Made by a program: the position numbers and the translations under genes. From Bradyrhizobium sp. NFR13 (lineage in GTDB: Bacteria > Pseudomonadota > Alphaproteobacteria > Rhizobiales > Xanthobacteraceae), in contig NZ_FOTP01000007.1 of assembly GCF_900114605.1 (NCBI RefSeq), forward strand, positions 186,001 through 250,000: DNA of 64,000 nt, written 5' to 3'. Shown in pieces: positions 1-64,000 of the stretch; the first letter of the stretch is position 1; every line of letters begins with the position of its first letter. The notes under the pieces are model-generated. The model did not search any database, was not told the DNA's origin, and saw only the letters and a program-made list of their open reading frames with translations.

Positions 1-515
1 ACGATCAGCGCCATTTCGGCATCGACCAGCCGGTCAACTACCAGCCCGGACGGCAACCGGTCCGGATCCGATTCGATGGCCAGACCGGCGTCGATCCGTT
101 CCTCATGCAGTTCCGTGAAGATGTTGCGGGTTGGTGCGGTGATGATTTCGAGCCGCGCGCCCGGGAGCTTACCTTTGAGGTCGGCGAAAAGACGCGGCAT
201 GAAGATCTGCGCCATGCCCGAGCCCATCCCAATTGTCAGCGTGTCGAGCACCGCTCCACGCAGTCGCCGCGCGGTATCGGACAGGCTCAGGAGATCGCCG
301 ACCACACGTTCGGATTCATAGAGAAAAGTGCGCCCTCGATCCGTCGCTTCGATGCCCCGCGAGGTCCGCGTAAATAGATCGAAACCCACTTCCTCCTCGA
401 GCAGCCTGACTTGCTCGCTGACGGCGGACTGCGAGATGTTCAGCCGCTTCGCGGCTCGGGTAAAGCTGCGTTCCTTCGACACCGAAAGAGCATAGCGTAG
501 CTGCCGGAAATCCAA
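1..515 (-). CDS. LysR-family transcriptional regulator, 3' end beyond window
   Basis: The visible 171 codons hold a LysR winged helix (residues 1-60, reading LDFRQLRYALSVSKERSFTR then AAKRLNISQSAVSEQVRLLE) and the first part of the substrate-binding domain. The chosen start is the TTG at 515-513, because AGGTGAGGGG lies about 8 bases upstream and the protein then begins at the usual LysR position; no ATG is available there. The gene runs off the left edge, so its C-terminal half and target genes are unseen. It diverges from the GntR gene at 790 across a 274-base spacer. Family assignment is firm; ligand unknown. Confidence 0.85.
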   Translation of the reverse strand, partial: MDFRQLRYALSVSKERSFTRAAKRLNISQSAVSEQVRLLEEEVGFDLFTRTSRGIEATDRGRTFLYESERVVGDLLSLSDTARRLRGAVLDTLTIGMGSGMAQIFMPRLFADLKGKLPGARLEIITAPTRNIFTELHEERIDAGLAIESDPDRLPSGLVVDRLVDAEMALI

Positions 516-618
516 CGTGTTGTGCCCCTCACCTGCGCATTGACGCCTGTCGGATCGAGCGTCACCTGCATCGCAAACAACATAGCACATTTGACGTGCG
601 CGGCTCTTCTGTATGCAA

Positions 619-633
619 TCTGATTATATCAGA
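619..633. promoter_or_regulatory. Inverted repeat in LysR/GntR divergent spacer
   Basis: TCTGAT and ATCAGA form perfect 6-base arms around a 3-base spacer, in an AT-rich patch of the 516-789 spacer. It lies 104 bases upstream of the LysR start and could be an operator for either regulator. Six-base arms can occur by chance, so this is only a candidate. Confidence 0.3.
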
Positions 634-789
634 GACTGCACAATCCGCATGATCTGGCACGCCATTGCACATCTCATTCTGTTTCGACCCGGCGCAGCAA
701 TTCGACAAGGACGTCTCGATGTTGCTCGACGAAGTCTTGCATAAAAGGGGCTGCCAATTGAGAATAGGTGGCTCATCCAGAGTTTCGGC

Positions 790-1566
790 TTGGCCAGCGG
801 CGAGAACGTAGCGTACGTCTACCGATATGGCGGCATTTCCATCCAATCGTCGAAAGCAACGTCCGTGCCTTCTGTCAGCAAAGCAAAGAAATCAACCAGC
901 AAACGCCCGGCACGGACCAATGGCAGCATAACAGACGCAACCTATTTGAAGCTGCATAACCTGATCGAGTCGCGACAGCTGCAGCCCGGCGAGGTGATCG
1001 AAGAGCGCCGGCTTGCACTGCGGCTGAAAGTCTCGCGGACACCGCTGCGGGCAGGCATCAGCCGGTTGCTGGGCGAAGGCCGGCTCGAGCAATTGTCCAA
1101 CGGCACCGTGGTGGTCCGCACAATCGAGATGGCGGAACTGCTCGAATTGGTCCATCTCCGCATGGTGCTGGAGAGCGAAGCGACGTTCATTGCGGCGACC
1201 CGCATCGCGCTGGATATTCTTGCACCGATCAGGGCCTCGTTGGAGAAGATCATTGCTGCGTCGACAGTGTCCGGGACAGCTCACTGGACCCTCGACGATG
1301 AAATTCATGACCAGATCGCGCGGCATTGCGGCAATCGCTCGCTTGAGAAACTGATTGGAGAAATCCGGCAGAAGATCCGGATGTGCAATGTGGAGCGCCA
1401 CCCTGGCCGGCTGCTGCCCGCCACCCGCGAGCATCTGGCGATTATCGATGCCATCATCGATCGTGATGCCGCCGCAGCCCGTCAGGCGATGATCCTGCAT
1501 CTCACCAACGTGCGGCAGGGGTTGCTCGAACGGTTCGGGATATTCCTGCCCGAGCCTCACGGCTAG
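790..1566 (+). CDS. GntR-family (FCD-type) transcriptional regulator
   Basis: The protein has a GntR winged helix (about residues 48-112, with LQPGEVIEERRLALRLKVSR then TPLRAGISRLLGEGRLEQL) followed by an all-helical FCD ligand domain with the conserved His in the segment DEIHDQIARHCGN. The open frame has only weak starts: TTG at 790, or GTG at 865, which would remove 25 poorly conserved residues; neither has a good ribosome binding site. It precedes the allA-puuE-transporter operon in the same direction, and a perfect TGGTATACCA palindrome lies between them, so it probably represses that operon. The ligand is inferred to be an operon substrate or intermediate. Confidence 0.88.
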   Translation: MASGENVAYVYRYGGISIQSSKATSVPSVSKAKKSTSKRPARTNGSITDATYLKLHNLIESRQLQPGEVIEERRLALRLKVSRTPLRAGISRLLGEGRLEQLSNGTVVVRTIEMAELLELVHLRMVLESEATFIAATRIALDILAPIRASLEKIIAASTVSGTAHWTLDDEIHDQIARHCGNRSLEKLIGEIRQKIRMCNVERHPGRLLPATREHLAIIDAIIDRDAAAARQAMILHLTNVRQGLLERFGIFLPEPHG

Positions 1567-1702
1567 GCCACGATCAGGCAGAATCCCTGCGGCTGCATGT
1601 CCGAAAATTCTGCAGCTGCCCGCAATTTTGTCGGACTCCGTCCAAATTTAACGCAGCTTCCCGGGCTTCGCAGCTTGACTGAAATCAGCATGGACGGTTC
1701 AC

Positions 1703-1712
1703 TGGTATACCA
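1703..1712. promoter_or_regulatory. Candidate GntR operator TGGTATACCA
   Basis: A perfect 10-base palindrome sits 54 bases upstream of the allA start and 137 bases after the GntR gene. FCD-type GntR proteins commonly bind short palindromes built on TGGTATACCA or TTGTATACAA, so it is a likely operator for the operon starting at 1766. I did not see a second copy in the window. Confidence 0.5.
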
Positions 1713-1765
1713 TTGGAATATCGGGCCGCTTCGCAGCAGGCCGACCAACCAGATGTACCGCCTGA

Positions 1766-2275
1766 ATGACGCCGAACCACACTGCTTCCCATACCGTCGC
1801 GGCCGAATCGCTGTCCCCGGCCGCCTTTGCCGCCTTCGGCGATGTAGCCGAGCGACCGATCGACGCGCGCCGGCGCTATCTTCCGACATCGGACGATCGC
1901 GCCGAGGACGCCGCCATCTTTTCCTTCTGGATCAGCAGCGCCGCCAGGCTTGGTAGTCTGCCCCTGCCAATCACGACGCTGGAGCGTCATCCGTTCTCCG
2001 CCCAGACCTTCATACCGCTCGGCAGCAGCCAATACCTGGCGATCGTGTGCCATGCCGGCCCGGATGGCCTGCCTGATGTGGCCTCCCTGCGTTGCTTCAT
2101 CGCCGGAGCGCATCAAAGCGTCACCTTCGCCCGCAATGTCTGGCATCATCCCATGACCGTTCTCGGCGCGGCCATGGAATTCGCTGTCGCCATGGGCATG
2201 ACCGGCCGGCAGGACGACGACGTGTTCGTCGATATCGCTGGCGACGTTCGCGCCGTGATGCCGCAGAGCGCATAG
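1766..2275 (+). CDS. allA: Ureidoglycolate lyase (AllA family)
   Basis: This 169-residue protein matches the AllA cupin-like family in length and motifs (PFSAQTFIPLG about residues 76-86, LRCFIAGAHQSVTFARNVWH about 108-127). The enzyme cleaves (S)-ureidoglycolate to glyoxylate and urea in allantoin breakdown and acts in the cytoplasm. It is the first gene of an operon reaching 8064, followed after 11 bases by the puuE-like gene, which supports a ureide-catabolic role. The start is the ATG at 1766, the first in frame after the operator palindrome. Family members outside purine catabolism exist, so the exact substrate is inferred from context. Confidence 0.85.
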   Translation: MTPNHTASHTVAAESLSPAAFAAFGDVAERPIDARRRYLPTSDDRAEDAAIFSFWISSAARLGSLPLPITTLERHPFSAQTFIPLGSSQYLAIVCHAGPDGLPDVASLRCFIAGAHQSVTFARNVWHHPMTVLGAAMEFAVAMGMTGRQDDDVFVDIAGDVRAVMPQSA

Positions 2276-2286
2276 GGATCACAACG

Positions 2287-3198
2287 ATGCCGCATGATGA
2301 TCACCTCACCCGCGACTTCGTCGGCTACGGCCGCACCCCGCCGCATCCGCAGTGGCCGGGCGCAGCCAGAATCGCACTCAACTTCTGCATCAATCACGAA
2401 GAAGGCTCCGAGCCGTCGTTCGCCGATGGCGACGGCGTCACCGAAACGGCCCTGACCGAAGGCGGCGGCGGCGGCTTCGAGGGCCGCGACCTCGCTGCCG
2501 AGTCGATGTTCGAATATGGCAGCCGCATAGGCTTCTGGCGCATACTGCGCCTTCTGTCCGAGCGCGGCATGACCGCTACCGTCATGGGCTGCGCGCTGGC
2601 GCTGGAACGCAACGACGAGGCCTGCGCCGCCATTCGCGAATATGGTTACGACGTCTGCGCCCATGGCTGGCGCTGGGAGCGACATCCGTTGCTGTCCGAG
2701 GCTGACGAACGCGAGCGCATTCGCAAGACCGTCGAGAGCCTCACGCGCACCACCGGCGAGCGTCCGCTCGGCTGGTATTGCCGCTATGGGCCGAGTGTGA
2801 ACACGCGGCGCCTCGTGGTCGAGGAAGGCGGTTTCCTCTACGACTCCGACGCCTATAACGACGAATTGCCGTACTGGACACGTGTGCTCGGTAAGCCGCA
2901 TCTCGTGGTACCTTACGGTCTTGCCAACAACGACGCAAAGTTCAGCCGCGGCGCGATGGCAACGGCGGATGATTTCTTCGTCTATCTACGCGACGCCTTC
3001 GACATGCTCTATGCGGAAGGCGCCACCGTGCCGAAGATGATGTCAGTCGGACTCCACACCCGCCTGATCGGCCATCCCGGCCGGGCCGCTGGCCTGCAGC
3101 GCTTCCTCGATCACGTCGCCAAGCACGACAACACCTGGGTCTGCCGGCGCGGCGACATCGCCCGTCACTGGCAGGCCACTCATCCCCCCACGCCCTGA
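2287..3198 (+). CDS. puuE: PuuE-type allantoinase / polysaccharide-deacetylase-family hydrolase
   Basis: The 303-residue protein has the PuuE pattern within the NodB/polysaccharide deacetylase fold: an N-terminal RDFVGYGRTPPHPQWPGAAR segment, LNFCINHEEGSE near residue 37, DVCAHGWRWERH near 120, and ERPLGWYCRYGPS later. PuuE enzymes are metal-independent allantoinases that open allantoin to allantoate. The frame is open much further upstream, but the start at ATG 2287 fits the family N terminus and lies 11 bases after allA. With allA it covers two steps of ureide use; no allantoate amidohydrolase is in the window. It could instead act on another cyclic ureide. Confidence 0.82.
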   Translation: MPHDDHLTRDFVGYGRTPPHPQWPGAARIALNFCINHEEGSEPSFADGDGVTETALTEGGGGGFEGRDLAAESMFEYGSRIGFWRILRLLSERGMTATVMGCALALERNDEACAAIREYGYDVCAHGWRWERHPLLSEADERERIRKTVESLTRTTGERPLGWYCRYGPSVNTRRLVVEEGGFLYDSDAYNDELPYWTRVLGKPHLVVPYGLANNDAKFSRGAMATADDFFVYLRDAFDMLYAEGATVPKMMSVGLHTRLIGHPGRAAGLQRFLDHVAKHDNTWVCRRGDIARHWQATHPPTP

Positions 3199-3232
3199 TC
3201 TCCACCACATCCGCACCCGAAAGGACGTCCCC

Positions 3233-4096
3233 ATGAGACTGAAACCCACGGATTGGCTGTTCGCGCTGATGCTGTCGACTGCGGCATTCGCCGGCGGGGT
3301 CAGCGCGCAGGTAGCCGATCATCCATCCGACAAACCGATGGTGGTCGCGTCCGACTTCGGCGTCGCGCCGTGGATGGTGCGCGGCCCCAACGGCCCCGAG
3401 GGTTTCGGTGCGGATCTGATCAACGAGATCGGTAAAGATCTCGGCCGCCCGAAGGTCGAGATCGTCGACATCAATTTCTCCGGCCTGTTCGCGGCGCTGT
3501 TCGCCAAGCGCGCCGAATTCCTCGTCAACCCGCTGAACCTCACCGCCGAGCGTTCCGAGCGCATGCTCTATACCGAACCGCTGTTCTCCACCGGCAACGG
3601 CTTCATCGTCCGCGCTGCGGATGAGATGAAAGGCTTCGAGGATCTCAAGGGCAAGGCCGTCGCCGTCAACCGTGGCACCATCTCGGATACCTGGGCCACC
3701 GCCAATGCCGAGAAATACGGCTTCGAAGTGCAGCGCTACGATGTATTCCCCGACACGGTGCAGGCCGTGCTGACGCGCCGCGCCTTCACAGCGCTAAATG
3801 AGATCCCGACGACCGTCTATGCTGCCAGCCAGAACAAGGCGATCAAGGTCGGTTTCAAGGACTTCAACGGCCGCAACTTCGCCTATGCGTTCCGCCTGGA
3901 AGATACTGCGTATCGCAACAAGGTCGAGGCGGTCATCGAATGCATGAAGTTGGACGGCCGCCTGCGCAAGCTGCACGAGAAATGGTATGGCGCAGCGCCC
4001 GATGCCGGCTCGGCCATCGACACTGTGTATTTCGGCTATGGCCCTCCCGGCTTCAAGGGTTTCGAGCCCACTTCGCACGTTCCGGCGTGCAAGTAG
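3233..4096 (+). CDS. Amino-acid-type ABC transporter substrate-binding protein
   Basis: This is a family 3 (polar amino acid type) periplasmic binding protein of 287 residues. A signal peptide is visible (MRLKPTDWLFALMLSTAAFA, cleavage near GGVSAQ), followed by the two-lobed fold with GFGADLINEIGKDLGRPKVE and a mid-protein LKGKAVAVNRGTISD. GAAAGGACG precedes the ATG. It sits between the ureide enzymes and two permeases, so it probably delivers a ureide, carbamoyl or amino-acid-like compound that the operon degrades. A strong hairpin follows its stop. The actual ligand cannot be read from sequence. Confidence 0.92.
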   Translation: MRLKPTDWLFALMLSTAAFAGGVSAQVADHPSDKPMVVASDFGVAPWMVRGPNGPEGFGADLINEIGKDLGRPKVEIVDINFSGLFAALFAKRAEFLVNPLNLTAERSERMLYTEPLFSTGNGFIVRAADEMKGFEDLKGKAVAVNRGTISDTWATANAEKYGFEVQRYDVFPDTVQAVLTRRAFTALNEIPTTVYAASQNKAIKVGFKDFNGRNFAYAFRLEDTAYRNKVEAVIECMKLDGRLRKLHEKWYGAAPDAGSAIDTVYFGYGPPGFKGFEPTSHVPACK

Positions 4097-4129
4097 CACG
4101 CTGGCTCTGACAAGATTGCTGTGAACACT

Positions 4130-4149
4130 GGACCGGCCAGAGCCGGTCC
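4130..4149 (+). terminator. Intercistronic hairpin after binding-protein gene
   Basis: GGACCGGC and GCCGGTCC form perfect 8-base arms with a 4-base loop, between the binding-protein stop (4096) and the permease start (4172). No T-run follows, so it is probably an RNA-stabilising or attenuating hairpin. Its position also argues against starting the permease at the GTG at 4121. Confidence 0.6.
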
Positions 4150-4171
4150 GACTGCGGTTGGCGGAGACCCG

Positions 4172-4843
4172 ATGGATCGGATCGTCGAATACTACTTCAA
4201 TGCAGAAGTCATCGCGGGCGCCTTCCCTCAGGTGCTCGCGGGCTTTCGCACGACGGTCATCGTATCGCTTTTGATTATTGTCTGCGGCACGCTGTTCGGC
4301 CTGTCGCTGGCGCTGCTACGCTGCGCCAGCCTGCGCCCGGTCAATTTCATCATCACCGCCTATGTCGACGTGCTGCGCACGCTGCCGCAGCTCGTCGTGA
4401 TCGTCTTCATCTATTTCGGCCTGCCTTATATGGGCCCTGCGCTGTCCCCCTTCGCGACCACTGTGCTGGCGCTCGGCATGGTGCTGTCGGCCTTTTCCAC
4501 CGAGATATTCTGGTCCGCAATCATGGCGCTTCCGCGCGGACAATGGGACGCCGCCAGCGCACTCGGTTTCAGCCGGCTGAGGACGCTGGTCACCATCATC
4601 CTGCCGCAAGCCATTCGCCTCGCGATACCGCTTCTGACCAACCGCGCCATCTCCATCAGCAAGGGCACTGCGCTCGGCACCGCCGTGTCGCTCCCGGAAA
4701 CGCTTGGACAGGCGCAGAGCGTGATGGCGCTGGTCGCCAATCCCTCGCCGCTGACGCTGGCCGCGGCGTTCTACCTCACCTTCTTCCTGCCGCTGGTGAT
4801 CACCAGCCGGTGGATCGAATATCGCTACAGCACGGGGCGTTGA
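4172..4843 (+). CDS. Amino-acid ABC transporter permease (1 of 2)
   Basis: The 223-residue membrane protein belongs to the HisM/GlnP permease family. It has about five hydrophobic segments and the ATPase-contact loop, reading SALGFSRLRTLVTIILPQAI near residues 130-150. The ATG at 4172 is chosen because GGAGA lies just upstream; an in-frame GTG at 4121 would place the intercistronic hairpin inside the gene. It forms a heterodimer with the permease at 4853 and works with the ATPase at 7279. Confidence 0.92.
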   Translation: MDRIVEYYFNAEVIAGAFPQVLAGFRTTVIVSLLIIVCGTLFGLSLALLRCASLRPVNFIITAYVDVLRTLPQLVVIVFIYFGLPYMGPALSPFATTVLALGMVLSAFSTEIFWSAIMALPRGQWDAASALGFSRLRTLVTIILPQAIRLAIPLLTNRAISISKGTALGTAVSLPETLGQAQSVMALVANPSPLTLAAAFYLTFFLPLVITSRWIEYRYSTGR

Positions 4844-4852
4844 GCGGATCGC

Positions 4853-5524
4853 ATGCAGGATTTCCTGGACAATTTCGCCAACTGGGAGTCGCTGTTGCGG
4901 GTCTATCCGCTGCTGCTGCAGGGACTGATCTATACGGTCTGGCTCGCGGTGGTGGCGCTGCCGCTCGGCATTCTCGCCGGCCTCGCCATCGGCGTGCTGT
5001 ACAGCTTCAAGAACCGCTGGGTGAATATCGCGCTGCTGATCTATATCGACCTGTTCAGATCGTTTCCCGTGGTGGTGCTGCTGATCCTGATCTTCTACGG
5101 CATGCCGTTTCTTGGCCTGACGCTCGGCAGCTTCACCGCGGCAGTGCTGGCCATCGTGCTCAACAATTCCGGCTATTATGGCGAGATCTTCCGTGCCGGC
5201 ATCCTGTCCGTTCCCCACGGCCAGACTGAGGCTGCGCGCGCGCTCGGTTTCAAGCCGCTGCATGTGGTGTTCTTCATCGTGCTGCCGCAGGCGATCCGCA
5301 ACGTGCTGGCGCCGCTCGCCAGCAATTCGCTAGAACTCGTCAAGGCGACACCAATTGCCGCCTTGGTCGCACTGCCTGAACTGCTGCGTTCAGCCCGCGT
5401 CGCCCAGGAGCAGACCTACAACCCGACGCCGTTGATGGCCGCTGCCGTGATCTTCTTCGTCATCCTGTATCCGTTCGCGCGCTGGGTGGCGCGGCTGGAG
5501 CGGCAAGCACTGAAAGCCCGCTGA
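4853..5524 (+). CDS. Amino-acid ABC transporter permease (2 of 2)
   Basis: This second HisM/GlnP-type permease has 223 residues, an N-terminal hydrophobic segment from about residue 20, and the coupling loop ARALGFKPLHVVFFIVLPQA near residues 128-147. It starts 9 bases after its partner and ends one base before the epimerase-like gene at 5526, so all are co-transcribed. Permease pairs are usual in polar-amino-acid importers. Confidence 0.93.
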   Translation: MQDFLDNFANWESLLRVYPLLLQGLIYTVWLAVVALPLGILAGLAIGVLYSFKNRWVNIALLIYIDLFRSFPVVVLLILIFYGMPFLGLTLGSFTAAVLAIVLNNSGYYGEIFRAGILSVPHGQTEAARALGFKPLHVVFFIVLPQAIRNVLAPLASNSLELVKATPIAALVALPELLRSARVAQEQTYNPTPLMAAAVIFFVILYPFARWVARLERQALKAR

Positions 5525-5525
5525 C

Positions 5526-6509
5526 ATGGCCACACTGATCACCGGCGGCAGCGGTTTCATCGGCCTCGCGCTTGCCGAACGCCTGATCGCCGACGGCGAG
5601 ACCGTTATCCTGTTCGACCTCTCAGCTCCCGGCCACGACATGCTGGCGCGCCCCGAACTCGCCGGCGCCACACTGGTCACCGGCGATGTCACAAGCGCCG
5701 ACGACGTCGACCGCGCGTTGAACACGGCCGGCGTCGACCGCGTGATCCACACCGCCGCGATGACGCCGAATGCGCAGCGCGAGCATGACGCTGCGCACCA
5801 GATCGTCGACGTCAATATCGGCGGCACCGTCAATCTGCTCGAACGCGTTACATTGCGGCCCGCCATCAAGCGCGTCACCGTGCTCAGCTCGGTCGCAGTA
5901 TACGGCTTCTCGCAACCGGCCGCGTCGGGCCTGTTCGAGGAGGATTTGTCGCCGCCGGCGCCAGCCGCGCTCTATGGCATCACAAAGCTTGCATCGGAAC
6001 AGGCGGCGCTGCGGATCGCCGACCTTCACAAGCTCGATGTGCGCGTGATTCGGCTCGGGCCGGTCTTTGGCCCATGGGAATTGCAGACCAGTGTCCGCGA
6101 TGCGCTCAGCCCGCATTATCAGGTGCTCCGCATGGCCCTCGACGGCCGTGAAGCGATTCTCCCGCGCAGCATGACCGGCGATTGGATCTATTCCCGCGAC
6201 GCTGCCCTCGGCATCGCGAAGGTGAGCGCCTCCGACGCGCTGAAGCACCGCACCTATCACGTCAGCGGCGGTGTGTTGTCCGATCTGCCACGATGGTGCG
6301 AGATCATCGCGACGCGCATGCCCGGTTTCCGCTGGCGGATGGCGGAGATCGAGGCAGACGGCAACGTGATCTATGGCCTGCCGAAGGACCGTGCGCCGCT
6401 GAACATTGCGCGACTGGCTGCGGATGCCGGCTTCAAGCCCCAATTTCATCTGGAAGATGCGGCGCGCGACTATCTCGGCTGGTTGTCGCAGGCAGGAGAA
6501 CCCGCATGA
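5526..6509 (+). CDS. NAD-dependent epimerase/dehydratase family protein
   Basis: The 327-residue protein is an extended SDR with TGGSGFIG at residues 6-13 for NAD binding, a Ser-Ser in VTVLSSVAVYG near 120, and the catalytic pair YGITK near 150. Such enzymes oxidise, epimerise or dehydrate sugar-like substrates in the cytoplasm. Its stop overlaps the next SDR gene (ATGA), and both lie inside an ABC-importer operon with ureide enzymes. I cannot name the substrate; a hydroxylated carbon skeleton produced from the imported compound is a reasonable inference. Confidence 0.87.
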   Translation: MATLITGGSGFIGLALAERLIADGETVILFDLSAPGHDMLARPELAGATLVTGDVTSADDVDRALNTAGVDRVIHTAAMTPNAQREHDAAHQIVDVNIGGTVNLLERVTLRPAIKRVTVLSSVAVYGFSQPAASGLFEEDLSPPAPAALYGITKLASEQAALRIADLHKLDVRVIRLGPVFGPWELQTSVRDALSPHYQVLRMALDGREAILPRSMTGDWIYSRDAALGIAKVSASDALKHRTYHVSGGVLSDLPRWCEIIATRMPGFRWRMAEIEADGNVIYGLPKDRAPLNIARLAADAGFKPQFHLEDAARDYLGWLSQAGEPA

Positions 6510-7282
6510 GCAAGCGTCTGGCTGGAAAATCCGTTCTGATCACGGGTGCCTCCTCGGGCATCGGCCGCGCCATCGCCCGCCGATTTGCTGCCGAGGACGC
6601 GAGGCTCATGCTCGCGGATCTCACCATGGACGTGCGCGAGGGCGGCACTCCGACATTGGAGCTGCTGCGTGCCGACGGTTATGAGGTCGATTTCATCCAG
6701 ATCGACGTCACCTCGGAGGACGACACCGTCCGCGCCGTCCAACAGACCGTTGCGCGTTACGGCCGCCTCGACGTGCTCGTCAACGACGCCGCCATCGGCA
6801 CCGGCAAACGTCTGACCGACACCAGCCTCGCCGAATGGGACAGGACGCTGGCGGTCAATCTTACTGGCGTATTCCTGATGTCCCGCGCCGCCGTCAACCA
6901 GATGCTGACGCAGGATATCCGCAACGAGGCCCGCGGCCGCCTCGTCAACATTTCCTCGCAACACGGCATGATTGCCTGCCCGGAAGACATCGCCTATGGC
7001 ACCTCCAAATCCGGAGTTGTCTACATGACGCGGCAGATCGGGGCGGACTACGCGAAGGATCACATCATCTGCAACGCAGTCGCACCCGGCAAGATCGTTA
7101 CCGGTAAACCGGGCCGCGCCGCGGAGCCGCGCTGGATGGACTACTCTACCAGCCGCACGCCGATGCCGCGGCTGGGCCGTCCCGACGACGTCGCCAATGC
7201 AGCGCTGTTTCTGGCCTCCGACGAGGCAACTTTCATGACGGGCGAAAACATCCTCGTCGATGGCGGCTGGATGGCGTCATGA
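6506..7282 (+). CDS. SDR-family NAD(P)-dependent oxidoreductase
   Basis: This 258-residue classical short-chain dehydrogenase has TGASSGIG at about residues 12-19, the NDAA version of the NNAG motif, SSQHG with the catalytic Ser, and YGTSK as the Tyr-x3-Lys pair. The C terminus ends with [14 protein letters not shown], usual for the family. The start is the ATG at 6506, overlapping the previous stop and preceded by GGAGAA; the frame is open upstream but that part belongs to the previous gene. It probably oxidises or reduces a hydroxyl/keto intermediate of the same pathway. Substrate unknown. Confidence 0.92.
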
Positions 7283-8064
7283 GCAACGTTTTGGAGAGCA
7301 CCATGGTGCAAACGCCTGCAGAGACGTCCGCGCCGATTATTCAGATGTCCGGCGTCACCAAATGGTATGGCGACGTTCAGGTGCTCAAGGGCATCGACTT
7401 CACGGTGGCGCGCGGCGAGCGCGTCGTGATCTGCGGGCCTTCGGGGTCCGGCAAGTCGACGATGATCCGCTGCATTAATCGGCTGGAAGAACATCGCGAC
7501 GGCCGCATCGTGGTGAATGGCGTTGAGCTCGATCACTCGACGCGCAATGTCGACGTGGTCCGCCGCGATGTCGGCATGGTATTCCAGCAGTTCAACCTGT
7601 TTCCGCATCTGACCGTGCTGCAGAACCTCACCATCGCGCCACGCAAGATCCGCGGCGCAACGAGGCAGGAGGCCGACGAGATCGCGCGCTATTTTCTTGA
7701 GCGCGTACGGATCTCCGAACAGGCCGATAAATACCCGAACCAGCTCTCCGGCGGCCAGCAGCAGCGCGTCGCCATCGCGCGTGCGCTGTGCATGAAGCCG
7801 CAGATCATGCTGTTCGACGAGCCTACCTCGGCGCTTGATCCGGAAATGATCCAGGAGGTGCTCGACGTCATGGTCGGCCTCGCCCGCGAAGGGATGACCA
7901 TGGTCTGCGTCACCCATGAGATGGGCTTCGCGCGCACGGTCGCCGATCGCGTGGTGTTCATGGATGCCGGCCGGATTATCGAAGAAGGCGCGCCGGCCAG
8001 CTTTTTTTCGGATCCGAAACAGGATCGAACCCGTGCATTCCTCAAGCAAATTATGCATCGATGA
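7279..8064 (+). CDS. Amino-acid ABC transporter ATP-binding protein
   Basis: This is a 261-residue GlnQ/HisP-type ATPase with Walker [11 protein letters not shown]-loop MVFQQFNLF, signature LSGGQQQR, Walker [13 protein letters not shown] and the switch His in [10 protein letters not shown]. It overlaps the SDR stop by ATGA at 7279; a second in-frame ATG at 7303 is possible. It energises the permeases at 4172 and 4853 and closes the operon. The convergent gene at 8154 begins 89 bases later; no clear terminator is visible between. Confidence 0.95.
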
Positions 8065-8153
8065 CCAAAGCGTCCGCTTAGCGCCAGAAGTGGCTGTTGT
8101 TCACCTTGATGCGACGGCTGCAAAGAGGTACGTGCCAACGATCTCGCTTGGTT

Positions 8154-8855
8154 CTACGGCGCCAGATACTGCAACAATCTCGGATCGTCGCGAATCTCGC
8201 CGGCCGAACCTGTCAGCGCAACCCGGCCACGGTCCAGAACATAGGCCCGGCTAGCGACATGCAGCGCCAGATCGAGATGTTGCTCGACGATGACCACGGC
8301 GATCTCCTTGGCCAGCACGATCAGGCGCTCGGTGATCTCCTCGATAACGCCGATCCAGACGCCTTCAGTGGGCTCATCCAGCAGCAGGATTTTCGGATCC
8401 GACAGCATCGCGCGCCCGATCGCCAGCATCTTGCGCTCGCCGCCGGACAATGTGCCGGCGAATTGATCGAGCCGCTGGCCGAGTTTCGGAAAGATCTCCA
8501 GCACGCGATTGACGGCCTGGCTGTCACGATTGGTCAGCGCGCCGACGGCGAGATTGTCGCGCACCGAGAGTTTCGCGAACACCGAGTGCTCCTGCGGCAC
8601 ATAGCCAATACCGCGGCGGATCCGTTGTTCGGTCGGAAGCTTTCCGACATCGCGTCCGTCGAACTGGATGGCGCCTGCAAGCACTGGCAACTCACCGATG
8701 ATGGCCTTCATCAGCGTGGTCTTGCCAGCGCCGTTGCGGCCGAGGATGGCGACGCCGCCGCGCCAGGGCACGCTCAGCGTGGCGCCGAACAGCACCTGGC
8801 TGCGGCCATAGCCGGTATCGAGGCTCTGGATGTCGAGGAATTTGTCATCAGGCAC
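8154..8855 (-). CDS. Branched-chain/urea-type ABC transporter ATP-binding protein (LivF/UrtE-like)
   Basis: The ATPase has Walker A GRNGAGKTT, signature LSGGERKM, Walker B ILLLDEPTEG and the switch His in VVIVEQHLD. The helix after Walker B reads GVWIGV where relatives usually have GLAP, a small oddity. The chosen start is GTG at 8855, overlapping the LivG-like gene by 8 bases; a further upstream start would add a 14-residue tail with no family match. It is the last gene of the amide-module operon running leftward from 15674. Confidence 0.9.
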   Translation of the reverse strand: MPDDKFLDIQSLDTGYGRSQVLFGATLSVPWRGGVAILGRNGAGKTTLMKAIIGELPVLAGAIQFDGRDVGKLPTEQRIRRGIGYVPQEHSVFAKLSVRDNLAVGALTNRDSQAVNRVLEIFPKLGQRLDQFAGTLSGGERKMLAIGRAMLSDPKILLLDEPTEGVWIGVIEEITERLIVLAKEIAVVIVEQHLDLALHVASRAYVLDRGRVALTGSAGEIRDDPRLLQYLAP

Positions 8856-9582
8856 GGCGGAGATAGACCTCCTGAACTTTCGGGCACGACTGCACATGCT
8901 GCACGGAGCCGGTCTGCAGGATCTGGCCCTGATCCAGCACCGTGAGGCGGTCGCAGATGTCGCGGATGAAATCGAGATCGTGCTCGACGATGACGAGCGA
9001 ACAATGCGCCTTGATCGGCTGCAGCAATTCGCCGGTGACGCGCCGCTCTTCCAGGCTCATGCCGCCGGTCGGCTCGTCGAGCAGCAGGAGCTTCGGCTCG
9101 GGCGCCAGCGCCATGGCGATCTCAAGCCATTGCTGTTGGCCGTGCGACAGCGCGGAGGCCGGCTCGTGGGCGCGATCGACGAGACGAAACTTTTCGAGCA
9201 TCGCCATGACTTTGTCATGCAGCACGCCGCGGGTGCGCGACAGCGCCAGATTGAGCAGCGATGTCTGCGCCTGCAATGCCAGCAGGATGTTGTCGTACAG
9301 CGTCAGGGCCGGCAGCACGCTGGTGATCTGGAACTTCAGGCTCATGCCGGCGCAGGCGCGCTCAGCCGGCGAGGCCTGCGTGATATCGTGGCCGCCGAAA
9401 GTGACGGTGCCTTGCGTCGGTGTCTCGGCGCCGGCGATACATTTCATCAGCGTGCTCTTGCCGGAGCCATTGGGACCTATCAGCCCGTGAAACTCATTGT
9501 CGGCGATGGTCAGGTCCGCGCCGTTCAGCGCAGTGAGCTTGCCGAATATCTTGACGAGACCCTTTGCTTCAAGGAGCGCCAT
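8848..9582 (-). CDS. Branched-chain/urea-type ABC transporter ATP-binding protein (LivG/UrtD-like)
   Basis: The 244-residue ATPase carries Walker A GPNGSGKST, the signature variant LSHGQQQWLEIAMAL that is typical of UrtD-like proteins, Walker B LLLLDEPTGGMS and a VIVEHDLDFI switch. It starts 2 bases after the LivM-like permease stop and pairs with the LivF-like ATPase at 8154. The LSHGQ signature points to urea/short-amide-type importers more than to leucine importers, which agrees with the nearby amidase. Confidence 0.93.
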   Translation of the reverse strand: MALLEAKGLVKIFGKLTALNGADLTIADNEFHGLIGPNGSGKSTLMKCIAGAETPTQGTVTFGGHDITQASPAERACAGMSLKFQITSVLPALTLYDNILLALQAQTSLLNLALSRTRGVLHDKVMAMLEKFRLVDRAHEPASALSHGQQQWLEIAMALAPEPKLLLLDEPTGGMSLEERRVTGELLQPIKAHCSLVIVEHDLDFIRDICDRLTVLDQGQILQTGSVQHVQSCPKVQEVYLRRA

Positions 9583-9584
9583 GA

Positions 9585-10619
9585 CTACCGCTTTCCCGGC
9601 GAACGGCCGAAATTGCCGACACGTTCGCGCTCCGTCAGCAACAGGCTGACGAGCCCAGCCGGACGGAACAGGATCACAAGCAGCAGCAATACGCCAAGAA
9701 TGATCGGCCAGATGTCCTGATAGCTGTTCGACAGCCAGAAGCTGACGGCCTCAATGACAACCGTGCCGATCACGGCGCCGATCAGCGTGCCGGAACCGCC
9801 GAACAACACATAGAGCACCACCTGGGTGGAAATCACGACGCCCAGCATGTTGGGCCAGACGAAGCCTTCATGAAACGCATAGAGACTGCCGGCGAGCCCG
9901 GCGATAGCCCCGCTCAGGGAGAAAATGATCGCCTTGAGGTGCTGCACCTTGTAGCCGAAGAAGGCGATGCGCTGCTCGTTCTCGCGCAGGCCGGCCAGAG
10001 CGAGGCCGAATTGCGAGCGCATCAGGAAACGACAGAGCAGATAGACCACGATCAGGAAACCGATCGCCATGTAGTAATAGGCAGGTCCCTCTGTGAGCTC
10101 ATAGCTGCCGATTGTCATCGGCGGGATCGAGGGAATGCCGTTCTGGCCGCCAAGATAATACCACCCCCGCGCCAGACGATCGCAGGCATAGGAGCCGGTC
10201 AGCGTACCCAGCGCCACGAAGATGACGCTGGCGGGATGGCGGCCGAGCAGCAGGAAGCCGCCGAGCAAGAGCGCGAAGGCAAAGCCGATCAACAGACCGG
10301 CGGGAAGCACGAGCAGGATCGAGGTGATGCCGAGATCGCGCGCCAGCAGCGCGACGCCATAGCCGGCCGAGCCGAAGAAAACGGCCTGACCGAAACTCAT
10401 GATGCCGGCATAGCCCCAGACCAGATCGAACGATAGCGCGAACAGGCAGAGGATCAGCACGCGGGTGGCATAGACGGTGAGATAGTCCTGCAGCACGAGC
10501 GGCAGCAGCAGGCCTATGACCAGTGCTGCGATTTCCAGCATCGGCAGCACCTGCCAATGACGCGCCGCGCGCAATGCGGTCGTCACAGTCACGGCAGAAA
10601 GTCGCGTCGTCTCGGTCAT
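9585..10619 (-). CDS. Branched-chain/urea-type ABC transporter permease (LivM/UrtC-like)
   Basis: This 344-residue protein has many hydrophobic segments and the LivM hallmarks FALSFDLVWGYAGIMSFGQA and VLFGGSGTLIGAVIGTVVIE. The ATG at 10619 is preferred over an upstream in-frame ATG at 10667, which would include part of the intercistronic hairpin at 10648. It partners the LivH-like permease at 11917; unusually, the binding-protein gene lies between the two permeases. Confidence 0.92.
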   Translation of the reverse strand: MTETTRLSAVTVTTALRAARHWQVLPMLEIAALVIGLLLPLVLQDYLTVYATRVLILCLFALSFDLVWGYAGIMSFGQAVFFGSAGYGVALLARDLGITSILLVLPAGLLIGFAFALLLGGFLLLGRHPASVIFVALGTLTGSYACDRLARGWYYLGGQNGIPSIPPMTIGSYELTEGPAYYYMAIGFLIVVYLLCRFLMRSQFGLALAGLRENEQRIAFFGYKVQHLKAIIFSLSGAIAGLAGSLYAFHEGFVWPNMLGVVISTQVVLYVLFGGSGTLIGAVIGTVVIEAVSFWLSNSYQDIWPIILGVLLLLVILFRPAGLVSLLLTERERVGNFGRSPGKR

Positions 10620-10647
10620 CAGTTCGCCGGCATGAGAGAAAGAGAGA

Positions 10648-10673
10648 ACGGGAGTGACACCCGCCACTCCCGT
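10648..10673 (-). terminator. Intercistronic hairpin after binding-protein gene
   Basis: ACGGGAGTG and CACTCCCGT make perfect 9-base arms with an 8-base loop, directly after the binding-protein gene (stop at 10692) and before the LivM-like permease. There is no long T-run, so partial termination or protection of the upstream message is more likely than full termination. Confidence 0.6.
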
Positions 10674-10691
10674 CGGGTTCGAACTATTGGC

Positions 10692-11912
10692 TCAGCATTC
10701 CTTGGGATCGACAAGACCGGCGCTGCGCGCGACGACCTCATATTTCCCGCCCTTGGCGACCGCCGTGTACATTTTCATCTTGCAGTGGCGCTGGCCGGGG
10801 ACCATCTCGGCCGGACCGCCCGGCCCTTCAGCGATCTTGGCGTGATCGAGCGCCTTGGCGATCGCGTCGCGATCGACGCTGCCGGCTTCCTTGACGGCCG
10901 CCTCCCAGAGCTTCAACCCGCGATAGGTGCCCGTCGCGGCGCTGCCCGCAGCGAACAGGAAATTGCCGGGGAACTGTTTCTCATAGGCGGCCTGGAGTTT
11001 CGCGCTGAACGGATCTTCTGGTGTCAGCGCCTTGAAGTAATCGAGGCAGCTTGCAAGCCCTTCAATCTCCGCCGGCTGATTGATGCTCAGCGTGTTCTCA
11101 TCGTAATAGACGCAGGCCAGCCGGCCGCCATTTTTCAGGAAGCCCGCTTCGGACAATTGCTTGAAGAATGGGCCGACACCAGGTGGAATGACGGTGTTGA
11201 AAACGACGTCCACCTTGTTGGAGATGACCCGGTTCACGGTCGAGGAAAAATCGATCTGGTCGAGCGGGTAGTATTCCTCGAACACGACCTCACCGCCATT
11301 GGCTTCGATCACCTTGCGGGCATAGACGTTCAGCGTATGCGGCCAGACGTAATTGGCACTGGGCAGCGCAAACTTCTTGCCACCATTCTTGATCAGCCAG
11401 GGGATGAATTCATCACATTGCTGCGCCGGCGTCGGCCCGGTGCAGAACAGATAGGGCGTGCATTCCTTGCCTTCATATAGCTGCGGATAGATGTAGAGCG
11501 TCTTGCCGCGTGAGACGATGACGTCCTTGATGGCGTTGCGCATCGACGAGGTGATGCCGCCGATGACCAGATCGACCTTCTCGCGCTGGATCAGCTTGCG
11601 CACATTACCGACCGCCACGGATTCATTGGACGCGGTATCCTCGATATACAGTTCCAGTGGCCGGCCAAGCAGACCGCCGGCATCGTTGATGTCCTTGATC
11701 ACCATCCTGGCCACATTGGCGTCAGCATTGCCGGCATAGCCCATCGGCCCGGTCAGATCGGTACCGACACCGACCTTGATCGGTCCGGCAGCCGCGTTGG
11801 CCCAGTCCGGCCGGATCACCCAACTGCCGACACCAGTGGCGATGGCCGTCCCGAACAGGGCCGCATTGCCGAGAAAGCGGCGGCGGCTGAGAGTGTTGGC
11901 GTCTTGAGACAT
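10692..11912 (-). CDS. Amide/urea-type ABC transporter substrate-binding protein, Tat-exported
   Basis: The 406-residue protein has a twin-arginine signal (SRRRFLGNAALFG, residues 9-21) and a Peripla_BP fold close to the UrtA/AmiC/FmdD group (VGVGTDLTGPMGYAGNADAN, then GGLLGRPLELYIEDTASNES). The start at ATG 11912 is chosen because AAAAGGGG precedes it; an upstream ATG at 11936 lies within the permease gene. It lies between the two permeases of its transporter and downstream of an amidase, so short amides, urea or formamide are likely ligands. Family and export are clear; ligand is inferred. Confidence 0.9.
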   Translation of the reverse strand: MSQDANTLSRRRFLGNAALFGTAIATGVGSWVIRPDWANAAAGPIKVGVGTDLTGPMGYAGNADANVARMVIKDINDAGGLLGRPLELYIEDTASNESVAVGNVRKLIQREKVDLVIGGITSSMRNAIKDVIVSRGKTLYIYPQLYEGKECTPYLFCTGPTPAQQCDEFIPWLIKNGGKKFALPSANYVWPHTLNVYARKVIEANGGEVVFEEYYPLDQIDFSSTVNRVISNKVDVVFNTVIPPGVGPFFKQLSEAGFLKNGGRLACVYYDENTLSINQPAEIEGLASCLDYFKALTPEDPFSAKLQAAYEKQFPGNFLFAAGSAATGTYRGLKLWEAAVKEAGSVDRDAIAKALDHAKIAEGPGGPAEMVPGQRHCKMKMYTAVAKGGKYEVVARSAGLVDPKEC

Positions 11913-11916
11913 TGGA

Positions 11917-12774
11917 CTAAACCCCTTTTCCTGCAACGAGGCCCTGCGGCCGGAATTTGATGAAGATGATGGCGAGCACGAATACGGCGACGTCGGCGAT
12001 AACGGGCGAAATCACCCACGGCAGCGCCGCACTCAGCGTGCCGATCAGGCCGGCGCCAGCCACCGGTCCGGCAAAGGAGCCGATGCCGCCGACCATGACG
12101 GCCACGAAGCCCTGAATCAGAAAGCGAATGCCGAGATCGGCAAACAGCGTGAACACCGGCACGATCAGCGCGCCGGCCAGACCTGCGAGCGCGGCGCCGA
12201 ACGCGAAGGTTGCGCCATAGATTGCGTTGGTCGAAATGCCGGAGGCTCGCGCCAGCGCCGGGTTCTCCAGCGAAGCGCGGATGCGCAGGCCGAACGCGGT
12301 GCGCGCCAGAAGCAGATAGCTCCCTGCCATCACCAGTGCGGTGATCACGATGATCACCAGACGCCAGGTTGAGAAATGCATGCCGCCGATGGCCACCGAG
12401 CCGCCGACCGGCTCCGGCACCGAGAGATACAGTCCGCCGATCAGGCCGCGCACGATCTCGCGAATGATCAGTCCGAGCGCATAGGTACCGAGCATGGCGA
12501 CGATCGGCGCGGCATAGAAGCGCCGGACAATCAGCCGCTCCAGCACGAAGCCTAAAGCACCAACCACGAAGGGTGCAGCGATCATGCCCAGCCACACCGG
12601 CGCGCCGGCGGAATGGACGATATAGGTGACATAGGCCCCGAGCAGAACGAACTCGCCCTGCGCGAAATTGAAGATACCCATCATGCTGGCGATGATCCCC
12701 AGCCCCAGCACGACCAGCACGACGATCGCCCCGAAACTGGCGATCTCGAAGACCGCCATGATCAGATTATCCAT
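11917..12774 (-). CDS. Branched-chain/urea-type ABC transporter permease (LivH/UrtB-like)
   Basis: The 285-residue permease shows the LivH pattern GIIASMMGIFNFAQGEFVLL near residues 25-45, the cytoplasmic loop RASLENPALARASGI and the C-terminal FAVMVGGIGSFAGPVAGAG. It begins 35 bases after the amidase stop on the same strand and precedes the binding-protein gene by 4 bases. It is one half of the channel, with the LivM-like protein at 9585. Confidence 0.93.
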   Translation of the reverse strand: MDNLIMAVFEIASFGAIVVLVVLGLGIIASMMGIFNFAQGEFVLLGAYVTYIVHSAGAPVWLGMIAAPFVVGALGFVLERLIVRRFYAAPIVAMLGTYALGLIIREIVRGLIGGLYLSVPEPVGGSVAIGGMHFSTWRLVIIVITALVMAGSYLLLARTAFGLRIRASLENPALARASGISTNAIYGATFAFGAALAGLAGALIVPVFTLFADLGIRFLIQGFVAVMVGGIGSFAGPVAGAGLIGTLSAALPWVISPVIADVAVFVLAIIFIKFRPQGLVAGKGV

Positions 12775-12809
12775 GCGTGATCACCGATCCTCGCTTCTGC
12801 ATGGATGCC

Positions 12810-14324
12810 TCACATCGTCTTCCAATCGGCGGACTGCTCGAAGGCATGAGCCGCGCGATAGATGGTCATCTCGTCGAAATGCTTGCCGACCAGCATCAGT
12901 CCGACCGGCAGACCATCGACCATGCCGCAGGGGATCGACATCGCCGGATGATGCGAGATATCGAACGGCGAGGTGTTGGAGATCATTTCGAAGGCGCGGC
13001 CGACGACTTCTTCACGCGGCGCGCCGGGCGCCGGCAGCGGTGTCGCCTTCATCGGCGTGGTCGGCATCAGCAACAGATCATAGCTCGCCAGCGCCTTGTC
13101 ATAGGCAGCCGTGACGCGGCGCGAGATATTTAGCGCTTTGCCGTAGAAGCGCGGTCCGAAATTATTGTTGATATAGGTGCCGAACAGCAGCAGCAGCTTG
13201 GTGGTTTCGGACAGCGAGTCCGCCTGCCCGCGCCAGCCACGATGGGCGTCCATCAGCGACGTCGAATAGAGATCCGACCGGCTGAGGCCATAGCCGTCGC
13301 CCACCATCATGGTCTGGGTCATGCCTTCGGTGCCGATCGGCGTCCAGACCGCCGCCGCGGTGAGATGCATCGGGATCGAGATCGTCTCCACTGTCGCGCC
13401 CAGATCGGCGAAGCGCTTGGCGGCTTCGCGAACGCTGCGGTTGACCGCGTCTTCGGCGCCGAGCTGCTCGAAACCTTCCTTGACGATGGCGATCTTCATG
13501 CCCTTGACGCCGGTGCCGAGCGCCTTGGTGTATTCCGGCACTTCCGGCGACTTGATCCGCGGATCATAACCGTCATCGCCGGCAAGCACTTCCAGCAGCA
13601 GCGCATTGTCAGCGACACTGGATGTCATCGGGCCAGTGTGATCGACGAATATCTCGATCGGCATGATGCCCGTATAAGGCACCAGACCCCAGGTCGGCTT
13701 CATGCCATAGGTGCCCGAGAAGGACGACGGCATGCGGATCGAACCGCCCTGGTCACCGCCAATCGCCATGTCGACTTCGCCGAGCGCGACAACGACCGCA
13801 CTGCCGGACGAAGACCCGCCGGCGGAATAGCCCATCTTGTGCGGGTTATGCACGTTGCCCGTCGAATTGGTGTGGCTGCCGCCGGACATGCAGAAGGATT
13901 CGCAATGCACCTTGCCCATGATCTCGGCGCCGGCGTCCAGCATGCGCGTGACGATGGTGGCGTCGAAATCCGGCACATAGCCTTCCAGCGTGGAGGAGCC
14001 GTTCATCATCGGCACGCCGGCCAGCATGATGTTGTCCTTCAGCGCAACGGTCTTGCCCTTGAGCTTGCCGCTGGGCGCACCTTTCACAACCGATTTGCGA
14101 TACCAGGCGTTGCGCGTGTTCTCCTCCGGCACGGGCCGATAACCTGGCGTGCGCGGATATTTCACTTCGGGCACTTCGTCGGGCATCGCCGCCACGACGT
14201 TGTAGGCATCGACGGATCCCTGCATCAGCGCGCGGAACGAGGTGACGTCCTCCGTGGATAGTGCGAGGCCGCACTGATCGGCGACGGCAAGGAGTTGATC
14301 GGGAGTGGGAAGTGAAACGGCCAC
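12810..14324 (-). CDS. Amidase, Rhodococcus nitrile-pathway type (amidase signature family)
   Basis: This amidase hydrolyses carboxamides to acid and ammonia through a Ser-cisSer-Lys triad. With the GTG start at 14324, supported by AGGAGAA 8 bases upstream, the triad falls at K96 (in ALKDN), S171 (in GGSSSGS) and S195 (in GGDQGGSIRMP); these numbers equal those I recall for the Rhodococcus N-771 amidase, supporting the start. An upstream ATG at 14390 lacks such a site. Length 504 residues, no signal peptide, so cytoplasmic. It lies between an AmiC-like sensor and an amide-type importer. Nitrile hydratase genes are absent, so imported amides are the likely substrates. Confidence 0.93.
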   Translation of the reverse strand: MAVSLPTPDQLLAVADQCGLALSTEDVTSFRALMQGSVDAYNVVAAMPDEVPEVKYPRTPGYRPVPEENTRNAWYRKSVVKGAPSGKLKGKTVALKDNIMLAGVPMMNGSSTLEGYVPDFDATIVTRMLDAGAEIMGKVHCESFCMSGGSHTNSTGNVHNPHKMGYSAGGSSSGSAVVVALGEVDMAIGGDQGGSIRMPSSFSGTYGMKPTWGLVPYTGIMPIEIFVDHTGPMTSSVADNALLLEVLAGDDGYDPRIKSPEVPEYTKALGTGVKGMKIAIVKEGFEQLGAEDAVNRSVREAAKRFADLGATVETISIPMHLTAAAVWTPIGTEGMTQTMMVGDGYGLSRSDLYSTSLMDAHRGWRGQADSLSETTKLLLLFGTYINNNFGPRFYGKALNISRRVTAAYDKALASYDLLLMPTTPMKATPLPAPGAPREEVVGRAFEMISNTSPFDISHHPAMSIPCGMVDGLPVGLMLVGKHFDEMTIYRAAHAFEQSADWKTM

Positions 14325-14492
14325 GATGATTTCTCCTGATATCCACGATGCAACCGGCGCGGCATTTCTTCGGGATGCCCACGCCGTCAAGGCGACGACG
14401 GTGTCGCCTTTCGCGCATCATTAGAAAGAGAAATATTTTCCTTTTCAAGTATTATTTTCGGGATCGTCCTGATCGGATCGTCTGCGACTGAC

Positions 14493-15674
14493 CTAGAATG
14501 TCCGGATGAGCCTGAAATCCAGACCGTCTGCTTCGGCAAGATAGATCGGCATCTTCGCCCGCCCGCCGCGCATGCTGACCTCACCGCGGGCGCCATGATA
14601 GGCCACACTGGACGCCGCGTTCAACATCGGCCGGACGTCGAATGAGCCCGCCTTGGTCGCCACGGATTCGAGAAACCGAAGCCCCTCGTAGTTCGACTGC
14701 GCGACCGATCCCGGCACAGGCGCACAGCGTCCAAACGATGCTTCATATTGCGCGCGGAATGCATCATTCGCCACCGATGCACGGTCGACGAAATAGCCCG
14801 ATGCACAATAGAGCCCCTCGGAACTATCCGCGCCCATGCCGAGCAGCAGCGTTTCATCCATGGCCCCCGCCAGTCGGAGAACCTTCGACGAGAGACCATG
14901 TTCGGCGAAGGCGCGGTTGAACACGATGCTGTCGGTACCGATCAGCGAGATGACCACGACATCCGGCTTGGCGGCCCGGATGCGGGCGATCTGGGCATCG
15001 TGATTCTGCTCGCCAAGCGCAACGAATTCCTCACCGACCACGCGCCCTCCGGCGCCGGCGATATATGTCTTGGTGGCCTTGTGGGCCAGCCACGGCCAGA
15101 CGTAATCGCTGCCGATCAGATACCAGCGCTTCGCCTTCTTTTCATTCGCCAGCCATTCGATGGCCGGGCGCGACTGATCGCGCGGCGTCTCACCGATCGC
15201 CATCACGCCGGGCGTGCGTTCTCCGCCCTCATAGACAGGCGTGTAGATATAGGGCACGCGCCCGGCGATCACCTTGCGCAACGCGACGCGGACCGCGCTG
15301 ATATGAGAGCCCATGATGACATCGGCATCACCAGCCTCGATCATGTCGGCTGCCGTGCGGACAACGCCATCGATATCGCCGCCGGCGTCATGAAACACCG
15401 GCTCGATCTCGCGCCCGAGAATGCCGCCGCGCCGATTAATCTCCGATGCCGCGAGCATCATGCTATTGGTGCCCGCCAGGCCCCAGATCCCGGCCGGGCC
15501 GGACAGCCCGATAAAATTGACGACGCGCAGCTTTTCGCGATTGCGACGCCGCGGAAACAAATCGGGACGTGCAATAGCGGCACGACCTCCCCCGCTGTCC
15601 TGAAAGCCCTTCAGCAACCATGGCGCTGACATCGGCAGCGCGCCGGTCGTTGCAATCTGCAGTGACGAGAGCAT
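14493..15674 (-). CDS. AmiC-like ligand-binding protein without signal peptide (probable amide sensor)
   Basis: The 393-residue protein has the same two-lobed fold as ABC binding proteins of the AmiC/UrtA group (VVNFIGLSGPAGIWGLAGTN near residue 51, INRRGGILGREIEPVFHDAG near 79). It lacks a Sec, Tat or lipoprotein signal, which suggests it stays in the cytoplasm as AmiC does. AAAGGAG precedes the ATG. It is divergent from a MarR regulator and upstream of the amidase. In Rhodococcus J1 an AmiC homologue (NhhC) and a MarR-type protein (NhhD) control nitrile/amide enzymes together; this pair looks analogous. A role as a second transport protein cannot be excluded. Confidence 0.82.
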   Translation of the reverse strand: MLSSLQIATTGALPMSAPWLLKGFQDSGGGRAAIARPDLFPRRRNREKLRVVNFIGLSGPAGIWGLAGTNSMMLAASEINRRGGILGREIEPVFHDAGGDIDGVVRTAADMIEAGDADVIMGSHISAVRVALRKVIAGRVPYIYTPVYEGGERTPGVMAIGETPRDQSRPAIEWLANEKKAKRWYLIGSDYVWPWLAHKATKTYIAGAGGRVVGEEFVALGEQNHDAQIARIRAAKPDVVVISLIGTDSIVFNRAFAEHGLSSKVLRLAGAMDETLLLGMGADSSEGLYCASGYFVDRASVANDAFRAQYEASFGRCAPVPGSVAQSNYEGLRFLESVATKAGSFDVRPMLNAASSVAYHGARGEVSMRGGRAKMPIYLAEADGLDFRLIRTF

Positions 15675-15764
15675 GTCGCTCTCCTTTCGACGTTGTCAGC
15701 GGCGGTGCGGCGTCAATTTATCGGCAGTAAAATCGTGCGAAAGAAAATATCGTAGAGGAAAATA

Positions 15765-15776
15765 TTGAATATTCAA
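15765..15776. promoter_or_regulatory. Candidate MarR operator TTGAATATTCAA
   Basis: A perfect 12-base palindrome lies in the spacer between the AmiC-like gene (start 15674) and the MarR gene (start 15785). An 8-base direct repeat GAAAATAT occurs just beside it at 15743 and 15758. TTG...CAA palindromes of this size are typical MarR targets, and the site is placed to block both promoters. Confidence 0.55.
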
Positions 15777-15784
15777 CGATTCCC

Positions 15785-16285
15785 GTGCATATGGATCAGG
15801 CAAAGTCGCTTAATATTCATCACCCCTTCCAGCAAAGTTTCCCAACCGTGGCCAGAACGCCGAGCACGCCCATCACCGAACACCTCGCTTATCTGCTGGC
15901 GCAGGCGAACCGGGAAATTAATCGCCAGCTCGATGCGCGCTTCAAGAAGGAAGGCGTGCCGGTCGAACAGTGGCGCATTCTGAAAGTGCTGTCCGACGGC
16001 AAGGGCCACTCCATGGGCGACCTCGCCGATGCGGTTCTGCTGAATCATCCGACCCTGACCAAGATGGTCGATCGCATGGTGTCTGATGCGCTGGTCTACC
16101 GGGTGCAGGACCCCGACGACCGCCGCAAGGTGGTGATGTTCATATCCGACCGCGGCAAGACACTGACCCAGCGGCTGAACTCGCTGGCGCTGAGCCAGGA
16201 AGCCCATATCGCCGAGAACTACGGCAACAAGGCCACGGCCGATCTGAAGCGCCTGCTGGAAAGCCTGATCGAAAAGGCGAACTAG
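15785..16285 (+). CDS. MarR-family transcriptional regulator
   Basis: The 166-residue protein has a MarR winged helix: PVEQWRILKVLSDGKGHSMG, then recognition region NHPTLTKMVDRMVSDALVYR, then the wing DPDDRRKVVMFISDRG. The start is uncertain among GTG 15785, ATG 15791 and GTG 15848; none has a strong ribosome binding site, and the first two lie 8-14 bases from the palindrome. It probably controls the divergent amidase-transporter operon, perhaps through or alongside the AmiC-like sensor. It converges with the RidA gene at 16311. Confidence 0.88.
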   Translation: MHMDQAKSLNIHHPFQQSFPTVARTPSTPITEHLAYLLAQANREINRQLDARFKKEGVPVEQWRILKVLSDGKGHSMGDLADAVLLNHPTLTKMVDRMVSDALVYRVQDPDDRRKVVMFISDRGKTLTQRLNSLALSQEAHIAENYGNKATADLKRLLESLIEKAN

Positions 16286-16310
16286 GTTTTCCATCTCTTC
16301 GCACCGACCA

Positions 16311-16697
16311 TTATGTGGGCCGTCGACAAACCAGGTCGATTTCGATCAGAGCGTCATAAGCGAGGCCCGTGACGCCAACACAGGTCCGCGCCGGCAGGCG
16401 ATCCGGTGGAAAATAGCTGCGATAGGTCTCGTTCATCGCCACGTAGTCGCGCTTGAACTCGGTGAGATAGATCCGCGTCATGGTGATGTGCTCGAAGCCG
16501 AGCTCGAGCCCCGCGAGCACCACGCGCAGATTCTCCATCACCGCTTTGGTCTGAGCCACGATGCCATCGGGCAGCACGCCCGGCATTGCCGGTGTATCCG
16601 GCATCTGCCCGGTGACGAACACGAAGCCATCGGTCTCCACAGCATGGCTGAACGGCGCGACCGGCTTCGGGCCGCCGGAGATCATGTGAAATTGCAA
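16311..16697 (-). CDS. RidA/YjgF-family protein (reactive imine/enamine deaminase)
   Basis: At 128 residues this matches the Rid family, with FSHAVETDGFVFVTGQMPD near the N terminus, VMENLRVVLAGLELGFEHIT mid-protein and the conserved Arg in LPARTCVGVTGLA. RidA proteins hydrolyse enamines and imines to ketones and ammonia; some paralogs in catabolic operons hydrolyse other carbamoyl or amide intermediates. The start is TTG 16697 with AGGAG 8 bases upstream; ATG 16685 is an alternative. It is the last gene of the operon that begins at 23041, right after the AraC-acetamidase fusion. Confidence 0.9.
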   Translation of the reverse strand: MQFHMISGGPKPVAPFSHAVETDGFVFVTGQMPDTPAMPGVLPDGIVAQTKAVMENLRVVLAGLELGFEHITMTRIYLTEFKRDYVAMNETYRSYFPPDRLPARTCVGVTGLAYDALIEIDLVCRRPT

Positions 16698-16715
16698 CAG
16701 CGCGTCTCCTGGATT

Positions 16716-19076
16716 TTATGATTTTGACGTGTGGTCGAACACACGCTTGCTCAAAATGGCATGAACGCCCCAGTTGCCATCGACCACCTGCGTCACGCCA
16801 AAGTCGACCGCGACCGACATCAACGCGATCGCCTCATCCTCGGTGAGACCTTTGATGTTCATCAGGAAGCGCCGCATCTTGCGAAAGGCGTCCTTCATCG
16901 CGAGATCGAGCGACGAGGTCGCATAGACCTCGCTCTGCCCCTTGGCGCCGAATTCGGCGAGATAGTTCGGATGGCTGAAGCCCATCAGCACCCAGTCACT
17001 CTCGGTCTCGATCAGCGGATAAGTGAGATCGGCGAACGCCTGGCCGGCGAGATTACCCTTCTTGTGCAGGACCACCTGGAACGTTCCAGTCATCGAACAT
17101 TCGATCGCCGTGCCGCCGAGTTCACCATCGCCCTGCGCAGCATGGGGATCGCCGACCGACAGCAATGCGCCGGGCACCGACACCGGAAGATAGACCGTCG
17201 ATCCCTTGCCGAGCCGCCAATTGTCGAGATTACCGCCAAAATAGGCTGGCGGCACTGAATCGACGAGATCGGCTTCGCGCGGCGCCACGGCAATGACACC
17301 GAAATGCGGGCGCAGCGGAATGCGAATGCCGTCGAGCACGTCATGCCGACGCCGCACAGAGGCCGGCGTAATCGGAATGCCAGGATAGTCGTAGGTGTTG
17401 TGCACGGTGCCGAATGGATCGGTCTGCGGCTCCCAGCGATATGAATAGAGCGCGCGCGCATATGGCACGTCGTCGTGATCGAGAATTTCGTAGATCGTCA
17501 CCGCCTCACGCGCATTCTGCTCGGCGAGAAATTCCTTGTAGTGATAGCCCCACCATGCCGCGACGCTGCTGCCGAAAACCTGGCCGTCGAAATCCGGATT
17601 TCGACTGGCGCGCGGCACGATGTCGAGAATGCGGATTTCGAGCACGTCCCCGGGCTGCGCGTCCCTGATCGCCACGGGCCCGGTGCAGATGTGGACGCCA
17701 AAGCCCTCACCGGCACCGCGGCCATAGATCGAGGCGTCCATCGGACCGGCGCCGCGGCGATCGACATTCTTCTGATCGCGCGTCCAGCGGAACACGCTCT
17801 CAGCGCCGATATCGCCCTTGATCATCCGCTCGGGATCGTCGGATGCGTGCTGCGTCAGTGTTTCGATGGTGATCGTGTCACCGGAATTGATCTCGATCTG
17901 CGGCGGCAACGAGCGGCTGAAATAGCCCCAGTGCACGCGGGACGCATCGGCGGCGAGATGATGATGCCGCTGGTTCTTCGAAGCATCCGCGATGTCGTGC
18001 GTGATTGTCGCGGTCGGCTCCCGCTGCACAATCTTCCCCGCGATCAACGGCGCGTGCTGACCGCGCAACTGCGCCAGCGCTTCCTGCGGCCAGCCGCGTT
18101 GTCCCACCGCCGTCGCCGACGCCGTCAAGCGCTCGGCTTCGTTCTGGCGGAATTCGCGCGGCGACAGGCCGAAGCGATGACGGAACGTGCGGCTGAAATG
18201 CGCGGAGTCATTGAAGCCGGCACGAAAGGCAATCTCGGAAATCGAGTGATGCGCCTCGGACGGATTCGACAGATCGGCCCAGGTGCGCTGCAGTCGGCGC
18301 TCGCGGAGATAATGTGTAAAACTGCTGCCGGTGCCTTCGAATAGTTTCTGCAGATAGCGTTCGGAGATGCCCTCGGCCTGCGCCACCTTAGCCGGCGTCA
18401 GATCCGCATCGTCGAGGCGTCGCTCGATGGTCTGGCACAGCCGATGCAAAGTCGCAGCCTTGGTCGCCGTGCCGCTGTTGAGATCGGCCATCGGCTCGGC
18501 CAGTTGACGTGTAAAGGTCGGCAACAGATCGGCAAGACTTTGTGCGACCGCCGACCATTCGGCATCGGACAATGTTTCAAGGTTGCGGGCCGCCTGTTCC
18601 ATCATACGCGCGAACACGTCGCCGAAGCCGCCGGGGCCTACGATCTGGACATCGGCGATGGCGGGTGCACTGGCGCGGCGGCTGTGCAGCGGATCGGACG
18701 TCACCGAGAGCACCACCGCGCGCATGTCGCGCTGGAATGCGACGCTCCAGTCCCCTTTGCGCGGCAGCAGCAGCAGATGCCCAGCGGCCACGATCTGATG
18801 TCCGGCGACTGTCTTCAGGCCGACACCATCCTCAAGCGGCAGCAACACCAGCGGATGATCGCTGGCTAGATCCGACAGCGGCGAGATCGCCTGTGCGCCG
18901 GCAGACAATTTGGCCAGCGCAATGCCTTCGAAGGTGCGACGAACTGCGGTGGCGTGGCCGTGATGAGTGGTCGTCGCAGCCGTCGGCTGCAGACCAATCG
19001 AACTCAGGACGTCGCGCCATGCTTCGGGGCGGTCGTCTTCGGAGTAGGATTCACTGGTGAACGGACGGAGGCTCAT
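16716..19076 (-). CDS. AraC-type regulator fused to acetamidase/formamidase
   Basis: One uninterrupted 786-residue frame joins two unrelated families. Residues about 1-200 resemble the AraC_binding_2-type sensor region (LSDLASDHPLVLLPLEDGVG; LLLLPRKGDWSVAFQRDM). Residues 225-310 are a full AraC double helix-turn-helix, ending FRAGFNDSAHFSRTFRHRFG then LSPREFRQ. After a linker of about 60 residues, 370-786 form a complete acetamidase/formamidase domain (VHWGYFSRSLPPQIEINSGD; SVGDPHAAQGDGELGGTAIE) that aligns over its whole length with the separate enzyme at 19205. The ATG at 19076 has GAAGG upstream; ATG 19160 is possible. Fusion suggests an enzyme that senses its own amide substrate while bound to DNA, but this is inference. 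No frameshift or stop separates the halves. Confidence 0.9.
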   Translation of the reverse strand: MSLRPFTSESYSEDDRPEAWRDVLSSIGLQPTAATTTHHGHATAVRRTFEGIALAKLSAGAQAISPLSDLASDHPLVLLPLEDGVGLKTVAGHQIVAAGHLLLLPRKGDWSVAFQRDMRAVVLSVTSDPLHSRRASAPAIADVQIVGPGGFGDVFARMMEQAARNLETLSDAEWSAVAQSLADLLPTFTRQLAEPMADLNSGTATKAATLHRLCQTIERRLDDADLTPAKVAQAEGISERYLQKLFEGTGSSFTHYLRERRLQRTWADLSNPSEAHHSISEIAFRAGFNDSAHFSRTFRHRFGLSPREFRQNEAERLTASATAVGQRGWPQEALAQLRGQHAPLIAGKIVQREPTATITHDIADASKNQRHHHLAADASRVHWGYFSRSLPPQIEINSGDTITIETLTQHASDDPERMIKGDIGAESVFRWTRDQKNVDRRGAGPMDASIYGRGAGEGFGVHICTGPVAIRDAQPGDVLEIRILDIVPRASRNPDFDGQVFGSSVAAWWGYHYKEFLAEQNAREAVTIYEILDHDDVPYARALYSYRWEPQTDPFGTVHNTYDYPGIPITPASVRRRHDVLDGIRIPLRPHFGVIAVAPREADLVDSVPPAYFGGNLDNWRLGKGSTVYLPVSVPGALLSVGDPHAAQGDGELGGTAIECSMTGTFQVVLHKKGNLAGQAFADLTYPLIETESDWVLMGFSHPNYLAEFGAKGQSEVYATSSLDLAMKDAFRKMRRFLMNIKGLTEDEAIALMSVAVDFGVTQVVDGNWGVHAILSKRVFDHTSKS

Positions 19077-19204
19077 GCATCGACCTTCATAGCCGAAGCG
19101 AAGCAACCTCCGTGCCATCCCGAAGGACGCAGCGCCCTGCCCTGCAACTTCCCCGATCACCGCGCCATCATCCTCACAATCGAATTTATTGCGATTTCAT
19201 CCAC

Positions 19205-20446
19205 TTAGTCGCAGCGGAAGACGTTCTTGCGGATCGTGCCGTGGACACCCCAATTGGCATCGACCACCTGCGTCACCCCGAAATCCGCACCGACCGACAT
19301 CAGCGAGATCGCCTCGTCTTCACTCATCTTGTGCACCGTCATCAGGAAACGCCTGAGCTTGCGGAATGCATCGCGCATGGCCCGATCGAGGCTGGAATGG
19401 TTGGCGACGTCGAGCTGGGCATTGGCGCCGAGTTCGGCGAGATAGTTCGGAAAGGTAAAGCCATAGACCGACCAGGCGTCGGGCGTTTCCAGCATCGGAT
19501 GCGTTAGGCCTTCGAGGGGCGTACCGCCGAGGTCGCGATGCTTGTGCAGGATGAACTCGAAATCGCCGGTCAGCGAAGTCTCGATGGCAGTGCCGCCGAG
19601 CTCACTGTCGCCCTGCGCGGCATGGGGATCGCCGACCGAGAAGAACGCGCCGGGCACCGCCACGGGATAGAACATCTTGGCGCCCTTGCCGACGCGCCAG
19701 TCATCGATATTGCCGCCGGTGTAGCTCGGCGGGATCGACGACACGAAATCCTCCTCGGATGGCGCAAGGCCCATGGTGCCGAAATGCAATCGGGCCGGAA
19801 CCCTGACATTGGGCAGGATGCTTTCGCGTTTCCTGATGGTCGCGTGATCGACGCGTACGCCGGGATAATCGATGGTCGAATGCAGGATGCCATCAGGATC
19901 GATCTGCGGCGTCCAGACATAATTATAGACCGCCTTGGCAAACGGCTCGCCCGACGTATCGAGCTCGAAGATCGTCACGACCTCGCGCGGCTTCGGTTCC
20001 TCGATCAGATCGTGATAGTGGAATCCCCAATTGGCGGCGACGTTGGAGCCGAAGCACTTGCCGGCATAACAGGCCTTGCAGGCCGGCCGCGGGCGCACGT
20101 CGAGAATACGCACTTCCAGCACATCGCCTGGCTCTGCGCCTTCGATCGCCACCGGCCCGGTGAGCAGATGTACGCCGACGCCTTCGCCTGAGCCGCGGAT
20201 GAACGGGCCTTCGGTGGGGCCCGAGCCGCGGCGGACGACGGCCTTGTGCTCACGGGTCCATTTGAACACGCTCTCGGCGCCGGGATCGCCTTCGATCATG
20301 CGCTCGTAATCGTCATTGGCATGATGCGTCAGCGTTTCGATGGTGGCGCGGTCGCCCGACTTCAGCGTCAGCGCGGGCGTCACGACCTTGCTGAAATAGC
20401 CCCAGTGAACGGTCTTCGGCGACACTGGAAGAAGATGATGCTTCAT
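19205..20446 (-). CDS. Acetamidase/formamidase family protein
   Basis: This 413-residue cytoplasmic enzyme is a full-length FmdA/AmdA-type amidase that hydrolyses formamide or acetamide to the acid and ammonia. Visible motifs are VHWGYFSKVVTPALTLKSGD, SGEGVGVHLLTGPVAIEGAE, SVGDPHAAQGDSELGGTAIE and a C-terminal SEDEAISLMSVGADFGVTQV. GAGGG precedes the ATG by about 8 bases. It follows the permease-ATPase fusion by 45 bases and is followed by its own paralog fused to an AraC regulator, with a 128-base spacer between them that may hold a promoter. A Cys-rich patch (CKACYAGKC) near residue 128 is absent from the fused paralog. Confidence 0.93.
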   Translation of the reverse strand: MKHHLLPVSPKTVHWGYFSKVVTPALTLKSGDRATIETLTHHANDDYERMIEGDPGAESVFKWTREHKAVVRRGSGPTEGPFIRGSGEGVGVHLLTGPVAIEGAEPGDVLEVRILDVRPRPACKACYAGKCFGSNVAANWGFHYHDLIEEPKPREVVTIFELDTSGEPFAKAVYNYVWTPQIDPDGILHSTIDYPGVRVDHATIRKRESILPNVRVPARLHFGTMGLAPSEEDFVSSIPPSYTGGNIDDWRVGKGAKMFYPVAVPGAFFSVGDPHAAQGDSELGGTAIETSLTGDFEFILHKHRDLGGTPLEGLTHPMLETPDAWSVYGFTFPNYLAELGANAQLDVANHSSLDRAMRDAFRKLRRFLMTVHKMSEDEAISLMSVGADFGVTQVVDANWGVHGTIRKNVFRCD

Positions 20447-20491
20447 GCTGAGGCCCTCATAGACATTGAACGAACTTGCGACGCATCACGA

Positions 20492-22102
20492 TCACGAGAC
20501 TTCCGCCTCCATCGCATTGAGAAAACGCTGCGCGACGGGATTGCGCGGATTAGTCAGGACTTCACCGGCTGGGCCTTCCTCGATAATCGCGCCTCCGGCG
20601 AGCAGCACCACACGGTCGGCCACTTCGCTGGCAAAGCGCAGCTGATGCGTCGAGATGATCATGGTCAGACCGTCCTCGACGGCGAGCCTGCGGATCACTT
20701 CGAGCACTTCGTTGACCAGTTCGGGATCGAGCGCCGATGTCGGCTCGTCCAGCAACAGCACGCTCGGATTGGGCGCGATGGCCCGGGCGATGGCGACGCG
20801 CTGTTGCTGGCCGCCGGACAGATGCCGCGGCAGCGCATTGGCGCGGTGGCTGAGGCCGACACGGGCCAGGAGTTCATCGGCCCGACGATCGGCATCGGCA
20901 CGCGCTACGCCGTGTACCCAGCGCAGCGGGCCGGCGATGTTTTCCTTGGCCGTGAGGTGGCCGAACAGGTTGAACTGTTGGAATACCATGCCGACACCAA
21001 CCTCGGCACGGGCATTGGCGAGCAAACGCGGCGATAGCGGCCTGCCGTGCGTGTTGAAGCCAAGCTGGCGTCCACCGACCTTGATGGCGCCGCCGTTCCA
21101 CAGTTCGAGATTGTTGATACAGCGGAGCAGCGTGCTCTTGCCGGAGCCACTTGGTCCGAGCAGCGCGATCACTTCACCGATCCGCACCGTGATGTCGACG
21201 CCGTCGAGCACCACATTCCTGTCATAGCTCTTGCGGAGATCGGAGACCTCGACGGCGACATTGTTGCGCGCCAGCATCTCCGCGCGTTTGGCGCGATCGG
21301 CGCGTTCCGGCCGCATCCGCGGCGGCGGCAGTTCGGCGACACCGCCGTCGGGCAGGATTTCCGGCGACATGTCGGCCTGCGGCGCCAGCGGATCGTCGCT
21401 GCCAGGCGCGCGATACCACGGCATGAAGCGCATGAACTGGTTCTGCCTGGTCGTGCGATCGAGGTCGAACTTCCATTCCAGAAGCAGTTGGATGCCGGCG
21501 ATCGCCGCTGTGAGCAGAAGATAGATCAGGCCCGACGCGAAGAAGATCGAAAAGAAATCGAAGGTCGAGGACACCAGTTGCGTCGAACGCAGCGTCAACT
21601 CCTGCACGGCGATGACGGAGGCCAGCGACGAATTCTTCAGCGCGCTGACCGCTTCGTTGCCGAAAGCCGGGATCATCGAACGGATGGCCTGCGGCGCGAT
21701 GATCCGGCGCATCAGGACGCCCGGGCTCATGCCGAGCGCCTGGCCGGCCACCACCTGACCGCGGTCGACGCCGAGCACGCCGGAGCGCAGCATCTCGGCG
21801 ATGAAGGGCGCCTCGTTGCAGGCCAGTGCCAGACCGGCAGCGAGAATGGCGGGAAGCTTGATGCCGATCTGCGGCAGCGCATTGTAGGCGAACACCATCT
21901 GCAGGATCAGCGGCGTGCCGCGGAAGATCACAGCATAGACCCGGGCGAAGGATGCCAGCGGCTTGAACCGGCTGAGTTGCATCCATGCCAGGATCACACC
22001 GAGGATCAGCCCGCCGGCGAGACCGAGGGCGGTGACCTGCAAGGTCGCCTGAATACCCTCGATCATATACGGCATGCTGAGATAGTGGAGGAACAGCTCC
22101 AT
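20492..22102 (-). CDS. Fused amino-acid ABC permease and ATP-binding protein
   Basis: A single 536-residue chain contains a HisM/GlnP permease (residues 1-225, coupling loop GQALGMSPGVLMRRIIAPQA), a charged Pro-rich linker (about 230-285), and a GlnQ ATPase (Walker [13 protein letters not shown]-loop MVFQQFNLF, signature LSGGQQQR, Walker [13 protein letters not shown]). The importer therefore probably works as a homodimer of this protein, which makes a second permease gene unnecessary; none is present. The binding-protein gene lies 18 bases upstream and an acetamidase gene downstream. Confidence 0.93.
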   Translation of the reverse strand: MELFLHYLSMPYMIEGIQATLQVTALGLAGGLILGVILAWMQLSRFKPLASFARVYAVIFRGTPLILQMVFAYNALPQIGIKLPAILAAGLALACNEAPFIAEMLRSGVLGVDRGQVVAGQALGMSPGVLMRRIIAPQAIRSMIPAFGNEAVSALKNSSLASVIAVQELTLRSTQLVSSTFDFFSIFFASGLIYLLLTAAIAGIQLLLEWKFDLDRTTRQNQFMRFMPWYRAPGSDDPLAPQADMSPEILPDGGVAELPPPRMRPERADRAKRAEMLARNNVAVEVSDLRKSYDRNVVLDGVDITVRIGEVIALLGPSGSGKSTLLRCINNLELWNGGAIKVGGRQLGFNTHGRPLSPRLLANARAEVGVGMVFQQFNLFGHLTAKENIAGPLRWVHGVARADADRRADELLARVGLSHRANALPRHLSGGQQQRVAIARAIAPNPSVLLLDEPTSALDPELVNEVLEVIRRLAVEDGLTMIISTHQLRFASEVADRVVLLAGGAIIEEGPAGEVLTNPRNPVAQRFLNAMEAEVS

Positions 22103-22120
22103 GGAAGGCCGCCGCCCTTC

Positions 22121-23041
22121 TTACTTGACCATCAACAGGCCGGGCTCCATCAGATTGTTCGGATCGAGATTCCACTTCTTCAGCAGAGCTGCCTGATCCC
22201 CCGACTTGTAGATCTCCATCAGTGCCGCATGCACCGCTTCGCGGAACTTCGGCTTGTCCTTCGGCACCGCAATGCCGACTTGATAGGGAATCGTCACCGC
22301 GATCGCCTTTTCGAGCTTGTCCGGATAGGCCTTCACGGCATTGTCGACAGTATTGACGTCGTTGATGTAAGTGTCGGCGCGACCAGCGAGGATCGCCTGG
22401 ATGCAGTTGGCATTGTTGTCATAGAGCTGGATGGTCGGCTCCGCCTTGCCTTCCTTCTTGCATTCCGGCCCCAGCGCCTGGATCAGCGGCACTTCGACAT
22501 AGCCGGTGTTTTCCGCCGCAGCCGTGCCACACAGCGAGGTGTTGATGCCGGTAATCTTCTTCGGATTGCCCTTGGCGACGAGCACGCCGTCGAACACCTT
22601 GGAATAGGTGATGAAGTCGGCGGCCTTAGCGCGCTCCTCGGTGGCATAGATGTCGGAGATCACGATGTCGGCCTGGCCCGATGCCAGCGTCGTCAGCAAG
22701 GCCGCGAACGTCACAGCCTTGTAGGTCAGCTTGAAGCCAAGGCATTCCCCGATCTGCTCACCGAGATCGATATCGAAGCCGATATATTTGCTGGGATCCT
22801 TGGGATCGATCGATTCATAGCCCGGCGTATGCGGATTGATGGCGTTGACGAGTGTCTTGCCTTTCCAGTCCGGATACTTCGCCTGCAACTCGGCGCAAGC
22901 CGCCGGCACGGCCGCCTGCGCCGACATCGGAACAAAGGTGCCGACCGCCAATAACGCGCCCACTGCCGCCGCGCGCAATCCAATCATCGCGCCAGGTTCG
23001 GGCCAAAGCCTACGGTTGCCGGCAAAATGCAACTTGACCAT
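22121..23041 (-). CDS. Amino-acid-type ABC transporter substrate-binding protein
   Basis: A 306-residue family 3 binding protein with the typical first-lobe pattern YIGFDIDLGEQIGECLGFKL near residue 87 and SGQADIVISDIYATEERAKA. AAGGAG lies 7 bases upstream of ATG 23041, giving a long signal peptide whose hydrophobic core is residues 22-44 (cleavage near SAQAA); a second ATG at 22987 would give a shorter signal but has no binding site. It is the first gene of the operon with the permease-ATPase fusion and two amidases, so an amide-bearing ligand is suspected. Confidence 0.92.
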   Translation of the reverse strand: MVKLHFAGNRRLWPEPGAMIGLRAAAVGALLAVGTFVPMSAQAAVPAACAELQAKYPDWKGKTLVNAINPHTPGYESIDPKDPSKYIGFDIDLGEQIGECLGFKLTYKAVTFAALLTTLASGQADIVISDIYATEERAKAADFITYSKVFDGVLVAKGNPKKITGINTSLCGTAAAENTGYVEVPLIQALGPECKKEGKAEPTIQLYDNNANCIQAILAGRADTYINDVNTVDNAVKAYPDKLEKAIAVTIPYQVGIAVPKDKPKFREAVHAALMEIYKSGDQAALLKKWNLDPNNLMEPGLLMVK

Positions 23042-23262
23042 TCGATCGCTCCTTCGACGTTGTCATGGCCTGAACCATGTTCCTAACCTCGAAGAAGCCT
23101 ACGGGCGCATGCCCGCAGAAAGCTTGTCCCGGGACGTACAATAATTTGGATCGTCCGCTCCCATGATTTGGGCAGAGCTGCCACATTAATGGGCGACGGA
23201 GTTCTTACCAGATAGATCTTATTTGCCGCATGTCGGCTGCGCGCCAGAAGCGGTCATAGGAA

Positions 23263-23288
23263 GATCTCTTGTTAAATTACAAGAGATC
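23263..23288 (-). terminator. Hairpin after ureohydrolase gene
   Basis: GATCTCTTGT and ACAAGAGATC form perfect 10-base arms around TAAATT, starting 2 bases beyond the ureohydrolase stop (23290, - strand). No T-run follows, so it may be a Rho-independent-like stop, a 3'-end stabiliser or an operator for the rightmost promoter of the operon at 23041. Confidence 0.5.
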
Positions 23289-23289
23289 C

Positions 23290-24225
23290 TCAATCGGGTA
23301 AGAGCCCTAGATTAGCGGCCAGCAGCACCAGCGCTTCCATGATCATGTGGGAACACAGCTGCGCGGCCATTCCGTTGACGTCCTGTGGCGGGCTGACCGT
23401 ATTGAAGTCCATCGCCACGATATTCAACCCGGACAGGCTGCGCAGCAACTCGATGCCTTCGCGTGCCGAGAGACCGCCCCATGCCGGCGTGCAGACGCCC
23501 GGCGCCACCGACGGATCGAACACATCCATGTCCCAGCAGAGATAGACCGGCCGTCCCGCCACCGTATCGCTGAATTCCGCGACGGTCTGGGCGAAGCCAC
23601 GACGGATCAGGTCCTCGATGGTGATGACGCGGAAGCCAAGGCCACGCGTATACTCAAGCACTCCGGAGCAGTAGGTAAAGCCGCGGACGCCGATATGCCA
23701 CGAGGATGACGCATCTACGAGGCCTTCCTCCGCTGCATTGGTGAACTGTGTCGCCGCGTTGTAGCGATCATCCGGCGTATAGGGATAGGCGTCGGTATGG
23801 CTGTCGATATGCAGCGCGACGAGCCCCTTGTGCTTGCGCGCTGCTGCGCGCATGAGCGGCAACGACACCGATCCGTCACCGCCGATGCCGACCGGCACCG
23901 CTCCGGTCTCCAGGACGCGTGTCGCGGCAGCTTCGATCCGGGCAAACGCATCGTCGATGCGCCCCGGCACCAGCGCCACATCGCCGGCATCGACGGCGCC
24001 GAGCAATGACAGCACATCAACATCCGCGAGCGAGGGATGATAGCGGCGGATGAGTCGCGACTCCCTGCGCACTTCCAGCGGTCCCTGCCGCGCACCAACC
24101 CGGAACGGATGCGTTCCGCAATCGAACGGCACCCCGAGAATGGCTGCGCGACAGCCCGGCTGCGGCAATCCGGCAGGCAGCCCCATAAATGTCTCCGGAC
24201 CAACGAACTCTGCCACGTCACTCAT
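23290..24225 (-). CDS. Ureohydrolase (agmatinase/guanidinohydrolase family) with altered metal motif
   Basis: The 311-residue protein belongs to the arginase/agmatinase superfamily, Mn-dependent enzymes that release urea from guanidino compounds. HIDSHTDAY (D141, H143, D145) and WDMDVFDPS (D232, D234) are present. The first metal motif, normally GGDHS, reads GGDGS (residues 115-119), so the His ligand is Gly. Activity may be altered, or this may be a natural variant subgroup. Its start overlaps the M20 gene stop (ATGA), in an operon with an amino-acid importer, which suggests use of a guanidino or N-acylated guanidino acid. Confidence 0.88.
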   Translation of the reverse strand: MSDVAEFVGPETFMGLPAGLPQPGCRAAILGVPFDCGTHPFRVGARQGPLEVRRESRLIRRYHPSLADVDVLSLLGAVDAGDVALVPGRIDDAFARIEAAATRVLETGAVPVGIGGDGSVSLPLMRAAARKHKGLVALHIDSHTDAYPYTPDDRYNAATQFTNAAEEGLVDASSSWHIGVRGFTYCSGVLEYTRGLGFRVITIEDLIRRGFAQTVAEFSDTVAGRPVYLCWDMDVFDPSVAPGVCTPAWGGLSAREGIELLRSLSGLNIVAMDFNTVSPPQDVNGMAAQLCSHMIMEALVLLAANLGLLPD

Positions 24226-25481
24226 GTGTCACTCGCTTTTGTCGTGAGATAGTCGAAGGCCGTCAGCGCATGAACGCGCGAGACAATGCCCAGATCGGAA
24301 ATCTCCACATATTCGTCAGGAGCGCCCATATTATAAGGCGTCGGCCCATAAACGACCGTGGGGATACCCGCCATCCGGAACCATCGTGAATCCGAACCGC
24401 CGACCCGCATATTCACCGCGGGCTTCGTTCCCAAAACCTGCGCCGCGGCATTGGCACAGCAGCGAATGAGTTCGTCGTCCGGGCTGGTGTAGTTCGGTTC
24501 GAAGCAGCGCGACGCGTGCCACGTGATTCCGGGCAGATCGAGCTCCTGCCGAAGACGGGCGAGAACTGCCTCGGCCGTCACGCCGACAGGGAGGCGGATA
24601 TCGACGGCAGCATGAGCGATAGATGGCACCAGATTCGGCGACGTTCCCCCCGACACGATACCGAGATTGACGGTCACGGCCGAGAGCACATCGGCCTCAC
24701 CAGCGCCGCATAGCGGTTCGGAAATAGCTTTCGCAGCAGCGATCGCGTTACGGACCTGATCCGGCATATGAACCGGCAAGTCTCTCAACGCGCTGACCCG
24801 ATCCAGCGTGACGCGCAACCGATCGAGGGCATTGGTGCCGAGATGCACATGCGCGCCATGCGCCGCCTTGCCCTCTGCAGTGATGTCAATCCAGATGAAT
24901 CCCTTTTCGCCGAAGCGCGCCACCATCGGTGATCCCGCATCGCCGATAATCGTCGCTGCGCCCGTTGTATGCGGCACCTGATCGAGCAGCAGCTTGGTAC
25001 CGAGCGGTCCCATGCTTTCCTCGTCGCCCGCCAATGTCAGCACGGCTTCGCCGTTCCAATGCGCGCGCTGTTCGGCAAGCGCCGCCATCGCAACGATGGA
25101 GGCGGCAATGCCGCCCTTCATGTCGGCGGCGCCGCGGCCATAGAGGCGACCGTCACGAGCTTCGCCGGCTGGATTGACCGACCACTGCGCCGGCGTACCG
25201 ACCGGATAGGTATCGAGATGGCCGTTGAACACGACACGCCGGCCAGGACCGGCGCCGCGGATGCGGGCGACCACATTGACGATGTCGGCCGAGCCGGGAT
25301 GGAGTTCGATCTCCACGCCGGGCACATGCGTCTTGATGAGATCGACAGCGAGAGCCGCCACGGCGCGTGTGTCGCCATCCGGATTAGGCGATGGCGTGCC
25401 AATCATCGGCAGCGCCAAGTCGATCACCTGATCGACCCGGTCGCGCGACACCGCCTGGCGTGCCGCATCAACGTCTGGCAA
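24222..25481 (-). CDS. M20-family metallo-deacylase (ArgE/DapE type)
   Basis: This 419-residue enzyme has the complete M20 metal set: GHLDTYP (about residue 92), the bridging Asp in GRGAADMKGG, the catalytic Glu pair in LAGDEESMG, and a late His in the C-terminal region. ArgE/DapE relatives remove acyl groups from N-acyl amino acids in the cytoplasm. It overlaps the permease gene by 14 bases and the ureohydrolase by 4, so the three are co-translated. A plausible sequence is import, deacylation, then urea release, but the substrate is not known. Confidence 0.92.
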   Translation of the reverse strand: MPDVDAARQAVSRDRVDQVIDLALPMIGTPSPNPDGDTRAVAALAVDLIKTHVPGVEIELHPGSADIVNVVARIRGAGPGRRVVFNGHLDTYPVGTPAQWSVNPAGEARDGRLYGRGAADMKGGIAASIVAMAALAEQRAHWNGEAVLTLAGDEESMGPLGTKLLLDQVPHTTGAATIIGDAGSPMVARFGEKGFIWIDITAEGKAAHGAHVHLGTNALDRLRVTLDRVSALRDLPVHMPDQVRNAIAAAKAISEPLCGAGEADVLSAVTVNLGIVSGGTSPNLVPSIAHAAVDIRLPVGVTAEAVLARLRQELDLPGITWHASRCFEPNYTSPDDELIRCCANAAAQVLGTKPAVNMRVGGSDSRWFRMAGIPTVVYGPTPYNMGAPDEYVEISDLGIVSRVHALTAFDYLTTKASDT

Positions 25482-26133
25482 GGCGCGCCTCCCAGATCCG
25501 GATCGAGTGCGTCAGAGGCCAGCAGATCACAAAATAGATCAGCCCAATGAAGGTGAAGATTTCGAGCGGCCGGAAGGTCGAGGACGACAGCTCCATGCCT
25601 CGGCGCGTCACCTCGCTCACCGAGATGACGGAGGCCAGCGAGGAATATTTGATCAGCTGGACGAAGTTCGCAGCAAGCGGGGGCAGCACGCTGCGAATGG
25701 CCTGCGGCCCGACGATCCTGACGAAACTTTGCAGCGGGGTCAGGCCGAGCACTTGCGCGGCCTCGCGGTGTCCGACGGGGACAGTCGCAATGCCGGCGCG
25801 GAAGACCTCAGAGATAAACACTGCCGAGTAGAGCGACAGGCCCAGGATCGACGCGGACAGTGCGTCGATCTGGATGTTGAAGACAATCGGCAGCACGTAA
25901 TAGACCCAGAGCAATTGCACCAGGATCGGCGTGTTTCGAATGATCTCGCCCACGGTGAGGGCAGCGATGCGCGCAAGGCGAAACCGCGACATCTGCATGA
26001 GCGCGATTAATAGCCCGAGGGCGGTCGCCACGATGAGCGTGACGACCGACAGGAACAGGGTCATCCCGATGCCTTCGGCGAGAAAGCCGAAATTTCTCGG
26101 GATAACGTCCCAGCGAAAACTATAACTCTGCAT
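25468..26133 (-). CDS. Amino-acid ABC transporter permease
   Basis: The 221-residue HisM/GlnP-type permease has hydrophobic segments from about residue 20 and the coupling loop QVLGLTPLQSFVRIVGPQAI near residues 128-147. Only this permease gene is present in the operon, so the channel is probably a homodimer. It starts 9 bases after the binding-protein stop and works with the ATPase at 26946. Confidence 0.93.
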   Translation of the reverse strand: MQSYSFRWDVIPRNFGFLAEGIGMTLFLSVVTLIVATALGLLIALMQMSRFRLARIAALTVGEIIRNTPILVQLLWVYYVLPIVFNIQIDALSASILGLSLYSAVFISEVFRAGIATVPVGHREAAQVLGLTPLQSFVRIVGPQAIRSVLPPLAANFVQLIKYSSLASVISVSEVTRRGMELSSSTFRPLEIFTFIGLIYFVICWPLTHSIRIWEARLARR

Positions 26134-26142
26134 TGGACGGCC

Positions 26143-26946
26143 TTATGGCGCGACGATCGGGCCGAGCTTGTTTTTCTCGGCAGCGGCCTTCAGACGTCCG
26201 TCGAGCTTGATGTTCTGGACGAACAGATTGACGTAGTTCAGCCAGATCTGGTCGCCCTGATTCATCACATAGGCATAGGGCGTGACCGACAGCGGCTCCG
26301 GCGGGGAGAGCGTGACCGACCAGTCGAACTGGGCGTTCATCTTGGTCGATGCCGGGTAGTCGGTCGCCATCACATCGACGCGACGCGACATCAGTTCGGC
26401 CTGCACGGTGGCGGGCGGCGCAACCGCGACGACCTTCGCATTCTTCAGATAGCCGCGCATGAAAGGCTCGATATAGCTGCCCAGCGCGATGCCCACATTG
26501 ACGCCGGGCTTGTCGATATCTGCCCAGCTCTTGACCTTACCGTCCTTCTGGACGACGGCATAGACGCCGCTGATCAGATAAGGCTGCGTGAAGGCCACGG
26601 CCTGCGCGCGCTTCATGGTCGCGCCGACACCGAACATGCCTAGGTCGCATTTATTGGCCTGCAGATCGGCAATGAATGTGCTGAAGCTGGTCTCGACATA
26701 TTCAAGCTTGACGCCGAGATCCTTCGCCAGCTCTTCGGACAGGTCGATATCGATGCCCTCGAGCTTGCCCGTGTCGGGATTGCGCAACGAGATGGCGTAG
26801 TAGTTCGGCCAGATGCAAACCTTCACCTTGCCGCCCTTGGTAATCTCATAGAGACGTGACTGTGTTTGCTGCGCGCTGGCCTGATCGATCGCCAGCGATG
26901 AGACGGCCAATGCAGCGACAAGGGTCAGAAGCTTTTTCATAGTCAT
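26143..26946 (-). CDS. Amino-acid-type ABC transporter substrate-binding protein
   Basis: This is a 267-residue family 3 binding protein with signal peptide MKKLLTLVAALAVSSLAIDQ then ASAQ, and the pattern GKLEGIDIDLSEELAKDLGV near residue 67. Two ATGs are possible: 26946, which overlaps the ATPase stop as TGATG, and 26940, better spaced from GAGG. It belongs to the operon 27728-23290 with permease, M20 deacylase and ureohydrolase. Confidence 0.92.
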   Translation of the reverse strand: MTMKKLLTLVAALAVSSLAIDQASAQQTQSRLYEITKGGKVKVCIWPNYYAISLRNPDTGKLEGIDIDLSEELAKDLGVKLEYVETSFSTFIADLQANKCDLGMFGVGATMKRAQAVAFTQPYLISGVYAVVQKDGKVKSWADIDKPGVNVGIALGSYIEPFMRGYLKNAKVVAVAPPATVQAELMSRRVDVMATDYPASTKMNAQFDWSVTLSPPEPLSVTPYAYVMNQGDQIWLNYVNLFVQNIKLDGRLKAAAEKNKLGPIVAP

Positions 26947-27728
26947 CAGTCCTCAAAATGCGTCAGGAAGCGCCTGGCTCGCTCGGTGGTGGGATTGTCA
27001 AAAAATTGAGAAGGAACGCCCTGCTCGACGATCACGCCCTCATCCATGAAGACGACACGGCTGGCGACACGGCGCGCAAAGCCCATTTCATGCGTGACGA
27101 CGAGCATCGTCATGCCTTCGAGCGCCAGCGTGCGCATCACCTGCAGCACTTCACGGCGCAACTCGGGATCGAGCGCGGATGTCGGCTCGTCGAACAGCAG
27201 AATTTTCGGCTGCATGGCCAGCGCACGCGCGATGGCGACACGCTGTTGCTGGCCGCCGGACAGCCGTGCCGGATAGCTGTCGCGCTTGGATGCGAGCCCG
27301 ACTTTGTCCAGCAAGCTCTCTGCGGTGGCAACGGCTTCGTCGCGGCTGACGCCACGCACGCGCATCGGCGCCTCGATGACATTCTGAAGCACGGTCATAT
27401 GCGGCCACAGATTGAACTGCTGAAACACCATGCCGATCTCGGGCCGCACCTTCTTGGCGGCGGCGCTCACATCGGACGACGGATTTGCTTGCGCCACGAT
27501 CGCGCCGGCCATCAGAATGCGGCCGTCGGACGGAGCCTCCAGCAAAGCCATGCAGCGCAGCAGTGTGGTTTTGCCCGAACCACTCGGCCCGATGATGCAG
27601 GTCGACTCTCCCAGGCCCAGAGCGAGGTCCACGCCATGCAGGACGGCGTTGGCGCCAAAGCGCTTCACCACCGCCTCGGCCTTCAGCACCGGCCCGGACG
27701 CGGGAATGGGCGAACTGGATACGTTCAT
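26946..27728 (-). CDS. Amino-acid ABC transporter ATP-binding protein
   Basis: The ATPase has Walker [11 protein letters not shown]-loop MVFQQFNLW, signature LSGGQQQR, Walker [13 protein letters not shown] and the His switch in VVTHEMGFA. The ATG at 27728 is preferred; the upstream ATG at 27782 would add an 18-residue Trp-rich tail that overlaps the likely promoter. Unusually for such operons the ATPase is the first gene, divergent from a LysR regulator at 27861. Confidence 0.93.
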
Positions 27729-27760
27729 GTCGCATGCGCTCCGAACAACGATCCAAATCC

Positions 27761-27774
27761 ATAAGCAATTATGA
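27761..27774. promoter_or_regulatory. Candidate LysR box in divergent spacer
   Basis: CATAA and TTATG arms around a 4-base spacer form a 14-base inverted repeat between the ATPase start (27728) and the LysR start (27861). AT-rich short palindromes of this form are typical LysR-regulator sites. An AT-rich stretch with TATATATT follows at 27847-27855. Confidence 0.4.
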
Positions 27775-27860
27775 TGCCACACTATATATTCCGGTGATAT
27801 CGGGCTAAGATCGCGCCTCTACCCTTATATTCGCGGCATTTCGATGTATATATTTTGGTT

Positions 27861-28763
27861 ATGGATCTAAGGCTGATCGAGATCTTCAACGCCGTCATGC
27901 AGCACCGGTCGGTGACTGAAGCCGCTCGCGCGCTCGGCGTGACACAGCCTGCCGTCAGTGCAGCGCTCAGGCGTCTGGAGCAGAATGTCGGCTTCGTGCT
28001 GTTCCGGCGGGAAAGCCGGCACATCGTTCCGACCGCCGAAGCGCATCTTCTGCATAACGAAGCGGTGCATGCACTTGCGGGCTTCTCCGAACTGGAAGAT
28101 GCGGCCGCAGGCATTTCGGCCGGCCAACGCGGCGTCCTGACCATCGCCAGCAGCCCCGGCCCCGGCATCGCCTGGCTTCCGGAGATCGTCAGCCGTTTCC
28201 GACGCGATCGCCCGGCCACCAAGATCAGGCTGCTGACGCGGAGCTCAGACAATGTGCGCAGCCTGGTGTCATCGCGCGCGTTCGACATCGGCATCGCCGA
28301 ACCGCCATTCGATCGCACCAACACCGTCTTGAAGCGCTACCGGTTCCAGCTGCAATGCGTGTTGCCCGCGTCTCACGCATTGGCTGCCCATGAAACGCTC
28401 ACGCCCGACCTGCTGGAGGGAAGCGATCTCATCATCACGCCGGGGAGCCGCACATCCTATGCGGCGATCTCACGTGCGTTCGAGGCCAGCGGGACGCCAT
28501 TTCATCCCGCGATCGAATGCGAGTTCTTTGCCATCGCGCTCAATCTCGTCATCGACGGCGCCGGCATCTGCCTGGTGGATGCATTGAGCATCTCCGACAC
28601 GCTGCGGCGAACCGGCAACACCGGCAAACTGGTAGTTCGGCCTTTTTCGCCTGCCGTCTTCTACGAGGTGGGCCTGCTGAAGCCCAATGTCGGGGAGCTC
28701 AGCGTGCTGGCCAGACAATTTCTGAAACTTCTCGATGAGTACACGATGCCTCACCTCGCCTGA
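27861..28763 (+). CDS. LysR-family transcriptional regulator
   Basis: This full-length 300-residue LysR protein has the N-terminal helix-turn-helix (DLRLIEIFNAVMQHRSVTEA, then ARALGVTQPAVSAALRRLEQ) and a complete effector domain ending near residue 295. The start is ATG 27861; a TTG at 27855 is in frame two codons earlier. It is transcribed away from the amino-acid-importer/M20/ureohydrolase operon and is the obvious candidate to control it. It converges with the gamma-glutamyltransferase-like gene at 28917. Confidence 0.95.
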   Translation: MDLRLIEIFNAVMQHRSVTEAARALGVTQPAVSAALRRLEQNVGFVLFRRESRHIVPTAEAHLLHNEAVHALAGFSELEDAAAGISAGQRGVLTIASSPGPGIAWLPEIVSRFRRDRPATKIRLLTRSSDNVRSLVSSRAFDIGIAEPPFDRTNTVLKRYRFQLQCVLPASHALAAHETLTPDLLEGSDLIITPGSRTSYAAISRAFEASGTPFHPAIECEFFAIALNLVIDGAGICLVDALSISDTLRRTGNTGKLVVRPFSPAVFYEVGLLKPNVGELSVLARQFLKLLDEYTMPHLA

Positions 28764-28916
28764 TTCTGGCGAGGGATGACGACCGTCTAGCACACGGGTT
28801 ACCTAGAGACGTTGCTAGTGGCCGGAAAAGCCTCCGGATACCGGCCTTTCTCGACAACGTTTCCTCTGCGCCACATGCGGACATCGGCTCGGGCCACACA
28901 TGGTCGGCGGCCTATA

Positions 28917-30509
28917 TTAATAACCAAGTGCGCATCCATCCTTTCGATGGTCCGACGCGCCAATAAGGACGCCACCGGGCCAATCGATCGCAATGGCTTG
29001 CGCGCCGCCGATCGGCCAGCGCGGCGGCTGGACCACCAGCCCGCGCGCGGCAAATGCTTCGGTCACGACAGGACGGAGGCTCTCCTCCGCTTCGACCGCA
29101 TTGGTTCCCGGAAGTGGAAACAGCCGGGGCTCGTCCGTGGCGGCCTGCAGATCGAGGCTATGATCGAACAAGCGCGTCAGGAAATAGGCGTGGCCCATGG
29201 CCTGATAGTGTCCGCCCATGACGCCAAACACCATCGACGGCCGGTCGCCTTCATAGACCATGCCGGGAATGATCGTGTGCAACGGCCGCTTACGGGGCGC
29301 AATGCAGTTGGGATGCCCGGGCGCGATGACGAAGCTCTGCGCGCGATTGTGGAACAGAACGCCGCTCGTCGGCTCCATCAGGCCCGATCCATAGGGATGA
29401 AATAGGGAGTTGATAAAGCTGACTGCATTGCGGTCCTTGTCGACGGTGCTGATATACACGGTATCGCTGTGCTCGGCACCGGACAGCACCGGCATCTCAG
29501 CGACCGCCTTGTTGAGGTCAATCCTGTCGGCCAGCGATGCCGCGAGTTCGTCCGACAGCATGTAGTCCATGAGTACCGTCGCCATCGCGGGATCGCCCAG
29601 CAACTGGTCACGCGCCGCATAGGCAAGGCGCGTCGCCTCAACTTCGATATAGAGATTGTCGATGTCGCGCGGAGAGCCTGCCCGTTTGAATCGGGAAAGG
29701 ATTTTCATGATCATCAGCGCGATGATACCCTGCCCGTTCGGGCCGCATTCATAGACCGTGCGGCCGCGATAATCGACGGCGATGGGATCGGTGTATTCGC
29801 CCTTGACGGATGCGAAGTCGGCGCGGGTATGAAGTCCGCCTTTGTCGGCAAGGAAGCTAGCGAGCGCCGCGCCGATCTCGCCTTCGTAGAAAGCGCGCGC
29901 GCCCTCACGGCCGATCAATTCAAGCGTGTCGGCGAGCTTCTCCTGCTTCTGCATGGCACCCGTTTCGGGAGCCTTGCCCGAAACCAGGAATGTCTGTCGG
30001 CAACCCTTATCCGCGTCGAGCAGAGCCACCTGATTGGCGAGGTCGAATGCGACGCGCGGCGTCAGCACATAGCCATGACGCGCCATCTCGACCGCAGGAG
30101 CAAGAATCTCGCTGAGCGGCAGCCTTCCGTGATCTCTGGCGAGCGTCGCCCAGGCATCCACCGCACCGGAGATTGTCACCGCATGGGGCGACTGCCGATC
30201 GATGCTGCGGATACCTTGGCCGAGATACCAGGCGGCCTTGGCCGCAGCGGGCGCACGGCCCGAGCCGTTGTAGGCAAGCGGCTTCGAAACTCCCGCTGGC
30301 GCGAACAGCGCGAAGCAGTCGCCCCCGATGCCGGTGGAGCCGGCCTCGACAACCGATTGCACTGCGCAAGCGGCAATCGCCGCGTCCATCGCATTGCCGC
30401 CGGCCTTCATGATCTCGACAGCCGTCAGCGTCGATGCCGGGTGCGACGTCGCCGCCATGCCACCGCGACCATAGGCCAGGGATCGGCCCGGCATTTCGAA
30501 ATTGCGCAT
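28917..30509 (-). CDS. Gamma-glutamyltransferase-family protein, cytoplasmic
   Basis: The 530-residue N-terminal-nucleophile hydrolase has the predicted autocleavage Thr at T350 (in SDTVYIS, followed by VDKDRNAVS), and the family motifs HPASTLTAVEIMKAGGNAMD and GSGLMEPTSG. No signal peptide is seen, unlike periplasmic GGT. Cytoplasmic GGT relatives include oxamate amidohydrolase (HpxW) of purine catabolism, so the name glutamyltransferase may be wrong. It lies 76 bases after the aminotransferase gene, at the end of a peptide-transporter and polyamine-like operon, where removal of a gamma-glutamyl or other acyl group would fit. Confidence 0.88.
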   Translation of the reverse strand: MRNFEMPGRSLAYGRGGMAATSHPASTLTAVEIMKAGGNAMDAAIAACAVQSVVEAGSTGIGGDCFALFAPAGVSKPLAYNGSGRAPAAAKAAWYLGQGIRSIDRQSPHAVTISGAVDAWATLARDHGRLPLSEILAPAVEMARHGYVLTPRVAFDLANQVALLDADKGCRQTFLVSGKAPETGAMQKQEKLADTLELIGREGARAFYEGEIGAALASFLADKGGLHTRADFASVKGEYTDPIAVDYRGRTVYECGPNGQGIIALMIMKILSRFKRAGSPRDIDNLYIEVEATRLAYAARDQLLGDPAMATVLMDYMLSDELAASLADRIDLNKAVAEMPVLSGAEHSDTVYISTVDKDRNAVSFINSLFHPYGSGLMEPTSGVLFHNRAQSFVIAPGHPNCIAPRKRPLHTIIPGMVYEGDRPSMVFGVMGGHYQAMGHAYFLTRLFDHSLDLQAATDEPRLFPLPGTNAVEAEESLRPVVTEAFAARGLVVQPPRWPIGGAQAIAIDWPGGVLIGASDHRKDGCALGY

Positions 30510-30585
30510 TTGTTATAACCGTAAGCGTTAAGAGTGTCGTGAGCTGCGCGAGGGCCGGCGCGAAAGCCGGCGCTCGATGAAGGCG

Positions 30586-31977
30586 TCAGGCTGCTGCGCC
30601 GGGACGGCCCGCCTGCAGCCAAGCATAGGTCTCGTCAAGCGCCAGCCGGGCGCGCGCATACATGTCAGCGATCTCTGCCTTGGTGATGATCATCGGCGGG
30701 CAGAAGTTCACAGTGTCGCCGAGTGCACGCGTGATCAGGCCGTGCTTCAGAGCACGCTCGCCGACATGGGCGGCGACGCCCCATGCGGAATCGAAGACTT
30801 CCTTCGTTTCCTTGTTGCTGACCACTTCGAGCGCACCGATGAGGCCGACGCCGCGTGCATTACCGACCAGCGGGTGATCATCGAAGGCATGCAAGCCGGA
30901 CTGGAAATCGCCCATGATGGAGCGCACATAGTTCACGATGTCGCGTTCTTCATAGATTTTGAGCGTCTCGAGCGCGACCGCTGTGGCTACCGGGTGACCG
31001 CCATAGGTGAAGCCGTGGCCGAAGGTGCCGATCTTGCCGCTGCCCTCACGGACCGCCCGATAGACCTTCTCGTTAATCATCACTGCGGCGATCGGCTGAT
31101 AGGCCGCGGAAAGCTGCTTCGCCATGGTGATGATATCGGGCTTCATGCCGAACGTTTCGCTGCCGAACATGTTTCCGGTGCGGGCAAAGCCGCAGATTAC
31201 TTCGTCAGCAATCAGCAGGATGTCGTATTTCTGCAGGACAGCCTGGATCTTCTCGTAATAAGTGGGCGGCGGCACGATGCATCCGCCGGACGCCATCAAA
31301 GGTTCGGCGAAGAATGCGGCGATCGTGTCCGGCCCCTCCTTCTGGATCAGTTGCTCCAGCGCGTCGGCGCAACGGGTCGCAAAGTCTTCCTCGCTCTCCC
31401 CCGCATTGGCGTAGCGATAGTGCAACGGGCATTCCGTGTGCAGGACGCGGTCGATCGGCAGATCGAAATCACGGTGGTTATTGGCAAGACCGGTCAGGCT
31501 TGCGGACGCGATCGTCACGCCGTGATAGGCTCGCATACGCGAAATGATCTTCTTCTTGTTCGGCTTGCCGATCGCGTTGTGATAGTACCAGACCATCTTC
31601 ATCGCGGTATCGTTGGCTTCCGACCCGGAATTGGCGAAGAACACCTTGCTCATCGGCACCGGCGCGAGATCGACAAGGCGTTCGGCGAGCTCAACGGCGG
31701 TGTCGTGCGACTTGCCGCCGAAGCTATGATAGAACGGCAATTTCTGCATCTGGCGATGCGCGGCATCGACGAGACGTTTCTCGCTGAATCCCAGCGAGGC
31801 GCAGAACAGCCCACCCAGCCCTTCGATGTATCGATTGCCTTCGTTGTCGATGACATAGATGCCGTCACCGCCCTCGATCATCATCGGCCCCACCTTTTCG
31901 TGGACGACAGCGTTCGTATAGGGATGCAGGACGCACGCGACGTCACGTGCCTCGATCGAATTCGGACGAATGGTCAT
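30586..31977 (-). CDS. Class III PLP-dependent aminotransferase (omega-amino acid/polyamine type)
   Basis: The 463-residue enzyme shows the class III fold: SGSEANDTA near 117-125, RAYHG (149-153), the PLP-contact Asp in IADEVICGF (D258) and Schiff-base lysine K287 in ITMAKQLSA. Relatives transfer the amino group of omega-amino acids, putrescine or GABA to pyruvate. It follows the acetylpolyamine-amidohydrolase-like gene after 92 bases in the same direction, so diamine or polyamine use is likely. The donor is not determinable from sequence alone. Confidence 0.92.
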   Translation of the reverse strand: MTIRPNSIEARDVACVLHPYTNAVVHEKVGPMMIEGGDGIYVIDNEGNRYIEGLGGLFCASLGFSEKRLVDAAHRQMQKLPFYHSFGGKSHDTAVELAERLVDLAPVPMSKVFFANSGSEANDTAMKMVWYYHNAIGKPNKKKIISRMRAYHGVTIASASLTGLANNHRDFDLPIDRVLHTECPLHYRYANAGESEEDFATRCADALEQLIQKEGPDTIAAFFAEPLMASGGCIVPPPTYYEKIQAVLQKYDILLIADEVICGFARTGNMFGSETFGMKPDIITMAKQLSAAYQPIAAVMINEKVYRAVREGSGKIGTFGHGFTYGGHPVATAVALETLKIYEERDIVNYVRSIMGDFQSGLHAFDDHPLVGNARGVGLIGALEVVSNKETKEVFDSAWGVAAHVGERALKHGLITRALGDTVNFCPPMIITKAEIADMYARARLALDETYAWLQAGRPGAAA

Positions 31978-32069
31978 TGCTCGGCTCTCCTCGATTGATC
32001 GACCTGCTCGACGGCATCCTCGATGCCAATGGCCTGTCGAAACTCCATATTTCTCAGAAACTGTCCCAC

Positions 32070-33116
32070 TCAGTGCCGCGCGGAGAACCCCGCGAGGAAC
32101 CGCTTCGGTGCTTTCGCGATCACGTCGAGCGAATAGCCGCCTTCCTGCACGATGACGGTAGGCAACCGCATTGCGCCGAAGATTTCACCGATCCGCTGAT
32201 AGGCATCGTCGGACACCCGAAGGAGCGACAACGGATCATCCCGATGGGCATCCCAACCGGCAGACAGGACGAGTGCCTGACAGCCCGCCTTCCTTGCCGC
32301 CTCGCCCAGAGACGTGCAGGCCGCAATGAATTCGGTGTCGCCGGCGCCGGGTTGGAGCGGAAGGTTCATGTTGTACCCCTCCCCGCGGCCCAAACCGCGT
32401 TCGTCCGCATAACCGATGAAGAACGGATAATAGTTGACAGGATCGGTATGGACCGACCCCACGAACACGTCGTCCCGCCCATAGAAGATCGACTGCGTGC
32501 CATCCCCGTGATGGGTGTCGAAGTCGATGACGGCGACACGGCCAAAAGTGGAAGCCAGCATGTCGGCTACCACCGCAGCGTTGTTGATGAAGCAGAAACC
32601 CGCGGCCTGATCGCGATAGGCATGATGCCCGGGTGGACGACAGGCGGCAAACGCGCTTCGTTCGCCGCCAATAACGAGCTGAGACGCGTGAATAGCACTG
32701 CGCACGGAAGCCTCGATTGCCTCCCACGTCCCTTGGCCAATCGCACAGTTGAGGTCACTGACATACCATCCAGCCTTTCCGGTGATGTTCTGCGGTACCC
32801 GCCCCGGCGGTTGTCCCGCTTGTGACGCGCTCCGATAGTGATGCGTATTCGGCAGCACCTCGATGCTTGCATCCGGAAGCTTCTGCCATTCCGCATAGGC
32901 CTGGCTGAGGAAATCGACATAGAGCGGATCGTGAACACAGCGGACGGGGTCGAGAGCATGCAGCCCTGGCTCGACGGCCTCGTGTCCTTCTTCCGCCAGA
33001 CTCTGTGCGAGAATCCGCAGCCGTTCTGGCTGCTCGAAAGGCTTGATCATCCTGCCGCGCAGCATGATCTGCTGCGGGTCGTGCCGCGTCTGAACAGGAG
33101 ATGAGATGATCTTCAT
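32070..33116 (-). CDS. Histone-deacetylase-family enzyme, acetylpolyamine amidohydrolase-like
   Basis: This 348-residue zinc deacetylase has RPPGHHA (catalytic H164, H165), the metal motif DFDTHHGDGT (D200, H202), SAGWDAHRDDPLS with the third ligand, and the catalytic Tyr in EGGYSLDVI. Bacterial members of this size remove acetyl groups from acetylputrescine or similar amines. Its ATG overlaps the stop of the peptide-importer ATPase gene (ATGA), so enzyme and importer are translationally linked. Together with the aminotransferase it suggests import and breakdown of acylated amines. Confidence 0.92.
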   Translation of the reverse strand: MKIISSPVQTRHDPQQIMLRGRMIKPFEQPERLRILAQSLAEEGHEAVEPGLHALDPVRCVHDPLYVDFLSQAYAEWQKLPDASIEVLPNTHHYRSASQAGQPPGRVPQNITGKAGWYVSDLNCAIGQGTWEAIEASVRSAIHASQLVIGGERSAFAACRPPGHHAYRDQAAGFCFINNAAVVADMLASTFGRVAVIDFDTHHGDGTQSIFYGRDDVFVGSVHTDPVNYYPFFIGYADERGLGRGEGYNMNLPLQPGAGDTEFIAACTSLGEAARKAGCQALVLSAGWDAHRDDPLSLLRVSDDAYQRIGEIFGAMRLPTVIVQEGGYSLDVIAKAPKRFLAGFSARH

Positions 33117-34717
33117 AGGGCCTCCACGGTGCGATGATTGGCGCTTTCGCCGGACAGTCCAGGCACGGAAGCGATCAGTGTCTTGGTGTAAGGATGCTGC
33201 GGGTTCGACAGTATTTCCCTTGCGGGCGCCTCCTCGACGATCTGCCCCAGTTTCATGACCGCGATGCGATCGCAGATCTGGGCGGCGACACGCATGTCGT
33301 GAGTAATGAAAAGCATCGAGAGGCCGAGCTTGTCGCGTAGGCCTTCGAGTAGATCGAGAATCTGTGCCTGCACGGAGACGTCGAGCGCCGAGACCGGCTC
33401 ATCGGCGATCAGCAATTCCGCATTCATCGCCAAAGCGCGCGCGATGCCAATGCGTTGTCGCTGGCCGCCGCTGAATTCATGCGGCCAGCGATCCAGCGCC
33501 GACGGATCGAGGCTGACGAGCCGCAGCTTTTCCTTGGCGACAGCGCGCGCCTCGGCAGCACTGGCGCCATGCGCCATTGGACCGGCAGCAATGATGTCCC
33601 CAACCGAGCGGCGCGGATCGAGGGACTCGAAGGGGTCCTGAAAGAGGAACTGGATGCGCTTGCGGAACGGCTTCCACTGCTTGCGCGACAGACTGTGCAG
33701 ATCGGTGCCCTCGAATCTGATCTCGCCGCTGTCCGGCGCGATCAAATTGACGATAGTGCGGGCGAAGGTCGATTTGCCGGAGCCACTTTCCCCGACAAGG
33801 CCGATGGTCTCGCCCTTGCGCAGGTCAAGATTAATGTCGTTGAGCGCCGCCACCTCCTTGTTGCCGCGCCAAAATGTCTTGCGCAGATGCGAGGCCTTGA
33901 GGATCGTCCGCTCCGACCGCGGCCTCGGCGCACCGGTGTTCGGTTTGGGGACGGCTGCCAACAATTTCTTGGTATAATCGTGCGACGGCCGTTTTAGCAC
34001 ATCGCTGACCGTCCCGTGCTCTACCAATTCGCCGTCCTTCATCACGATTACACGGTCGGCGATCTCGCGAACTACACCGAAGTCATGCGTGATAAACAGG
34101 ACGCCGGAATTGCGCCGTCGCTGGATCTCACGGATTAGGTTGAGTATCTGCGCCTGCGTCGTGACGTCGAGCGCCGTCGTCGGCTCGTCGGCGATCAGCA
34201 GCGCTGGCTCAAGTGCGATAGCCATGGCAATCACCACACGCTGACGCTGGCCGCCCGACAGCATATGCGGATAGACATGGATCAACGCTTCGGGGTCCGG
34301 CAGATTGACCGCGCGCAGCAGATCGATGATCTGCTGCGGCTTGCCGGGAAGACCATGGACATAGAACACTTCGGCGATCTGGTCGCCGATCCGCATCAAG
34401 GGATTGAGCGCAGCCATCGGCTCTTGGAATACCGTGCCCATCCGCGAGCCACGCAGACTGCGCAACTGCGCCGGGGTTTGCGTCAGCAGATCGATGCCCT
34501 GCAGGTCGATCTTGCCGCCGAGAACCGGCAATTCCCTGGGCAACAGTCCCATGATCGCATTGGCAATCATCGACTTTCCGGAGCCGCTTTCGCCGACCAC
34601 GCACAGGATTTCGCCCTCGTTGAGCGAGAAGCTCACCTTGGAGACCGCGCGTGGCCGATCTGCATAGACGGGAAGACCGATCGACAGATCGTCGATGCCG
34701 AGAAGCTTCTTGGTCAT
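33113..34717 (-). CDS. Dipeptide/oligopeptide ABC transporter, double ATP-binding protein
   Basis: The 534-residue protein carries two complete ABC ATPases in tandem, as in GsiA: Walker A GESGSGKSM with signature LSGGQRQR in the first half, GESGSGKST with FSGGQRQR in the second, and two Walker B motifs (LLIADEPTTALD, LLIADEPVSALD). It replaces separate DppD and DppF. The ATG at 34717 overlaps the DppC-like stop as ATGA; an upstream ATG at 34753 lies inside that gene. Confidence 0.94.
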   Translation of the reverse strand: MTKKLLGIDDLSIGLPVYADRPRAVSKVSFSLNEGEILCVVGESGSGKSMIANAIMGLLPRELPVLGGKIDLQGIDLLTQTPAQLRSLRGSRMGTVFQEPMAALNPLMRIGDQIAEVFYVHGLPGKPQQIIDLLRAVNLPDPEALIHVYPHMLSGGQRQRVVIAMAIALEPALLIADEPTTALDVTTQAQILNLIREIQRRRNSGVLFITHDFGVVREIADRVIVMKDGELVEHGTVSDVLKRPSHDYTKKLLAAVPKPNTGAPRPRSERTILKASHLRKTFWRGNKEVAALNDINLDLRKGETIGLVGESGSGKSTFARTIVNLIAPDSGEIRFEGTDLHSLSRKQWKPFRKRIQFLFQDPFESLDPRRSVGDIIAAGPMAHGASAAEARAVAKEKLRLVSLDPSALDRWPHEFSGGQRQRIGIARALAMNAELLIADEPVSALDVSVQAQILDLLEGLRDKLGLSMLFITHDMRVAAQICDRIAVMKLGQIVEEAPAREILSNPQHPYTKTLIASVPGLSGESANHRTVEAL

Positions 34718-35544
34718 GGCATATCCCGCTTCGACAGACGCGGATTGAGCCATGTCTGAAGTCCTTCACCGAGCAGATTGAGCCCGAGCACCGTGATGAA
34801 GATGGCAACGCCGGGGAGAACGCTGATCCACCAGCCAATTCGGATCACACTGCGACCGGAGCCGACAAGGAAGCCCCACGACATCCAGTTGGCGTCGCCG
34901 AGCCCCAGGAAGGACAACGCCGATTCTGTAAGAACGGCATTGGCGACCATGAGGCTGCCGAGCACAATGACCGGCGGCAGCGCGTTGGGAAGCAGTGTCT
35001 GCCAGACGACGCGCATATGTGAGACGCCGAGCACTTCCGCCGCCTGCACGAACTCCCGTTTGCGCAGCGACAGAAACTCGGCGCGCACGACGCGGGCGAC
35101 CGGGGGCCAGGACACCAGCGCAATTGCTGCAATGATCGAGAATATACTGGGGCGGAAGATCGCGACCAGAAGGATCGCCAGCAGGAAGCTGGGAATGGTC
35201 TGGAAGAATTCTGCGAAGCGCATCACCGCATCATCGACGCGCCCGCCGACATAGCCGGCCAGCGCGCCGAGGCTGACGCCGATACCGAGCGACGCCATGG
35301 TCGAGATGCCGCCGATCATCAGCGACACCCAGGCGCCATGGGCAATCCCGGCCGCGATGTCGCGGCCGAGCGCGTCGGAGCCGAGCAGGAAATCGGGACT
35401 GCCCGGGGGCTCGAACGGCGAGCCGCGCATATCCCACGGCGAGAACGGGAAGAAGATGGGCGCCGTTGCCGCCATCGCGATCACGGCCAGGATGATCGCG
35501 CTTCCGATCGCCATCCGAGGGAAGCGCCTGACAAATGATTTCAT
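34714..35544 (-). CDS. Dipeptide/oligopeptide ABC transporter permease (DppC-like)
   Basis: The 276-residue permease has the short cytoplasmic N terminus, the FPFSPWDMRGSPFEPPGSPD segment and LGSDALGRDI typical of DppC, and the coupling loop AAEVLGVSHMRVVWQTLLPN. ATG 35544 is chosen because it overlaps the DppB-like stop (ATGA); an upstream ATG at 35625 would overlap it by 85 bases. It pairs with the permease at 35541. Confidence 0.93.
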   Translation of the reverse strand: MKSFVRRFPRMAIGSAIILAVIAMAATAPIFFPFSPWDMRGSPFEPPGSPDFLLGSDALGRDIAAGIAHGAWVSLMIGGISTMASLGIGVSLGALAGYVGGRVDDAVMRFAEFFQTIPSFLLAILLVAIFRPSIFSIIAAIALVSWPPVARVVRAEFLSLRKREFVQAAEVLGVSHMRVVWQTLLPNALPPVIVLGSLMVANAVLTESALSFLGLGDANWMSWGFLVGSGRSVIRIGWWISVLPGVAIFITVLGLNLLGEGLQTWLNPRLSKRDMP

Positions 35545-36533
35545 AGCGCCTGAACTCGCGGATCGAAGACGAGATACAAGAGATCGGTGAGCAGATTGAA
35601 AACCAACACCACCACCGACGTGCAAAGGAAGATGCCGAGCAACAGGTCATAGTCGCGCGCGATCAACGCCTCAAACGCGAGACTGCCGATCCCCGGCCAC
35701 GCAAACACCGTCTCGACCAGGACCGAACCGCCGATCAGGTGCCCAGCCTGAATACCCGCCAGTGTGATGACTGGCAGCAGCGCATTGCGCAGCACATGAA
35801 CCCAGGTGACGCGGTGCTCGGTGGCTCCCTTGGCGCGTGCAGTCTTGACGAAGGGATAGCTCGACACTTCCAACATCGATGCGCGCGTCAGGCGGACATA
35901 GACCGCCGAATAGAACACCGCGAGGGTCACCACGGGCAACACAGCGTGCCACGCGACGTCGAGCACGCGTGCCAAGCCGTGCAGCGGTACATCGACGGTC
36001 TCCATGCCGAAGGTCGGCAGCCAGTTCAACCAGACCCCGAACACCAGCACCAGCACGATACCGACTAGAAACAGCGGTGTAGCATAGAAGAACAGCGACA
36101 CGCCCATGATGACCGTGTCGGCTATGCCGCCCGGCTTGCGGGCTGCGCGAACGCCAAGTGCGATACCGCTCGACAGCGCGATCAGGAACGCCGAGCCGGT
36201 CAACAACAGCGTCGCCGGCAGCCGTTCGAGGATCACGGTCAGCACCGGCCGCTGCAGGCGATGCGAAACGCCGAGATCGAAGGTCAGTACGCGCTCGATG
36301 TAAATCCAGAGCTGCACCGGCAGCGGCTTGTCGAGGCCGAACTGCTCACGCAATTGCCGCATAAATTCGGCATCCGCCTGCCCCGACTGCCCGGCAATAG
36401 CGCTCGCCGGGTCGCCGGGTGCAGCGTGGATCAACAGGAAGTTGACGACGACGATGGCCAAGACCATCAACGCCATCTTCAGTACCCGCCATCCGATCAG
36501 GCGGGGCATCGCATGGAGGCGGCTCTCCGTCAT
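35541..36533 (-). CDS. Dipeptide/oligopeptide ABC transporter permease (DppB-like)
   Basis: The 330-residue DppB-type permease shows HAAPGDPASAIAGQSGQADA near residue 31, REQFGLDKPLPVQLW and the coupling loop TARAKGATEHRVTWVHVLRN. Its ATG overlaps the stop of the binding-protein gene by 4 bases, and its own stop overlaps DppC, so the operon is tightly coupled translationally. Confidence 0.94.
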   Translation of the reverse strand: MTESRLHAMPRLIGWRVLKMALMVLAIVVVNFLLIHAAPGDPASAIAGQSGQADAEFMRQLREQFGLDKPLPVQLWIYIERVLTFDLGVSHRLQRPVLTVILERLPATLLLTGSAFLIALSSGIALGVRAARKPGGIADTVIMGVSLFFYATPLFLVGIVLVLVFGVWLNWLPTFGMETVDVPLHGLARVLDVAWHAVLPVVTLAVFYSAVYVRLTRASMLEVSSYPFVKTARAKGATEHRVTWVHVLRNALLPVITLAGIQAGHLIGGSVLVETVFAWPGIGSLAFEALIARDYDLLLGIFLCTSVVVLVFNLLTDLLYLVFDPRVQAL

Positions 36534-38203
36534 GCGAGGAAGACATCGTCGAAGTCGCCGGAAATGCCCATTGCCGTCGTAATCACGTTGTTGAGCCTCT
36601 TCGTGGTGTAGGTAGGGAAGCTCATCTGAATCAGAAACAGATACGGCATGTCGTCCACCGCGATGCGCTGGAACTCGGACAACAACTTCTGGCGCTCGGC
36701 GGGGTCCGTGGCGTAGCGCGACTTTGCCAGCAGCTCATCGACGCGCGGATTGCTGTAGCCGCCGACATTGTTGAACGCGACATTCCTGATGTTTTCCGAG
36801 GTGAAATACTGCTCCAGACCAATATTCGCATCGCCGACCTGATAGATGTAGTTGATCGACGTCTCATAGTCCCACTTCGCCATGCGAGCGGTGTGGCCGC
36901 CTGCATCGGTGGTATCCATGGTCACGTTGATGCCGATCTTCTGCATCGACGCACGGAAGTACTCCGACAGGCGTGTCCAGACCTCTCCATAAGGCAGCGG
37001 CATGTGGCGGATTGTGAAACGGATCCCTGATCCGTCCGCCTTGTGACCGGCCTCGTCGAGCAGCTTGTTCGCGGCCGCGATGTCGAACGGAGGCAGCTTG
37101 ACCGTAGCGTCGTAGAACTTGGTCGTCTCGCACATCGGACCGGTCGCAACCTTGCCGCTGTTGAACCACAGTTTCTGCAGGATGAAGTTGCGATCGAGCG
37201 CCATGCTCATGGCGCGGCGTACACGCACGTCGTCGAGCGGCTTGACGCGCTTGTTGATGTCGATCCAGGCGAGCGGCCCGTAATATTCCCAGCCCTTCAG
37301 GGTGACCGACAGATTCGACTGAGCCTGGAACCGCGGCAGATCGAACGGCTCGATATCGTTGCCACCGGCAAGCTGTACCTGCCCCGATTGCAACGCGACA
37401 GCACGGCTCTGGCTGTCCGGCACGATCCGGTAGACGATTTCGTCGAGATAAGGCTGGTTCGGCTTCCAGTAATCCTCGTTGCGGCGCAACCGGATGAAGC
37501 TGCCGCGCTGCCATTCGACAAGCTTGAATGGACCCGTACCGACCGGCTTCGCATTGTTCGGATTGTTGCGAAGATCGGCGACGTCGTAGAGGTGTTTCGG
37601 CACGATGGTGAAACCAGTGCCGCCGAACCCGTACATGAATGGCGCATACGATTCTTTCAGAGTGATCACGACGGTGTATGGATCTGTGGCCTCGGCCTTC
37701 TCGATGCGAGCGAACACGATGCGCGCCCGCAGCGACAGCGTCATCCAGAACTTCATCGCGGAGAAGATGACGTCGTCGGCCGTCATTGGCTGACCGTCAT
37801 GGAACTTGACGTTCTCCTGCAGACGGAAGGTATAGACCTTCTTGTCGTCGGAAATCGTCCAGCTCTTCGCCAACACCGGCACGAAGTCCAGCGTCGGCGA
37901 GTAAGTGAACAGCGGTTGGAAGATCTTGCTTACCACCGTCAGCGTCGGCCCCTGGGCATTAACGCCGATCATCAGCACCGGTGGCTCTGGCGTCAGCAGG
38001 CTGGTCAGCGTGCCACCACGCTTTGGCGTAATACCCTGCGCGATCGCATCATCAACGCGCATGAGAAACGGAGCAACGGCAGCGGCCGCAACACCCGCCT
38101 TCAGCAACGCGCGGCGCGAAGGCCCAGAAGCTGGCGACCGAATATCGCCATTCAGTTCCTGAGCCCCCGTTTCCTCGCTCCACCACGACGTAAAGTCACT
38201 CAT
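36530..38203 (-). CDS. Family 5 (peptide/nickel type) ABC transporter substrate-binding protein, Tat-exported
   Basis: The 557-residue protein has a twin-arginine signal (SRRALLKAGVAAAAVAPFL, residues 29-47) and family 5 patterns such as KKVYTFRLQENVKFHDGQPM. Family 5 proteins bind peptides or other bulky solutes. It begins the importer operon that runs to the deacetylase, aminotransferase and GGT-like genes. A 204-base spacer separates it from the deleted M20 gene upstream, so a separate promoter is possible. Confidence 0.93.
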   Translation of the reverse strand: MSDFTSWWSEETGAQELNGDIRSPASGPSRRALLKAGVAAAAVAPFLMRVDDAIAQGITPKRGGTLTSLLTPEPPVLMIGVNAQGPTLTVVSKIFQPLFTYSPTLDFVPVLAKSWTISDDKKVYTFRLQENVKFHDGQPMTADDVIFSAMKFWMTLSLRARIVFARIEKAEATDPYTVVITLKESYAPFMYGFGGTGFTIVPKHLYDVADLRNNPNNAKPVGTGPFKLVEWQRGSFIRLRRNEDYWKPNQPYLDEIVYRIVPDSQSRAVALQSGQVQLAGGNDIEPFDLPRFQAQSNLSVTLKGWEYYGPLAWIDINKRVKPLDDVRVRRAMSMALDRNFILQKLWFNSGKVATGPMCETTKFYDATVKLPPFDIAAANKLLDEAGHKADGSGIRFTIRHMPLPYGEVWTRLSEYFRASMQKIGINVTMDTTDAGGHTARMAKWDYETSINYIYQVGDANIGLEQYFTSENIRNVAFNNVGGYSNPRVDELLAKSRYATDPAERQKLLSEFQRIAVDDMPYLFLIQMSFPTYTTKRLNNVITTAMGISGDFDDVFLA

Positions 38204-38407
38204 TTCCCTGCCTCCTCAAATTGGTTTCGCTCTCAATTCCAGAACTATCGGTTCGCTCAGGAACGATCGAGCGACATCAATCGCCCGGTCACTGTGCGCG
38301 TTCGAGCAGTGGCACCGATGGCTGCCATCGTCATGGTGTTCGACCAACAGCGATCGCCGCCTACCTTAACCGTCATCAGAAGTTTCCCGTCGCCTTGATC
38401 TTCAAAG

Positions 38408-39283
38408 TCAGCACGCGGGTTCGATGCCGCACCATTGCGCGACAAAATTCGCGATCGTCTTGGTCGTCTCCCGCAGCGATTCCAGATTCAGGCGCTCGTT
38501 GAAGCCGTGGATGCGCTCGCCTACGGGGCCGTAGCAGAATGCGGGAATGCCGAAGTGACGATCGTGGAAGCGAGCGTCATTCAGGGAGGTCGCCAGCCGG
38601 CGTTTCAAAGGCTCGCCCGTCACCGCACGATGCGCATCTTCGAGAACGTGCCGAATAGCGGGATCGTCTCGCATCACATAGCCGTGCGAAAGGTAGCCCG
38701 ACCACTCAACCTCGGGTGGATTGTTGGCGAGGAAGGGCATCTTGGCGGCAGCCGTCCTGATACAGGCGACGATTTCTTCCTGACAGGCCTCGACGCTCCA
38801 GTCCGGGAGCAGTCCGATGCGACAGTCCACCTCGCACCAGGACGGCACGCTCGATGCCCAGTCGCCGCCGTGAATAATACCGGGATTGAAATTCAGGGGA
38901 TGCTCGATCTCGCCATAGATGGGATGGCCAGCCGCCCGCTCGTTCCAGCTATCTTCAAGCCTTTCGAGCGCGCGCACCATTTCCATGGCGGCCTTGATGG
39001 CGTTGAAGCCTTCGCCAGCATGCGAGACATGCGTCGGCTCGCCGGCGACGCGCAGGCGAAACCAGATGACGCCAAGGCAGACATCGCCAAAGCGTTGTCC
39101 CGTGGGCTCCGGAAGCAGTGCGCAGCGCGCACGAAGTTCGCCCGCCATGAAATCCTGGGCGGGCCATTCGGCACCGCGAGTGCTCGGGATCGAGACAAAG
39201 CGCTTGGTCCGCTCGACCTGGTCTTCGAAATCCCGATCGACGACATCAGCGATCTTCCTGCTGTCCTGGTCAGCGAGCGACAT
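38408..39283 (-). CDS. M20-family peptidase with internal deletion of the zinc-binding core (probable pseudogene)
   Basis: The open frame encodes 291 residues where ArgE-type relatives have about 425. Residues 1-53 match the family N terminus (DQVERTKRFVSIPSTRGAEW, then PAQDFMAGELRAR) and residue 54 onward matches the region from the usual LIPEP segment to the end (CALLPEPTGQ, then GVIWFRLRVAGEPTHVSHAG, ending IHGFNERLNLESLRET). The part between, carrying GHxD, the bridging Asp and the catalytic Glu pair, is missing in frame. The join near 39122-39130 contains a repeated TGCGC, consistent with deletion at a short repeat. The protein should be inactive as a peptidase; the dimerisation domain is whole. 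Confidence 0.82.
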   Translation of the reverse strand: MSLADQDSRKIADVVDRDFEDQVERTKRFVSIPSTRGAEWPAQDFMAGELRARCALLPEPTGQRFGDVCLGVIWFRLRVAGEPTHVSHAGEGFNAIKAAMEMVRALERLEDSWNERAAGHPIYGEIEHPLNFNPGIIHGGDWASSVPSWCEVDCRIGLLPDWSVEACQEEIVACIRTAAAKMPFLANNPPEVEWSGYLSHGYVMRDDPAIRHVLEDAHRAVTGEPLKRRLATSLNDARFHDRHFGIPAFCYGPVGERIHGFNERLNLESLRETTKTIANFVAQWCGIEPAC

Positions 39284-39311
39284 CTATCCTCCTGTTCGTT
39301 GCCTCGCAATC

Positions 39312-39325
39312 TGGTCATATGACCA
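39312..39325. promoter_or_regulatory. Candidate TetR operator TGGTCATATGACCA
   Basis: A perfect 14-base palindrome lies 29 bases upstream of the M20-derived gene (start 39283) and 117 bases upstream of the divergent TetR gene (start 39442). A further half site, GACCAA, follows at 39339-39344. Position and symmetry fit a TetR operator for the divergent pair. Confidence 0.6.
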
Positions 39326-39441
39326 AATCTCGTCAAGCGACCAATTTTAGGCAGCGTTGCTGACATTTTGGGCTTCTGGGGGGACGGGCGGATGCTGCGG
39401 CGAATTGACATAACCCAGCGCATCGCCGAAACACCCTGCCT

Positions 39442-40053
39442 ATGAAGACCGTGAAGACAAAGAGCGAAGTCACCCGCGCGCAGATCATCCAGGGAGCATT
39501 GCAAGCTCTGGAGAAGACTGGCGTTATCGGTACCACGACCAGAAAGATCGCGGCGGAGGCGAATGTCCAGCTCGCGACGCTGCACTATCATTTCGAGAGC
39601 AAGAGCGCCCTTCTTGTCGCTGTTCTCGAAGCACTGATCGACGAGATCGCCGAGCGACTGCGCGAGGACCGAGGAGAAACCGAGCCCAACCTGGACGAAC
39701 GCATCGAGATACTCATCCGCGGCACTTGGCGATCGATCATGCAGTCGCAGACGCGGCAAATCGTTCAATATGAATTAACGCTTTACGCGCTCAGAGAAGG
39801 AGCGCAGTGGTTGGCCGACCAGCAGTACGAAGCGTATCTGCGGCTGTACCGCGACCAGTTGGCCAGCAGATCGGGTAAGCCCGAGCTATCCTTACAGAGC
39901 TATACCGTTCTGGCTCGCTTCATTCTCGCTGGCATCGACGGTCTCATTCTGCAGGAGCTTGTGAAGCCCAATCGCAGCAGATCCGGTCGAGCCATTGAAG
40001 CGCTTATCCATGGCTCCAAACAACTCGCCCAGAAGCTTTTGCGAGAGGCCTAA
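39442..40053 (+). CDS. TetR-family transcriptional regulator
   Basis: This 203-residue protein has an N-terminal TetR helix-turn-helix (TRAQIIQGALQALEKTGVIG, then TTTRKIAAEANVQLATLHYH with FESKSALL) and a helical ligand domain. It is divergent from the M20-derived gene and the peptide-importer operon, with a perfect palindrome between, so it probably represses that operon. It converges with the aldolase-like gene at 40138; no clear terminator is visible in the 84-base gap. Confidence 0.93.
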   Translation: MKTVKTKSEVTRAQIIQGALQALEKTGVIGTTTRKIAAEANVQLATLHYHFESKSALLVAVLEALIDEIAERLREDRGETEPNLDERIEILIRGTWRSIMQSQTRQIVQYELTLYALREGAQWLADQQYEAYLRLYRDQLASRSGKPELSLQSYTVLARFILAGIDGLILQELVKPNRSRSGRAIEALIHGSKQLAQKLLREA

Positions 40054-40137
40054 TCATACTTAACCAGAGGGGGGCTCTCGGTCTCCTATTGCTTCAAGAC
40101 TGCTTTGCGCCGGGAGCTGACGTTCGCTCGTGGGCGC

Positions 40138-41055
40138 TTACGCTACCGCGCGCTGTAGGCGATGCAGCATGTAATCGATCTCCTCGCGCGCCTTCGCTGA
40201 CAGTGCGGAACCGGGCTTGCGTTGGGCGTCCGACGCCAGAAACCCGCGCTTCATCATCACATATTTCCGCACGGCAAGGCCAACGCCCTGCTGCTGTTCG
40301 TATCGCAAGAGCGGCAAGTGCGCATCGAACAGATCATGCGCCTCGTCGCGCTTGCCGGCCTTCTGCAGCTTGACCAGCTCGACGAGCATGTCCGGGAACG
40401 CGTAGCCGGTCATCGCGCCGTCTGCGCCGCGCTCCATTTCAAAATCGAGGAACAGTCCGCCATTCCCGGTCAGAATCGAGATCGGCCGCAACGACCCTTC
40501 AGCCTGGAACGCACGCAGCGTCGATATCTTTTCAAGACCCGGCCAATCTTCATGCTTGAGCATGACGCAGGACGGGTTCTCCTGGACGATCTGGCGGATG
40601 ACTTTCGGCGCCATCTGCACCGACAGTGTCAAAGGATAGTCCTGGATCACGAACGGAATGTCGGCGCCGATTGCCTCAATAGCCTGACGATAATAGCCTA
40701 TGATCTGATCGTCCGTGCGCAGGCTCGGTACCGGAGCAATCATCACACCCGCCGCACCGTTCTCCATCACGGTCCGCGACAGCGCACGCATCGCGGCGAA
40801 TCCGGGCGCCGAAACGCCGACGATCACCGGCAGTTTTCCGAAGCCCTTCACGAAATGCTTGGCGATTGCGATCGATTCCTCGGGCTCGAGCTTCGGCGCC
40901 TCACCCATGATGCCGAGCACCGTGACGCCGGTGGAACCAGCCTTGAGATATCCGTCGATCAATGTGCCTAGCGAGGCTTCATCGAGACGGCCATCGGGAT
41001 GAAATGGGGTGGGCGCGATTGGGAATACGCCAGAGGCGGTTGCGTCGAGAGCCAT
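40138..41055 (-). CDS. DapA-family aldolase/lyase (keto-deoxy sugar acid type)
   Basis: The 305-residue TIM-barrel protein has the Schiff-base lysine K167 in VMLKHED and the partner tyrosine Y140 in QDYPLT. The DapA GTTGE motif is changed to GIMGEAP, so it is not dihydrodipicolinate synthase. With the IlvD/Edd dehydratase, two dehydrogenases and a sugar importer in the same module, the most likely role is aldol cleavage or dehydration of a 2-keto-3-deoxy sugar acid. It is the last gene of the operon starting at 47836. Confidence 0.88.
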   Translation of the reverse strand: MALDATASGVFPIAPTPFHPDGRLDEASLGTLIDGYLKAGSTGVTVLGIMGEAPKLEPEESIAIAKHFVKGFGKLPVIVGVSAPGFAAMRALSRTVMENGAAGVMIAPVPSLRTDDQIIGYYRQAIEAIGADIPFVIQDYPLTLSVQMAPKVIRQIVQENPSCVMLKHEDWPGLEKISTLRAFQAEGSLRPISILTGNGGLFLDFEMERGADGAMTGYAFPDMLVELVKLQKAGKRDEAHDLFDAHLPLLRYEQQQGVGLAVRKYVMMKRGFLASDAQRKPGSALSAKAREEIDYMLHRLQRAVA

Positions 41056-41066
41056 GATTTGATCCT

Positions 41067-41852
41067 TCAGATGCTAGTAATGAGACCACCATCGACGCGG
41101 ATGACCGAGCCGTTGACGTAAGATGCGCGGGTGCTGGCGAGAAAAGCGACCACATCAGCATATTCTTGTGGCTCGCCATAACGGCCGGCAGGAATACTGG
41201 CGGTGCTCTCCGCAGACACGTCCTCGACCGAGCGGCTTTCACGCTTTGCCTTCTGCTCGTCCAGGAAACGGATGCGACTGGTGGCAACCCGGCCTGGAAG
41301 CACGATATTGGCTGTGATGCCGTCACGCCCGACTTCGCGGGCCAGCGTCTTGGACCAGCCCACGAGCGACAGTCGCAGCGCATTCGAAATGCCGAGATTG
41401 GGAATCGGCGACACCACGCCAGACGATGTCGATGTCACGATACGTCCCCATTTGCGGGCGCGCATGCCGGGCAAGACGCGATCGGTCAGCGTGATAACTG
41501 ACAGCACCATCTGCTCGAAGCTCCTGCTCCATAATGCCGGGTCCTGCCCGGCAGCAGGAGTCGGCGGCGGCCCACCGGTATTGTTGACAAGGATGTCGAC
41601 CGGCCCGAACGCCGCCTCGATGGCACTGACGCGCGCATCCATCGCGGCACGATCGACCAGATCGAAGGCGGCGGCCATCGCGTCGCCTCCACCCTGCTTA
41701 ATCTCCGCGACGACACGATCAAGCGCGGCCGCGTCGATGTCGGCGAGCGCAACACGCGCGCCTTCACTCGCCAGTGTCTTCGCGATAGCGCTTCCAAGGC
41801 CGCCGCCGGCACCAAGCACCAGCGCGACCTTGCCTTGAAGTCCGAAATCCAT
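41067..41852 (-). CDS. SDR-family oxidoreductase lacking the usual YxxxK pair
   Basis: The 261-residue protein has the NAD(P)-binding motif LGAGGGLG near residue 14 and NNTGGPPP, a hallmark of a 3-oxoacyl-ACP-reductase-like subfamily. At the active site it reads TSSGVVSPIPNLGISNALRL, so the catalytic Tyr is replaced by Ile. This is common in that subfamily and does not by itself mean loss of function. The ATG at 41852 is chosen; the frame remains open upstream through the spacer to GntR. It probably acts on a sugar or sugar acid in the pathway. Confidence 0.88.
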   Translation of the reverse strand: MDFGLQGKVALVLGAGGGLGSAIAKTLASEGARVALADIDAAALDRVVAEIKQGGGDAMAAAFDLVDRAAMDARVSAIEAAFGPVDILVNNTGGPPPTPAAGQDPALWSRSFEQMVLSVITLTDRVLPGMRARKWGRIVTSTSSGVVSPIPNLGISNALRLSLVGWSKTLAREVGRDGITANIVLPGRVATSRIRFLDEQKAKRESRSVEDVSAESTASIPAGRYGEPQEYADVVAFLASTRASYVNGSVIRVDGGLITSI

Positions 41853-41896
41853 GTCCAGTCCTTTGTCGAGATGCGAAATCGATATGCGTTGGCCCG

Positions 41897-42580
41897 TCAG
41901 TCCAGACCTAGATTTGGGTCGGGCACGGCCACGCGTTGCAGGTAATCGGCCTTGCTGGAGTGCATGTGCTCGACGCAGAGCTGCGACAGCGCCCAGTTGT
42001 CGTGGCCACGCAGCAGTGAAATCATCATATCGTGCTGCTGGATCGATACCTGCAGGCCATCGTGATCCGCAAGGTTCTTGGCACGCATGGGCAGTGTCAG
42101 GCCCATGTAATCCTGCAGCGATCGCACCAGATACGGGTTTCCGCACGCCCCAAACAGAGCGATGTGAAACGCGTCGTTGGTATCGTGAATGCCGCGCAGA
42201 TCGCCGCGCTCGGCGTACCGCACATATTCCGCCTGAATAGTTTCGAGCTCCATGATCAGCGACGCCTTGGCCGGTAACGGGATCATCAGTGCAGCCTGGC
42301 GCGTGAGCATCTCGCGCACCTCATAGATCTGCTTCACCTCGGCCGTCGAATAGGAACGCACCGTCGCGCCCACATTCTTCTCCCGCTGGACGATGCCGGT
42401 ATGTTCGAGATGCACCAGTGCCTGGCGCACGAAGTGCCGCGAGGCGCCGTAGCGTTCCATCAGATTATCTTCGATCAGCCGCGCGCCCGGCGGCAATCGA
42501 CCGAAGATAATATCCTCTTCGACACGTCGGATGATCTCGGCCTGTTCATCGGCGCGCGACGCAATTTTGGTGACAGTCAT
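41897..42580 (-). CDS. GntR-family (FCD-type) transcriptional regulator
   Basis: The 227-residue protein has a winged helix (EQAEIIRRVEEDIIFGRLPP, then GARLIEDNLMERYGASRHFV) and an FCD domain with the metal-binding His residues (HDTNDAFHIALF; QQHDMMISLL). ATG 42580 overlaps the Gfo/Idh stop as ATGA; an upstream start at 42625 would overlap more. It lies within the sugar operon and probably controls it through the paired sites at 47900 and 47963. Confidence 0.92.
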   Translation of the reverse strand: MTVTKIASRADEQAEIIRRVEEDIIFGRLPPGARLIEDNLMERYGASRHFVRQALVHLEHTGIVQREKNVGATVRSYSTAEVKQIYEVREMLTRQAALMIPLPAKASLIMELETIQAEYVRYAERGDLRGIHDTNDAFHIALFGACGNPYLVRSLQDYMGLTLPMRAKNLADHDGLQVSIQQHDMMISLLRGHDNWALSQLCVEHMHSSKADYLQRVAVPDPNLGLD

Positions 42581-43596
42581 CTGGTATTGCCTCCTGAGGC
42601 TTCGCGCCCTGACAACCGGTAGCAATCCTCGACAAGGCGCAGGGTTTGCAGATTGTCCGCGGGAGAGGTCTCAAAAGGCGTGCTGCTTTGCAGCGCATTG
42701 ATGAAATGCGCGATGGTCGCGTCATAGGACCCCTGATAGGTCGCAGCGAGATCGTAGGCGCGTATCTCGCTTTGCGCACCCGTCAACTTTAGCTGCGTAC
42801 CTTCGAGCCGAATTGAACCGATCGTGCCAAGGACTTCGAGTTGATCGGCCTGCGATATCGGCGCGCCATGGGCCGCGAAGCTTGCGAACAAGGATACGCC
42901 CGCGCCGGTGTGGGATCGCATCTGGATCACGGCACCGTCTTCACCCGCAATATCCGGACATGTTTGGGTCAGCGCCGCGGCGGTCACACCCAGCGGGCCT
43001 AGCAGCATGCGCAAAGTATCGAGATGATGAATGAGCACTTCAGCCACCAGCATCCTGGACTCGCCGCGCATGAACGGCTGGCGCTCGATCGCGGGATATT
43101 GGCCGTTCGCGTCGGGAATCGTGCCCGATGTCAGCAGCGTCAGGCGAGCAGCTGTCACCGCCCCGATACGACCGTCCCTGATCCAGGATGCGGCATCGCG
43201 ATAATATGCACGAAAGCTCCAGTTCTCATGCACCATCAGCCGGATGCGCCCCTCGACATCACGAGCCAGCGCCTCGGCTTCTGCGAGTGTCGGAGCGAGC
43301 GGCTTCTGGCAAAGGACCGGCAGACCAAGATCGGCGACGAGGCGTACCAAAGGCGCATGGAAGGTTCGCGGCGCAGCAATATCGACCGCATCGAGTTCAC
43401 ATTCCGCCAGCATGTCTTCCGCGCGCGAAAAGCATTGCCCGATCTCGAACTGCCGGGCGCGCGCGGTAGCATGCTCCAACGAGGGATCGGCGATCGCGAC
43501 GACCGCAGCACGCCCCGCGAGCTTCTGCCAGGCCAGCAGATGATATTGCGTGACCCACCCCGCACCTATCAATCCGATCCGCAACGGTTTGCTCAT
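42577..43596 (-). CDS. Gfo/Idh/MocA-family NAD(P)-dependent oxidoreductase
   Basis: The 339-residue enzyme has the Rossmann motif IGLIGAGWVTQYHL (residues 7-20) and the family's catalytic lysine motif CQKPLAPTLAEA near residue 96. Members oxidise sugars or inositols at a ring hydroxyl. ATG 43596 overlaps the stop of the importer ATPase gene (ATGA). It may perform the first oxidation of the imported sugar, giving a lactone or keto sugar for the dehydratase at 48035. Confidence 0.92.
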   Translation of the reverse strand: MSKPLRIGLIGAGWVTQYHLLAWQKLAGRAAVVAIADPSLEHATARARQFEIGQCFSRAEDMLAECELDAVDIAAPRTFHAPLVRLVADLGLPVLCQKPLAPTLAEAEALARDVEGRIRLMVHENWSFRAYYRDAASWIRDGRIGAVTAARLTLLTSGTIPDANGQYPAIERQPFMRGESRMLVAEVLIHHLDTLRMLLGPLGVTAAALTQTCPDIAGEDGAVIQMRSHTGAGVSLFASFAAHGAPISQADQLEVLGTIGSIRLEGTQLKLTGAQSEIRAYDLAATYQGSYDATIAHFINALQSSTPFETSPADNLQTLRLVEDCYRLSGREASGGNTR

Positions 43597-44729
43597 TGCC
43601 TGATGTCCCGACGCTTCTCCCCGATGACGGCCCGGCCCGTCGCCGCGTCGAACACGAAGACTGCATTGGCAGGGAAGTACAGATCGACGGTCTCGTCGAT
43701 GGCGACAGGCACATGACGCGGCAGTCGCGCCGTCCACTCCACGCCCGGTTCGATTTCGACCAACAGCAAGGTTTCCGCGCCCAGCGGCTCCACCGCGATC
43801 GTGCGCCCCCGCACATGACCCGCAGGCTCGCTGCCCAACGCCGCCTTGTTGATATGCAAATCCTCCGCGCGCACGCCGATCGTCACTTTCTGGTCTACCA
43901 GCTTTCCCAATAACTGAGGCGACCAGCGCGTCAGCGCCGTCTCAAGGCTCTGGCTTCGTGCCACAGAGCCTTCATTGGCCGAAGTGACAACCGCCGTCGC
44001 CAGATTCATCGGCGGCGATCCCAAGAAACGAGCAACGAACGTGTCCGCCGGCTCCCAATAGACGTCGAGCGGCGCACCGATCTGGGCAACGCGTCCGGCA
44101 TTCATCACGCAGATCCGGGTGCCCATAGTCATGGCCTCCACCTGATCATGCGTGACATAGATCATGGTCGATCCCAGCCGCTTGTGCTGCTTGATGATTT
44201 CGCTACGGGTATTGACGCGCAGCGCCGCGTCGAGATTGGACAGCGGCTCGTCGAACAAGAACACCATCGGTTCCCGCACCATGGCGCGCCCGAGTGCGAC
44301 ACGCTGGCGCTGGCCGCCTGATAGCGCGCTGGGCTTGCGCGCCAGCAGCGGCGTCAGACCGAGGATATTCGCCGCATCCTGGACCCGGCGCTCGATCTCG
44401 GCAGCGGCGAAATTGCGTCGGCGCAGTCCGAAAGCAAGATTGTCTGCGACACTCATATGTGGATAGAGCGCATAGGACTGGAATACCATCGCGATGTCGC
44501 GGTCCTTGGCCGGCACCTGATTGACCACGCGATCGCCAATTGAGAGCCTGCCGGAGCTGATCTCTTCCAGGCCCGCGATCATGCGCAGTGTCGTCGACTT
44601 GCCGCAGCCTGAGGGCCCGAGCAGAACCATGAATTCGCCGTCGCCGATATGAAGATCGACCTTGTCGACGACCACCGGACCGGTGGGCCCATATTGTTTG
44701 GAGAGTTTGTCGAGGGTGACAACGGCCAT
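43593..44729 (-). CDS. Sugar ABC transporter ATP-binding protein (UgpC/MalK type)
   Basis: This 378-residue ATPase has Walker A GPSGCGKST, Q-loop MVFQSYALYPHMSV, signature LSGGQRQR, Walker B VFLFDEPLSNLD and the C-terminal MalK-type regulatory domain (VTIGVRAEDLHI). It powers the two permeases at 44739 and 45593. CUT1 importers of this type usually take up sugars or sugar derivatives. Confidence 0.95.
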   Translation of the reverse strand: MAVVTLDKLSKQYGPTGPVVVDKVDLHIGDGEFMVLLGPSGCGKSTTLRMIAGLEEISSGRLSIGDRVVNQVPAKDRDIAMVFQSYALYPHMSVADNLAFGLRRRNFAAAEIERRVQDAANILGLTPLLARKPSALSGGQRQRVALGRAMVREPMVFLFDEPLSNLDAALRVNTRSEIIKQHKRLGSTMIYVTHDQVEAMTMGTRICVMNAGRVAQIGAPLDVYWEPADTFVARFLGSPPMNLATAVVTSANEGSVARSQSLETALTRWSPQLLGKLVDQKVTIGVRAEDLHINKAALGSEPAGHVRGRTIAVEPLGAETLLLVEIEPGVEWTARLPRHVPVAIDETVDLYFPANAVFVFDAATGRAVIGEKRRDIRQ

Positions 44730-44738
44730 GGCTGCCTC

Positions 44739-45590
44739 TTACTTGATTGCGCCGGCAGTCATGCCGCGAATGAGTTTCTCGGAGAAGAAGATGTAAACGA
44801 TGATCACCGGAATGACGGAGATCATGACGCCGGTGGCGATCATGCCGATGTCCTGGAAGTGATCGCCCATGAAGGCACGGATGCCGACCGGCAGCGTGCG
44901 CTTGTCGGGGTCGGTGATCAGCACGACGGCAAACAGAAACTCATTCCAGAGCTGTATGAAGTTCAGAATCAGCGTAGTGGCGATCGCCGGCATGCCGATG
45001 GGCAGCACGATGCGCCGGAAAATTTCGAGATCACCGTAGCCATCGATCTTGGCGGCGTCGAACAGATCCTGCGGAATGCGCGCAAAGAATCCCTCCAGCA
45101 GATAGACTGTCAGCGGCAGCTGCAGCGACACATAGACCAGCGTCAGCCCGAGCAGGCTGTTGTAGAGATTGTAGTCGACCAAAATCTGATACAGCGAGAT
45201 CAAGGTGATCTGCGGCGGGAAAATGATCGACGAGAACAGGATGCCGTAGACCAGGCGGTTGCCGCGGAAACGATAGCGCGCCAGCGCATGCGCCGCTGCC
45301 GCGCCGAGCAGAGTCACCACGGCGACAGCGCCTACCACCACGATCGTCGAATTCCAGAAATAGGTCGCAAAATCGGAATCAACCCAGGCGATCCGGAACT
45401 GCTCCCAATGGAACACTTTCGGCCACGCATAATGGTCGGCGCTGATTTCGGCGGTGGTGCGCACCGACATCGTGGCCAGCCACAGAAACGGACCCAGCGT
45501 GTAGATGGTGTAGAGGCCCAGCACGAGAGCAAGCGCTCCGCGGCTGAAGAAGCGCGGCAATGGCGCGCGCTCCGCAAGCATGGCAGCCAC
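44739..45590 (-). CDS. Sugar ABC transporter permease (MalG/UgpE type)
   Basis: A 283-residue permease with about six hydrophobic segments and the MalG coupling loop DAAKIDGYGDLEIFRRIVLP. The GTG at 45590 is chosen since GGAG lies 8 bases upstream, just before the previous stop; ATG 45581 is an alternative, and an open frame to 45668 runs into the previous gene. It pairs with the permease at 45593. Confidence 0.92.
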   Translation of the reverse strand: MAAMLAERAPLPRFFSRGALALVLGLYTIYTLGPFLWLATMSVRTTAEISADHYAWPKVFHWEQFRIAWVDSDFATYFWNSTIVVVGAVAVVTLLGAAAAHALARYRFRGNRLVYGILFSSIIFPPQITLISLYQILVDYNLYNSLLGLTLVYVSLQLPLTVYLLEGFFARIPQDLFDAAKIDGYGDLEIFRRIVLPIGMPAIATTLILNFIQLWNEFLFAVVLITDPDKRTLPVGIRAFMGDHFQDIGMIATGVMISVIPVIIVYIFFSEKLIRGMTAGAIK

Positions 45591-45592
45591 GA

Positions 45593-46543
45593 TCAGTACT
45601 CCAGACGTTCGCGGGTCGCCAGAAGGCGATTGAGGATGATGACAGCGGCGCAGACCACCACGAACCATACCGACGCGATCGCGGAGGGATAGCCGAGATC
45701 AAAGGTGTTCCAGTTGAAAGCGCGCTTGTAGACATAGGTGGATACGGTTTCGGTCGCCCATAGCGGACCGCCCTGGGTCATGATCCAGACTAGGTCGAAG
45801 ATCTTCATCTTGCCGATGAAGGCGAGGATATAGAGGTTCAGCAAGGTCGGCCGTAGCATCGGCACGATGACGTAGCGCAGCTTGGCGCCCCAGCCGCAAT
45901 TGTCGAGTTCGGAGGCTTCCAGCACCTCGCGCGGCAACGAATGAATCGCCGCAAGGCAAACGACCATGTTGAAACCGGCCCATTTCCAGGCATGCGTCAC
46001 GATGAGTGCGCCGAGCGCTAAATTTGGATCCCCGAGCCAGGACGACGCCAGTGCCCCAAGTCCGACGGCGCGCAGCATCGCATTGAGGATTCCCCAATCA
46101 TAGTTGAAGATCCACATCCACAGGATGGCGACGACGACATAAGACAGAAGGACCGGCGTGAACCACGCCACCCGCAGGAAGCGCGCGGCAGGAACGCCCG
46201 CGTACAGCGCCAGCGCGAGCAGCAGGCCTGTCACGACATCGAGTACGGGCGCGATGAACGACCAGATGAATGTGTTCCGCACCGACACCCAGAACGTCTC
46301 GTCGGACATCAGCGCGCGATAGTTATCCAGGCCGACGAAGGTCGCATCGAGACCTTCGATGGTGAAGAAGCTGTCATAGAAGGTTCGAAACGCCGGATAG
46401 GCGGTCAGTCCGACATACACCGCCAAAGCTGGCGTCAGAAAGACGGTCAGCACCCACCAGCTTGCCCGGCGCGGATCGGCCAGCGAGGGGGCCGCGTGTT
46501 GAGCCCCCTCCTCGGCAGCGGATGGAATGCTGATCGATGTCAT
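45593..46543 (-). CDS. Sugar ABC transporter permease (MalF/UgpA type)
   Basis: The 316-residue permease has the typical N-terminal helix after a short cytoplasmic tail, the GLDNYRALMSDETFWVSVRN periplasmic segment of CUT1 permeases, and the coupling loop EASELDNCGWGAKLRYVIVP. It begins 9 bases after the binding-protein stop and overlaps neither neighbour. Confidence 0.94.
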   Translation of the reverse strand: MTSISIPSAAEEGAQHAAPSLADPRRASWWVLTVFLTPALAVYVGLTAYPAFRTFYDSFFTIEGLDATFVGLDNYRALMSDETFWVSVRNTFIWSFIAPVLDVVTGLLLALALYAGVPAARFLRVAWFTPVLLSYVVVAILWMWIFNYDWGILNAMLRAVGLGALASSWLGDPNLALGALIVTHAWKWAGFNMVVCLAAIHSLPREVLEASELDNCGWGAKLRYVIVPMLRPTLLNLYILAFIGKMKIFDLVWIMTQGGPLWATETVSTYVYKRAFNWNTFDLGYPSAIASVWFVVVCAAVIILNRLLATRERLEY

Positions 46544-46552
46544 TGTTACTAC

Positions 46553-47836
46553 TCAGCTCTTGAAGCAGGCGCTGTCCATCTTCTCCGCGGCTTCCTGAAC
46601 GCTCAGGAGGCCAGCAGGAAAAGCGTTGTTCATCACCTGGGTGTAGGTCTCCGCGCACTTGGCCCGGTAGTACAGCAGCGGCGTGCCGAAGAAGTATTTG
46701 ACGTTCTTGTTGCGCGCGTTGAGCTCCGCAAAGTAGTCCTTGCGTGGGCTGTTGATCTTGGCCGCGTCGGATTTCAGACCGGTCTGCAGCGAGACCTGCT
46801 CCATCCACTTGGTGCCGTTCTCGACGGTGGCCATGGATTTCAGCAGCGCGCCGGCGCAATCCTTGTTCTTGCTCTTCGAGTACATCACGAAGCTGCCGGC
46901 GACGGCGAGCGTCTTGCAGTCCGGACAGGCGCCCTTGTCCATTGCCGGAAACTGCATGATGCCGAGCGGGAAATTGGCCGGCATTCCGCCACCTTCCGGT
47001 GGCGCAAAGGCGCGACCGGTGAACCAGCTCGGATCCGGGAAGGTCAGCGCGCCCGGCGTGTTATAGAAATAGAAGTGGGACTCACCGAGCTTCAGCGTGG
47101 AAAAACTCTTCGGATAGGCGCCGGCATCGACGAGCCCCTTCATCCAGGTCATGACTTCAACGACGCGCGGATCCTTGAACGACAGCCCGCCATTGAGCAG
47201 CTTGCCATAGTCCTCGGTACCGAGCTTGCGGAGCAGCGACTCGAACAGAAGCAAGCCACCCGGGAACGGACGATCGCCGACGCCCTGCGACACCGGGGTG
47301 ATGCCGGCGGCAACGCCTTTCTTCACCAGATCGGTGAACTGCTCCTGCGTTAGCTGGAACGACGCCGGTACATCCACGCCGACCTTCTTGACCGCGTCCT
47401 TGTTGTAGTAGAGCTCGACCGTATAGGCCTCGACCGGCAGGCCGTAGACCTTGCCTTTCGATGTCCAGGCCGGTTTCGACCAATCCTCGTATTGCGCCAG
47501 ATCGACATAGCTATCCAGCGGCTCGAGGAAGCCTCCGGCGAGAAATTCCGGCTGATCCGGCTCCATGTAGAAAATGTCGGGCGCCTGCCCGGTCCGCACC
47601 GCCGATTTGGCCTGGGTGTAGAGATCCGCCTTCGGAATGAAGCTGAGCTTGACCGAGCACTGCTTGTTCGCAGCCTCGAAGTCCTTCACCCGCGTCGTCA
47701 CCCAATCCTTCTTGGCGGGCTCGTCGGGCCAGTTGCTCCACATCGTGATCTGCGTGGCCTGCGCAAAGGCGGGAGCAGCGCTCGCGATGGCGGCTGCCGC
47801 GACAGCCGCAGCCAGTCCAATTCTCCGTGCCGTCAT
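46553..47836 (-). CDS. Family 1 (sugar) ABC transporter substrate-binding protein
   Basis: The 427-residue protein has signal peptide MTARRIGLAAAVAAAAIASA with cleavage near AFAQA, and family 1 patterns such as DIFYMEPDQPEFLAGGFLEP and VYGLPVEAYTVELYYNKDAV. ATG 47836 has GGAGGAG upstream and is preferred over ATG 47899. It is the first gene of the sugar operon, divergent from the IlvD/Edd dehydratase, and defines the imported substrate, whose identity is unknown. Confidence 0.94.
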   Translation of the reverse strand: MTARRIGLAAAVAAAAIASAAPAFAQATQITMWSNWPDEPAKKDWVTTRVKDFEAANKQCSVKLSFIPKADLYTQAKSAVRTGQAPDIFYMEPDQPEFLAGGFLEPLDSYVDLAQYEDWSKPAWTSKGKVYGLPVEAYTVELYYNKDAVKKVGVDVPASFQLTQEQFTDLVKKGVAAGITPVSQGVGDRPFPGGLLLFESLLRKLGTEDYGKLLNGGLSFKDPRVVEVMTWMKGLVDAGAYPKSFSTLKLGESHFYFYNTPGALTFPDPSWFTGRAFAPPEGGGMPANFPLGIMQFPAMDKGACPDCKTLAVAGSFVMYSKSKNKDCAGALLKSMATVENGTKWMEQVSLQTGLKSDAAKINSPRKDYFAELNARNKNVKYFFGTPLLYYRAKCAETYTQVMNNAFPAGLLSVQEAAEKMDSACFKS

Positions 47837-47899
47837 GGTGATCTCCTCCGGATGTCCGTTTTTTTTAATTGAGCCCGACCCTGAAACAGGTCCAGCCAC

Positions 47900-47974
47900 A
47901 TTGTCAATAATAAATAATCAAATAAAGCGATATTAGCGATTATACCCGCTACATCCAGTCAGATTATTGACAAT
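47900..47974. promoter_or_regulatory. Paired inverted regulator sites in divergent sugar promoter
   Basis: ATTGTCAATAAT at 47900-47911 and its exact reverse complement ATTATTGACAAT at 47963-47974 face each other across 51 bases. Each contains the odd palindrome ATTG(T/A)CAAT. One lies 64 bases upstream of the binding-protein start and the other 61 bases upstream of the dehydratase start, so each promoter appears to own one site. The GntR protein at 41897 is the likely binder. Confidence 0.6.
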
Positions 47975-48034
47975 ATCGACGACGCCAGCGATGTAACGAA
48001 GAAAATCGGCTTTGGTGGCCGCAGGGGAGACGAC

Positions 48035-49735
48035 ATGTCCAAAGGGCTTCGCAAAGGGCTGACCAACTATGGCGACGCGGGATTTGCGCTATTTCTGCGC
48101 AAGGCGTTCATCAAGGCGATGGGCTATTCGGACGATGCGCTGGAGCGCCCAATCGTCGGAATCACCAACACCTACAGCGACTACAATCCGTGCCACGGTA
48201 ACGTCCCTGCCATCATCGAGGCGGTGAAGCGCGGCGTGATGCTGGCCGGCGCGATGCCGATGGTGTTCCCAACCATCTCGATTCACGAAAGTTTCGCGCA
48301 CCCCACGTCGATGTTCCTGCGCAACCTGATGGCCATGGACACCGAGGAGATGATCCGCGCGCAGCCGATGGACGCCATCGTGGTCATCGGCGGCTGTGAC
48401 AAGACGCTACCGGCCCAGATCATGGCCGCGGCATCCGTCAATTTGCCGACGGTAGTGATCCCTGTCGGCCCCATGGTCGTCGGTCATCACAAGGGTGAGG
48501 TGCTCGGCGCCTGTACGGATTGTCGCCGCCTCTGGAGCGCGCACCGCGCCGGCGAAATCGACGCCGAGGAAATCGAGATCGTCAACGAGCGCCTCGCGCC
48601 CTCCGTCGGCACCTGCATGGTGATGGGCACCGCCAGCACGATGGCCTGCGTCACGGAAGTGCTGGGCCTGTCGCTGCCGATGAGTGCGACCATCCCTGCC
48701 CCGCACGCCGAACGTTTCCGTCTCGCCGAAGCAAGCGGCAAGCGAGCCGCCGAAATGGCGGTAAGCGGCGGACCACGTCCCTCGGATTTACTGACGCCTG
48801 CGGCTTTCCGTAATGCCACCGTCGTCATGCAGGCGATCGGCGGCTCCACCAACGGCATCATTCATCTCACCGCCATCGCCAACCGAACGCCGTACGGTTA
48901 CGATCTCGACATGCTCGACGAGATCGGTGGCATTGCGCCCGTGCTGATCGATCTGAAACCGTCGGGCGCGCACTACATGGAGCATTTCCATCACGCTGGC
49001 GGCGTGCCCAAATTGCTTGCAGAACTTGGCGACCTTATTGATGGCAGTGCGCCGACCATCGCAGGCAAGACGCTGGGCGAGATTGCCGCCGAAGCTGAGA
49101 TCGTCCCCGGTCAGGACGTCATCCGGCCGCGCAGCAATCCGATCAAGGCCGAAGGCTCCATGGCGGTGCTGTATGGCAACCTGGCGCCTGGCGGCGCGAT
49201 CATCAAACGCTCGGCTGCGACACCCCGGCTGCTGCAGCATACCGGCCGCGCCGTGGTATTTACCTCTGTCGAGGACATGGCACTACGGATCGACGATCCC
49301 GATCTCGACGTGACGGCTGACGACGTTCTGGTGCTGCTGAACACCGGCCCCAAAGGGGCACCGGGCATGCCGGAAGCGGGCTATCTGCCGATCCCCAAAA
49401 AACTCGGCCGACAAGGCGTGAAGGACATGGTGCGCATTTCAGATGCCCGCATGAGTGGCACTGCATTCGGCACAATCGTGCTGCATATCACGCCCGAATC
49501 CGCGGTGGGCGGCCCGCTCGGACTGGTGCGCAACGGTGATCAGATCAAGCTGGACGTCGATGGGCGGTCCATCAGCCTCCTGGTCGATGAATCCGAACTC
49601 GACGGGCGCCGCGCGGCACAGTCACAGGTTCATGCAGTCCTGCCTGAACGTGGCTACGCTCGCCTGTTTCAGCAGACAGTAACGCAAGCCGACGAGGGCT
49701 GTGACTTCGATTTCATGATCGCGAAAAAGACGTAA
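48035..49735 (+). CDS. IlvD/Edd-family dehydratase (sugar-acid dehydratase type)
   Basis: The 566-residue iron-sulfur dehydratase has the cluster cysteines in NPCHGN (C53), GGCDKTLP (C121) and GTCMVMGTASTMAC (C194, with C205 nearby), and GGSTNGIIHLTAIA mid-protein. GGGGAGACGAC precedes the ATG. True IlvD is possible, but divergence from a sugar importer with two dehydrogenases and a DapA-like aldolase points to an aldonic-acid dehydratase forming a 2-keto-3-deoxy acid. It is transcribed opposite to the importer operon and shares its control region. Confidence 0.92.
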   Translation: MSKGLRKGLTNYGDAGFALFLRKAFIKAMGYSDDALERPIVGITNTYSDYNPCHGNVPAIIEAVKRGVMLAGAMPMVFPTISIHESFAHPTSMFLRNLMAMDTEEMIRAQPMDAIVVIGGCDKTLPAQIMAAASVNLPTVVIPVGPMVVGHHKGEVLGACTDCRRLWSAHRAGEIDAEEIEIVNERLAPSVGTCMVMGTASTMACVTEVLGLSLPMSATIPAPHAERFRLAEASGKRAAEMAVSGGPRPSDLLTPAAFRNATVVMQAIGGSTNGIIHLTAIANRTPYGYDLDMLDEIGGIAPVLIDLKPSGAHYMEHFHHAGGVPKLLAELGDLIDGSAPTIAGKTLGEIAAEAEIVPGQDVIRPRSNPIKAEGSMAVLYGNLAPGGAIIKRSAATPRLLQHTGRAVVFTSVEDMALRIDDPDLDVTADDVLVLLNTGPKGAPGMPEAGYLPIPKKLGRQGVKDMVRISDARMSGTAFGTIVLHITPESAVGGPLGLVRNGDQIKLDVDGRSISLLVDESELDGRRAAQSQVHAVLPERGYARLFQQTVTQADEGCDFDFMIAKKT

Positions 49736-49948
49736 GACTTTACCTCGCGATCGCGCATCGGTCGCTGTGAAGCGAACGACGCGGCTTGGGAAGCTACGGC
49801 ACTGACAGGCAAGCGCAGTCTGCGTCTGGCGGCCGAGTTGAAGCTTCTGCACCGGACCGACCGGTCAGCGCCGAACCGGTCCGAAAAGACCTGCATGCGC
49901 AGTCCACGGGCGAACCTGCTTTGAATCGCGCCACAGGAGTTTCGGGCG

Positions 49949-50689
49949 TCAGACGCTGAGGTAGGCGCGCTGTATCTCGCTGTTGTGTGTCAGATCCTGC
50001 ATCGAACCTTCGTACATAATCTGCCCCTTCTCAAGTACGTAGGCACGATCAGAAACCAAGCGGGCAAAATGAAAATTTTGCTCAGACAGCAGGATACTTG
50101 CTCCGCGTGCCTTGAGCGCCAGGATCATATGCGCCATCTGCTCGACGATCACCGGCGCGACGCCTTCCGACGGTTCGTCGAGCAGGACCAGTAGCGGATT
50201 GCCCATCAACGTGCGGGCCACCGTGAGCATCTGCTGTTCGCCGCCGCTCATCTGGCCACCGCGCCGATCCTGCATGCGGCCCAGATTGGGAAAGAGCTCG
50301 TAGAGCGCGTCGGGCGTCCAGTTGAGTGCGGCACTTCCATCCGCCCACTGCCGCGGCGCTTGCCTGCCGGTTTCCAGATTCTCGGTCACCGTCAAATCAG
50401 GAAAGATACGCCGATCCTCGGGCACGAACCCAAGCCCCATGCGCGCCACCTGGAAAGGCGCCTTGCCAGCGATGTCCTGCCCCAGGAAATTGATCTGCCC
50501 CTCGCTCCGCGACAGCAGGCCCATGATGGCCTTGAGCGTAGTGGATTTGCCGGCGCCGTTGCGCCCCATGAGCGATATGACTTCGCCACGGCGCACGTTG
50601 AGCGCAACGTCGAACAGGATGTGAGCTGCGCCATACCAGGCGTTCAGGCCGGAAACGTCGAGCAGGATCGGATTCACGGATGCAGTCAT
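49949..50689 (-). CDS. Branched-chain-type ABC transporter ATP-binding protein (LivF-like)
   Basis: The 246-residue ATPase has Walker A GRNGAGKST, signature MSGGEQQM, Walker B LVLLDEPSEGVAP and SEQNFHFA in place of the usual EQN/His switch region. Its ATG overlaps the LivG-like stop (ATGA). It is the last gene of the operon starting with the Rieske oxygenase at 58118. It converges with the dehydratase gene across 213 bases that hold no recognisable gene. Confidence 0.93.
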   Translation of the reverse strand: MTASVNPILLDVSGLNAWYGAAHILFDVALNVRRGEVISLMGRNGAGKSTTLKAIMGLLSRSEGQINFLGQDIAGKAPFQVARMGLGFVPEDRRIFPDLTVTENLETGRQAPRQWADGSAALNWTPDALYELFPNLGRMQDRRGGQMSGGEQQMLTVARTLMGNPLLVLLDEPSEGVAPVIVEQMAHMILALKARGASILLSEQNFHFARLVSDRAYVLEKGQIMYEGSMQDLTHNSEIQRAYLSV

Positions 50690-51483
50690 GCGGGTATCCT
50701 TGCCGCGACGGCCGGTTCCGGCGGATGTTCGAAAGTCAGGCCGTTGCCGAAATAGACTTCCTTGACCTTGGGATGACTGCGGATTTCGTCTGCTTCCCCT
50801 TCCGCAATCAATTTGCCGCGGGCGAGCACGATGATGCGGTCGGCATGGGCGAAGACGACATCCATGCTGTGCTCGGTGAACAGCACGGCCATGCCGCGCT
50901 CAACCACCAGCCGCTTGGTCAAAGCCATCAATTCGTTGCGTTCGCGCGGCGCCATCCCGGCGGTCGGCTCGTCCATCAGTAGCAGCCTGGGATTGTTCGC
51001 CAGGGCCATGGCGAGCTCGACACGCTTGATGTCGCCATAAGCCAGTTCGCTGCAAGCTCGGTCAGCCTGCGCGTCCATGCCGACCTGCTTGAGCAGCATC
51101 AGCGCCTCATCGCGATAACGGTTTGCGGCGGGACGCCACAGCGAAAAGATCTGCTGCTGATGGGACATCACCGCCATTTGCACGTTCTCGACGACCGTGA
51201 AGGATGCGAATGTCGCCGCGATCTGGAATGTGCGTCCGACGCCCAGGCGCCAGATCGCGCGCGGCTTCATCCCGACGAGCTCTTGCTCGGCCAAGCGGAC
51301 GGATCCGCCCGAGGCACGCAGCTGGCCGTTGACCATATTGAAGGTGGTGGATTTTCCCGCACCGTTCGGGCCGATCAACGCCAGCAATTCGCCAGGATGA
51401 AGGTCGAAGGTGATTCCATCGACGGCACATACGCCGCCGAAGGCCATATAGAGATCGCGGACCTCAAGCAGCGCGCCACTCAT
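50686..51483 (-). CDS. Branched-chain-type ABC transporter ATP-binding protein (LivG-like)
   Basis: The 265-residue ATPase has Walker A GPNGAGKST, signature region LAYGDIKRVELAMAL, Walker B LLLMDEPTAGMAP and FTEHSMDVVF. ATG 51483 overlaps the permease stop by ATGA; the frame stays open far upstream inside the permease gene but that part is not coding. It works with LivF at 49949. Confidence 0.93.
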   Translation of the reverse strand: MSGALLEVRDLYMAFGGVCAVDGITFDLHPGELLALIGPNGAGKSTTFNMVNGQLRASGGSVRLAEQELVGMKPRAIWRLGVGRTFQIAATFASFTVVENVQMAVMSHQQQIFSLWRPAANRYRDEALMLLKQVGMDAQADRACSELAYGDIKRVELAMALANNPRLLLMDEPTAGMAPRERNELMALTKRLVVERGMAVLFTEHSMDVVFAHADRIIVLARGKLIAEGEADEIRSHPKVKEVYFGNGLTFEHPPEPAVAARIPA

Positions 51484-53411
51484 GTCAGCTTCTCCCGTCG
51501 GACAACGCCCACGGCTGGACGATACAGCTGCCATAAGGTTTCGATCTGGCGCGAGATACCAGCCAGCCCCTCCGGGAAGGCGAGCACCAGAAACAGAATA
51601 ATGCCACCGAACAAGGCCCGCCAGTAATCCGTGGCGCGCATCACCCAGTCCTGCAGCACGCCGAACACAGCCGCACCGATCACAGGCCCCGTGAGTGACT
51701 GTATGCCGCCCAAGAGAACCATGACGAGACCGTCGACCGATTTGCTGACCGAAATCACATCCGGCGAAACGCTGCCCTTGGAGAAAATGTAGAGCGTGCC
51801 GGCCAATCCGCCGAACACGCCGGCGATCGTGAAGGCCAGCCACTGCACGAGCTTCACATCGATACCGATGGCCTCGGCACGCAGCGATGAATCCCGTCCG
51901 GCCCTCATCGCATAGCCGAACGGCGCAAACACAAACCGCCGCAATGCATAAACCGAGAGTCCGACCAATACGAGCGTAAGGTAGTAGTAGCGCGTTCCGC
52001 TCAGCCAATCCTCCGGCCAGATGCCCACCATTCCGTTGGAGCCGCCGGTGACCGCATCCCATTGAAACACGACCGACCAGACAATCTGCGAGAAGGCGAG
52101 CGTGAGCATCGCGAGATAGACGCCCGACAGCCGGACGCAGAACCAGCCGAACAGCAAGGCGCCAAGACCGGCCACCAGGGGAGCGACCAGCATCGCGAGC
52201 GGCATGGGCATGAATGCCAGTTTGACCAGGATCGCCGCACCATAGGAACCGAGGCCGTAATAGGCGGAATGCCCAAAGGAATGCATCCCGCCCGGTCCCA
52301 TCATGAAATGCAGACTGACCGCGAACAGCGCCGCGACCAGAATGTCCTGACCGAGCACCGCCGCATAGGGCAGCGATTGATCGAGCATAGGCAACATCGC
52401 CATCAACAGGAAAACGCCGATGACCGTCATGCGAAACCAGTTGGAACCCGGCTTCAACGGTGCTTCAACCGGCGCCGAGTTACGACTGGTCGCTTGAAGT
52501 CGTCCCAACAGCCCCCACGGCCGGATCACAAGGACCACTGCCATGATCAGGAATTCGACCACCAGAGTGAGCTTGGAGAACGAGATCTCGATCCCCGCGA
52601 GATGAACCGTACCGATGCCGATACAAATCGCCTTCACCTCGGCGATCAGGAGCGACGCCAGAAAGGCACCGGGGATGGAGCCCATGCCGCCTACCACGAC
52701 GACGACGAACGCATCACCGATCGTCGAGATATCGACGGTGAGACTCGCCGGCTGACGCGGAAGCTGGACCGCTCCGCCGAGTCCCGCCAGCATGCAACCG
52801 AGTGCAAACACGCCGGTGAAGAGCCACGCCTGATTGACGCCGAGCGCGCCCAGCATCTCACGGTCGTGTGTTGCCGCACGCACCATGACGCCCCAGCGCG
52901 TCTTGGTCAGCAGCATCCAGAGCAGGCCGAAAATCGCAGGGCCGATCACGATCAGGAACAGATTGTAGCTCGGATAGGCACGACCGAAGAGCTGGATAGC
53001 GCCCTCCAGTCCTGGTGCACGACGGCCGAGCAAATCCTCCGGCCCCCAGATCCATAGCGCGGCATCGTTAAAGACAAGCACCAGCGCGAATGTCGCGAGC
53101 AACTGAAACAGCTCGGGCGCCTTGTAGATCCGACGCAGCAGTAGAATTTCCACCAGCGCGCCGAGCAGTCCGACAGCCAGTGCTGCGAGCACAAGCGCGC
53201 CCCAAAAGCCAACCGCTCGCCACGGCCCCACGCCGATACGTTCGATCAATGAATAGCTCACATACATGCCAAGCATGAAGAACGAGCCATGGGCAAAATT
53301 GACGATCCGGGTGACGCCAAAAATCAGCGACAGGCCGGTCGCTACCAGGAACAGGGACGACGCCCCGGCCAAGCCGTTCAACAATTGAGCCAAGAGGGCA
53401 GACAGATCCAT
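51480..53411 (-). CDS. Fused branched-chain-type ABC permease (LivH-LivM)
   Basis: One 643-residue chain combines a LivH domain (residues about 1-300; LIFGVTRIVNFAHGSFFMLG and VVVVGGMGSIPGAFLASLLI) with a LivM domain (about 320-640; LHFMMGPGGMHSFGHSAYYG and VMVLLGGIQSLTGPVIGAAV). The channel dimer is therefore encoded as a single protein. ATG 53411 is chosen; ATG 53444 would be 33 bases longer. A strong hairpin separates it from the binding-protein gene upstream. Confidence 0.93.
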   Translation of the reverse strand: MDLSALLAQLLNGLAGASSLFLVATGLSLIFGVTRIVNFAHGSFFMLGMYVSYSLIERIGVGPWRAVGFWGALVLAALAVGLLGALVEILLLRRIYKAPELFQLLATFALVLVFNDAALWIWGPEDLLGRRAPGLEGAIQLFGRAYPSYNLFLIVIGPAIFGLLWMLLTKTRWGVMVRAATHDREMLGALGVNQAWLFTGVFALGCMLAGLGGAVQLPRQPASLTVDISTIGDAFVVVVVGGMGSIPGAFLASLLIAEVKAICIGIGTVHLAGIEISFSKLTLVVEFLIMAVVLVIRPWGLLGRLQATSRNSAPVEAPLKPGSNWFRMTVIGVFLLMAMLPMLDQSLPYAAVLGQDILVAALFAVSLHFMMGPGGMHSFGHSAYYGLGSYGAAILVKLAFMPMPLAMLVAPLVAGLGALLFGWFCVRLSGVYLAMLTLAFSQIVWSVVFQWDAVTGGSNGMVGIWPEDWLSGTRYYYLTLVLVGLSVYALRRFVFAPFGYAMRAGRDSSLRAEAIGIDVKLVQWLAFTIAGVFGGLAGTLYIFSKGSVSPDVISVSKSVDGLVMVLLGGIQSLTGPVIGAAVFGVLQDWVMRATDYWRALFGGIILFLVLAFPEGLAGISRQIETLWQLYRPAVGVVRREKLT

Positions 53412-53450
53412 GGCAGTCTCGCTCGGGACAGATGTGGCATCCAAACGCGA

Positions 53451-53479
53451 CCGGGCGCCCTCGACAGGAGGGCGCCCGG
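53451..53479 (-). terminator. Strong intercistronic hairpin after binding-protein gene
   Basis: CCGGGCGCCCTC and GAGGGCGCCCGG form perfect 12-base GC-rich arms with a 5-base loop, 8 bases after the binding-protein stop (53487) and 40 bases before the permease start (53411). No T-run follows, so it may partly terminate or protect the upstream message. Confidence 0.7.
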
Positions 53480-53486
53480 CATCAGG

Positions 53487-54710
53487 TTAGTCGGCAGGAC
53501 GCAGCTTGCGCACTTCGTCGTCCGACGGCAGCAATTTTTCGCCCGGGGTGTAGTGATAGTCGACCATCACGCCCTTGCCGTCCTCGACGGCGAGCTTGCC
53601 GACATAGAGGCCCCAGGTTGCCTGGTGATCGATCTTGCGGAAGCTGGTCTTGCCGTCCGGCGTATCGAAATTGAGCCCTTCGAACGCTGCAACGAGCGAA
53701 TCGCTGTCGGTCTTTCCGCCGGATGCCGCGACACCCGCCTCGATGGCCTTGATCGTGGAATAGCCGATGATCGAACCGAACCGCAGATTCTCCTTGCCGT
53801 ACTTCTTCTGGTACTCGGTCAGGAATTCCTGATGGGCTGGCGTCTTGATGCTGTACCAGGGATAACCGGTCACCATCCAGTTCTTGGGGATCTCATCGCG
53901 CAGCGGTTCGAGATATTCAGGCTGACCGGTGATGATGCTGAACACCGGCATCTGGTCGCCGAGATACCCGCGCGTATTGCCCTCGCGGATGAACTGAGCG
54001 AGATCGGAGCCGAACAATGCGTTGAACGTGGCCTCGGGCTTGGCGTCGGAGAGCGCCTGGATCACGCTTCCAGCATCGATCTTGTTGAACGGCGGCGCCT
54101 GTTCGGCGACGAACTCGACGTCCGGCTGCTTCTCCTTCATCAACCTCTTGAAGGCTGATGCGGCCGACGTCCCGAATTCATAGTTCGGATAGATCAGTGC
54201 CCAGCGCTTCTTCTTCAATTTCACCGCTTCGTCGACCAGCGAAGAAACCAGCATATAGGTCGAGGAGTCGAGGCGGAATGTGTACTTGTTGCCGACGGCC
54301 CAGACGATGTTATCGCTCAGCGCCTCGGTGATCAGCATGAAGCGCTTCTTCTGCTTCGCATAGTCGGTCAATGCCGTACCGATATGCGCGTAGAAGGCGC
54401 CGGCAAGGATGTCGACCTTTTCGCGGGTGACCAGATCTTCTGCCTGGCGGATCGCTTCGCCCGGATTGGCATTGTCATCGCGGGTGATGAGCTCGAGCTT
54501 GCGCCCGGCCACACCGCCCTTGGCGTTGATCTGATCAATGGCGAGCATCATGCCCTTCTTGTAGCCGTCGGTGAAGACCGGCTGGGACTTGTAACTGTTG
54601 ATCTCGCCAATCTTGATGGTGTCTTCGGCCCTGGCCGGGACCGAGGCTCCAATGGCAATCGTCGCCAGGCCAGACAGTAGGACGTGTCTAAAACTCACTT
54701 GCTTGGTCAT
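53487..54710 (-). CDS. Branched-chain-type ABC transporter substrate-binding protein
   Basis: The 407-residue Peripla_BP_6-type protein has signal peptide MTKQVSFRHVLLSGLATIAI with cleavage near PARA, then IKIGEINSYKSQPVFTDGYK and INAKGGVAGRKLELITRDDN. It lies 137 bases after the flavin monooxygenase gene in an operon with aromatic oxygenases. Binding proteins of this family often carry aromatic acids as well as amino acids, so a pyridine-carboxylate-type ligand is suspected. Confidence 0.92.
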   Translation of the reverse strand: MTKQVSFRHVLLSGLATIAIGASVPARAEDTIKIGEINSYKSQPVFTDGYKKGMMLAIDQINAKGGVAGRKLELITRDDNANPGEAIRQAEDLVTREKVDILAGAFYAHIGTALTDYAKQKKRFMLITEALSDNIVWAVGNKYTFRLDSSTYMLVSSLVDEAVKLKKKRWALIYPNYEFGTSAASAFKRLMKEKQPDVEFVAEQAPPFNKIDAGSVIQALSDAKPEATFNALFGSDLAQFIREGNTRGYLGDQMPVFSIITGQPEYLEPLRDEIPKNWMVTGYPWYSIKTPAHQEFLTEYQKKYGKENLRFGSIIGYSTIKAIEAGVAASGGKTDSDSLVAAFEGLNFDTPDGKTSFRKIDHQATWGLYVGKLAVEDGKGVMVDYHYTPGEKLLPSDDEVRKLRPAD

Positions 54711-54847
54711 GACTTACCTTCTCCGGTTGGTGATGCGATCGTGAAACGCTTGTGGTTACTTGGAACAACGTGGTGGCGGCTCCCGACGATCGACCGTGCC
54801 GAACAGGCAAATGCCGATCTGGAGCATGCCGTCTGACTGGGCGCAGC

Positions 54848-56089
54848 TCAGGAAGCAGCGCTCAGGGCCGGGGATTTACCGAAGCGATCACGGCAGGTGC
54901 GAGCGTCGTATTGGTAGACCCACTCAGCCTTGATCCCGACCGCGTTGGGGTTCTTCGCCTGCTCGAGCTTGAATGCGAGGTCGCGCGCTTTCGATTCTTC
55001 GGGAGAAGACAAATGATATGTGCGGCCACGCTCACGTGCCTCGAGCTGAACACGCGTGGTGCGCGGACGGCGCTCGGCCTCATAGGCATCGAGCGCCGCG
55101 CCGAGATCGCCAGGGCCGAAATGGCTCAGTGCCTGCGCGAGAACATAGCCGTCTTCGACTGCCATGGCTGCGCCCTGCGACAGGAAAGGCAGCATCGGAT
55201 GCGCGGCATCGCCGAGCAGCGTGGCATTGCCGCGCGACCAGCGTTGCATCGGATCGCGATCGAACAGCCCCCACTTGTAGATCTGGTCGGGATTGGTGAG
55301 CTCGAACAGACGGATCAGGTTGTCGTTCCAGCCCGCGAACCCATCAAGCAGTTCCTGCCGGCTGCTCTTGATGGTCCAGGACTCCTCGACCCAATCGTGA
55401 TTCTCATTGACGGCAACGATGTTCACCATTGCGCCACCCTTGACGTAATAGGTCACCACGTGCCCCTTCGGTCCCATCCAGAAGGCAGACGTCGGCGTGA
55501 CGAAAGGCAGTGGAAACTGTTCGACCGGAACCAGCGCGCGCCAGCACATATGGCCTGTGTAGCTGGCCGGCTCCTGTCCCCAGAGCGCAGCACGAACAGC
55601 CGAACGAACGCCATCCGCGCCGACCACCAGATCGGCCGCATATTCGCTGCCGTCGTCAAAGCAAGCGATTGTGCGCCCGGCCTGCTGACGCAGCCCAGTG
55701 CAGGACACACCGAACGTGACGCGCTCAGGTGCGATATCTTTCGCCAACATGGTGTGCAGGTCGGCGCGATGAACGTGGTAGAATTCGGCCCCGAAAACAC
55801 GAGGACATACTTCACGGAGCGGCGTACGAAACAGCTCTTCGCCGCTCTGCCAATTCCAACCCACCATGGCCTCCGGCAGGAAGCCCGTTGCGATCAAATC
55901 CGGTCCTAGGCCGAGCGCTTCAAGCACCTTGACGGCGTTGGGCGTCATCTGCACGCCGGCACCCACTTGGCTCAAAGCCGAAGCGCGTTCGAACATGTGA
56001 TAGTCGATACCGAGCCGGTCCAGACTGCGGGCCAGTGCCGCGCCGCCGATACCGCCGCCAATGATGGCTACTTGGAAATTATGTTTCAT
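54848..56089 (-). CDS. FAD-dependent monooxygenase, NicC/salicylate-hydroxylase-like
   Basis: The 413-residue class A flavin monooxygenase has GGGIGG (residues 11-16), the NADH/FAD motif GADGVRSAVR near 152 and LGDAAHPMLPFLSQGAAMAV near 285. A late WVYQYD resembles the WVYGYD ending I recall for NicC (6-hydroxynicotinate 3-monooxygenase). Such enzymes hydroxylate with decarboxylation. GGAGACAAC precedes ATG 56089. With a NicX-like dioxygenase nearby, formation of 2,5-dihydroxypyridine is a reasonable proposal, but salicylate-like substrates remain possible. Confidence 0.88.
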   Translation of the reverse strand: MKHNFQVAIIGGGIGGAALARSLDRLGIDYHMFERASALSQVGAGVQMTPNAVKVLEALGLGPDLIATGFLPEAMVGWNWQSGEELFRTPLREVCPRVFGAEFYHVHRADLHTMLAKDIAPERVTFGVSCTGLRQQAGRTIACFDDGSEYAADLVVGADGVRSAVRAALWGQEPASYTGHMCWRALVPVEQFPLPFVTPTSAFWMGPKGHVVTYYVKGGAMVNIVAVNENHDWVEESWTIKSSRQELLDGFAGWNDNLIRLFELTNPDQIYKWGLFDRDPMQRWSRGNATLLGDAAHPMLPFLSQGAAMAVEDGYVLAQALSHFGPGDLGAALDAYEAERRPRTTRVQLEARERGRTYHLSSPEESKARDLAFKLEQAKNPNAVGIKAEWVYQYDARTCRDRFGKSPALSAAS

Positions 56090-56119
56090 GTTGTCTCCGA
56101 TCACAGGACGTCACGTGAA

Positions 56120-57073
56120 TTAAAGGTCCAGCTCGAGTGTGGTCAGCCCGCGCGAGCAGCAGGCCATCATCGTGTTGGAAGACGCTCTCGCCGCGGGCGC
56201 AATCACTTGGTCGCGATGATCGACGCGCCCCGAGAGAACGCGGACTTCGCAAGCACCGCAGACGCCTTCCTCGCATGAGTAGGAGAGATCGATTCCGGCA
56301 GCGAGGCAGGCGCTGAGCACTGTCTCCTGTGCCCCGACATCGAGCGTGCGCCCCGAGCGCGCCAGACGAACGGTGAAGCTGCCCGCGGGGCCGGTATCCG
56401 CCGGCGCCACGGCAAAACGCTCGCGATGCACGAGGTCGATCGAACGCCGCTCAGTCAGTTCGTCGAAGGCATCGATCATGCGCGTCGGCCCGCAACAATA
56501 CAGCGGCGCCTCCATCGGCGTATCCGCAAGGACATCGGCGAGACGTGGCGCTGGTCCACTGGTGTGATGAATCCGCACGCTACCGTCGGCGACGGCGGCG
56601 AGCTCGGCATGAAACAGGGTCGCTTCGGGGCTGCGCGTCCAATAGTGCAGCTGTACCGGCTGACCATCGGCGACAAGCTTGCGATACATCGAGACGATTG
56701 GCGTGATGCCGATGCCGCCAGCGAACAGGTAACGTGTCGTCTCGTTGGTAGTGCCGAGCGGGAAATGATTGCGCGGGATCGAACTCTGATAGATCTCCCC
56801 TGCAACCGACTGCCGATGCCAGGCACGCGAGCCCCCTCTTCCGTCGAACGCCTCCTGCACCGCGATCTCGTAGCAGTCCGAAGCTGGCTGCGGCCAAAGC
56901 AGCGAGTACTGCCGCATCAGTCCGGGCGCCACCTCGAGATCGAGGTGAGCGCCGGGCTCGAAAGCCGGCAGCGTCGCGCCGTCCGGCGAAGCGAGCCGGT
57001 AGAGATTGATCCCCGGCACTCCGTATCGCACTTCGACCAGTCGCAACCTCAAGCCGAGGTCAGATGACGCCAT
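56120..57073 (-). CDS. Phthalate-dioxygenase-reductase-family protein (VanB-like)
   Basis: The 317-residue reductase carries FMN-binding RQYSLL (54-59), NADH-binding GGIGITP (119-125) and CGP (194-196), and a C-terminal plant-type [2Fe-2S] domain with C267, C272, C275 and C305. It passes electrons from NADH to the Rieske oxygenase, whose gene overlaps it by 14 bases. The pair forms a two-component oxygenase or demethylase like VanAB. Confidence 0.94.
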   Translation of the reverse strand: MASSDLGLRLRLVEVRYGVPGINLYRLASPDGATLPAFEPGAHLDLEVAPGLMRQYSLLWPQPASDCYEIAVQEAFDGRGGSRAWHRQSVAGEIYQSSIPRNHFPLGTTNETTRYLFAGGIGITPIVSMYRKLVADGQPVQLHYWTRSPEATLFHAELAAVADGSVRIHHTSGPAPRLADVLADTPMEAPLYCCGPTRMIDAFDELTERRSIDLVHRERFAVAPADTGPAGSFTVRLARSGRTLDVGAQETVLSACLAAGIDLSYSCEEGVCGACEVRVLSGRVDHRDQVIAPAARASSNTMMACCSRGLTTLELDL

Positions 57074-58118
57074 AGGTGATGCCCTTGGCGCGCAGCCAGC
57101 TCCGGTAGCGTTGCCCCATCAGGTCCGTTCGGTGATGCAACTCGTAGCGCAGCTCCGTTGGAATGCGCTCCGGTCGCTGCGACTCGACGATCTCGCGATC
57201 CTGATTGAAGACCACGTCCGCCCGATCACGCACGACTTTCGGATCGGGATGCGGATTCAGGTTCATCGCTGCGCAAACGCGCGCGATAGTCGTCTTCTCA
57301 TCGACCGGTTGGCAGACGAAGAAGGTGGCGAAGATATCGGACTTGTCGGAAACGATATTGCCGGACTTGTCCGCCTGCTGGGTTCGCTTCGAGAAGTAGG
57401 CCACCAGCGGACGGAACGTGTGATAGGTGTAGAACGCCATCAGCGGAATGCCGCGCGCATCGCCCCACGGCTGAAACACCTTTATTTCCGACGAGCAGAG
57501 GCCGGTATCGACCTCATACACGTCATAGGGCTCAAGCCGATCCGGATTGTCCATGACGCCGTTCAGGCCGGCATGGACGAACGGGAAGTGGCTGGCATCG
57601 ATGAAGTTTTCGATCGAGCGAAAGCCATTGGCCGAATACATATAGGGGCCGCTATGGACCTTCAGAAAGCTCGGATCATCCCATTGCGGGAACACCGGTA
57701 TGTCGGCCGTCGGCTCGCCGAGACACACCCACACGAAGCCATAGCGCTCGACTGCCTGATAGGGGAAGGCGCGCGCCTTTTTCATCGGCGTCTCGTCGGG
57801 AGCAGCAGGCATGAGGGTGCAGCGACCGCCGCCGTCATACTCCCAGCCGTGATAGGGGCAAACGACGCGATCGTTCTTGATCCAGCCTCTCGACAGCCGG
57901 GCGCCGCGATGAATGCAGAGGTCTTCCCAGGCATGGATATCGCCGTTTGCCGAGCGCCAGACGATCAAGTCGCGCTCGAGCAAGCGAACGGGATGGATTT
58001 TGTCGGAGGCGAAATCGGAGGAATAGCCGACGACATGCCAGTCGTTGAGCAAAACCGGATCCTGACAGCCATCCTGCGCGGTGATCGGCCGCTGGGCCGA
58101 TAAAGTCGTGACGGACAT
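57060..58118 (-). CDS. Rieske [2Fe-2S] ring-hydroxylating oxygenase / demethylase (VanA-like)
   Basis: The 352-residue oxygenase has the Rieske ligands C68, H70, C87 and H90 (CIHRG, CPYHGW) and the mononuclear iron site in ENFIDASHFPFVH (H177, H182, after D174). Its size fits single-component alpha subunits of the vanillate demethylase/phthalate dioxygenase group. AGGAG lies 7 bases before ATG 58118. It heads the operon that also holds reductase, flavin monooxygenase and importer. It may hydroxylate or demethylate an aromatic N-heterocycle; the substrate is unproven. Confidence 0.93.
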   Translation of the reverse strand: MSVTTLSAQRPITAQDGCQDPVLLNDWHVVGYSSDFASDKIHPVRLLERDLIVWRSANGDIHAWEDLCIHRGARLSRGWIKNDRVVCPYHGWEYDGGGRCTLMPAAPDETPMKKARAFPYQAVERYGFVWVCLGEPTADIPVFPQWDDPSFLKVHSGPYMYSANGFRSIENFIDASHFPFVHAGLNGVMDNPDRLEPYDVYEVDTGLCSSEIKVFQPWGDARGIPLMAFYTYHTFRPLVAYFSKRTQQADKSGNIVSDKSDIFATFFVCQPVDEKTTIARVCAAMNLNPHPDPKVVRDRADVVFNQDREIVESQRPERIPTELRYELHHRTDLMGQRYRSWLRAKGITYGVI

Positions 58119-58156
58119 TCGTGGCTCCTCGAACACTGGCCGCAGCCTGACATTAA

Positions 58157-58198
58157 TTGGCCGGCCATATAATTATTTTGTTGGCCAGCTATATAATT
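58157..58198. repeat. Tandem 18-base operator-like repeats
   Basis: TTGGCCGGCCATATAATT (58157-58174) and TTGGCCAGCTATATAATT (58181-58198) are direct repeats 24 bases apart, differing at two positions. The first contains the perfect palindrome TGGCCGGCCA. They lie 39 bases upstream of the Rieske gene and upstream of the divergent TetR gene, so they are likely regulator sites overlapping the operon promoter. Confidence 0.6.
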
Positions 58199-58370
58199 TC
58201 AATTTGCAATCTCCGTGCCAGCCTGAGAAAAGGCAGGAAATGGCTTCCGCAACACCGACTCACGGTTCCGCAATGCCTTCTTCGCGATTTCCGCGACGTC
58301 GCTTGCATCGATTTTATGCGCCGGCCTGCTCGAATTACTGCCACGGCACCGGATTCCAGATGAGGTCCGC

Positions 58371-59117
58371 ATGAACCGCATTTCAGGCCGCCGAGGCGTT
58401 CCTTCTGCCGAACCGCCGACCAAGCGTCCCGGCCGGCCGGAAGGCGGCAACGGGACGATGCGCGCCGGCATCATGGATGCCGCTGAGGTTGTGTTTGCCA
58501 ATCAAGGCTATGCGGGAACGACGCTGCGCGAGATCTCCGAACTGGCCGGCGTGACCCAGGCGCTCATCAGCTACTATTTCGGCTCCAAATTCGATCTCTT
58601 CAGCGAGACCTTTCTTCGGCGCGCAACGGCGATCGGCGACGCCCGCGTCGAAAGCCTGGCGAGATTACAAACCGAAGGCAAAGCTAGGGACGTCGTCGCT
58701 ATCGTCGAGGCCTTCCTGCAACCTGTCCTGCTACTGCGCTCAACCGAGCATGGCCCCGCCTTCCTGCGACTCCATGCCCGCCTGCATACCGAGCCGCCCA
58801 ATCTCTCTTACGAGCTGCGCAAGACGGCCTATGACGAGTCCACGCATCTTTATATCGAGGCGCTGCACAAGGCGTTGCCGCATCTCTCACGCTTCGACGT
58901 GCATTGGCGTATGACACTCATGATCGGCACTTATCTCTATGCGCTCTCCGACACCAACCGCATGGAGGACATGTTACCTGACGCCTATGATCCAAAGGAT
59001 GCCTCGAGACTGATGACCGAGACCGTCGCCTTCATCGTTGGCGGCATGTGCCGGGAAGCAACCGCGCCTCTCGCCGCCGCGCCGACGAAGGCCAAGCGTC
59101 GGCGAAAAACGTCGTGA
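58371..59117 (+). CDS. TetR-family transcriptional regulator (paralog 1)
   Basis: The 248-residue protein has a TetR helix-turn-helix after a basic N-terminal tail (MRAGIMDAAEVVFANQGYAG, then TTLREISELAGVTQALISYY) and a C-terminal domain with AFLRLHARLHTEPP. A Lys/Arg-rich tail ends the protein. It is divergent from the Rieske operon, with tandem repeats between. It is clearly related to the next gene, so they may answer to related ligands. Confidence 0.93.
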   Translation: MNRISGRRGVPSAEPPTKRPGRPEGGNGTMRAGIMDAAEVVFANQGYAGTTLREISELAGVTQALISYYFGSKFDLFSETFLRRATAIGDARVESLARLQTEGKARDVVAIVEAFLQPVLLLRSTEHGPAFLRLHARLHTEPPNLSYELRKTAYDESTHLYIEALHKALPHLSRFDVHWRMTLMIGTYLYALSDTNRMEDMLPDAYDPKDASRLMTETVAFIVGGMCREATAPLAAAPTKAKRRRKTS

Positions 59118-59283
59118 AAGTGCCGTTGTCCCGGACCTGGATCGGGACGATGACGGCCAGTCACTATATCGATGATCGCTCCCCGCCTCTGGCCTCTCAA
59201 GCTCACCATTGCTATGCCTGACAAGACTTCTCCGTCACCATGTCGGATCTGCCGGCGCGGGGATGGCACTAACCGAGGTTGAA

Positions 59284-59952
59284 ATGGCGGTAGCGAAAAC
59301 TGCTCGCGCGACCAAGAAACGGGGAAGCCTGGGGCGACCGGAAGGACGCACCGAGAGCCGCGAGGCCCTGCTCGATGCCGCCGAGCGCTACTTCGCCGAG
59401 CGTGGCTATGCAGCAGCAAATCTACGCGAAATCGCTGAAGACGCCAATGTCACCCAAGCCATGGCCAACTACTGGTTCGGAACAAAGCAGGAGCTGTTTC
59501 GACAGGTCTATCTTCGGCGCGGTGCGTGGCTGGCGACGCGCCGCATGGAACTGCTCGACGAGGTGACGGCCAAGAAGCGTTACGCCCTCGAAGACATTCT
59601 TCGCGCTTACATCACGCCGCCATTTCAGCTGCGCGAGTCCGCTCAGGGGCGCGCGTTCCTCCGTCTGCAGGCGCGGCTTCACGCCGAGCCTGATGAGACG
59701 GCCTACGCATTGCGCCGCGAGGTTTACGACCAGCCGGTGCGGGCCTATGTGAAAATTCTGGCCGCCTTGTTGCCGCGCCTCACCGATGAGCACCTTTATC
59801 TGCGTTTTGCGCAATTCATCGGCATCTACATCTACATCTTGTCGGACGCCCATCGCATCGACGAGATCAGCGGCACGCGATGCCGGCCGCCGTCTGCCGC
59901 CAAACTGATCGACGAAATCGTTCGGTTCACGGCTTCGGGCTTCAAAGGCTGA
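59284..59952 (+). CDS. TetR-family transcriptional regulator (paralog 2)
   Basis: This 222-residue regulator shares with its neighbour the GRPEG tail, the helix-turn-helix (REALLDAAERYFAERGYAAA, then NLREIAEDANVTQAMANYWF) and AFLRLQARLHAEPDE. ATG 59284 is chosen because GAGG lies 5 bases upstream; ATG 59263 and TTG 59209 are alternatives. It directly precedes the NicX-like gene in the same direction, which it may control across a 218-base AT-containing spacer. Confidence 0.92.
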   Translation: MAVAKTARATKKRGSLGRPEGRTESREALLDAAERYFAERGYAAANLREIAEDANVTQAMANYWFGTKQELFRQVYLRRGAWLATRRMELLDEVTAKKRYALEDILRAYITPPFQLRESAQGRAFLRLQARLHAEPDETAYALRREVYDQPVRAYVKILAALLPRLTDEHLYLRFAQFIGIYIYILSDAHRIDEISGTRCRPPSAAKLIDEIVRFTASGFKG

Positions 59953-60170
59953 GCGCTGCCGGAGCTTGCTTGTTCTGCCGGCGCACTGCCGATCAAAACG
60001 GCTTGCAAGAAAACTAATCGTGCGTTTAATTATTTCGCGTGACGCCAAAACGCGTGCTGAAGACGCGGCCGGCGCCCCGGCGCTCGCGCGCATAACGACA
60101 AGACAGATCATGCGGCGGCGCTCCACCAGGGAGCCGAGCTTTCGCAATAGCCTTTCGAGAGGAAGAAGTG

Positions 60171-61199
60171 ATGGATCACGCCAGCTTCACTGAAATCTGC
60201 CTACATCAGCTCAAGATGTCCGGGGTTCGCGAAGGCGAGCGCCTTGTCGTTCTGACCCAGGGCAGCGATCGCCTGTCCTATGCCGATGCTTTCATGGCGG
60301 CAGGGCAGCGCCTCGGCGCCAGGATGTATCACATGCGCCTCCCTGCGCCGATGCCGACCGCCGGCTGGAACGTCGGCGTAACCGGTCTTGCCGCTCTGCC
60401 CGATGCAATCGAGGCGCTGAAGAATTGCGACATGCTGATCGACTGCATCTTCCTGCTGTTCTCGCCGGAGCAGTTTGCGATCCAGGCTGCCGGCACCCGC
60501 ATCCTCACCGCGGTCGAGCCGCCGGACCTGCTGGCCCGGATGCTTCCCTATCCCGAGCTGCGCGAGAAAGTCGAAATCGCCGCCAGCCTTCTCGACAAGG
60601 CGAAGGTCATGCGGATCACGTCGCCACACGGCACCGACGTGACATACAGGCTGAACACCTACGATACGATCGCGGAATACGCCTGCAACGACACGCCCGG
60701 TCGGTGGGATCATTGGCCTTCGGGTTTCGTCTTCACCGGTGGAGACGATGACGGGGTCGATGGCCAGATCGTGGTCGCGACCGGTGACATCCTTCTTCCG
60801 CAGAATATCATGGTTCGGGAACCGATCACTTACACGATCGAGAATGGCTGGGTCACCGACATTCGCGGCGGGCTCGAGGCCGAAATTGTCAAGGCCTACA
60901 TGGCCTCGTTCAACGACAAACGCGGTTTCGGCATGAGCCACGTCGGCTGGGGCATGAACCCGCAGGCCAGATGGCACAACTTCGTACCGGGCGAATTTAC
61001 CGGCGGAATGGGAATGGAGCCACGCAGCTTCTACGGGAACGTCATGTTCTCGACGGGCCCGAACAGCGAACTGGGCGGCCCCAACGACACCGCCTGCCAC
61101 CTGGACATCCCGATGCGCAATTGCTCACTTCTGCTCGACGACGAGCCCGTCGTGATCGATGGCGATGTAGTCGTGAAGGATATTCAAATGAGCCGCTAA
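60171..61199 (+). CDS. nicX: 2,5-dihydroxypyridine 5,6-dioxygenase (NicX-like)
   Basis: The 342-residue protein matches NicX/HpaX-type extradiol ring-cleavage enzymes in length and motifs: AVEPPDLLARMLP (114-126), PGRWDHWPSGF (176-186), GMSHVGWGM (254-262), FYGNVMFSTGPNSELGG and CHLDIPMR. The residues corresponding to the Fe(II) ligands I recall for NicX appear as H257, H310 and D312. The enzyme opens 2,5-dihydroxypyridine to N-formylmaleamate. GAGAGGAAG precedes ATG 60171; a GTG at 60168 is in frame. Genes for the later steps (deformylase, maleamate amidase, maleate isomerase) are not in the window. Confidence 0.87.
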   Translation: MDHASFTEICLHQLKMSGVREGERLVVLTQGSDRLSYADAFMAAGQRLGARMYHMRLPAPMPTAGWNVGVTGLAALPDAIEALKNCDMLIDCIFLLFSPEQFAIQAAGTRILTAVEPPDLLARMLPYPELREKVEIAASLLDKAKVMRITSPHGTDVTYRLNTYDTIAEYACNDTPGRWDHWPSGFVFTGGDDDGVDGQIVVATGDILLPQNIMVREPITYTIENGWVTDIRGGLEAEIVKAYMASFNDKRGFGMSHVGWGMNPQARWHNFVPGEFTGGMGMEPRSFYGNVMFSTGPNSELGGPNDTACHLDIPMRNCSLLLDDEPVVIDGDVVVKDIQMSR

Positions 61200-62511
61200 G
61201 CGGCCGCGAGCGCCGGCAGCGTATTGCGTGCATCGATCGACGCGATTCTAAATCGGAGCCGACGTGGGTTACCCGCTGATTTCTACAGAGACCTCGGTTG
61301 AATTCCCGACGGAGCTGGCGCCTCAACCGAGCTGGCCGTCCGCAAACTTCACATGCTGTCGAGCTCTTTCTCGATGACTCACGCTGTGACTGCTGCGCAA
61401 AGACAGCGCTTGCACTCTACGGCGCGCACGCAATTCTGAAGACGCTGGCGCCTTTCGCGGCCAGCAGTGGATAAATACACGGGGAAACGCACTTCTCTAT
61501 GATGGGCGCTGGGAGCAACACTAGGAAGTAGTGGCATATCCTTTGCTTGTACTCGTCGGATGCTTCAACCGCCAACCGAACGGAACGCGACATGCACTCG
61601 CCAAACTGGTCATCGTGGAAACTCAATGTTTCACGGGTGCTTGAATGGTCCTACGGCCATCTTATCGTAGCCGAATATGACGCGAGCCACCCTCAATCCG
61701 AAGGCGGCGCGCGAAACACGTATCAAGCGATTTGGTCGCCTGAGAATGGATCCTCTGCTTCCCCTTCGCATCACGAGAACGACTAGGGCCGCGGGCCACC
61801 AGGTCGAACTGACGGCGGCTTCCCCCGGACGCGCTCGCGTGACCATTCTCGCCTCAGACGTACGAACCTGATCACCCAAGTGGTAGACTGCTCCTGCCAC
61901 GTGGTCCCGCTGCTGAGGGCCTTTCCAGATGCAATCGCGACCGCATCAACTTCGTGCGAAACACTCTCGGCCAGCCGGCGAGCATGCCCGTGATGTTGAA
62001 CGAAGCACCGATAGTCGCCACTAGTAACATGACAGCCGCCGTCAACTTATCCGAAAATTTGTCGACTGGCCCGCATGAGCTCAGTTCCAATAAAAACGCA
62101 GCCGGTTTCGACGCCGGCTGCGTTTGCGCAACGTGGATGGCGAGACGGCGGGTGGTTGCCCGGTGGCCTCTCGAGAACGTGCACGCATAGATCGCCCTAG
62201 GCTACTTCTGTCTTCGAGACCAACTTCTGTGCAGATCGTCGCTGCTGCACACGAGATTTGGATGCACGCATGCAGAGTTCGCAGTGCCGCCTCATCCAAC
62301 ATGGTCTGGACCAAGCTAAGATTGAGAACGATACGCGTGAATGGCGGCTTTGCGCCATTAGGGGCCAGTAATAAAGTTTCCGGCACGATGCCTAGAAACG
62401 AAAGTCATCGATTATGCTCACCGCGATAACCGCAAACGCCCGCCCTTGCAACTCCGATACACTTCGAGGTCGTTCCGATGCAGTTGCGCTACAGAGTTGG
62501 GACGTGCCAGC
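61200..62511. other. Gene-poor interval between modules
   Basis: About 1.3 kb holds no frame that I recognise. Short open frames of 60-100 codons occur on both strands but none has a convincing ribosome binding site, family motif or codon pattern like its neighbours. The only clear structure is the hairpin at 62094. The interval separates the pyridine module from the TctC/hydantoinase operon and may be a decayed or recombined junction. Confidence 0.6.
62094..62125 (-). terminator. Rho-independent terminator (- strand)
   Basis: AAACGCAGCCGG and CCGGCTGCGTTT form perfect 12-base arms with an 8-base loop. Read on the - strand the stem runs into TTTTTATT, a proper U-tract. It probably ends transcription of the leftward TctC operon, although it lies about 390 bases after that stop codon. 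Confidence 0.8.
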
Positions 62512-63498
62512 TCAATTGGCCTGCACGCCGGAATTCTTCACGATCGGCGTCCATTTGTTCACCTCGCTTGCGACAAAGGCCTTGAATGCCGCTGGCGTCG
62601 ATCCTTGAACGACGAAACCCTGCGCCGCGAAAAAATCCTTGATGTCGGGAGATTGCATGGCCTTGATCACCTCAGCGCCCAGCTTTTCGACGATGTCGGG
62701 CGGCGTGCCGGCCGGAGCAAACAAGCCCTGCCATGACGACGCCTCGAAACCCGGAAGTCCCGCTTCATCCAGGGTCGGCACGTCTGGCAGCAGGGGAAGC
62801 CTCGTCTTCGAGGTAACGGCAAGTGCGCGCACCTTTCCGGCCTGGATCTGCGGCATCAGCACCAATACGTCACCGAATGCGGACTGGATCTGACCGCTCA
62901 TGAGGTCGGTGAGCATGGCCGCGCTGCCGCGGTAAGGAATGTGCACCATCGAGACGCCAGCAACCTGCTTGTACATCTCGCCGGTGAGATGCATCGAGGT
63001 GCCGTTGCCGGGCGAGCCGAAACTCAGCGCGTCCGGTTTCGACTTGGCCAGAGCGAGAAACTCAGCCGCCGTAGTCGCCTTGACGTCGGGGTTGACGGCG
63101 AGCACGAGCGGCGCGCTCACCATGATCGACAATGGCGCGAAATCCTTGACCACGTCGTAGGGCAGTTTGGGGTACAGGGGCTGTGCGATGGCGTTGCTGC
63201 CAGTCACACCCGCCAGCAGAGTGTAGCCGTCGGGTGCAGATTTGGCCACGAAGTCGGCCCCGATGGTGCCGCCGGCACCCGGGCGATTATCGACCACGAC
63301 CGGCTGGCCCCAGCCGGCGGCGAGTTTTTCTCCGAGACGCCGCGCAAGCACGTCGGTGCTGCCGCCGGACGCGAAGGGCACAACGATATGGATCGGCTTG
63401 TTCGGGTAAGTTGCTTGCGCATAACCCGATACAGGCAGGAACACCGCGAGACTGGCCAACGCCAGCGTCGTGCGGAGTGACATCGGGAAGCGGATCAT
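62512..63498 (-). CDS. Tripartite tricarboxylate transporter-type substrate-binding protein (TctC/Bug family)
   Basis: The 328-residue protein has signal peptide MIRFPMSLRTTLALASLAVF with cleavage near GYAQA, followed by the Bug signature YPNKPIHIVVPFASGGSTDV, then RPGAGGTIGADFVAKSAPDG. AAGGAG lies upstream of ATG 63498, and the gene overlaps the hydantoinase B stop (ATGA). No TctA or TctB membrane gene is in view, which is common for Bug proteins. It probably captures a carboxylated substrate of the hydantoinase-type enzyme. Confidence 0.93.
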   Translation of the reverse strand: MIRFPMSLRTTLALASLAVFLPVSGYAQATYPNKPIHIVVPFASGGSTDVLARRLGEKLAAGWGQPVVVDNRPGAGGTIGADFVAKSAPDGYTLLAGVTGSNAIAQPLYPKLPYDVVKDFAPLSIMVSAPLVLAVNPDVKATTAAEFLALAKSKPDALSFGSPGNGTSMHLTGEMYKQVAGVSMVHIPYRGSAAMLTDLMSGQIQSAFGDVLVLMPQIQAGKVRALAVTSKTRLPLLPDVPTLDEAGLPGFEASSWQGLFAPAGTPPDIVEKLGAEVIKAMQSPDIKDFFAAQGFVVQGSTPAAFKAFVASEVNKWTPIVKNSGVQAN

Positions 63499-64000
63499 AG
63501 GCAACTCCTTGCAAGTGGGGCGGCGGATCCAACTGGAGCCAGAGATCCCCAGCCACCACCGCCAGCGGTTTCGATGATCAGCACATCGCCTGCGGACCAC
63601 GCGATGCGGGCGCGCGCTGGCAAGAACTCCACCGCTCCGCCCACACGCAAAACCCGGGCCACCGAATTTGCGCCGGCGTCGCCGCCTTGCGCACCGCGGG
63701 CGCGGCCGACATGGCGCTCTCCGCGATAGGCGATCCAGCCCTCACCTTCGAGCAGACGATAGACGCGTCTTACGCCGTCACCGCCGCGTTGCATGCCGTC
63801 GCCGCCGCTACCGCGGCGGATCTCGTAGCATTCCACGCGCAGCGGCGCTTCGGTCTCGATCACCTCCAACGGCGTATTACGGGCATTGCCGACGTCGGTG
63901 GAAACGCCGGCGCGGCCAGACGCGTTGACGCTGGCGCCGGCGCCGCTCGCGATGATCTCGGTGAACATCCAGCGTTGCCCGTCCATCCGCGTGCCGCTGA
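63495..64000 (-). CDS. Hydantoinase B/oxoprolinase family protein, C-terminal part
   Basis: The visible 167 codons match the C-terminal end of the HyuB family: STDVGNARNTPLEVIETEAP, then YEIRRGSGGDGMQRGGDGVR, and the Gly-rich ending AGDVLIIETAGGGGWG. These ATP-dependent enzymes open hydantoins or 5-oxoproline together with a HyuA partner, whose gene would be beyond the right edge. The 5' part is cut by the window. Its stop overlaps the TctC gene start, so the two are co-expressed. Confidence 0.9.
   Translation of the reverse strand, partial: SGTRMDGQRWMFTEIIASGAGASVNASGRAGVSTDVGNARNTPLEVIETEAPLRVECYEIRRGSGGDGMQRGGDGVRRVYRLLEGEGWIAYRGERHVGRARGAQGGDAGANSVARVLRVGGAVEFLPARARIAWSAGDVLIIETAGGGGWGSLAPVGSAAPLARSCL

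Follow-up and report, generated by a model that had tools for sequence, protein, structure and literature searches.

A single gene of Bradyrhizobium sp. NFR13 encodes an AraC-type transcription factor joined to a complete amidase of the FmdA/AmdA family. Our preferred reading, to which we give a probability of about 0.55, is that the fused protein is an RpoN-gated, dedicated local regulator of amide uptake and hydrolysis, and that its amidase domain recognises, and probably hydrolyses, the inducer. It would act as the local transcription factor of an amide-scavenging unit comprising a solute-binding protein, an ABC importer, and a free FmdA, with a RidA-family gene adjoining. Through its own sigma54 promoter, the regulator would be made mainly when RpoN-dependent activation permits, probably during nitrogen limitation. 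To activate the importer operon, the double helix-turn-helix (HTH) would bind tandem half-sites that recur every 22 bp in front of it. The amidase domain would bind the imported amide as inducer and very probably hydrolyse it. Activation would last only while import outruns hydrolysis, which would make the response self-limiting.

The window, i.e., the whole stretch of 64,000 nucleotides that was analysed, carries the fused gene at 16716-19076 on the minus strand, where 786 codons (786 aa) run uninterrupted from ATG to stop. The initial annotation had described a single frame that joins an AraC domain, a double HTH, and a whole amidase; the open frame and Pfam agree with this, and full-length conservation in many genomes adds to it. 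The mechanical ORF extends back to a GTG at 19160. The ATG is the preferred start because it is kept at this position in 76 of 76 near-relative loci (the L028-L104 rows and L117), and because a sigma54 promoter falls between the GTG and the ATG. All three Pfam domain types score over their cut-offs: AraC_binding_2 at residues 37-187 (7e-8), HTH_18 at residues 232-311 (8e-22), and FmdA_AmdA (3e-30). Two HTH models are matched, HTH_18 with 77.9 bits (cut-off 33.6) and HTH_AraC with 40.8 bits (cut-off 26.6), and PF03069 is matched with 105.9 bits (cut-off 27). On the minus strand, these correspond to a fast-evolving AraC_binding-like N-terminal domain (18480-19076; aa 1-199, with PF14525 at 37-187), a double HTH (18141-18464; aa 205-312, by HTH_18 and HTH_AraC), and an FmdA/AmdA amidase domain (16731-17966; aa 371-782). 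The last assignment is shared by PF03069, Foldseek, and a match to the closest solved relative, 3b9t (E 7e-177, residues 367-781), which is also the top Foldseek hit of the amidase half with 58-59% identity across the whole domain. The fused protein is not filed as a formamidase proper, since its score of 61.0 bits against NCBIfam formamidase FmdA (NF045496) lies below the cut-off of 500. Its best NCBIfam score, 115.5 bits against FeaR (NF007243), does not reach the cut-off of 199. Existing annotation reads either “acetamidase/formamidase family protein” or “AraC family transcriptional regulator”, so that one half of the protein is easily overlooked. An AlphaFold2 model of the whole protein, built from 30 rows, has a mean pLDDT of 66.9 and a pTM of 0.47, with residues 321-367 below 50. 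Because of this low confidence, no claim is made on domain packing or on contacts of the R-G-x-P element discussed below; Foldseek support is restricted to the separate domains.

Conservation along the protein was followed in an alignment of 98 rows, the window and 97 open frames from loci L028-L117 and L139-L161, each with coverage of over 150 positions in the N-terminal part and over 300 in the amidase. Coverage below these limits excluded L091, L100, and L107, and L001-L027 and L118-L138 were dropped as redundant, whereas the frame-changed copy L156 was kept. The rows are all different, yet many are close relatives. The family motifs GGNLD and GDPHAAQGDGE span residues 614-652 (17121-17237, minus strand), and the corresponding FmdA/AmdA patterns GGN-x-D and GD-x-H...Q-x-D-x-E are what we take to be the active site. 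G614, G615, N616, D618, G642, D643, H645, Q648, D650, and E652 occur in 98 of 98 rows, and three groups of free amidases used for comparison (17, 17, and 5 rows) show no variation at the motif residues either. Within the HTH, 18 positions of residues 231-312 are conserved at 98% or more. When the window is compared with eight distant loci (L105, L110, L139, L149, L150, L151, L153, and L155), identity is 19-29% in the N-terminal domain, 45-56% in the HTH, 13-27% in the linker, and 58-75% in the amidase. Thus, the amidase is the most protected part of the protein and, apart from the linker, the N-terminal domain is the least conserved, which makes the “AraC sensor” of the initial annotation unlikely as the conserved ligand reader. 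Being the most conserved part and having complete motifs, the amidase half is the best candidate for reading the inducer. The earlier proposal that the enzyme half may sense or remove the inducer fits this pattern of a conserved amidase and a fast-changing N-terminal domain; the inducer would then be an amide, and the fused amidase domain is presumably catalytic.

A protein that only senses, with an amidase half that binds the amide without hydrolysis like the aminotransferase-like domains of MocR/GabR regulators, is an unlikely but serious alternative. Transcription factors whose sensory domains resemble enzymes are well established (PMC5320631), and one change specific to the fused proteins is consistent with this alternative: residue 630 is Leu in 33 of 33 fused rows, and Tyr stands there in 94% of 17 Tat-type free rows. 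However, Leu630 is no sign of decay, as free amidases that are more distant (2f4l, 2ii1, and 5ubu) have Leu there as well. Moreover, some loss of motif residues would be expected of a sensor-only domain over such divergence, and they are kept in every row. We also consider it improbable that the two halves were joined for convenient co-expression, with the amidase outside signal reading and the N-terminal AraC_binding-like domain as ligand reader. All domains do look intact, and a nearby free FmdA could make a second amidase redundant. Nevertheless, an N-terminal sensor of a shared ligand should be conserved more strongly than the amidase, which is the opposite of the pattern observed, and among the loci seen, the halves occur apart only in apparently broken copies (L107 and L156).

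The neighbourhood is in keeping with a local regulator of amide uptake and hydrolysis. Three genes lie directly 5' of the fused gene on the minus strand, encoding a free FmdA amidase (19205-20446; 413 aa; PF03069, 3b9t with E 4e-181), an amino-acid-type ABC permease/ATPase fusion (20492-22102; Pfam BPD_transp_1 and ABC_tran), and a family 3 solute-binding protein (22121-23041; Pfam SBP_bac_3). The next gene directly 3' encodes a RidA-family protein (16311-16697, minus strand; Pfam Ribonuc_L-PSP); this neighbour is found in most Nitrobacteraceae-type loci and in three rhizobial operon-type loci, and not in Ancylobacter. Judging by the type of importer, the transported amide is probably small and polar or similar to an amino acid. 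The free paralog reported earlier is real by Pfam, and it is 56% identical to the fused amidase half. Its placement in the same operon as the fused gene stands only in part: no terminator-like site was found between the genes, but a perfect sigma54 promoter occupies the 128-bp spacer. Two further observations concern the region beside the fused gene. A second amide-related cluster at 8154-15674 holds branched-chain-type ABC transporter genes, an amidase-signature amidase (12810-14390), and UrtA-like binding proteins, and a MarR-family regulator (15785-16285, plus strand) lies between the RidA gene and a UrtA-like gene.

For gene context, 100 loci were counted as fused under looser limits (L091, L100, and the in-frame-stop copy L107 included), and 83 of them had at least 3 kb of 5' and at least 2 kb of 3' flank. 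A free FmdA gene lies within 1.5 kb in 77 of these 83 loci and within 2.8 kb in 80. In the 77 loci, it is on the same strand upstream in 69, divergent in 6, and once each on the same strand downstream and convergent; L151, L154, and L160 have it divergent at 1.7-2.8 kb. L106, L110, and L157, also among the 83, carry the fusion with no free FmdA nearby. In a tree of 75 hand-picked amidase domains, the partner FmdA proteins come from three subgroups and the fused domains form one clade. The regulator therefore accompanies amidases of the FmdA fold generally rather than one ortholog, and for the same reason, it is plausible that the free paralog would supply the bulk activity, as the initial annotation proposed. 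In Caballeronia, genes for the importer, FmdA, and nitrile hydratase are divergent to the fused gene. At this locus (L151, 240-3022), nitrile hydratase and CbtA/CbtB genes adjoin the importer/FmdA unit and suggest a nitrile-to-amide-to-acid route.

The consensus of sigma54 promoters is TGGCACG-N4-TTGCW, with GG and GC at -24/-12. The promoter of the fused gene, TGGCACGGAGGTTGCT (19102-19117, minus strand), matches 12 of the 12 specified bases, and its first base lies 41 bp 5' of the ATG. In 81 of 97 loci, a match of at least 10/12 lies 41-60 bp ahead of the start, and weaker matches occur elsewhere in two more; in this count, an aligned column rather than a true start codon was used for L108, L109, L110, L111, L139, and L156. 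A match of at least 8/12 is absent from the other 14 of the 97 loci (L105, L106, L108, L110, L111, L139, L140, L149, L150, L154, L155, L156, L158, and L161). As background, 172,697 bp of ten loci, read on both strands, contained 17 sites of at least 10/12. Two of these were 12/12 sites, and one of the two is presumably the L045 target site itself, L045 being among the ten loci. The window has a second perfect sigma54-like site at 58205-58220 on the minus strand. Neither NifA-like (TGT-N10-ACA) nor NtrC-like patterns were found in 19101-19600. Nitrogen limitation is the probable cue for the promoter of the fused gene.

Upstream of the solute-binding-protein gene, an operator-like array (23123-23185, minus strand) is indicated by a conservation footprint, the score of a position weight matrix (PWM), and a 22/44-bp periodicity. 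Its half-sites follow at 22-bp steps (23123-23140, 23143-23163, and 23166-23185). The footprint at the importer promoter is strong, and a loose core is present in 69 of 81 importer promoters. The PWM was trained on distinct importer-promoter sites of Nitrobacteraceae and near relatives. It scores 30.0 at 23123, or 29.2 when the 22-mer of the window is left out of training, and the next-best score within the window is 13.3. The two spacers named in the initial annotation as possible targets fare differently: the one 5' of the solute-binding-protein gene (given there as 23042-23262, here as 23042-23289) contains this conserved array and is a candidate, whereas the one at 19077-19204 has a best score of -2.0 and holds the sigma54 promoter instead. 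At the importer promoter of the window, no sigma54 match of at least 9/12 was found, and the scan gave no sigma70-type match at the importer genes. GACAAG was dropped as a -35 element because its gap to TAGGCT is 21 bp and the scan had no sigma70 match.

The matrix was also applied to 24 loci outside the training set, and in 11 of them its best match falls at the expected promoter regions, which make up 2.8% of the bases; some partner-gene starts in this test were set by hand. By comparison, 200 column-permuted matrices placed their best match there in 0.78 of the 24 loci on average and in 5 at most. The matrix used across lineages and for periodicity still held the 22-mer of the window via four close relatives. 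The 11 loci represent about seven lineages: Ancylobacter (3), Neorhizobium/Rhizobium (2), G039, G027, G651, Sinorhizobium (one of three related loci), and Paraburkholderia (2, one of them weak). Among the 11, L153 scores only 10.6. The motif is not the best match at the expected promoters in the other 13 loci (L105, L106, L108, L109, L140, L141, L149, L151, L154, L155, L157, L158, and L160), and it is the second-best match in L151 (Caballeronia), L155, and L160. In 65 promoters, half-site scores upstream of the proximal site are highest at distances of 22 and 44 bp. Seven of 13 sites picked by hand from other lineages have their best neighbour, of 78 offsets tried, at exactly 22 bp. At the Paraburkholderia aromaticivorans locus L152, the motif stands in front of a short FmdA that belongs to a different subgroup, which indicates that the motif follows the regulator rather than one partner. 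The consensus TGTRCGN6GACAAG has two exact matches in the genome and its reversed control has one, about what chance gives; genome uniqueness of the motif was therefore not used as evidence.

The fused protein presumably binds this operator-like motif and would activate rather than repress. That it could instead be mainly an enzyme with a vestigial DNA-binding half is very improbable. The amidase being the most conserved part would suit such a protein, but the HTH signature positions and the R-G-x-P residues are near-invariant, and some of the loci share the operator-like motif at their expected promoters.

In a run of the check proposed with the initial annotation, the same domain order was found full-length in many alphaproteobacteria and several betaproteobacteria. 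The fusion is also not confined to one assembly: four other genomes of the same genus carry it at 97-98% identity, as does Tardiphaga, and so do many other genera. An assembly or sequencing artefact, for which no supporting point was found, is excluded by this conservation, since complete plasmids and tens of other genomes carry the same open frame. A relatives search of 101 genomes, including the own genome, gave 20 with a match at 1e-60 and 16 with a full fusion, and an order search of 397 genomes gave 45 at 1e-100 and 20 full fusions. These full-fusion counts were made by eye from matches that start at residue 97 or earlier and end beyond residue 770. At 1e-80 and with amidase-only matches included, 6 of 385 genomes matched in the class search and 16 of 398 in the phylum search. 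A collection of genome contigs yielded 127 stretches that match a pattern, 106 of them encoding a relative; 80 were kept, mostly from Bradyrhizobium, Rhodopseudomonas, Tardiphaga, and Ancylobacter. Among plasmids, 18 records have a match and 16 have one place that covers at least 80% of the query. These 16 come from Rhizobium, Neorhizobium, Sinorhizobium, Novosphingobium, Caballeronia, Paraburkholderia, Variovorax, and an unclassified Hyphomicrobiales bacterium. Together, the searches covered Pseudomonadota, and further phyla to the extent that the contig and plasmid collections include them. Some single records deserve mention. G1105, G1094, and G1048 each have two full-length AraC-amidase fusions that differ from each other. 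Fused genes that are split or shortened occur in L107 (a metagenome bin), L156 (Rhizobium johnstonii), and L091 (a Xanthobacteraceae bin). L051, titled Frankia sp. RB7, has a Bradyrhizobium-like fused gene and neighbourhood, and is probably a mislabelled or mixed assembly. In the titles and opening parts of abstracts that were searched, mostly outside subscription journals, an AraC-FmdA fusion is described nowhere.

The 34 fused amidase domains, that of the window included, form their one clade in the midpoint-rooted 75-domain tree with a support of 97/99, and the nearest free row is G448. This clade is placed among Tat-exported amidases. In the nearest free group, which has 17 rows, a twin-arginine leader of one general type (e.g., ERRSFLK) is present in 15 and absent from L114 and L146. 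The amidase half thus most likely descends from an exported enzyme whose leader was replaced by the transcription factor, a direction that we infer, given the midpoint root and the moderate support of the nesting branches (84/72, 89/99, and 94/94), which lie under the tree's star limit. As for a pre-fusion state, none of 13 loci with a free FmdA-family gene and no fusion (L112-L116, L142-L148, and L159) yielded an AraC gene similar to the fused N-terminal domain. Two of them have an AraC gene by HTH alone, namely L116, from the own genome, and L146, where it lies about 5 kb away. In L116 (5936-8556), a distant FmdA (30% identical) and a short AraC-type ORF are convergent and about 0.5 kb apart; this pair is a possible but weak two-gene counterpart of the fusion.

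Between the HTH and the amidase, the otherwise variable linker contains an AT-hook-like R-G-x-P element (RGWP; 18087-18098, minus strand; aa 327-330). All 98 rows have R327, G328, and P330; at the third residue, 84 of them have W, 8 have R, and 3 have L. In 15 free AraC relatives (16 hits), no R-G-x-P follows the HTH. The core of an AT-hook is RGRP, and in the bacterial AT-hooks of WhiB7 and CarD, this core reportedly contacts the minor groove. The fused linker shares the R-G-x-P core with them but differs in that its third residue varies and that Pfam AT_hook is unmatched, in the fused protein at E<=0.001 and in three fused relatives at E<=10. In the operator-like motif, each of the seven bases before TGTRCG is A or T in 88-100% of 58 distinct promoters, within promoter regions of 59% mean G+C. 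This A/T tract as a contact of the R-G-x-P element is suggestive only.

A more far-reaching form of the preferred reading, which we hold tentatively and at less than even odds, is that of a catalytic transcription factor that destroys its own inducer. It would combine an amidase from an exported pool, an AT-hook-like linker, and an AraC DNA-binding domain under RpoN gating. Amide uptake would be on only while substrate occupies the active site, and R-G-x-P would contact the A/T tract between the operator half-sites. The transition from enzyme to sensor is usually hard to test, as the catalytic residues have already decayed. The fused enzyme half has its full motif residues, free paralogs at the same locus, and one origin, so that catalysis and sensing should be separable by single substitutions. 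If true, this reading would explain the gating of amide scavenging in soil and root-nodule alpha- and betaproteobacteria, and it offers a candidate amide-responsive regulator with a predicted operator.

The fused protein can be compared with several known systems. It shares the N-terminal domain and the double HTH with AraC/XylS regulators that have AraC_binding_2 (FeaR-like). In contrast to the 15 free AraC relatives, which end soon after the HTH, it continues with the R-G-x-P linker and a whole amidase. With the 3b9t-type FmdA/AmdA, a Tat-signal protein of Methylobacillus flagellatus, it shares the identity across the whole amidase domain and aligned family motifs; the free relatives of this type mostly have a Tat leader where the fused protein has the AraC regulator. 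Ada, which carries an AraC-type HTH with a methyltransferase, and PutA unite DNA binding and catalysis in one chain, as is predicted of the fused protein, but their catalysis is unrelated and neither has an amidase. MocR/GabR regulators, as outlined in PMC5320631, combine a GntR HTH with an aminotransferase-like domain and use repeated DNA sites. An enzyme-derived C-terminal domain on a DNA-binding regulator is common to both, as are repeated DNA sites, which are putative for the fused protein, whereas the HTH and enzyme families are unrelated. Transcription factors with enzyme domains are already known, and the AraC-amidase combination is an added variant of them.
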